Of a stretch of DNA of 23,531 nucleotides, positions 1 through 23,531 are shown piece by piece (position 1 is the stretch's first letter; each line of letters opens with the position of its first letter). The notes beneath the pieces are model-generated. The model made no database searches, was not told the origin of the DNA, and saw only the letters and a list, made by a program, of their open reading frames with translations. A program made the translations under genes and the position numbers. Source of the stretch: a virus; the IMG/VR virus record IMGVR_UViG_3300036781_000209, positions 1-23,531 of that record; one strand, given 5' to 3'.

Positions 1-396
1 GCCAAGGTGCAGGGCGATCTCGACAAAGTGAACGGCGAGCTGCGCACCGTGCGGCTCGATGACAAGTTGAAAGAAGCATTCATTGCAGCGGGCGGCCGTG
101 CTGAAAAAGCGGGTGCCGCGCTGCAGCTGACGAAAGGAAAGTTCGATCTGGTCGATGGTCAGATCGTGCAGAAGAACGACAAGGGCGACGTCGTCACGGA
201 GAAGGTCGCTGACTTCTTCGGCAAGACGTACAAGACCGAGATGCCCGAGTTCTATCAGGGCACGAAGGCCGCCGGCGGTGGTGCGACTGGTGGATCAGGG
301 AAGACGCCGTCGAATGTTGATCCGACCGCGGCCGATCGCGTCATCGCGAATCCGCTGCAGATGCTGAGGGAAGCGAACGAAGCCAACGCTGCGTAA
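1..396 (+). CDS. C-terminal part of capsid scaffold-like phage protein (5' truncated)
   Basis: The reading frame is open from the first base of the window and stops with TAA at 394-396, so the gene almost certainly begins upstream; the GTG at position 7 is probably internal. The visible 131 residues begin with a charged, probably helical segment (D-K-V-N-G-E-L-R), continue with a lysine and aspartate-rich middle, then a Gly-rich linker and an Asn/Ala-rich helical tail. Phage scaffold proteins next to the major capsid gene typically have this charged, low-complexity C-terminal half, and the gene lies directly upstream of the capsid gene. The assignment rests on position and composition; no catalytic motif is visible. 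A different head-associated protein is possible. Confidence 0.6.
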   Translation, partial: AKVQGDLDKVNGELRTVRLDDKLKEAFIAAGGRAEKAGAALQLTKGKFDLVDGQIVQKNDKGDVVTEKVADFFGKTYKTEMPEFYQGTKAAGGGATGGSGKTPSNVDPTAADRVIANPLQMLREANEANAA

Positions 397-492
397 GCGT
401 CGGGTGGAGGGCGTGCGAGCGCGCGACGCGCTCGAGGGTGGCGATCAATCGCCGCGGGGCGCGATGCCTCGCTGACAGGGCGCAGTGGCCGA

Positions 493-522
493 GGGATTCG
501 GCGTGAACGCACCGCGAATCCC
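493..522 (+). promoter_or_regulatory. Hairpin in the leader of the major capsid gene
   Basis: In the 181-base gap between the scaffold-like gene and the capsid gene, gggattcg (493-500) pairs with cgaatccc (515-522), and an inner gcgt/acgc pair lies in the loop. No T-run follows, so it does not look like a terminator. It may stabilise or process the capsid mRNA. A smaller potential hairpin, ggcga-tcaa-tcgcc, lies further upstream near 440. I see no gene in this gap. Confidence 0.35.
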
Positions 523-577
523 CGCCTGAGCCTCGAGCTCCGCGACGGGGACCCAACCCCATTCAGGAGTAGAGTCC

Positions 578-1510
578 ATGCTGACTCTTGTCGAAGCCGC
601 GAAGCTGTCGGCCACCAACGGTGAGACGAAGCGCGCCGCCGTCATCGCCATGTTCGCCCAGGCCAGCCAGTGGCTCATGTCGCTGGCGTTCAAGGACATT
701 CCGGGCAACGCCTACGCGTACAATCGCGAAGGCACGCTGCCGGGCGTCGCGTTCCGCGGCGTGAATGAGGCCTACACCGAGTCGACCGGCGTGATCAATC
801 CGCTCGTCGAAGCGCTGCGCATCGCTGGCGGCGATCTCGATGTCGATACCGCGATCCTCAAAACGCAGGGCGAAGGCGTTCGCGCAACGCACGAAGCGAT
901 GAAGGTGAAGGCGCTCGCCGCCGAATTCACGCGCGTGCTGATCAAGGGCGACTCAACGTCCAACCCGCGCGAGCCAGATGGCCTTCAGGTGCGCATCACG
1001 GGCTCGCAGCTCGTTGAGAACGGCGCGTCATCCGGTGGTGACGTGCTGTCGCTCGCACAGCTCGACGCAGCGATCGATCAGTGTGCCAACCCGACGGCCA
1101 TCTGGCTGCCGAAGCTGATGCGTCGTCGCCTCACCCAGGCGTCGCGCAACACGTCGACGGGCGGATTCCTCGTGCAGACGAAGGACGACTTCGGTCGTCC
1201 GCTGCAGACCTACAACGGCCTGCCGCTGCTCACCGCCTATCCGGACAACGGCGGCACCGAGCCGATCACCTACACCGAAGTCGGGAGCGGTGGTGGCACG
1301 GCGCAGTCGGCGTCGCTGTACGTCGTCGGCGTCGGCGACGGCTACTTCTCGGGCATCCAGAACGGCGTGATGGATGTGCGCGATCTCGGGGAGCTCCAGA
1401 CCACGCCGGCCAAGCGCACGCGCGTCGAATGGCTCGCGAGCATCTGCGTCGAGCATGGCCGTTCGGTCGTGCGTCTGCGCGGCATCAAGGACGGAGCGGT
1501 CGTCGCGTAA
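578..1510 (+). CDS. Phage major capsid protein (HK97-like fold family)
   Basis: This 310-residue protein is probably the main shell subunit of the phage head. Its N-terminal part (residues about 1-70) has the pattern seen in a widespread phage major capsid family: L-T-L-V-E-A-A-K-L, then G-N-A-Y-A-Y-N-R-E, then L-P-G-V-A-F-R-G-V-N-E and Y-T-E-S-T-G. The length of about 310 residues is normal for the family, which usually lacks a cleaved prohead delta domain. A good Shine-Dalgarno sequence (aggag, 565-569) lies 8 bases before the ATG, consistent with high expression. It sits between the scaffold-like gene and a cement-like gene, the usual order. The exact subfamily was not determined. Confidence 0.88.
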   Translation: MLTLVEAAKLSATNGETKRAAVIAMFAQASQWLMSLAFKDIPGNAYAYNREGTLPGVAFRGVNEAYTESTGVINPLVEALRIAGGDLDVDTAILKTQGEGVRATHEAMKVKALAAEFTRVLIKGDSTSNPREPDGLQVRITGSQLVENGASSGGDVLSLAQLDAAIDQCANPTAIWLPKLMRRRLTQASRNTSTGGFLVQTKDDFGRPLQTYNGLPLLTAYPDNGGTEPITYTEVGSGGGTAQSASLYVVGVGDGYFSGIQNGVMDVRDLGELQTTPAKRTRVEWLASICVEHGRSVVRLRGIKDGAVVA

Positions 1511-1522
1511 CGCGACCCGCAC

Positions 1523-1548
1523 GCAGGGCGAGAATTCGCTCGCCCTGC
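1523..1548 (+). promoter_or_regulatory. Perfect 10-bp hairpin between capsid and cement genes
   Basis: The arms gcagggcgag (1523-1532) and ctcgccctgc (1539-1548) are perfectly complementary around the loop aattcg. The hairpin starts 12 bases after the capsid stop codon. Only TT follows, so it lacks the U-tract of an efficient intrinsic terminator. It may be a leaky terminator or a 3' stabiliser that sets the ratio of capsid transcript to downstream transcript. Confidence 0.6.
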
Positions 1549-1577
1549 TTCGCTGACCTCTCTGGAGACTCACGATC

Positions 1578-2021
1578 ATGGCTCGCAATCAGAAGGATTT
1601 CACGTACGACGCGAAACTGCTGCTCAAGGACGCCGGGCTGGTTGCTGCCGACGCCGCGGCAACAGTCGCGAGCTCGGCCCAGGTGCTCGATCTCGGGCTG
1701 GCCCGTTTCGATGGTCGCGTGATCGTCGACACGACCGCGCTCGAAATCGACACCGGCAATGAGCTCTACAACATCAAGACGCAGTTCTCGAACTCGAAGA
1801 CGTTCGCGTCGAGCGTCGTCGGTGGACCGATGATCGCGCTCGGGCATTCGTCCGTGCTCATTGGCGAATCCGCATCGTCCCCGGCTGTGGGCCGCTACGA
1901 GATCCCGTTCGCGAACGAGATCAACGGCGTGACCTACCAGTACATGCGCATGTACACCGATGTCGCGGGCACGCTCGCGACGGGTATCAACTACACCGCG
2001 TACGCGGTGCAGCAGCTCTAA
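1578..2021 (+). CDS. Capsid cement/decoration protein, Bbp16-like
   Basis: The 147-residue protein follows the capsid gene directly, where phages with this capsid type carry a cement protein. Its N-terminus (F-T-Y-D-A-K-L-L-L-K-D-A) followed by an Ala/Ser-rich stretch and V-L-D-L-G resembles the start of Bbp16-like cement proteins, named after Bordetella phage BPP-1. The C-terminal half is rich in short beta-type segments (Y-E-I-P-F, Y-Q-Y-M-R-M-Y). In that family the protein binds the outside of the shell and stabilises it. A Shine-Dalgarno-like ggaga (1563-1567) precedes the ATG. The family match is from memory of sequence pattern and order, so it is moderately confident. Confidence 0.6.
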   Translation: MARNQKDFTYDAKLLLKDAGLVAADAAATVASSAQVLDLGLARFDGRVIVDTTALEIDTGNELYNIKTQFSNSKTFASSVVGGPMIALGHSSVLIGESASSPAVGRYEIPFANEINGVTYQYMRMYTDVAGTLATGINYTAYAVQQL

Positions 2022-2027
2022 GCGACG

Positions 2028-2429
2028 ATGACGAAACCAGCGCCGCACGCGCGTACGGTGCGCATCCGAGTCGCGTCGACCGGTCAGATCCAAGAGGTCT
2101 GGCCCGTCGATGCGCGGGAGCTCGTGAAGCTCTCGCCCGATGAATACAGCTATGCGACTGACGAGGCGTCGCCGGCAACGGCCGACACACCCTCGCGCGA
2201 AGCGGCCACACCGCCAACGCCTCCCAAGTCCATCGCTGAGCGACTCGGCGAAAAGTCGTACAAAGAGCTCCAGGTGCTCGCGAAGCGTGCGTCGCTCAAT
2301 GCGAATCAGAAGCAGGCGGAGCTCATCGACGCGCTCGTCCCGCACATCGCCGGCGGCGCGATCACGCTCGAGGAGATCCCGAAGCTCGCGCTCGATCCTG
2401 TCCAGTTCCCGAACGCGAATCCCGAGTAA
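2028..2429 (+). CDS. Small head-region protein with SAP/HeH-like C-terminal domain
   Basis: The 133-residue protein has a basic N-terminus with a short beta-like region (residues 10-45), an Ala/Pro/Thr-rich linker (about 45-66), then a helical segment at about 68-107 with the pattern S-Y-K-E-L-Q-V-L-A-K-R, N-A-N-Q-K-Q-A-E-L-I-D-A-L. That helix-turn-helix arrangement, a short helix, a turn and a helix ending L-I-D-A-L, is typical of SAP, HeH/LEM or Rho N-terminal-like domains, which often bind nucleic acid. Similar small proteins occur between capsid and head-tail connector genes in many phages. It lies 6 bases after the cement gene stop. Its role is unknown. Confidence 0.65.
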   Translation: MTKPAPHARTVRIRVASTGQIQEVWPVDARELVKLSPDEYSYATDEASPATADTPSREAATPPTPPKSIAERLGEKSYKELQVLAKRASLNANQKQAELIDALVPHIAGGAITLEEIPKLALDPVQFPNANPE

Positions 2430-2432
2430 TCG

Positions 2433-2999
2433 ATGCAACTCATCGCCACGCCTGGCGCATCGAACGCGAACGTGTACGCAGCGGCCTCGACGGCCGACGC
2501 GTATCACGCAGCGCGTCCGACGGCGGCGGCGTGGGATGCACTGCAGGACGATCCGAAAGCCGCGGCCCTCCTCGCGGCGACGGAGCTGCTCGACACCATC
2601 AAGTGGGCCGGCTCCAAAGGCGCGACGACGTCGAACGCATTGACGCAGTCGCTCGCGTTTCCGCGTCAGTGGGTGCCAACGCTCGAGGCCGACGCCGACC
2701 CGGAGTTCGTCTCCGAGTACTTCATCGACACCTCGATCGCGTTCTATGACTCGACGGTGATCCCGACGCCGATCGTGCGCGCGACGTGCGAGCTCGCGTT
2801 GATCATCGCGCAGGGCGGCGGTGTCGACGTGTTCACGGCCGACACGAAGCGCGTGAAGCAAAAGACGACGGGTCCGTTGACGACCGTGTATTTCGACTCG
2901 CAGGACTTCATTCGCGGGCTCGGTCGCTACCCACAGGTCATGCGGCTCATTCAGCACATGTTCCGCGACGCCGGCGGCGTCGAGGCGGTCCGCGCATGA
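2433..2999 (+). CDS. Head-tail connector, DnaT-like (phage head-tail adaptor) protein
   Basis: The 188-residue protein matches the common phage family annotated as DnaT-like ssDNA-binding protein. Visible hallmarks are an early S-N-A-N-V-Y...A-D-A-Y-H-A-A-R segment, a helical A-L-L-A-A-T-E-L-L-D-T-I-K-W, then an S-L-A-F-P-R motif and a late helical region T-P-I-V-R-A-T-C-E-L-A-L-I. Despite the name, the position after the cement gene and before neck genes argues for a structural adaptor under the portal. The start is 3 bases after the preceding stop, and the end overlaps the next gene by an ATGA. Insertions of about 20 residues around residues 80-100 make it slightly longer than typical. Confidence 0.75.
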   Translation: MQLIATPGASNANVYAAASTADAYHAARPTAAAWDALQDDPKAAALLAATELLDTIKWAGSKGATTSNALTQSLAFPRQWVPTLEADADPEFVSEYFIDTSIAFYDSTVIPTPIVRATCELALIIAQGGGVDVFTADTKRVKQKTTGPLTTVYFDSQDFIRGLGRYPQVMRLIQHMFRDAGGVEAVRA

Positions 3000-3361
3000 C
3001 GAGCAAGTACGTATCAGAGCACGCGGACGCACTCGCCGATCTCGCGGAAGCCGGATCGAACATCACGTTCACGCGGGTGTCGTCGACGTACGACTCAGCG
3101 ACCGACACGAGCTCGGCGCCGACGACGTTGACAATCGCGGGCTATGCGGTCGAGACGGATGGCGATCGCGACACCTATCGTCGTCTCGAGCTCACGCACG
3201 AGACCGCGGTGACGCTGTTCTTCTCGCCGAACGAGATCGACGACGTCCCGCTCAGCGGCGACACCGCCGTGTGGGCTGGAAAGACGGTGACAGTGGCCGA
3301 GCGTAAAGCGTTCGCCCCCGATGGTGTCGCGATCGCAGCGACGGTGGTGTGTCGCCGATGA
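2996..3361 (+). CDS. Putative head closure / neck protein
   Basis: The 121-residue protein starts at the ATG in an ATGA overlap with the previous gene and ends in another ATGA overlap with the next. That tight coupling and the position between adaptor and gp10-like genes suggest a head-closure or stopper protein. The middle (residues 25-110) consists of alternating hydrophobic segments, such as N-I-T-F-T-R-V and A-V-W-A-G-K-T-V-T-V-A-E, consistent with a small beta-barrel. I do not recognise a family by sequence; the call rests on gene order. An open frame extends upstream to 2786, but that part overlaps the adaptor gene and reads as a high-GC shadow. Confidence 0.6.
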   Translation: MTSKYVSEHADALADLAEAGSNITFTRVSSTYDSATDTSSAPTTLTIAGYAVETDGDRDTYRRLELTHETAVTLFFSPNEIDDVPLSGDTAVWAGKTVTVAERKAFAPDGVAIAATVVCRR

Positions 3362-3720
3362 GTCTTCGTGCGATTACCGACAATATCAAAGTCAAAGTGC
3401 AGGTGCGCAGCCGTGCGGCATTCGCACGAGTGGCGTCGCGCGCGTACGAGTCGATCCAGGTCGGCTCCGAGCTCACAGGATCAAAGGGCCAACCCGTCGA
3501 TCACGGGGAGCTCCGCGCGTCGTACCAGTTGCTCTTTCCGTCGCCGACGACAGCTGCGATTACGACAGATTCTCCGTACGCCCGACAGAACGAGGATGGC
3601 ATCGCGCGTCCTGGTGGCGGGCCGTATCGACAGAAGTCGCCTGTAGGCGGCCGGTGGTCGATTGCACTCACCGTCGCTGCGCTCCCGCGGATTATCGAGG
3701 CGGAGGCAGCGAATGGTTAG
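3358..3720 (+). CDS. HK97 gp10-like neck / minor head-tail joining protein
   Basis: The 120-residue protein contains the two motifs that characterise gp10-like joining proteins: Q-P-V-D-H-G-E-L-R-A-S-Y (related to the usual P-V-D-T-G-x-L-R-x-S) at about residues 45-56, and S-P-Y-A-R-Q-N-E-D-G (related to P-Y-A-x-x-x-E-x-G) at about 71-80. In the family these proteins complete the head-tail interface. The ATG at 3358 is chosen because it forms an ATGA overlap with the previous stop; an ATG three codons earlier is possible. The length is near the short end of the family. Confidence 0.75.
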   Translation: MSLRAITDNIKVKVQVRSRAAFARVASRAYESIQVGSELTGSKGQPVDHGELRASYQLLFPSPTTAAITTDSPYARQNEDGIARPGGGPYRQKSPVGGRWSIALTVAALPRIIEAEAANG

Positions 3721-4153
3721 CCGCATTGCGGTCCAACTCGCGCTGCGCGCCCGCCTCGAGGCGGTAAGCGGAATTCCGCCAAAGGGTCAGCGCGCGTTCG
3801 AGAACATCGATTTCAAGCCGACGCCGAGCACGCCATACATCACCGAGCAGTTCATTCCGCAGCCGGGTGTGTTGCCTGGCCTTACACGTGGGCCGTCTGT
3901 CTCGTTCGGCCTCTACATCGTGACGATGTACGGCCTCACGAAGAACGGCATCTCGGCGATCGGCAGCGTTGTCGATGCCATCCTCGCCGCGTTTCCGCCG
4001 GGGCTCACGTTCGCGCAACTCGTCAACGGTGACAGCATCCGCATCCGCGGCCTCCCTGCGCCGTCATCGGGTCAGATCATTCCGCAAGACGACGGGTGGG
4101 CAGTGTGTGCCATGACGATCCCGTTTCGCGTTCAGTCCATCGCCACGCCGTAA
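3713..4153 (+). CDS. Tail terminator, DUF4128-like
   Basis: This 146-residue protein has the layout of DUF4128 tail terminator-like proteins: an N-terminal helix (I-A-V-Q-L-A-L-R-A-R-L), then A-F-E-N-I-D-F-K-P-T-P, then a strand with T-P-Y-I-T-E-Q-F-I-P, a G-x-x-S-F-G-L-Y-I-V-T-M-Y strand, and a helix ending A-I-L-A-A-F-P-P-G-L-T-F. Tail terminators cap the tail tube and join it to the neck. The ATG at 3713 overlaps the previous gene by 8 bases and sits just before the tail tube gene, the normal order. An open frame extends upstream to 3662 but lies wholly in the previous gene. Confidence 0.8.
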   Translation: MVSRIAVQLALRARLEAVSGIPPKGQRAFENIDFKPTPSTPYITEQFIPQPGVLPGLTRGPSVSFGLYIVTMYGLTKNGISAIGSVVDAILAAFPPGLTFAQLVNGDSIRIRGLPAPSSGQIIPQDDGWAVCAMTIPFRVQSIATP

Positions 4154-4170
4154 GGCGCCTTTCCACTTCT

Positions 4171-4192
4171 CATAACGACGGATGTCGTCATG
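4171..4192 (+). promoter_or_regulatory. Start-site hairpin of the tail tube gene (copy 1)
   Basis: Directly before the tail tube ATG (4190), acgac (4175-4179) and gtcgt (4184-4188) form a 5-bp stem with the loop ggat, which contains the only plausible Shine-Dalgarno bases. A nearly identical block precedes the gene at 13649: 20 of 22 bases match, including cataacgacgg and gtcgtcatg. The placement suggests a translation-control element rather than a terminator. Confidence 0.6.
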
Positions 4193-5377
4193 ACTCTCCA
4201 ATCAGGTAAGAACGTCCAGGTCGCCCTCAAGCGTCAGTCTGGACTCGGCGTGCCGGCATCCGGTGCGAGCGCGATCGGATTGAACGTCAATCCCGGCCAG
4301 GGGCTGAAGCTCACGAAGGCCATCATCAACAGCAACGCGATCCGAAAGGACGGCCAGATGAAGCGCGGCCGACACGGCTCGCGCAGTGGTGACTGTGCCT
4401 ACGCGATCGAGCTCGGCGTCGGCATGCTCGATGACATCATCGAAGCCGCGATGCGCGGGACATGGGTCGCGACGGCAACGATCACGCAAGCGGCGATGAC
4501 GTCAGCAACGACCACGACGAACACGATCGTTGCGGCTGCTGGCTCCTGGCTCACCCAGGGTATCCGCCGCGGTGACATGATCAAGCTCGCGAGCTTTGCG
4601 GACGCCGCGAACAACGGCAAGTGGTTCCGCGTCGTCGCCGTATCGGCGTCCACGATCACGGTCCCTGCCGCGTCATTGGTGCTGAATGCGACGCCCGATA
4701 CGACGTTCAGCGTCGTGGTCGCGAAAACGCTCGTCAACGGCGCCACGCCGGTCGAGCGCTACTACACGATGGAAGAGTTCGGGCTCGACATCTCCAAGGG
4801 CCTGCTCGGCACCGACTTTAAGGTGTGCAAGCTCGAGCTGTCGATTCAGCCGGACGCGAACATCGTCATGACGGCGACGTTCAAGGGCCTCGACGTCGCC
4901 GAGCAGGACACATCGCCGAACTTCACGAGCCCGGTGTATTCGACGTCGCTGCCGCTCGTGATGGTCGACGGCATCATCCGCGTCAATGGCGTCGATTACT
5001 CGGTGCTGACGGGCTTCACGCTCACGTGGGACATGGGCGGCTCGACGACGCCGACGCTGTCGAAGACCAGCCCCGATGTGAATCTGTCGAATGCGAAGGT
5101 CTCTGGCAGCTTCACCGCCCTGCTCGGGGACATGGTGTTTTTCGCAGCGTTCCGCGCCGAGACGCAGGTCGACTTTTTCATCGTGATGTCAGAGAACGAA
5201 GCGGATCCCGCGGACTTCATCGCGGCCTATGTCGGCAACGCGGTCCTCGACGGCGCCGACGCGCCGATCGGCGATGACGGCGCCATGCCGGTGACGGTGC
5301 CCTGGCGCGCCGGCATCGACGAAGGCGGCAGCGATCGCGCGCTCACCACCGTGAAGTGGGCCTCCTCGGCCGCGTAA
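4190..5377 (+). CDS. Major tail tube protein with an inserted beta domain
   Basis: The 395-residue protein matches the phage tail tube type (Phage_tube_2-like), which polymerises into the hollow tail. The start, with G-K-N-V-Q-V-A-L-K-R-Q followed by G-L-G-V-P-A, is typical. Residues about 115-185 form an insert with the pattern R-R-G-D-M-I-K-L, N-N-G-K-W-F-R-V and S-T-I-T-V, a beta domain often found in these proteins and probably exposed on the tube surface. The tube core resumes at about residue 185 (E-R-Y-Y-T-M-E-E-F-G-L-D). It lies between terminator and chaperone genes. Translation starts just 3' of a small hairpin shared with the gene at 13649. Confidence 0.85.
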   Translation: MTLQSGKNVQVALKRQSGLGVPASGASAIGLNVNPGQGLKLTKAIINSNAIRKDGQMKRGRHGSRSGDCAYAIELGVGMLDDIIEAAMRGTWVATATITQAAMTSATTTTNTIVAAAGSWLTQGIRRGDMIKLASFADAANNGKWFRVVAVSASTITVPAASLVLNATPDTTFSVVVAKTLVNGATPVERYYTMEEFGLDISKGLLGTDFKVCKLELSIQPDANIVMTATFKGLDVAEQDTSPNFTSPVYSTSLPLVMVDGIIRVNGVDYSVLTGFTLTWDMGGSTTPTLSKTSPDVNLSNAKVSGSFTALLGDMVFFAAFRAETQVDFFIVMSENEADPADFIAAYVGNAVLDGADAPIGDDGAMPVTVPWRAGIDEGGSDRALTTVKWASSAA

Positions 5378-5540
5378 CAACACTCACCCCTGGGCGCGCC
5401 GCGCACGCACCGCGCCGTCGTAGGTCCGCAAGATCGTGTTCGCCGTCCCTTCGTGCCTCTAGAGCTGTCGTGAGATACCTCGAGCGAGGGCGTGCCATGA
5501 AGGGCGGCGAGCACCCACACCCAGACGGAGCACGCAGTCC

Positions 5541-5957
5541 ATGGATATTGAAAATCTTTCTACCGTGTCGGAAGACGCCGGCACGCTCGTGCATTTCAAA
5601 GATGTCACGAAGCAACCGATGTTCTTCGGCGAAGGCGATGATCAGAAGCCGCTGACCGCGACGGTCGCCGGCACATTCAGCCAGCGCTACCGCGATGCGC
5701 TGAAGCGCATTCGATCGAAGAATCTCGCAAACGCGCACGGCGGCAATGAGCTCGAAGTCGACGCGCTCGACGACAACAACCTCGAGCTCGAAGTCGCCTG
5801 TATCCTCGCCTGGGATCTCTCGAGCGGCGGCAAGCCGTTCCCGATCACCGCGGCCAACTGGAAGGCGGTGCTCGCAAAGCAGCCGCAGTGGCAGGAGCAG
5901 GTGCAGGCCGCCATGAACGGGCACTCCCGTTTTTTCAACGCGAGCTCGCCGCGCTGA
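5541..5957 (+). CDS. Tail assembly chaperone, G-like (upstream frame)
   Basis: The 138-residue acidic protein follows the tail tube gene and precedes the tape measure, the standard place for tail assembly chaperones (gpG of lambda). It has a beta-type N-terminus (T-L-V-H-F-K-D-V), helical segments (Q-R-Y-R-D-A-L-K-R-I) and a P-I-T-A-A-N-W-K-A-V-L segment typical of these proteins. A Shine-Dalgarno-like cggag (5525-5529) precedes the ATG. Near its end lies a T TTT TTC slippery site (5930-5936), through which ribosomes could enter the downstream frame. Its stop TGA overlaps the ATG of the next frame (TGATG). The 163-base gap before it (5378-5540) shows no convincing gene or terminator. Confidence 0.8.
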   Translation: MDIENLSTVSEDAGTLVHFKDVTKQPMFFGEGDDQKPLTATVAGTFSQRYRDALKRIRSKNLANAHGGNELEVDALDDNNLELEVACILAWDLSSGGKPFPITAANWKAVLAKQPQWQEQVQAAMNGHSRFFNASSPR

Positions 5958-6289
5958 TGCAGTACGCGTCGTGGAGTGCCCGATTGTCGAAGCTGGACGA
6001 CAAGGGCACTCCCGCCCGCGCGCATCTCAAGGCCGCTGCGCGACGCGGCAGTACGGTCGCCAAGAAGGCGTTGATTCCTCCGCCGTTTCCGGTGTCGCTG
6101 TCCTACCTCTGGGAGTGGGTTCACGAAATTCGCATGGGCATCGTCGGTGACGGATTCGGTGCAATCCAGCTGTCCTGGACGACGTTGCACGCGTGGGCGA
6201 CGCTCACTCGCAATGAGCTCGCGCCGCACGAGACGCGCGCGATCTTCGCGCTGCATGCGGCTCTCACCAACCCGGTGCCCTCCCGATGA
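5541..6289 (+). CDS. Predicted GT-like frameshift fusion tail chaperone (-1 shift at 5930-5936)
   Basis: If ribosomes slip by -1 on T TTT TTC, translation from 5541 leaves its frame after the TTC codon at 5934-5936, re-reads C5936 and continues to the stop at 6287-6289. The fused product would have 132 upstream residues plus 117 downstream residues, about 249 in all. The shifted frame reads F-F-Q-R-E-L-A-A-L-M directly across the junction, with no stop. By analogy with lambda gpG/gpGT, the minor fusion binds both tail tube subunits and the tape measure. The heptamer is exact X XXY YYZ type; slippage has not been shown. Confidence 0.7.
5930..5936 (+). other. Canonical -1 slippery heptamer T TTT TTC
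   Basis: Six T (5930-5935) and C5936 are arranged so that zero-frame codons are TTT (5931-5933) and TTC (5934-5936). After a -1 slip both tRNAs re-pair on TTT TTT. It lies 6 codons before the sense end of the upstream chaperone, just as slippery sites do in many long-tailed phages. A short palindrome, gcgagctcgc (5940-5949), follows immediately and might assist. Confidence 0.75.
5957..6289 (+). CDS. Tail assembly chaperone, T-like downstream frame
   Basis: The downstream frame carries a 110-residue segment if started at the ATG of the TGATG overlap (5957), or is reached by frameshifting from the upstream gene. Its content matches T-like chaperone domains: P-P-F-P-V-S-L-S-Y-L-W-E-W, then R-M-G-I-V-G-D-G, then W-T-T-L-H-A-W-A-T-L-T and a final helix R-A-I-F-A-L-H-A-A-L. 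These interact with the tape measure in lambda. It ends in an ATGA overlap with the tape measure gene. Independent translation from 5957 cannot be excluded; the frameshift route is better supported by family precedent. Confidence 0.75.
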   Translation: MQYASWSARLSKLDDKGTPARAHLKAAARRGSTVAKKALIPPPFPVSLSYLWEWVHEIRMGIVGDGFGAIQLSWTTLHAWATLTRNELAPHETRAIFALHAALTNPVPSR

Positions 6290-9200
6290 GCAGCGCAGCC
6301 TCGTCTGACATCTCTGCCTTCGGCATCTCGCTCGAGATGGACGGCGACGACGCCGTCAATCAGCAGCTCGACGCGGTCGGCGATCGTGGCGACAAAGCGG
6401 CGAAGCGCATCACGAGTGCGTTCTCTGCCACCGAGCGCGATATCATTGCGTCCGCTCAGCAGATCGCGACGCAGTTCGGCGGACAGATCGACAACGTCGT
6501 CGGCTCACTGAGCCACATCGAGCAGGCCCTTGCTCGACAGGCGCAGGCCGCCGATCACGTGACGTCGTCGCTGTCTCGCATGTCGGCTGCGACGGTGACG
6601 TTCCGTCGTCAGACCGACGACGTCGCCGCGTCGACGACGCGCATGACGGCGCCGGCGGTGACGTTCAACAAGCAAGCCGACGCGATGGGAAACGCGTTCA
6701 CGAAGATGACGGCGCCGGCGGTGACCTTCCGTCGTGAGGTCGAGGAGTCGCACGGCAGCTTTGGGCGATTGAACCAGGAGCTCGTCAGCGCGATCACCAA
6801 CACCACGAACCTCAGCCCGGCGGTCTCGCAGCTTAGCTATGCCCTGGGCAGTCACTTCGTCGAAGACTCGATGAAGATGATCACCGTGCTCGGTGCGATC
6901 GCCGCGGGCTTCGTCGTCGTGACGAAAACGTGGGAAGCGTGGCACGTCGAGGCGAATACCGCCAAGGACAAGCAGAAGGAACTCACGCAGTCGCTGATCG
7001 ACTGGAATCAAGCGCAGAAGAACAACGGCACCGGCGATATGCAGCGCGAGCTCGTCGCCGCGTACAACAGTGCCAAGCAGCTTCGCGAGGAGTTGCAGAA
7101 GATCGGCAACGGGCAGGCCAGCGGCGTCGGTGTGGCCCTCGGTGCGGCACCTGGCGGGCTGTTCTCGTCGATCACGCGCATCCTCACGGCCGGGAACATC
7201 GATCAGGTCGTCACGCAGTTCGGTCTCGAGCTGGGCAAAGGGACGTCGCAGATTGTCGCCACTCTCGACAAGACGGATGACGCACTGCATGGTGCGCGGA
7301 AGACCATCGCTGACAAGCTGACCCTCGACGTCTCGCTGTCGACGAATGAGCTCAATAAGCAAAACGCACTCAACGACGCGTATCTCTACAGCGCGAACTA
7401 CTTGCAGAAGCTCAGCCTGCAGTACGACGCGATCGCGCAGAAGAAGCAGAACGACGCGAACAACTCGACGGAGCAGGCGGCGGCGCTGAACAAGCTCGTC
7501 GATCAGCTGACCGCCGCGAAGATTCGTGCGCTCGATCTGGCCGACGCGCAGCAACAGTTGCGCGACTCGATGGCCGATATGAACGCGAAGAGCGATCAGA
7601 TCTTCCAGAGTATTCGCAACCTCGTCCCCGAGCTGCACGAGCAGACGGAGTGGTTTCGAATGATGGCCTCCGCGCTTCAGGGTCTGACGCCGCAATTGAC
7701 GCAGACGTCGGTTGCGTATCGCGCGATGGCCGAGTCGGCGAAGTACCTGTCGCAGAACACAACGGGCCTCCAGTCACAGGTGGTTGCGTTTGGCGTGCGC
7801 AACACGGCTGGTGCGACGGCGGGACTCAACGCGAGCGCTGCGAAGGCGCAGCGTCAGATCCTCGAGGATGCGCAAGCGACCGCCGATGCGATTCAACGGT
7901 CGGTTGGGCTGGCCGTGGATCTCACCGCGGCGTTCGGTGGCGTCGACAAGAACCTCGGCAGTATCATCGACGACATCACCGGTCTCGCTACAGGCATTGG
8001 TCCGTTGATCGAACAGATCAAAGCGCTTGGTCGCCCGAATGGCATGGGCGGCAGTCTTGGTTCGATCACTGGCGTTCTTGGTGCCGTCACGCCGGTGATC
8101 GGGGCCATCACTGGCGTGATTAGCGTCTTTCACTCGATGGGCGATGCGGCGCGCGAGCAGAAAATCGCCATGCAGGCGCTGAAGCAGTCGATCGATGACA
8201 CGACCGCGAGCATCCAGAATCAGCTCGGCGTGTTGTCGGACGCGCAGTACAAGAACCTGCAGCTCGAGCAGGAGCGTATCGCGCAAGATGACAAGATCCG
8301 CGCGCAACTCACTGCTGATGCTGGCGTCGGTGGATTCGGCGGCGCCGGCAAGGCGGCGCTCGAGGCGGCGATCGCAGCGGCCATCGCCGCAAATGACGCG
8401 CAGTTCAAGTCGCTCGAGGCACTCAATCTCGCGACTGAGCAAGCGACGAAAGCCGAGACCGCACTCGCGGAGATCCGCAAGAACGCGAGCGCCCAGGACA
8501 ACTATCAGCTGCGCTTCCTCAACGCGGCTGGTAAATCAGACGACGCATTCGCGCTCCAGCAGCAGCAAGAGATCGAGCAGGCCATGGTCGACGGTCTCGA
8601 CGCGATCTCCATGCGGCTGCTCGAGCAGGCGCAGGCCGCCGAGAAAGCCCAGCGCGAGCAGGAGAAGCAGACCACGCTCCTGCAAGATCAGCTGTCGACG
8701 GCGCAGCAGACCTACGACACCGCGCAGCAGACCTATAGCTCGCTGAAGGCGTTCAGTGATTCGCTCGCCGTCAGCCAGTACTCGCCGCTCTCGCCGCGCC
8801 AGCAGCTCGACACCTCGCGGTCGCAACTGAGCACGCTCTATCAGGCGGCGATCGGCGGAGACTCCTCCGCGGCGCAGCAGTTCAGCGGCGTCGCCCAGAC
8901 ATATCTCGACGCCTCGCGGAAGTACAACGCGAGCGGCGCCGGCTACGTGCTCGACTACAACTCGGTCACGGTGATGACCGACGCGTTGAAGAACCTCTAC
9001 GGTAGCCAGATGACGGACGCGCAGAAGCAAGTCAGTCTGTTGCAGCAGCAACTCGACGAGCTCAAGGCAATCGACATCAGCACGGGCATTCTCGCCATGC
9101 GCCCCGCGCTCACGCCCACAACGCCGACACCGACGCCGGTCGGCGGAACGCGGCCGCGTATTGATGGCGGTGCCGCCGTCGTCGACGCAATTGTCGAGCT

Positions 9201-9366
9201 GCGAACGGAGCTCAACGATCGCATCGACTCACTCGTCGCTGTCTCACAGGCCGGGTTCGTCGGTACTATCGCCGCGACACAGGAGAACACGAGCGCCGTT
9301 GAGGACAGCGCGACGACGACGCGCCGTGCGCTCGATAGCGTCACCGCCGCGGTGCGCTCGGCATGA
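6286..9366 (+). CDS. Tail tape measure protein
   Basis: The 1026-residue protein sets tail length; at roughly 0.15 nm per residue this predicts a tail near 150 nm. Support: the longest gene of the module, an ATGA overlap with the chaperone gene, Q/A-rich coiled-coil content (for example residues about 395-450 and 765-810), and two hydrophobic segments, at about 199-215 (I-T-V-L-G-A-I-A-A-G-F-V-V-V) and about 590-615 (I-T-G-V-L-G-A-V-T-P-V-I-G-A-I). Near the N-terminus are three tandem 21-residue repeats (residues 99-161). The C-terminal end (about 935-965) is Thr/Pro-rich, then helical with a late E-N-T-S-A-V-E-D-S segment. No peptidase or lysozyme domain is evident. Confidence 0.9.
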   Translation: MSSAASSDISAFGISLEMDGDDAVNQQLDAVGDRGDKAAKRITSAFSATERDIIASAQQIATQFGGQIDNVVGSLSHIEQALARQAQAADHVTSSLSRMSAATVTFRRQTDDVAASTTRMTAPAVTFNKQADAMGNAFTKMTAPAVTFRREVEESHGSFGRLNQELVSAITNTTNLSPAVSQLSYALGSHFVEDSMKMITVLGAIAAGFVVVTKTWEAWHVEANTAKDKQKELTQSLIDWNQAQKNNGTGDMQRELVAAYNSAKQLREELQKIGNGQASGVGVALGAAPGGLFSSITRILTAGNIDQVVTQFGLELGKGTSQIVATLDKTDDALHGARKTIADKLTLDVSLSTNELNKQNALNDAYLYSANYLQKLSLQYDAIAQKKQNDANNSTEQAAALNKLVDQLTAAKIRALDLADAQQQLRDSMADMNAKSDQIFQSIRNLVPELHEQTEWFRMMASALQGLTPQLTQTSVAYRAMAESAKYLSQNTTGLQSQVVAFGVRNTAGATAGLNASAAKAQRQILEDAQATADAIQRSVGLAVDLTAAFGGVDKNLGSIIDDITGLATGIGPLIEQIKALGRPNGMGGSLGSITGVLGAVTPVIGAITGVISVFHSMGDAAREQKIAMQALKQSIDDTTASIQNQLGVLSDAQYKNLQLEQERIAQDDKIRAQLTADAGVGGFGGAGKAALEAAIAAAIAANDAQFKSLEALNLATEQATKAETALAEIRKNASAQDNYQLRFLNAAGKSDDAFALQQQQEIEQAMVDGLDAISMRLLEQAQAAEKAQREQEKQTTLLQDQLSTAQQTYDTAQQTYSSLKAFSDSLAVSQYSPLSPRQQLDTSRSQLSTLYQAAIGGDSSAAQQFSGVAQTYLDASRKYNASGAGYVLDYNSVTVMTDALKNLYGSQMTDAQKQVSLLQQQLDELKAIDISTGILAMRPALTPTTPTPTPVGGTRPRIDGGAAVVDAIVELRTELNDRIDSLVAVSQAGFVGTIAATQENTSAVEDSATTTRRALDSVTAAVRSA
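6580..6768 (+). repeat. Three tandem 63-bp (21-residue) repeats in the tape measure gene
   Basis: Units start at 6580, 6643 and 6706, exactly 63 bases apart, each beginning with ATG. Their protein starts are M-S-A-A-T-V-T-F-R-R, M-T-A-P-A-V-T-F-N-K and M-T-A-P-A-V-T-F-R-R. The last two share an identical run of about 20 bases (atgacggcgccggcggtgac), so duplication looks recent. The 21-residue period equals three heptads. Confidence 0.85.
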
Positions 9367-11900
9367 AGACGGAAGCGCTCTGTCTCGCGGAAATTGAGGC
9401 GTACGATCGCGCGCTCGGGACGACGCGGATCCTGCGCTTTGCCAATCGTCCCTTCACGACGAAGCCGTCGGAGTCGCCGGCGAACACGGCGTATGAGGTC
9501 TGCCTCGACACGTCGGACATCAGTCGTTCACTCTTCGCGAGCGCAGCGACCACTGGGCGTTCGACGATGTCGCTCGGCGATCTGAAGCTGAACAACCCCG
9601 ACGGTGATCTCGACTACCTGAGCGAGCTCGCGTTCGACGCACGCACGGTCACGTTGCGTCGCACGACGACATTCAACCCGAGCTATCCGTCGGACTTCGA
9701 GAGCACCGTGCTCTCGGCGGAGCAGTTGGAGTGGGACACGGATCTGATCACGCTGAAGCTGCGCGATCGCTTCTACGAAGTCGCGAGCGCGAAACTGCAG
9801 ACGAACAAGTATCTCGGCAACAATGCGCTGCCGGCGGGCCTCGAAGGCACCGCGGAGCTCGCGGGGAAACCGAAGCCGGTGTGCCTCGGCGTCGTGAAGA
9901 ATGTGCCTGCGGTGCCGGTCAACACGGCGAAGCTGATCTATCAGGTGAACGACGGCGCCGTCGCGTCGATCGACGCCGTGCGCGATCGCGGCGTGTCGTT
10001 GCGCACGAGTGAGACATGGGTCGCGGGCGCGACGACCGGCAGCACCGTGCGCTTCGCGAACGGGCTCTTTATCGCCGGCGATCTTGGAGGCGGCATCGGC
10101 CTCCTTCGCACGTCGCCCGATGGCGTGACGTGGACCACCCGGAAAACAGGCCTGAGCAGCCTCAGTGATGTCGCGTACGGCGCCGGCGTCTGGCTCGCGG
10201 TGCTGGATGCCGAATTCCTAACGTCGACGGATGGCGTCACGTGGACGACGCACACCGTGCCGACGCTGCAGAGCGGCAACTTCTATCGCGGGGCGATCTA
10301 TCACGCGACCGCGGCGCTCTTCGTGGTGTGCGGGACAGGCGGGGAGATCTACACGTCGCCCGACGCGCTCACGTGGACGCAGCGCGCGGCCGGGACGGCA
10401 TCGCCTGGCCCTGGCCCGAATCAAGGCGGCTTGTGGAGCGCCTGCTATGGCAACGGAATCGGCGTCTTCGGCGGCGCGGGCGGTCTCATTCTGTCGTCGG
10501 CCGATGCGATCACGTGGACCAAGCGCAGCGAGAATACCAGCGCCGATGGCTATGTCGGGGACATTTTCGCGATCGCGTTCGGACTCGATCGCTTCGTCGC
10601 CGTCGGCAGCAAAATCCTCATGACGTCGCTCGACGGTATTGTGTGGACGCGCACGCAGACCGGATTCCTGTTCAAGGGCGTGATGTACGCGAATGTCTTC
10701 ATCGCGGCGACGTTTAGTAATCCGGGCTGGATCTTCTCGAGCGTCGACGGGCTGCAGTGGATTCAGACCTCGGCGCCGTGGACGGGGCTCGGCGCGAAGG
10801 GTCCGTGCGCCGCCAACGGCAACGTCTCGGTCATCCCTGGCTCTACGCTACTCAAGTCCGTCGTGCAGGGATACTCGTCCGAAGCCGATCTTCTCGACGA
10901 TGATCTCGCGCCGTTGGCTGGCTCCTATAGCGAGTATGCCGCGGGCGGCTACTTCCGTCTCGGCGGCTCGCCGGACGGCACGATCACGTCGGACGTCACC
11001 GAGGGAGCGACGTCGGCTGATCACACCGCTGGCGCGATCGCAAACAAGGCGCTCGGTCGCGTGCCGTCGGCGCCGAGCTTCGACAGCGGCGATCTCACCG
11101 CGCTCGATGCCGCGGACGATTCGGCGTGCGGATACTGGACCGTCGATGATAGCGTCACATGCGATCAGGTCATCGATCTCGCCGCGGGGACGCCGGGCGG
11201 CTCCTGGTTCCCCGACAAAGCAGGCACCTTCCGCATCGCGCAATTCGCCGCGCCGAGCGGCACGCCGGCACTCGTCATCACGAAGGCCGATGTGGTCGAA
11301 GGAACGCTCAAGCGGATCACGTCGAACGACCAGGGCAACGGCATCCCGTTCTATCAAGTCGTCGTCCAATACGCGCGCTATTACCAAACGCTCACGACGG
11401 ACATCGCGGGGATCGTCAGCGATGCCGATCGCGCGGACTTCGCGCAGGAGTGGCGCAACGCGCCGTCGACGGATCTGCCGGTGCTCGATGTGCATCCGTC
11501 CGCCGGCGTGCTCACGATTCAATCGTTGTACGCGTTCGCGGCTGATGCACAGGCGGAAGCGAATCGCCGGCTCGCGCTGCGCAAGGTGAAGCGCGACCCG
11601 TATGAGGTCACGATCGAGTTGAACGACGACAGCGACGCGCTCGAGCTGAACGACGTCGTCGAGGTGATCTATCCGCGCTACTCGCTTAGTGTCGTCGGCT
11701 CACCGAGCCAGGCAGCAACCGGGATCGGTACGGAAGGCGGTGGACTGTTCATCGTGCTCGACGCGCGGCCGAATGCTGCCGCGAAAGAGCTCACGCTCAC
11801 CGTCTGGGGCGGAGCGCGGTACAAGAACGTCATCGACAAGAGCGGCGCCTATGTCGTCGACCACAACGGTGCCTTCGTCATAGAGAGGATCGCGGCATGA
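9363..11900 (+). CDS. Tail hub/tip protein with inserted Asp-box propeller-like domain
   Basis: The 845-residue protein follows the tape measure by an ATGA overlap, the place for distal tail and hub proteins. Residues about 1-210 look like phage tail-tip proteins (S-L-G-D-L-K-L-N-N-P-D-G-D-L-D, then L-K-L-R-D-R and E-G-T-A-E-L-A-G-K-P-K-P). That architecture resumes at about 505-845 with G-G-Y-F-R-L-G-G-S-P-D-G-T-I-T-S-D-V and a basic D-P-Y-E-V-T-I-E-L segment. Between them lies an approximately 290-residue insert with six S-x-D-G-x-T-W-T-like motifs, whose Asp residues are at 253, 290, 334, 381, 424 and 462. Such Asp boxes mark beta-propellers of BNR/sialidase type. No sialidase catalytic Arg triad was identified, so binding rather than cleavage is more likely. 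Confidence 0.75.
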   Translation: MKTEALCLAEIEAYDRALGTTRILRFANRPFTTKPSESPANTAYEVCLDTSDISRSLFASAATTGRSTMSLGDLKLNNPDGDLDYLSELAFDARTVTLRRTTTFNPSYPSDFESTVLSAEQLEWDTDLITLKLRDRFYEVASAKLQTNKYLGNNALPAGLEGTAELAGKPKPVCLGVVKNVPAVPVNTAKLIYQVNDGAVASIDAVRDRGVSLRTSETWVAGATTGSTVRFANGLFIAGDLGGGIGLLRTSPDGVTWTTRKTGLSSLSDVAYGAGVWLAVLDAEFLTSTDGVTWTTHTVPTLQSGNFYRGAIYHATAALFVVCGTGGEIYTSPDALTWTQRAAGTASPGPGPNQGGLWSACYGNGIGVFGGAGGLILSSADAITWTKRSENTSADGYVGDIFAIAFGLDRFVAVGSKILMTSLDGIVWTRTQTGFLFKGVMYANVFIAATFSNPGWIFSSVDGLQWIQTSAPWTGLGAKGPCAANGNVSVIPGSTLLKSVVQGYSSEADLLDDDLAPLAGSYSEYAAGGYFRLGGSPDGTITSDVTEGATSADHTAGAIANKALGRVPSAPSFDSGDLTALDAADDSACGYWTVDDSVTCDQVIDLAAGTPGGSWFPDKAGTFRIAQFAAPSGTPALVITKADVVEGTLKRITSNDQGNGIPFYQVVVQYARYYQTLTTDIAGIVSDADRADFAQEWRNAPSTDLPVLDVHPSAGVLTIQSLYAFAADAQAEANRRLALRKVKRDPYEVTIELNDDSDALELNDVVEVIYPRYSLSVVGSPSQAATGIGTEGGGLFIVLDARPNAAAKELTLTVWGGARYKNVIDKSGAYVVDHNGAFVIERIAA
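10110..10765 (+). repeat. Six Asp-box-like repeats within the tail hub gene
   Basis: Six copies of a D-[GA]-[VLI]-x-W-[TI] core occur at DNA positions 10119, 10230, 10362, 10503, 10632 and 10746. Spacings are 37, 44, 47, 43 and 38 residues, consistent with one motif per propeller blade. Some copies keep the preceding T-S-[PT] residues. The DNA around the copies (gatggcgtgacgtgg and gatggcgtcacgtgg) is still similar in the first two, indicating duplication. Confidence 0.75.
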
Positions 11901-12319
11901 GCACTGTAGTAATCGACGCGCTATCCAACCCGGCGGCGGCGTTCACGCCATTGCTGACCTTTGGCGGCGGCGCGACGGGACTGACCTTCGCCAATCACTC
12001 TGGTTACTACATCAAGATCGGCAGCCTCGTCTGGTTCAAACTCGATATCGGACTCAGTGCAAAAGGCTCTAGCACAGGCGCGGCGGTCATCACAGGACTG
12101 CCATTCACGGCGGACACGCTGTCCACGATGCACTGCGCCATAACGATTGGCTTCGCGAGCGGTTTTTCGTCAGTCGCTGGTGGGTATACGGCCATTGTGG
12201 CGCAGGGCACGACCAACATTGCCGTCTATCAGAATGCGACCGGCACGAATGCGCAGCTGACCGACGCAAATTTCACGAATGCGTCGCGCATCATTGTGTC
12301 AGGCTGGTACTCCATCTGA
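11897..12319 (+). CDS. Small tail fibre/receptor-binding-like protein
   Basis: The 140-residue protein begins in an ATGA overlap with the hub gene. It matches a domain common at the ends of phage tail fibres: F-T-P-L-L-T-F-G-G-G-A-T-G-L-T-F, then G-Y-Y-I-K-I-G-S-L-V-W-F-K-L, then a K-G-S-S-T-G-A-A-V-I-T-G-L-P-F segment and a final S-R-I-I-V-S-G-W-Y. The alternating hydrophobic pattern predicts an all-beta, probably trimeric, jelly-roll-like domain. It may be an exposed host-binding tip encoded as a separate chain. I infer function from the pattern and its place in the tail module. Confidence 0.65.
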   Translation: MSTVVIDALSNPAAAFTPLLTFGGGATGLTFANHSGYYIKIGSLVWFKLDIGLSAKGSSTGAAVITGLPFTADTLSTMHCAITIGFASGFSSVAGGYTAIVAQGTTNIAVYQNATGTNAQLTDANFTNASRIIVSGWYSI

Positions 12320-13155
12320 TGAGCAACTGCCTCTTCGGGTTTCCGGACTATACGCAGGCGACGCCGCTGTACACGCCCGTCGCGAGCATCGGCAACGGCT
12401 CGTGGGTCAGCACATTGCCGGTGTCGAATGTGCTCGACCGTCGATTGAGCCGCGTAGCGCGGACGACGACGCTCACGAACGCGCAGATCAACTTCGACCT
12501 CGGCGTAGCGCGATCGGTCGGCCTTCTGTCGGTGTTGCTGCCGAACCTTACGGTCTCGTCGTCGCCTACGTTTGCCTTTGGCTTGGACTCGACGCCGGGC
12601 ACCGGCGGCCTGTACTACTCCGGCTCACTCCAAGCGCGACCAACAGGGATCACGGTCGAGGACCTCACAGGCCCAGATGGTTCGCCGTTGAATGTTTGGA
12701 ACGTTGCGATGCCGACGTCACCGATCACCGCGCGCTACGGGTTCCTCGTCGTCACCGACACAGGCAACGCAGACGGCTACATCGACGTCGCACGGGTGAT
12801 CATCGCCGGCGCGTTCAAGCCGACGAACGTCGACATGAGCGACGGCGCCAAGCATCAGCAGAAGAACGACACGGTCCGCACCGTCACGGATGGCTCGTCC
12901 GCGCTCTACAACGTGAAGCGCACCTATCGCACGGACGGCTTCTCGATCGAGGACTTCGTCGACGCCGACGCGTCGATCGTGCGCAAGATGAATCAGCGCC
13001 TCGGCACCTCCGGACAGTTCTTCTGGATTCCTGACGCCACCGACACCACCTATGGCTGGCAGCGCAACTACCTCGCGACGATGGAGCAGCTCACTGCGCT
13101 GACCGCCAACCAGGGCCGCTCCAACGGCGAGTTCAGCGTCCTCGAGGTGCTCTAA
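12319..13155 (+). CDS. Tail accessory protein with N-terminal discoidin-like domain
   Basis: The 278-residue protein starts at the ATG of a TGATG overlap with the previous gene. Residues about 1-165 follow a pattern common in phage tail proteins with a galactose-binding-like fold: G-S-W-V-S-T-L-P-V-S-N-V-L-D-R-R-L-S-R-V-A-R, then I-N-F-D-L-G-V-A-R-S-V, and Y-G-F-L-V-V-T-D-T-G-N-A-D-G-Y-I-D-V-A-R. The C-terminal part (about 185-278) has mixed charge with W-Q-R-N-Y and ends F-S-V-L-E-V-L. It probably sits on the tail tip and may bind carbohydrate. The 124 bases after it (13156-13279) hold two short hairpins (13161-13179 and 13190-13206) but no gene I trust. Confidence 0.65.
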   Translation: MSNCLFGFPDYTQATPLYTPVASIGNGSWVSTLPVSNVLDRRLSRVARTTTLTNAQINFDLGVARSVGLLSVLLPNLTVSSSPTFAFGLDSTPGTGGLYYSGSLQARPTGITVEDLTGPDGSPLNVWNVAMPTSPITARYGFLVVTDTGNADGYIDVARVIIAGAFKPTNVDMSDGAKHQQKNDTVRTVTDGSSALYNVKRTYRTDGFSIEDFVDADASIVRKMNQRLGTSGQFFWIPDATDTTYGWQRNYLATMEQLTALTANQGRSNGEFSVLEVL

Positions 13156-13279
13156 CGCCCACGGTCCCGAAGTGACCGTATCGCTCAACGCCGACGTCGC
13201 GTCGGCTGATATCGTAGGACAGCAGGTCGACTGATTCGAGACGTTGATGCACGCCGGATGGCGTTCAGAAGGGAGCAGC

Positions 13280-13615
13280 ATGGTTCACGAGTTCGCGCAA
13301 GCACAGGTCGCCGCGGCCGCAATCAACAGCGGGATCCGCGATCTCATGCAATACATCGGCAACGCGGCCGCGGTTGGCGCGTTCGTCTTTGCGTGGCGCA
13401 CGAATACGCGAGTGACCCGGCTCGAGACCGTGATGACCGAGCCTGATATCGGCATCGTCTCGACCATCTCTCCGCTGAAGAAAGGCGCCCTCGTCGAGCA
13501 CGGAACACGACTCGACCAGCACGACAGCGAGATCGCTCGCCTCGATCGCGACAAGGAACCGCGCCGCGCCATGCAACCGACCGACGTCGGTGTCCTCGAT
13601 CGACGCACTCGATAG
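13280..13615 (+). CDS. Small single-pass membrane protein, possible holin-like
   Basis: The ATG at 13280 is chosen because aaggga (13269-13274) lies at good Shine-Dalgarno distance; an upstream ATG at 13244 lacks one. The 111-residue product has one hydrophobic segment at about residues 22-39 (L-M-Q-Y-I-G-N-A-A-A-V-G-A-F-V-F-A-W) followed by a basic T-R-V-T-R-L-E and a charged helical C-terminus rich in Asp and Arg. This one-membrane-span plus coiled-coil arrangement is seen in some holin-like and spanin-like proteins, but I cannot assign a family. No endolysin gene is adjacent, which weakens a lysis role. Confidence 0.55.
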   Translation: MVHEFAQAQVAAAAINSGIRDLMQYIGNAAAVGAFVFAWRTNTRVTRLETVMTEPDIGIVSTISPLKKGALVEHGTRLDQHDSEIARLDRDKEPRRAMQPTDVGVLDRRTR

Positions 13616-13629
13616 ATCCTTCACCCACA

Positions 13630-13651
13630 CATAACGACGGGAGTCGTCATG
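13630..13651 (+). promoter_or_regulatory. Start-site hairpin before the gene at 13649 (copy 2)
   Basis: acgac (13634-13638) and gtcgt (13643-13647) form a 5-bp stem with the loop ggga, immediately before the ATG at 13649. The loop supplies the Shine-Dalgarno bases and fits a GNRA tetraloop. The block is nearly identical to that before the tail tube gene at 4190, differing at only two positions, both in the loop. Confidence 0.6.
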
Positions 13652-14362
13652 TTCCGAGTTGGCACCATCCGCCCCAACGGCACCATCGGGCTCACGAAGT
13701 TCTACGCGGATCCGTTCCGCGGCCGCGTCGCGCATCATCTTCTGAACATTCTCATTCTCGCATTCCCGCGTCCCGGTCTCGAGACCGCGGTGAACGTGTG
13801 GCGCATCAAGAACCTGCCGAACATCTGGCGCGGATTGTGGCGCGTGTGGACGGCCGAGCTGCTCGGCATCTCGACGCACTATGGCGCGCTGTATCTGCGT
13901 CGCAAGGACGGCCGCACGGGCCGCTGGGTCGAGTACGGCATCGCCTCGTTGCGCGTCATCACGACCGTAGGCGCCAAGTACATCTGCGACGACATCGCCG
14001 GCGGCGCCAACGACTCGAGCCTTTTCAAGTTTCACGGATTCGGGACCGGCACGACCGCGGAAGCGGTCGGCGATACGGCGCTCGTCACGGAGCTCACGAC
14101 CGAGTACAACCCGAACTCGACGCGGCCGACCGGCTCGCAGTCGTCGGCGACCGTCAGCACGAACGCCACGTACACGACCGTCGCGACGCTCACTCCGGAT
14201 TCGGGCACGCCCGCGGTCACAGAACACATGGTCGCGTCGCAGGCGGCCACCGGCGGCGGCACGTGCCTCGATCGCTCGAAGTTCGCCGCGGTCAATCTCG
14301 ATTCCGGCAACGGCGATTCGCTGCAGGGCACGTACGTCCTGACGATGACGGCGGGCAGCTAA
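13649..14362 (+). CDS. Phage structural protein of unknown role (tail-region family)
   Basis: The 237-residue protein has a basic N-terminal third (residues about 1-115, rich in Arg and Trp) and a Thr/Ser-rich beta-type rest. The segment K-Y-I-C-D-D-I-A-G-G-A-N-D-S-S-L-F-K-F followed by G-F-G-T-G-T-T-A-E-A-V-G-D-T-A-L, then T-L-T-P-D-S-G-T-P-A-V-T-E-H and L-D-S-G-N-G-D-S-L-Q-G-T-Y recurs in many phage proteins near tail fibre genes, but its function is not settled. The start-site hairpin shared with the tail tube gene suggests high or coordinated expression, which hints at an abundant virion protein. Confidence 0.65.
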   Translation: MFRVGTIRPNGTIGLTKFYADPFRGRVAHHLLNILILAFPRPGLETAVNVWRIKNLPNIWRGLWRVWTAELLGISTHYGALYLRRKDGRTGRWVEYGIASLRVITTVGAKYICDDIAGGANDSSLFKFHGFGTGTTAEAVGDTALVTELTTEYNPNSTRPTGSQSSATVSTNATYTTVATLTPDSGTPAVTEHMVASQAATGGGTCLDRSKFAAVNLDSGNGDSLQGTYVLTMTAGS

Positions 14363-14365
14363 GCG

Positions 14366-14887
14366 ATGACGCCGCTGACGACCGCGCAGCTGTACACGCT
14401 CATCACGGAGACGCCGGCGTTGCTGGCGTTCGCCGTGGCAGGCAGGCACCAGGATATCGCCGACCAGCTGAACCTGGTCGACGGCTCCATCCTCGTGCAC
14501 TACGACGTGTCGTGGAAGGAGCTGCTGCGCTACATCGACGGTCACGCGACACCGGCCGGTCGCTTGATCTCGATGCACGTCGACGATCTCGCGGATGACA
14601 CGCAAGCGGATCAGGGACTGCGCGACATCGCGAAGCTCACACGCCTGCAGCGACAGACGCCGTCGTACGCGGACTTCGGTCCCGGCAACCCGGCGTTCAT
14701 CGGCGCTGTTACGGCGATGCACACCGCCAACATTCTCAGCGACGCGACGCGCGACGAGCTGCTCGCGATCGGCGAGCGTCCAGGCTCGCAGCTGCAGGCG
14801 CTCTACGGCTTCGACGTGCAACCGCTCGATCACGTCGCGGTGCAGAAGGCCGTCGGCACGCTCTACGTTCCGCCCGAGGTGACCTAA
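14366..14887 (+). CDS. Tail-region protein of unknown function
   Basis: This 173-residue acidic protein starts 3 bases after the previous stop. It begins with a mostly helical N-terminus (L-T-T-A-Q-L-Y-T-L-I), followed by a region I-L-V-H-Y-D-V-S-W-K-E-L-L-R-Y-I-D-G, and Asp/Ala-rich helices. Small proteins with this T-x-x-Q-L-x-x-L start commonly accompany the preceding structural family in phages. No membrane segment, signal or catalytic motif is visible. Its gene order and codon use place it in the same late operon. I do not recognise a defined function. Confidence 0.55.
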   Translation: MTPLTTAQLYTLITETPALLAFAVAGRHQDIADQLNLVDGSILVHYDVSWKELLRYIDGHATPAGRLISMHVDDLADDTQADQGLRDIAKLTRLQRQTPSYADFGPGNPAFIGAVTAMHTANILSDATRDELLAIGERPGSQLQALYGFDVQPLDHVAVQKAVGTLYVPPEVT

Positions 14888-14889
14888 TC

Positions 14890-15360
14890 ATGGCCACCGC
14901 GAAAATTGGCTACGGCACCTTTGCGACGCTCGCGCTCGCGCTCGCGAGCGTCGCAAACGCGGCCGGCTGTCAGTCCGATGCCGTCGACAATACGACGACA
15001 CTCGCACTCGACTACGCACTGCGCATTCCCAAGACGCAATTGACGGGCGCCGGCGCCGGAACGCTCGATCTCTACCTCGCGCGGCTCATCACGAGCGGCC
15101 CGACCTATGTCGATGGCGCGTCGGGCACATCTGGCTCATTCACCGCTGCGAATCTGAAGAACGCGAAGCTCATCGATCGCGTGCAGATGAACGGCGCCAC
15201 GTCCGTCAGTTGGGGATGTGATTCGCTACGCCAGGCGATCGGCATCGAGATCCCCAATCTGTGGACGATCATCGCCATCAACAACGGCGGCGCGGCGATG
15301 AACGCCACCAGCACGAATCACCTCCTCGAGGTCATGGCGCTCTCGAAGACGGCCGCGTAG
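14890..15360 (+). CDS. Phage structural protein (small beta-rich virion protein)
   Basis: The 156-residue protein follows the previous gene by 2 bases and has a Shine-Dalgarno-like gaggtga just before its ATG. The pattern near the start (I-G-Y-G-T-F-A-T-L-A-L-A-L-A-S-V-A-N-A) followed by A-V-D-N-T-T-T-L-A-L-D-Y-A resembles a phage structural family in which an alternating strand and the A-V-D-N-T-T motif are typical. The Ala/Leu-rich start looks like a signal peptide but probably is not, because that family has no signal. A very strong 15-bp hairpin (14920-14957) lies inside its first codons. Function is structural by context. Confidence 0.65.
   Translation: MATAKIGYGTFATLALALASVANAAGCQSDAVDNTTTLALDYALRIPKTQLTGAGAGTLDLYLARLITSGPTYVDGASGTSGSFTAANLKNAKLIDRVQMNGATSVSWGCDSLRQAIGIEIPNLWTIIAINNGGAAMNATSTNHLLEVMALSKTAA
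14920..14957 (+). other. Perfect 15-bp inverted repeat inside the 14890 gene
   Basis: The arm tttgcgacgctcgcg (14920-14934) is perfectly complementary to cgcgagcgtcgcaaa (14943-14957), with the 8-base loop ctcgcgct. Transcribed, it would be a very stable hairpin beginning about 30 bases after the start codon. It is not followed by T residues. It could pause ribosomes or polymerase, or protect mRNA. Confidence 0.75.
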
Positions 15361-15371
15361 CGCGGCGCCGC

Positions 15372-17150
15372 GTGTCCATCTTCGTCGCGACGGCGGGATC
15401 CTCGCTGTGCCAGGTGACCGTGCCCAACATCGCGGCCGGTCACTCGTTCACGTTTCTCGAATACATCAAGCACGCCGCGAAGGACGGCGGCACAGGTCCG
15501 GCGCTCGCGCCATCGAGCGCCAGTCCGAACTTCCAGCTCGGCAACATTAACGGGAACCCGGGCTTCGGCTACCAGGTCAGCATCCCCCGCGCAACAACCG
15601 CGTCATCGTATTTCACGACGGACGACGTCGGGGGGCCGATCCAGCTCGGCAAGTGGATCTGCCGCATTCTCACCTACGATGAAACGAACGGCGTTCGTGA
15701 GTACTGGGGCACGATGACGGAGAAGATGCGCGAGTCGGCCTACAATGGCTCGCGCACCGTCGGCTCTGGCAACACGACAGCGGCGACGTCGCCCATTCTG
15801 AACTGGGGCGATCTCAACCAGTTCAACAACCAGGCGCGCACCGGCTCGCACGGCGCGTTCGCGTACTGCCACGGCAGCGTGCTCTCGCTCGCCGAGATGG
15901 ATCGCTGGCGGCGCAATCCGTGGTACGTGCCGACTGGATGCGTCGTGCTCTGCATTCCGAAGGGCATCGAAGCGAAACCGTTCGACTATTCGCCCTCGCG
16001 GCGCAGCATCACCTACTACACCGCGCCGACGCTCACCGGCGCGGTGCGCACGGGCGATCCGTTGCCGATCCTCCAAGCGCCGGCGCTCGAGGAGGAAGAC
16101 GACCTGCTTGCCGGATGGGTCGCCGGCGGCGGTAGCGGCGGCACCGCGTACACGATCAGCCTCGTCGGCAACATCACGCCGGCCGCGGCGCTCGGCCGTG
16201 CGATCGCGCTGATCCGGAGCGGCGCGATCGCACCGACGGGCACACCGACGAAAGCAGTCGCGACGACGAAGTCGGGCGCGATCACTGCGTCCGGCGCACT
16301 CGCCAAGACGGCCGGCAAGCCACTCCGCGGCTCCGTGACGCCAACGAGTGGGCTCGGCCGACTCGTCGCCAAGGTGCTGGCCGGTTCGTCGACGCCAACG
16401 GGCGCGGCGGCGCGACGCACCGCAAAGAACATGAGCGGCGCGATCGCGAGTTCGGGCGCGCTGCCGAAGCAAACCGCGAAGCCGTTCGCTGGCTCCATCA
16501 CGCCGAGCGGCGCCGTCGCCATCATCCGCGCGATCCTGATTGTGCTCGGCGGCAGCATCGGCCTCTCTGGGAGCCTGACGCGATCGACGCTGAAGTCGCT
16601 GCTCGGATCTGTGACGCCGACGAGCACCCTGAAGCGCGGCGTCGCGCGCACGTTCGTCGGCGCGCTCGTGAGCTCTGGCGCGATCGCGAAGCAAACGATC
16701 AAGACCTTCGTCGGAGCAATCGCCTCGAGCGGCGCGCTCACGCTTCAACCGGTCCGCACGTTCTTCATCACGCTCGGCGGATCGATCGGGCTGAGTGGCT
16801 CGCTGCGTCGACAGATCGGCAAATCGTTGCTCGGCGCGATCGCGAGCTCGGGCACGGTCCGCAAATCGGTGAGCTCGCATTTCGCCGGCCAGATCATCGC
16901 CGTCGGCATCGTGCGCAAAGCTGTCTCGAGCACGCTGCGCGGCGCGCTGCTGCTCGTCGGCGCCGTGACGTTGCTGCCGATCATTGCGGGCGCGCTGCTG
17001 GGTATTCGCGCCGTACGTCGTTGGCTCACGCCCGACAATCGTGCACGATCGCTCGGCCCGCTCAATCTCTCGCGCTCGCTCGAGCCTGATGATCGTGCGC
17101 GGTCGATCGATCCAGACGACCGCGGCGACTCTCTCTCACCGGATCTCTAA
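15372..17150 (+). CDS. LamG-like tail-region protein with about 15 Gly/Ser-rich 18-residue repeats
   Basis: The GTG at 15372 is the first sensible start; the upstream open frame overlaps the preceding gene and reads as a shadow. The 592-residue product has a LamG/concanavalin-like N-terminal domain (residues about 1-205), shown by F-T-F-L-E-Y-I-K-H, the G-K-W-I-C-R-I-L-T-Y-D segment, and H-G-S-V-L-S-L-A-E-M-D-R-W-R-R-N-P. Residues about 264-540 are about 15 copies of an 18-residue repeat, roughly [LF]-x-G-[SA]-[IV]-x-x-[ST]-G-[AS]-[LV]-x-[KR]. The C-terminus (552-592) has short R-[SA]-R-S-[LI]-x-P-D-[DN] repeats. It is probably a fibre or surface adhesin of the virion. Two repeats carry an extra hydrophobic insertion. 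Confidence 0.65.
   Translation: MSIFVATAGSSLCQVTVPNIAAGHSFTFLEYIKHAAKDGGTGPALAPSSASPNFQLGNINGNPGFGYQVSIPRATTASSYFTTDDVGGPIQLGKWICRILTYDETNGVREYWGTMTEKMRESAYNGSRTVGSGNTTAATSPILNWGDLNQFNNQARTGSHGAFAYCHGSVLSLAEMDRWRRNPWYVPTGCVVLCIPKGIEAKPFDYSPSRRSITYYTAPTLTGAVRTGDPLPILQAPALEEEDDLLAGWVAGGGSGGTAYTISLVGNITPAAALGRAIALIRSGAIAPTGTPTKAVATTKSGAITASGALAKTAGKPLRGSVTPTSGLGRLVAKVLAGSSTPTGAAARRTAKNMSGAIASSGALPKQTAKPFAGSITPSGAVAIIRAILIVLGGSIGLSGSLTRSTLKSLLGSVTPTSTLKRGVARTFVGALVSSGAIAKQTIKTFVGAIASSGALTLQPVRTFFITLGGSIGLSGSLRRQIGKSLLGAIASSGTVRKSVSSHFAGQIIAVGIVRKAVSSTLRGALLLVGAVTLLPIIAGALLGIRAVRRWLTPDNRARSLGPLNLSRSLEPDDRARSIDPDDRGDSLSPDL
16161..16990 (+). repeat. Array of about 15 degenerate 54-bp units (18-residue repeats)
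   Basis: Repeat units such as S-G-A-I-T-A-S-G-A-L-A-K, F-A-G-S-I-T-P-S-G-A-V and F-V-G-A-I-A-S-S-G-A-L follow one another with a period of about 18 residues; a few units have 20-22. Each holds a G-[SA]-[IV] strand, a small S/T-G turn and a basic end. Copy identity at DNA level is modest, but short runs such as ggcgcgatcgcgag recur. The pattern suggests a repetitive beta-structure. Confidence 0.75.
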
Positions 17151-17152
17151 TC

Positions 17153-17509
17153 ATGGCTGCCCCGAATACCAGCGAGCCGCGAAAGACAGGCGATACGCTC
17201 ATCCTCTCCGGCACACTCGACGAGAGCACGCCGCTCGATCACGGCGATTGGGACGGCGCCGTCGCGAAGATCAACATCGCCGACGCGGATTCGCTGGCGC
17301 TCGTCGTCGATCACGGCGTCGTCACGCTCGACCTGACGCCGCTCGACGCGGATCCGGCGGGCCCGGTGAAGTACCGGCATCAAGGCACCATGCCCGACGA
17401 AGGATCCTACCTGTACGAAATCGAAGTCACGTTCACGGATACCACCGTGCTGACGTGGCCGGACGACGGCTCGAAGAACAAGCTCGTCGTCAAACCTGCC
17501 CTCGGATAG
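17153..17509 (+). CDS. Small phage protein with BppU-like/Ig-like beta domain
   Basis: The 118-residue acidic protein starts 2 bases after the previous gene. It follows a pattern seen in small phage baseplate and tail-accessory proteins: K-T-G-D-T-L-I-L-S-G-T-L, then A-K-I-N-I-A-D, then V-V-T-L-D-L-T-P-L, then D-E-G-S-Y-L-Y-E-I-E-V-T-F and T-W-P-D-D-G-S-K-N-K-L-V-V. That is the layout of the BppU N-terminal (DUF2479-like) domain, an all-beta fold used to attach tail parts. No signal or membrane segment is visible. It is the last gene of the + strand structural run. Confidence 0.65.
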   Translation: MAAPNTSEPRKTGDTLILSGTLDESTPLDHGDWDGAVAKINIADADSLALVVDHGVVTLDLTPLDADPAGPVKYRHQGTMPDEGSYLYEIEVTFTDTTVLTWPDDGSKNKLVVKPALG

Positions 17510-17522
17510 CACGCTGTACCGC

Positions 17523-17539
17523 GCTCGGCGGCGCCGAGC
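17523..17539 (+). other. 7-bp hairpin in the leader of the DUF1996 gene
   Basis: gctcggc (17523-17529) pairs perfectly with gccgagc (17533-17539) over a 3-base loop. It lies between the last structural gene (stop 17509) and the secreted protein gene (ATG 17558). No T-run follows, so termination is unlikely to be strong; it may lower read-through or shape the leader. Confidence 0.4.
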
Positions 17540-17557
17540 ACCCTTGCACCTCGAGCC

Positions 17558-19132
17558 ATGACGAAACGCTTCATTGCGGTCATTGCGTTGGTCCTCGCCG
17601 CACTTGCTCCACCGATTCACGCGCAGACGAAAGGGACGGCTGTTCAGTCACCGGTCTGCGATTCAACGAGCATTCTGCTCACGAAAGCCATTCCGTTCAC
17701 TGGCGTGCAGAAGGCGACAATCGCGAAGTCGTGCTTCGCGTTCAGCAGTGGCCTCGATGCGTGGTTCACGGCCAACGCCGATTCGTTGCTGAAGCTGAGC
17801 AACGCGCAGCTCGTCGCACTGATCGTGCACGGGACGACGCCAAAGCCGCCCGCCGTGCCGATCGATACGGTCGTTCCGCCACCGCCCGTGAAGGACACGA
17901 CGAAGATTCCCCCGCGCGACACCACCAAAGCGCCGCCCGCCGACACGACGACGCCTCCGCCGGTCGCGACGACGTGGACGTTCTGTACGAATGCGGGCGC
18001 GATGTGCGACTACTTCGGACTGCGTGTCGTGCAGCTGTGCGACGTCACGGAGACGAAGTGCGTGCAGCAGACCACGTATCACGAAGTGCCGTGTGCCGGC
18101 TACGGCTTCAACAATCAGTATCCGAGCTCGGGTCCTCTGCACTGTCGCTATGGGCCGCCGATCACTGAGTCGCTCGTCGCGACGGTCATGGGACCGATCA
18201 CGTCACCGTACATCACGGTCTTTAAAGGCTCGCCCGGCTCGAGCACGGCCGATGTGCAGAACGGCGGCGGCAACGGCAGCTACACCGACGGGACAGGATC
18301 CTTCCGCACAACGTGCTCGCTCGCGCACATGGCGTTCGATGATCCGATCGTCTTTCCAGGCCAGCCCGGCAAGTCGCACCTGCACATGTTCTTCGGCAAC
18401 ACGGCGATCAGCGCCTACACGGATTCGTCGACGATCGTGACGACGGGTAACTCAACGTGTCGCGGCGGCATCCTCAATCGCACGGCGTACTGGACACCCG
18501 CGATGGTCGACGGCGCCGGCAACGTCGTGATGCCGGACGAGGCCACGATCTACTACAAGACCGGCTATAACATGCCGCCGGCGAAAACGCAGGTGTTGCC
18601 GACGGGCCTGCGCATGATCGCCGGCGATAAGAACGCGACCGGCGCACAGGTCGCACCGGGCCCGCTGCCGATCGCGGCGTGGGACTGCTTGATGCCGGAC
18701 CTGACCGCAGTGAAGGACAAGGGCGGCAAGGTCATTCAGTCGGGCTATACGATTCCCGGCGCGTGTCCGGCCGGCGCGATGGTGCGGCTCACGATCTTCT
18801 TCCCGAGCTGCTGGAACGGCAAGGATCTCGATTCGCCGGACCATAAGTCGCACATGGCCTATCCGAACTTCGTCGCCGGCACATGCGCGCAGGGCTGGGT
18901 GCAGCTGCCGCAGATCTCCGAGCACTTCGACTTTCCGGTGCTGAAGGGGGCGAACCCGGCGACGTGGCATCTGTCGAGCGACGGCGATCTCACGAAGCCC
19001 GGCATGAGCGCACACGCCGATTGGATGATGGGCTGGGATGCCACAACGATGAAGAGCATCGTCGAGAACTGTCTGCAGAAGGCGGTCGACTGTGGCGTCG
19101 GCGGAATCGGCGCGAACAAGTCGTTGTTTTAG
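17558..19132 (+). CDS. Secreted DUF1996 protein with Cys-rich N-terminal module
   Basis: The 524-residue protein has a clear signal peptide (residues 1-22, M-T-K-R-F-I-A-V-I-A-L-V..., likely cleaved after I-H-A). A Pro/Thr-rich linker (about 93-135) leads to a Cys-rich module (about 138-200) starting W-T-F-C-T-N-A-G-A-M-C, similar to domains attached to secreted carbohydrate-active proteins. Residues about 249-500 are a strong DUF1996 match: D-D-P-I-V-F-P-G-Q-P-G-K-S-H-L-H, F-F-G-N-T, C-W-N-G-K-D-L-D-S-P-D-H-K-S-H-M, and H-A-D-W-M-M-G-W-D. The function of DUF1996 is not established. It lies between phage structural genes and the minus-strand cassette, and ends just before a terminator. Confidence 0.85.
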   Translation: MTKRFIAVIALVLAALAPPIHAQTKGTAVQSPVCDSTSILLTKAIPFTGVQKATIAKSCFAFSSGLDAWFTANADSLLKLSNAQLVALIVHGTTPKPPAVPIDTVVPPPPVKDTTKIPPRDTTKAPPADTTTPPPVATTWTFCTNAGAMCDYFGLRVVQLCDVTETKCVQQTTYHEVPCAGYGFNNQYPSSGPLHCRYGPPITESLVATVMGPITSPYITVFKGSPGSSTADVQNGGGNGSYTDGTGSFRTTCSLAHMAFDDPIVFPGQPGKSHLHMFFGNTAISAYTDSSTIVTTGNSTCRGGILNRTAYWTPAMVDGAGNVVMPDEATIYYKTGYNMPPAKTQVLPTGLRMIAGDKNATGAQVAPGPLPIAAWDCLMPDLTAVKDKGGKVIQSGYTIPGACPAGAMVRLTIFFPSCWNGKDLDSPDHKSHMAYPNFVAGTCAQGWVQLPQISEHFDFPVLKGANPATWHLSSDGDLTKPGMSAHADWMMGWDATTMKSIVENCLQKAVDCGVGGIGANKSLF

Positions 19133-19173
19133 TCATCCTGAGCGAAACGAAAAGGCCCTATTCCGCACGTAGT

Positions 19174-19210
19174 AAAGCCGCCCCCGTCTCACGACACGGG
19201 GCGGCTTTTC
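19174..19210 (+). terminator. Rho-independent terminator after the DUF1996 gene
   Basis: aaagccgccccc-gt (19174-19187) pairs with acggggcggctttt (19196-19209), with one bulged C and the loop ctcacgac, and TTTT at its end on the + strand. It sits 42 bases after the DUF1996 stop. The complementary strand also ends in a short T-run, so it may also stop the minus-strand cassette, which ends at 19244. Confidence 0.85.
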
Positions 19211-19243
19211 ATTCATCCGGACGTCTCGCGCGGCCACCAGGTC

Positions 19244-19417
19244 TCATCTCCTCGCAAGCACTAGAATCGCGACGAAGACCACGATAGCGCAGGCAATCGC
19301 CGCTCCGGCGGTGAAGGCCCAACGCGAGCGGCCACGAGGCACTCTGGGCGCGTTGCAGAACGGACAGCGGATCCCCGCGTCGGTGATCAGCTCATTACAC
19401 TGATCGCATCGGATCAT
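19244..19417 (-). CDS. Zinc-ribbon single-pass membrane protein
   Basis: The 57-residue protein reads M-I-R-C-D-Q-C-N-E-L at its start, with a zinc-ribbon formed by C-D-Q-C and C-P-F-C about 12 residues apart, followed by a basic stretch (R-V-P-R-G-R-S-R) and one membrane segment (about residues 34-54, A-I-A-C-A-I-V-V-F-V-A-I-L-V-L). It would sit in the membrane with the zinc-ribbon cytoplasmic by the positive-inside rule. The ATG at 19417 is preferred over an upstream in-frame start at 19459 that overlaps the previous gene. It is the last gene of the minus-strand cassette. No specific function is recognised. Confidence 0.7.
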   Translation of the reverse strand: MIRCDQCNELITDAGIRCPFCNAPRVPRGRSRWAFTAGAAIACAIVVFVAILVLARR

Positions 19418-19431
19418 GGTCGAAACAAGCG

Positions 19432-19635
19432 TTAATGTTGGGCCGCCGGTCCGCACCATTCGTATCGCTTCATCTCACGATTGAGCTCATACCGCCCGCC
19501 CCTGAGTTCGATGTAATGCGGCAAGAGCACGTCGTCGAGCTGATCGGCGCGCACCGGGGTCTTACGCAGCGGGAGAATCAACGCCTCGCCGTCCTTCGGT
19601 CCGCCGTGGAAGCGAATGAATTCGTCAGAGTCCAT
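19432..19635 (-). CDS. Small unknown protein with G-G-P-K-D-G motif
   Basis: The 67-residue protein starts at the ATG overlapping the end of the upstream gene by 11 bases, and contains F-I-R-F-H-G-G-P-K-D-G-E-A-L near its start, followed by a Y-E-L-N-R-E-M-K-R-Y-E-W-C-G ending. Small proteins with a F-x-G-G-P-x-D-G start and a Y-x-x-Y/W end are common in phages and high-GC bacteria but have no known function. A longer open frame to 19755 lies within the upstream gene and looks like a shadow. Confidence 0.65.
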   Translation of the reverse strand: MDSDEFIRFHGGPKDGEALILPLRKTPVRADQLDDVLLPHYIELRGGRYELNREMKRYEWCGPAAQH

Positions 19636-20074
19636 AGTGAACCATCGCCGCGCGAGCGAGCTCGCGGAAGAAGTTGGGCGTCTCGCCGCCGTCGACTGAC
19701 AGCGGGCTCCGGAAGAATTGCCCGTCGCTCTCCACGGTCCAGAAGTCGACGCCATCGGTGCGTTCGACCCGGAAGGTGAAGTGCCGGCCCTCGTGCTCTA
19801 GCTGGACAATGTGGTTCGTGTAGTTCGGATCGTCCGCGGTCCAGAGGACATTCCGAGCGAGCTGCTCGAGCAGGACCTCAAGCGACGCGCCCCGTTCCCT
19901 CTCGCGTGTGTACAAGGGTTGATAGCGTCGTGCGCCGCCGTCGGTCGGCACGAAGATGCGCTGTTCACCGGTGCCGAGATCCATGCCGACGAGCTGGCCG
20001 TCCTCGAGGCGAAAGTCGTAGACCTCCCACTCGCGGCCGTTCGCGTCAACGATCACGTGCGTCGGGCGCTTCAT
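19625..20074 (-). CDS. Unknown protein with G-R-E-W-x-V-Y-D-F-R start
   Basis: The ATG at 20074 overlaps the previous stop (TGATG on the minus strand), fixing the start; the open frame upstream to 20341 overlaps the neighbouring gene. The 149-residue product begins M-K-R-P-T-H-V-I-V-D-A-N-G-R-E-W-E-V-Y-D-F-R, a pattern I associate with small hypothetical proteins of Gemmatimonadota, then R-I-F-V-P-T-D-G-G. The middle has a helical stretch (L-E-V-L-L-E-Q-L-A-R-N-V-L-W). The second half contains H-F-T-F-R-V-E-R-T-D-G-V-D-F-W-T-V-E-S-D-G and ends in a helix F-F-R-E-L-A-R-A-A. No function is assigned. Confidence 0.65.
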   Translation of the reverse strand: MKRPTHVIVDANGREWEVYDFRLEDGQLVGMDLGTGEQRIFVPTDGGARRYQPLYTRERERGASLEVLLEQLARNVLWTADDPNYTNHIVQLEHEGRHFTFRVERTDGVDFWTVESDGQFFRSPLSVDGGETPNFFRELARAAMVHYGL

Positions 20075-20349
20075 CAGTTGCTGGCCCGCTCGAGCGGATC
20101 GTTCCCTCTCATCTCGAGATACAACAGCACCTGGAGCTCCGCCTCCGTCAGCGTATCCAGGTGATGCGCCGCCGCTTCCGCGGCTGCTTGCTTGTTCGCG
20201 TGTTGCCCGGGCAAGGCGATCGTGATCTTCGTCGACTTCGTCGGATCCGCTGCATAGGGAATTGAGACGACATAGCTCGATGCCGCTCTCGTCCACTTCA
20301 CTTCCCAGAGCATACGAAACTGCATTGTCCGGATCTCGCAATTCTTCAT
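20074..20349 (-). CDS. Unknown 91-residue protein in minus-strand cassette
   Basis: The start at 20349 forms an ATGA overlap with the lipoprotein stop, and the end overlaps the next gene by one base, so it is translationally coupled on both sides. The product has a beta-type first half (M-L-W-E-V-K-W-T-R, Y-V-V-S-I-P-Y and K-I-T-I-A-L-P-G) and a helical second half (N-K-Q-A-A-A-E-A-A-A-H-H-L-D-T-L, then E-L-Q-V-L-L-Y-L-E-M). No membrane segment is visible. I do not recognise the family. Confidence 0.65.
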   Translation of the reverse strand: MKNCEIRTMQFRMLWEVKWTRAASSYVVSIPYAADPTKSTKITIALPGQHANKQAAAEAAAHHLDTLTEAELQVLLYLEMRGNDPLERASN

Positions 20350-20747
20350 TGCACCTCGCGAAGCGTTATCGGCTCACTTACAAAGACGCCTCCGTTGATC
20401 GTGCCGTTGAGTGTGGACTGCGATCGCGTTCCGGTGACGGTAAGAATTGGTGCTGCAGCATGCGTTACGAACGATGTTCCTTTCGAGAATGTGATGCTTG
20501 CCGGGCCGTCTGGCGCCGACACGATGCTCACGCTGACATAGACCGTCGAATCGATCCCTCCAACAATGACCGCAGCGGTCCCGCTGCCGCCGGCTCCGAC
20601 AAGCTGAACGACCGACGCCCTGTGGCCACTCGTCGCCGGGATCTGGGCTTCCCAGATGCCAACAAGTCCAACGTTACGCGGTTCTGTCGATCCTCCGCAG
20701 GCCGTCACAGCTGCAGCAATCGGTAAAATCAATCGCGTCAATCGCAT
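20346..20747 (-). CDS. Small lipoprotein, first gene of the minus-strand cassette
   Basis: The ATG at 20747 is preceded by ggag (20757-20760), a good Shine-Dalgarno site. The product of 133 residues starts M-R-L-T-R-L-I-L-P-I-A-A-A-V and has the lipobox V-T-A-C (Cys at residue 17), followed by G-G-S-T-E-P, so it should be lipid-anchored. The mature part has a beta-rich pattern (G-L-V-G-I-W-E-A-Q-I, then a long Ser/Val region, and a last G-V-F-V-S-E-P-I-T-L-R-E-V) like small bacterial lipoproteins of unknown function. Many prophages carry lipoproteins that alter the cell surface or block superinfection; that role here is inference. Confidence 0.75.
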   Translation of the reverse strand: MRLTRLILPIAAAVTACGGSTEPRNVGLVGIWEAQIPATSGHRASVVQLVGAGGSGTAAVIVGGIDSTVYVSVSIVSAPDGPASITFSKGTSFVTHAAAPILTVTGTRSQSTLNGTINGGVFVSEPITLREVQ

Positions 20748-20921
20748 ACGATGTTCTCCACATGGTTTCCACATCACAACCGTTGTTTTTCGTCGATCAA
20801 CGATCTCTAACAACCCCTTGCGCGATTCGGGATACGTTCGGTAACGTAACAGCGCTCCCCCGAGCCGCCTTCGCCTAGCAAGAGTCGCCCGGGGCTACCC
20901 CGTTCGAGGCAATGAGCACGA
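20748..20921. promoter_or_regulatory. Divergent intergenic region with a 16-bp dyad
   Basis: This 174-base gap lies between the minus-strand lipoprotein and the + strand gene at 20922 and must hold promoters for both. The perfect dyad tacgtt-cggt-aacgta spans 20833-20848, a plausible operator. A second small inverted repeat, cgggg-cta-ccccg, lies at 20890-20902. TTGCGC (20818-20823) followed 18 bases later by TAACGT (20842-20847) is a weak candidate + strand promoter. I see no tRNA. Confidence 0.4.
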
Positions 20922-21227
20922 ATGTCTGCATCTGTACCTCCCCGCATGTCGCCGCTCGTACTGCTCGGTGTGATCCGTGCGCGCGAGCTGCGAGCGCGTA
21001 TCGCTGGCTCCGAGGTCGCAGCCCCCTCAGCAAAACCGATTGCACCTTACGAAGTGCGAATCCGACGAAGCCTCGGCGGCACCTTGTTTGTCGTCGGTCA
21101 CGACCGACACGGTGAGCCCATGGTCGAAGTCAGAGTTCGGCAAAAGCACGTGTCACCGTCAATGGTGCAGCGAATGGAGCGCTGGTGCCGCGACCACGAT
21201 AAAGAGAGCAGCCTCGCTCTCGTCTAA
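20922..21227 (+). CDS. Unknown 101-residue basic protein
   Basis: The frame from the ATG at 20922 to TAA at 21225-21227 encodes a basic protein. An Arg/Ala-rich N-terminal helix (L-G-V-I-R-A-R-E-L-R-A-R-I) is followed by a beta hairpin-like part (Y-E-V-R-I-R-R-S-L-G-G-T-L-F-V-V-G, E-P-M-V-E-V-R-V-R) and a helical end (S-M-V-Q-R-M-E-R-W-C-R). gagg (20906-20909) is a slightly distant Shine-Dalgarno site; an ATG at 20946 is an alternative start. Its end overlaps the convergent repressor gene by 4 bases. No family is recognised; overlapping frames at 20912 and 20977 have less protein-like content. Confidence 0.5.
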   Translation: MSASVPPRMSPLVLLGVIRARELRARIAGSEVAAPSAKPIAPYEVRIRRSLGGTLFVVGHDRHGEPMVEVRVRQKHVSPSMVQRMERWCRDHDKESSLALV

Positions 21228-21547
21228 TCCTCTTGAGCTCCAAAGACCAGCCACATCAAATCAACTCCCAGCACGTCAGCGATCGCACGCAGCGTTGGAT
21301 TATCTGGCGCGCTGGGTTTTTCAACATTCATCCATCCGCTAACTGCGGCCTGCGTAAACGGTTCTGGGCGATGAAGTTTTTTCGCGACAAGGCGACTTAG
21401 CTCGAGCTGGCCTATCTCGTTCCCCCGCCTCGCGTTGGCGTTGAACTGCTTGAAGGCAGTTGCAATGCGCTCCGCGAGCTCGCGCTTGTAAGGACTGACT
21501 GAGTCCTTTGCACGCGCCTTTTTTGCCCCTTGCGGCATAAGCGTCAC
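21224..21547 (-). CDS. XRE-type repressor-like regulator (CI position)
   Basis: The protein of about 104-107 residues has a basic N-terminus and a helix-turn-helix domain at about residues 45-103: Q-L-E-L-S-R-L-V-A-K-K, then a recognition helix segment T-Q-A-A-V-S-G-W-M, then P-T-L-R-A-I-A-D-V-L-G-V-D-L-M-W-L-V-F-G. The motif order is typical of Cro/CI-type regulators. It is transcribed away from a second HTH gene, as in phage immunity switches. Either the GTG at 21547 or the ATG at 21538 could be the start; a TATAAC promoter element only a few bases upstream favours the ATG with a very short leader. It has no C-terminal peptidase domain, so SOS-type self-cleavage is not expected. Confidence 0.8.
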   Translation of the reverse strand: MTLMPQGAKKARAKDSVSPYKRELAERIATAFKQFNANARRGNEIGQLELSRLVAKKLHRPEPFTQAAVSGWMNVEKPSAPDNPTLRAIADVLGVDLMWLVFGAQED

Positions 21548-21625
21548 TTATGTTATATACCTGTCGCCGAGAACAAATCGGTGATGGCGATACAAACCAC
21601 CACCTATCGGATATAACCGGTGAGT
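21548..21625. promoter_or_regulatory. Divergent promoter-operator region of the immunity switch
   Basis: The 70-odd bases between the two regulator genes are AT-richer than the surroundings. TATAAC occurs on the + strand at 21612-21617, 9 bases before ATG 21626, and on the minus strand at 21557-21552, 4 bases before GTG 21547 and 13 before ATG 21538. As -10 boxes they would put transcription starts at about 21624 and 21545. Related half-sites GTTATAT lie near both ends in opposite orientation. Clear -35 boxes are not visible, so activators or other sigma contacts may be needed. Confidence 0.5.
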
Positions 21626-21862
21626 ATGACCGCAAAGGAGCACAGGCGCAAACCTGAAACGATGGGCCGTCGGCTGGCGGCCGCGCGGACGTTGCGCGGA
21701 TTGAGTCAGGCTGAGGCAGCAGAGCAAGCCGGATTTGCGCAGCCCTATCTGTCCTTGCTTGAGAACGACAAGGCGGTCTCACCTCCGCTGAACACGGTTG
21801 CAAAACTCGCCCGGATTTACGGAGTCACGATCGACTATCTCGTGACCGGCACCGCCGCCTAA
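21626..21862 (+). CDS. XRE-type regulator (Cro position)
   Basis: The roughly 78-residue protein is almost entirely a helix-turn-helix domain (residues about 13-72): M-G-R-R-L-A-A-A-R-T-L-R-G-L-S-Q-A-E-A-A, G-F-A-Q-P-Y-L-S-L-L-E-N-D, and P-P-L-N-T-V-A-K-L-A-R-I-Y-G-V. It heads the early + strand operon, the usual place of Cro. The ATG at 21626 fits a leaderless start after TATAAC; a GTG two codons earlier (21620) would overlap the promoter region. The function as Cro is positional. Confidence 0.8.
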   Translation: MTAKEHRRKPETMGRRLAAARTLRGLSQAEAAEQAGFAQPYLSLLENDKAVSPPLNTVAKLARIYGVTIDYLVTGTAA

Positions 21863-21904
21863 CCCGCAGTTCATCCGTCCACACTCACCAACTTGGGGGT
21901 TGTA

Positions 21905-22450
21905 GTGAGTACTTCAAAGCAGTCTCAATCGTCGCATCTGCCGTCAGGGCAGAAGGTGTTCGACGAACGTCGCCTGACCGCCGCGTTCCTCGGGATGGCG
22001 GCGTCGCTGAGCTCACGGCCAGAGCCGCGTCAGAAATGGGACAACGTTGCCGCCGGCCGGGCGATCTACAAAGGCCACGACGCCGTGCAGTGCGCGCAGG
22101 ACGTCATGCGCGCTGCGATCGTCAGTGGTGACGCGCAGACCATCGAAACGACCGCCGAACGCGTCGCGCATTTCTTCGAAGAGTTGAAGCACGTCGCACT
22201 CCGCGGCTACTTCGCGATCGCCAACGGCGACGTCTCGATCGATGATGCCCGCCTCGCCGCGATCAAAGAAGCGACGGAAGCGGTGCATGCGATCGCCGCC
22301 TCGTGGGTGCTCGCCGAGAACCAAGAGTACACCGCGCGTGAGATCGACGAAGCGATCGCACACTTTCAGCAGCTGCGCGCCCGGATGTCACTGCCGTTGA
22401 CGAATCCGTCGGCGGTTTCGATCCGTCGCGGAGAGCTCGTCCTCGCATGA
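21905..22450 (+). CDS. Early-operon protein of unknown function
   Basis: The GTG at 21905 has a Shine-Dalgarno-like ggggg (21895-21899) just upstream, and is the favoured start over TTG 21893. The 181-residue protein is mostly helical: residues about 15-35 (D-E-R-R-L-T-A-A-F-L-G-M-A-A-S), then V-Q-C-A-Q-D-V-M-R-A-A-I-V, then T-A-E-R-V-A-H-F-F-E-E-L-K-H-V, and a second half with A-I-K-E-A-T-E-A-V-H-A-I and H-F-Q-Q-L-R-A-R. It has no obvious DNA-binding motif or membrane segment. It overlaps the next gene by ATGA. It might be an early regulator or replication accessory; no family is recognised. Confidence 0.6.
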   Translation: MSTSKQSQSSHLPSGQKVFDERRLTAAFLGMAASLSSRPEPRQKWDNVAAGRAIYKGHDAVQCAQDVMRAAIVSGDAQTIETTAERVAHFFEELKHVALRGYFAIANGDVSIDDARLAAIKEATEAVHAIAASWVLAENQEYTAREIDEAIAHFQQLRARMSLPLTNPSAVSIRRGELVLA

Positions 22451-22629
22451 TTGAGAAAATCATCATCGGCGCTGTCGCCGCGACGGTGGTGATGTTCGCG
22501 GTCGCGTGGACCATGTGCCGCGCTGCCGAGAAAGGCGATCGCGCGCAGGGCATTGGCGCGCCGGCATTCGACCCGATCCGCGATCGCATCCGACATCTCC
22601 GAAAACACGCATCGGGCACCAGGTCCTGA
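22447..22629 (+). CDS. Small single-pass membrane protein
   Basis: The 60-residue protein starts in an ATGA overlap with the previous gene. A hydrophobic segment spans about residues 5-23 (I-I-I-G-A-V-A-A-T-V-V-M-F-A-V-A-W), followed by a basic tail with several Arg/Lys and an R-D-R-I-R-H-L-R-K-H end. It would sit in the inner membrane with the charged tail probably cytoplasmic. Such small early membrane proteins in phages can modify the host membrane or affect exclusion, but nothing here shows that. The following 101 bases (22630-22730) are a short AT-richer leader with TTGAAC (22683-22688), without a gene I trust. Confidence 0.6.
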   Translation: MIEKIIIGAVAATVVMFAVAWTMCRAAEKGDRAQGIGAPAFDPIRDRIRHLRKHASGTRS

Positions 22630-22730
22630 CCGACCTCATGCCCGACACGATTCGCGGCGCCATTGGGGTGACGCTCGCTGAATTGAACATAACAATGGCC
22701 CCGCCTCACGATCAACTACGAGACACAGCA

Positions 22731-23015
22731 ATGCCTTCACCAAAGTTGATGAAACAGCTGGACCACCTGACGGCGGTGCGTTGCAAACTCGCCGCCGCTG
22801 GCTTCGCGGCGCCGGGGCAGAACGTCGCGCAGCTCACGGGCGCCGAGATGCGCGAGCAGTCGCTCGGCTATGCCGCCGGCGTCTCCGCCGACGACGTCGC
22901 GACCGTCTTCATCGCCCGCCGCATCGATCATCTCACCACCGCGGTCGCTGACGGCTACGTCGTCGAATCCGACGAGAACGGTCATCCGCGGGTGCTCTGC
23001 TCGGAGGCTGCATAG
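22731..23015 (+). CDS. Unknown early-operon protein
   Basis: The ATG at 22731 is preferred; an in-frame ATG at 22638 would add 31 residues encoded partly by AT-ending codons (ATA, ACA, CTA) unlike those of the neighbours. The 94-residue product starts with a helical segment (K-L-M-K-Q-L-D-H-L-T-A-V-R-C-K-L-A-A-A-G-F) and continues with Ala/Val-rich helices (A-D-D-V-A-T-V-F-I-A-R-R-I-D-H-L-T-T-A-V-A). No DNA-binding or membrane motif is recognised. It lies 2 bases before the next gene. Confidence 0.55.
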   Translation: MPSPKLMKQLDHLTAVRCKLAAAGFAAPGQNVAQLTGAEMREQSLGYAAGVSADDVATVFIARRIDHLTTAVADGYVVESDENGHPRVLCSEAA

Positions 23016-23017
23016 CC

Positions 23018-23531
23018 ATGCCGAGCACCGCGAAGAAGAAGACAGCGCGCATCAAGGCGCCGAGTGCCGCAGTCGTCTCGCTCACGTACATGCTCCGCAC
23101 GTGCGAGTCGGATATGTCGGCGTACAACAACTTCAAGTGGCCGACATCAGGGAAGGTCGAATGCCCTGACTGGAATTCGCGCAAGGTGTGCGGTGGCGGA
23201 CTCCATGGCCTGTTACACGGCAAGGGCAATCAGAACTTGCTCAGCAAGGATCCTGAAGCGAAATGGCTCGTCGTCGCCGTCGACACGAGCGACGTCGTCG
23301 TGATCGATGACGAGAAAGTGAAGGTCCCCCGCGGCAACGTCGTCTTCTGCGGAGCTGGATCGGAAGCGATCGCCAAGCTCCTCGAGCTCGACCAGGACGC
23401 TGAGGCGTCGACCCTTCCCTTCTATCAGGCGTCGGCGAGCGGCTATCAGGGACAGGCGTCGGCGAGCGGCTATCAGGGACAGGCGTCGGCGAGCGGCGAT
23501 TACGGACAGGCGTCGGCGAGCGGCTATCAGG
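23018..23531 (+). CDS. Early protein with C-G-G-G-L-H-G domain and 9-residue A-S-A-S-G repeats (3' truncated)
   Basis: The frame starts at ATG 23018, two bases after the previous stop, and is open to the window end, so the gene is cut. Residues about 20-120 contain M-L-R-T-C-E-S-D-M, W-P-T-S-G-K-V-E-C-P-D-W-N, C-G-G-G-L-H-G-L-L-H-G, A-K-W-L-V-V-A-V-D-T-S-D and P-R-G-N-V-V-F-C-G-A-G, a compact domain resembling DUF7666-like proteins often followed by A-S/T-A-S/T-G repeats. From residue 137 the repeat A-S-A-S-G-Y-Q-G-Q begins and continues past the edge. The function is unknown; the repeat part probably folds as an extended beta-structure. Confidence 0.7.
   Translation, partial: MPSTAKKKTARIKAPSAAVVSLTYMLRTCESDMSAYNNFKWPTSGKVECPDWNSRKVCGGGLHGLLHGKGNQNLLSKDPEAKWLVVAVDTSDVVVIDDEKVKVPRGNVVFCGAGSEAIAKLLELDQDAEASTLPFYQASASGYQGQASASGYQGQASASGDYGQASASGYQ
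23426..23531 (+). repeat. Tandem 27-bp (9-residue) repeats at the window edge
   Basis: Units begin at 23426, 23453, 23480 and 23507, exactly 27 bases apart. Each encodes Q-A-S-A-S-G-Y-Q-G except the third, which has D-Y-G in place of Y-Q-G. The first two units are identical in DNA, and the third differs only in its seventh and eighth codons. They are in frame with the gene at 23018, so this is a coding repeat, not a CRISPR. Confidence 0.9.

Follow-up and report, generated by a model that had tools for sequence, protein, structure and literature searches.

A compact, probable five-gene accessory operon between the late genes and the immunity switch of a siphovirus probably infecting Gemmatimonadota

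A siphovirus fragment carries, between its late genes and its immunity switch, a compact minus-strand cassette of five small genes. The window, meaning the whole stretch of DNA that we analysed, is the entire IMG/VR record of 23,531 bases (Table 1). Our tentative reading is that of a moron, a lysogenic accessory operon carried by a temperate Gemmatimonadota siphovirus, which combines an exclusion-type envelope lipoprotein with small cytoplasmic partners derived from mobile elements. That the cassette is an accessory operon is well supported, and an anti-phage function is our suggestion. It apparently adds a new case to a known kind of accessory operon, and it includes p149, which belongs to a Gemmatimonadota domain family that seems to be undescribed. 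To our knowledge, phages infecting Gemmatimonadota are almost undescribed, and the cassette is a tangible candidate among them for a locus of lysogenic conversion or exclusion.

Table 1. Main features of the 23,531-base window
Feature	Position	Strand	Remarks
Head scaffolding fragment and major head protein	578-1510	+	
Tail protein, 845 aa	9363-11900	+	
DUF1996 secreted-type protein	17558-19132	+	Last late gene before the cassette
Inverted repeat, terminator-like hairpin	19174-19208	both	Between the convergent late genes and cassette
Zinc-ribbon/transmembrane protein, 57 aa	19244-19417	-	CxxC-x11-CxxC N-terminus, one hydrophobic C-terminal helix
p67	19432-19635	-	FHGGPKDG motif
p149	19625-20074	-	N domain (1-75), C domain (87-148)
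p91	20074-20349	-	Small cytoplasmic protein; GAGG upstream
Lipoprotein, 133 aa	20346-20747	-	Signal peptide and lipobox; RBS-like GGAG upstream
ORF, 101 aa	20922-21227	+	Divergent from lipoprotein gene; weak coding signal, gene doubtful
Phage repressor-like protein, 107 aa	21224-21547	-	phrog_8, E 4e-6
Cro/C1-type HTH regulator	21620-21862	+	Divergent to repressor

The plus strand further encodes a connector, a tail chaperone, a 1026-aa gene in the tape-measure position and tail genes up to position 17150. A 40%-identical copy of the DUF1996 protein occurs in the uncultured siphovirus MW202423.1. On the 3' side of the Cro-like gene follow small plus-strand genes, the last of which is cut by the contig end; it encodes a DUF7666 protein (23018-23531) with tandem 27-nt repeats (QASASGYQG). 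The repressor/Cro pair is present in the window. Because no integrase or attachment repeat, and likewise no tRNA/att site, was identified within the 23.5-kb fragment, the prophage status is one that we infer.

The host probably belongs to the Gemmatimonadota, as indicated by three observations. The best relative of the 845-aa tail protein in the genome collection is found in a Gemmatimonadetes MAG (L015; 38% identity, full length), the remaining relatives being from Proteobacteria with far lower scores. Furthermore, the p149 relatives found are in Gemmatimonadota genomes, and the ACGGSTEP leader of the lipoprotein resembles the leaders of other lipoproteins in these phages.

The five-gene layout described in an earlier note on this DNA, and its placement between late genes and immunity switch, are borne out by our analyses. 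A same-strand run of five ORFs with the span of the cassette appeared in none of 400 dinucleotide shuffles of 19133-20921, and is thus beyond chance. For all five genes the assigned frame was the best of the three. A codon-based caller, unprompted, called the lipoprotein gene (with a shorter start), p91, p149 and p67, and p149 also has protein-level homologues. The zinc-ribbon gene, which was uncalled and has a weak coding signal, is the least certain of the five; it is recognized by the sequence features in Table 1, and database searches gave sub-threshold zinc-ribbon matches only.

The genes had also been described as coupled. This is the case for the lipoprotein/p91 (ATGA), p91/p149 (TGATG) and p149/p67 (11-nt overlap) junctions, but coupling is weaker for p67 and the zinc-ribbon gene because of a 14-nt gap, or of a 28-nt overlap should translation start at the upstream ATG (19459). 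As claimed, the cassette is oriented against the late genes, but it shares its strand with the repressor. The GC3 of the lipoprotein gene is 0.61 and that of the regulators is likewise lower than in the structural genes (0.80-0.86).

The cassette is a separate unit, convergent with the late genes, neighbouring the repressor and sharing with the late genes a two-way terminator-like hairpin, as would suit a moron. The hairpin is formed by a perfect 11-bp inverted repeat (AAAGCCGCCCC...GGGGCGGCTTT), with folding energies on the two strands of -24.7 and -27.8 kcal/mol (z -6.5 and -5.7) and a T-run on the plus side only. Leftward transcription of the cassette would begin ahead of the lipoprotein gene and stop at this hairpin. 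No sigma-70-like promoter was found for the cassette, and Gemmatimonadota promoters may differ from this type.

The envelope members anticipated in the earlier note are a lipoprotein and a protein that is probably membrane-bound. In the lipoprotein (MRLTRLILPIAAAVTAC/GGSTEP), residues 14-17 (VTAC) fit the lipobox definition [LVI][ASTVI][GAS]C taken from PMC11893012, and the mature protein has a beta-rich look. It has no match in Pfam, PHROGs, NCBIfam or PADLOC, no viral relatives, no relevant PDB chain and no credible relatives in a sample of 190 Gemmatimonadota genomes, where four matches (L126-L129) were rejected as wrong frames or unrelated proteins. An AlphaFold2 model of the lipoprotein alone was unusable (pLDDT 34).

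We propose an exclusion role for the lipoprotein because of its analogy with two phage-encoded small lipoproteins. Ltp of TP-J34 is a superinfection-exclusion lipoprotein of the lysogeny module, which is expressed by the prophage and blocks DNA injection (PMC3952083). Lpp of the mEpimmI coliphages excludes phages when expressed, and is encoded within the cluster of structural genes (PMC11893012). By contrast, the cassette lipoprotein is a candidate with no detected sequence relation to either; its phage belongs to a different host phylum, and its gene stands first in an operon of five, where its partners are cytoplasmic. If the analogy holds, the cassette would be expressed in the lysogen, and the lipoprotein would be exported to the cell envelope and hinder related phages in adsorbing or in getting their DNA into the cell. 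The other four proteins (p149, p91, p67 and the zinc-ribbon membrane protein) could then be accessory factors in the cytoplasm or inner membrane, derived from mobile elements, that control the protection by the lipoprotein or contribute to it.

A wider context is provided by p149. Its C domain has one chromosomal homologue, a 70-aa ORF (L103/L140; 48% identity over 64 residues, E 6e-12) near an IS21 IstB gene. The N domain, with the pattern "W-x-VYD / R-x-FV / LExQL", shows 39% identity over 66 residues to a 101-aa ORF (L104/L143), and an alignment search added L111, L112, L114, L119, L120, L124 and L125. Across these relatives W16, D20, R39, F41 and L68 are nearly invariant; several have a weak score on their own (E 1e-3 to 1e-2), and we accepted them by eye on motif agreement. 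Seven Gemmatimonadota proteins compared with p149 (L110, L112, L114, L119, L120, L124, L125) share this pattern at 21-38% identity, but none has the C domain, and they are mostly encoded by single chromosomal genes. The N-domain relatives gave no useful match in Pfam or NCBIfam, and the family appears to be undescribed. In L112 and L125, the N domain stands behind an N-terminal part that matches response-regulator receivers (E 0.02-0.6, weak but consistent, mostly end to end). As a side observation, these chromosomal fusions (L112:1477-2112 and L125:1489-2118) might represent an unnamed signalling family.

In the AlphaFold2 model of p149 (mean pLDDT 77), each half is beta4-alpha, and the C module reaches a pLDDT of about 90. 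The model had no significant PDB or viral fold match, and no DNA-binding motif was found in p149. A PUR-alpha type fold was considered for its similar topology, and rejected as no PDB match reached E <= 0.001 (PUR matches had E 0.8-1.1, with a TM of about 0.24 for the repeat I-II pair). A profile comparison of the two halves as a sequence duplication, with only two rows each, was empty. Other p149 matches were set aside, namely a C-half match to the start of a biotin-carrier-type protein (L105), taken as chance, and six matches of alignment A3 (L113, L116, L117, L121-L123), which were reading-frame noise. The A2 alignment search (0/200) was uninformative, as the sample of genomes had probably missed the one that holds the known homologue. 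Direct searches of phages and the PDB with p149 were empty.

The two closest N-domain relatives sit in mobile or candidate-defence blocks. On contig C87 of genome G170 (L136), an ATGA overlap couples the p149-N gene to a DUF4209 gene matching PADLOC PDC-S39 (E 1e-18). DUF4209 belongs to the HEPN superfamily (RNase-type) and is present in restriction-modification-related operons (PMC3710099). On the same strand follow genes for a PARP-like protein, a further unknown protein and PD-Lambda-3_A (E 4e-24), the last separated from the rest of the block by an opposed gene. Divergent to the p149-N gene is a gene for a 113-aa protein with 38% identity over 89 residues to the phage repressor, its only detectable homologue in a whole-genome search of G170; none was found in the seven other genomes first listed with p149-family matches. 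Both this element and the cassette place a p149-type gene beside the same repressor type, with ATGA-coupled small genes, in G170 together with defence-type genes. However, the DUF4209, PARP-like and PD-Lambda-3_A genes are missing from the cassette, and the lipoprotein, p91, p67 and the C domain of p149 from the G170 element. In G214 (L143), the p149-N gene follows a DUF4062 (ThsB-like) gene and a 338-aa gene, in a block which also holds genes for an HTH protein and a D12 DNA methyltransferase. Independently of the cassette, the accessory block under the divergent repressor in G170 (L136:2419-8040) is a candidate new Gemmatimonadota defence operon. An "integrase" at the start of C87, with tyrosine-recombinase-like motifs seen by eye and without a Pfam match, was not relied on.

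The p149-N link to defence is suggestive only, because it is based on two of about eight relatives. The earlier idea of a conversion, exclusion or defence locus is partly supported by the discrete accessory operon and by p149 relatives in candidate-defence or mobile islands, in G170 adjoining a relative of the phage repressor, but none of the cassette genes matches a known defence or exclusion family. The idea of a sense-and-respond system found no footing, as nothing pointed to such a circuit. p149 leads to an unnamed domain family, in candidate-defence or mobile blocks in two genomes and beside the same repressor type in one, so that an association of immunity switches with defence cargo can be put to the test.

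Two other explanations draw on the same relatives. In the first, the cassette would serve ordinary lysogenic conversion without anti-phage action, with host-type genes (a Gemmatimonadota-style lipoprotein and chromosomal-type domains) altering the surface or stress physiology of the lysogen. The ordinary chromosomal surroundings of the N-domain relatives L137, L138, L141 and L142 would agree with this, as would the ACGGSTEP-type signal common to other lipoproteins of these phages, but the mobile or candidate-defence setting of the closest relatives would not, and we regard it as somewhat unlikely. The second would make the cassette mainly regulatory: p149, as a modulator or anti-repressor working with the 107-aa repressor, would tune the choice between lysis and lysogeny, and the other genes would be co-transcribed passengers. 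The divergent gene pair in G170 would fit, and so would the two receiver-like fusions, as expected of an output or regulatory domain. However, a lipoprotein and a membrane protein would be odd in a switch, the p149-N gene of G170 heads an operon with candidate-defence genes, and p149 has neither a DNA-binding motif nor a significant fold match; we consider a regulatory role unlikely.

The earlier note had suggested checking whether the five genes co-occur elsewhere. As a full set they were found in none of the collections searched. No cassette gene had a convincing homologue in about 100 loci from phages and prophages related to this one, and 12 whole related viral records gave no p149-family match. 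Viral-collection scans with p149, alignments A2 and A3, p67, the lipoprotein and p91 gave no relatives, these scans detecting close relatives only. None of the five proteins matched Pfam, PHROGs, NCBIfam or PADLOC. The cassette is thus sporadic and missing from the related phages searched, which is the distribution expected of a moron.

For p91, searches of phages, the viral collection and 395 Gemmatimonadota genomes were empty or spurious; a match in L107 lay within a long glycoside-hydrolase-like ORF and is therefore due to chance. p67 shares an F-x-GGPKDG start with small phage proteins carrying an FxGGPxDG motif, and weakly resembles one of them in the phage collection, the hypothetical protein ALA45422.1 of Achromobacter phage phiAxp-2 (E 0.7 only). 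It has no credible relatives in the 395 Gemmatimonadota genomes, and a plasmid search was empty. One match (L109) was antisense to a carbamate-kinase-like gene and was rejected; another (L108), with an equally weak E, was a 636-aa frame. The 101-aa ORF beside the repressor was rejected as a relative of L111, as the match spans 16 residues only.

That the set was found nowhere else, with an orphan lipoprotein, p91 and p67 and a weak coding signal in the zinc-ribbon gene, would also be expected if there were no functional unit, but only unrelated small genes on one strand or host DNA misassembled 3' of the late genes. This is improbable given the ATGA and TGATG translational overlaps, the hairpin common to cassette and late genes, and the phage-type genes on either side, including DUF7666 at the contig end and DUF1996, which is phage-borne elsewhere.

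For the moron reading we counted the beyond-chance run, the four codon-supported genes, the two-way hairpin, the lower GC3 of the lipoprotein gene and regulators, the G170 and G214 contexts, the HEPN affiliation of DUF4209, the precedents of TP-J34 and the mEpimmI phages, and an unrelated minus-strand lipoprotein gene at the corresponding boundary of a related phage (L036). Against this reading and an exclusion function we counted the lack of a known-family match, the failure to find the full set elsewhere, its orphan members, the ordinary contexts of four p149-N relatives, and that neither an integrase nor a sigma-70-like promoter was found in the fragment. A bolder version is very improbable, in which the cassette would be a new exclusion or abortive module of Gemmatimonadota phages that reaches from the envelope to the cytoplasm, with a surface lipoprotein, a zinc-ribbon membrane relay and p149 as intracellular adaptor, founder of an undescribed two-module beta4-alpha family also travelling with HEPN-type defence genes and mobile-element repressors.

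Two cases hint that the late/early boundary is a recurrent accessory niche. L036 carries an unrelated lipoprotein gene there (16920-17741, minus), and in L010 an unrelated 65-aa lipoprotein gene (15165-15362, minus), likewise beyond the late genes, directly follows the p278 homologue of L010. Another unrelated lipoprotein gene lies in the related phage L040 (9810-9989, plus). Finally, at L002 (15282-16615) a reverse-transcriptase-like gene follows an Asn-rich short ORF (NWTNASNAGAWTLNLNNVRGNSNNN) beside tail genes, an arrangement which by eye has the look of a diversity-generating retroelement.
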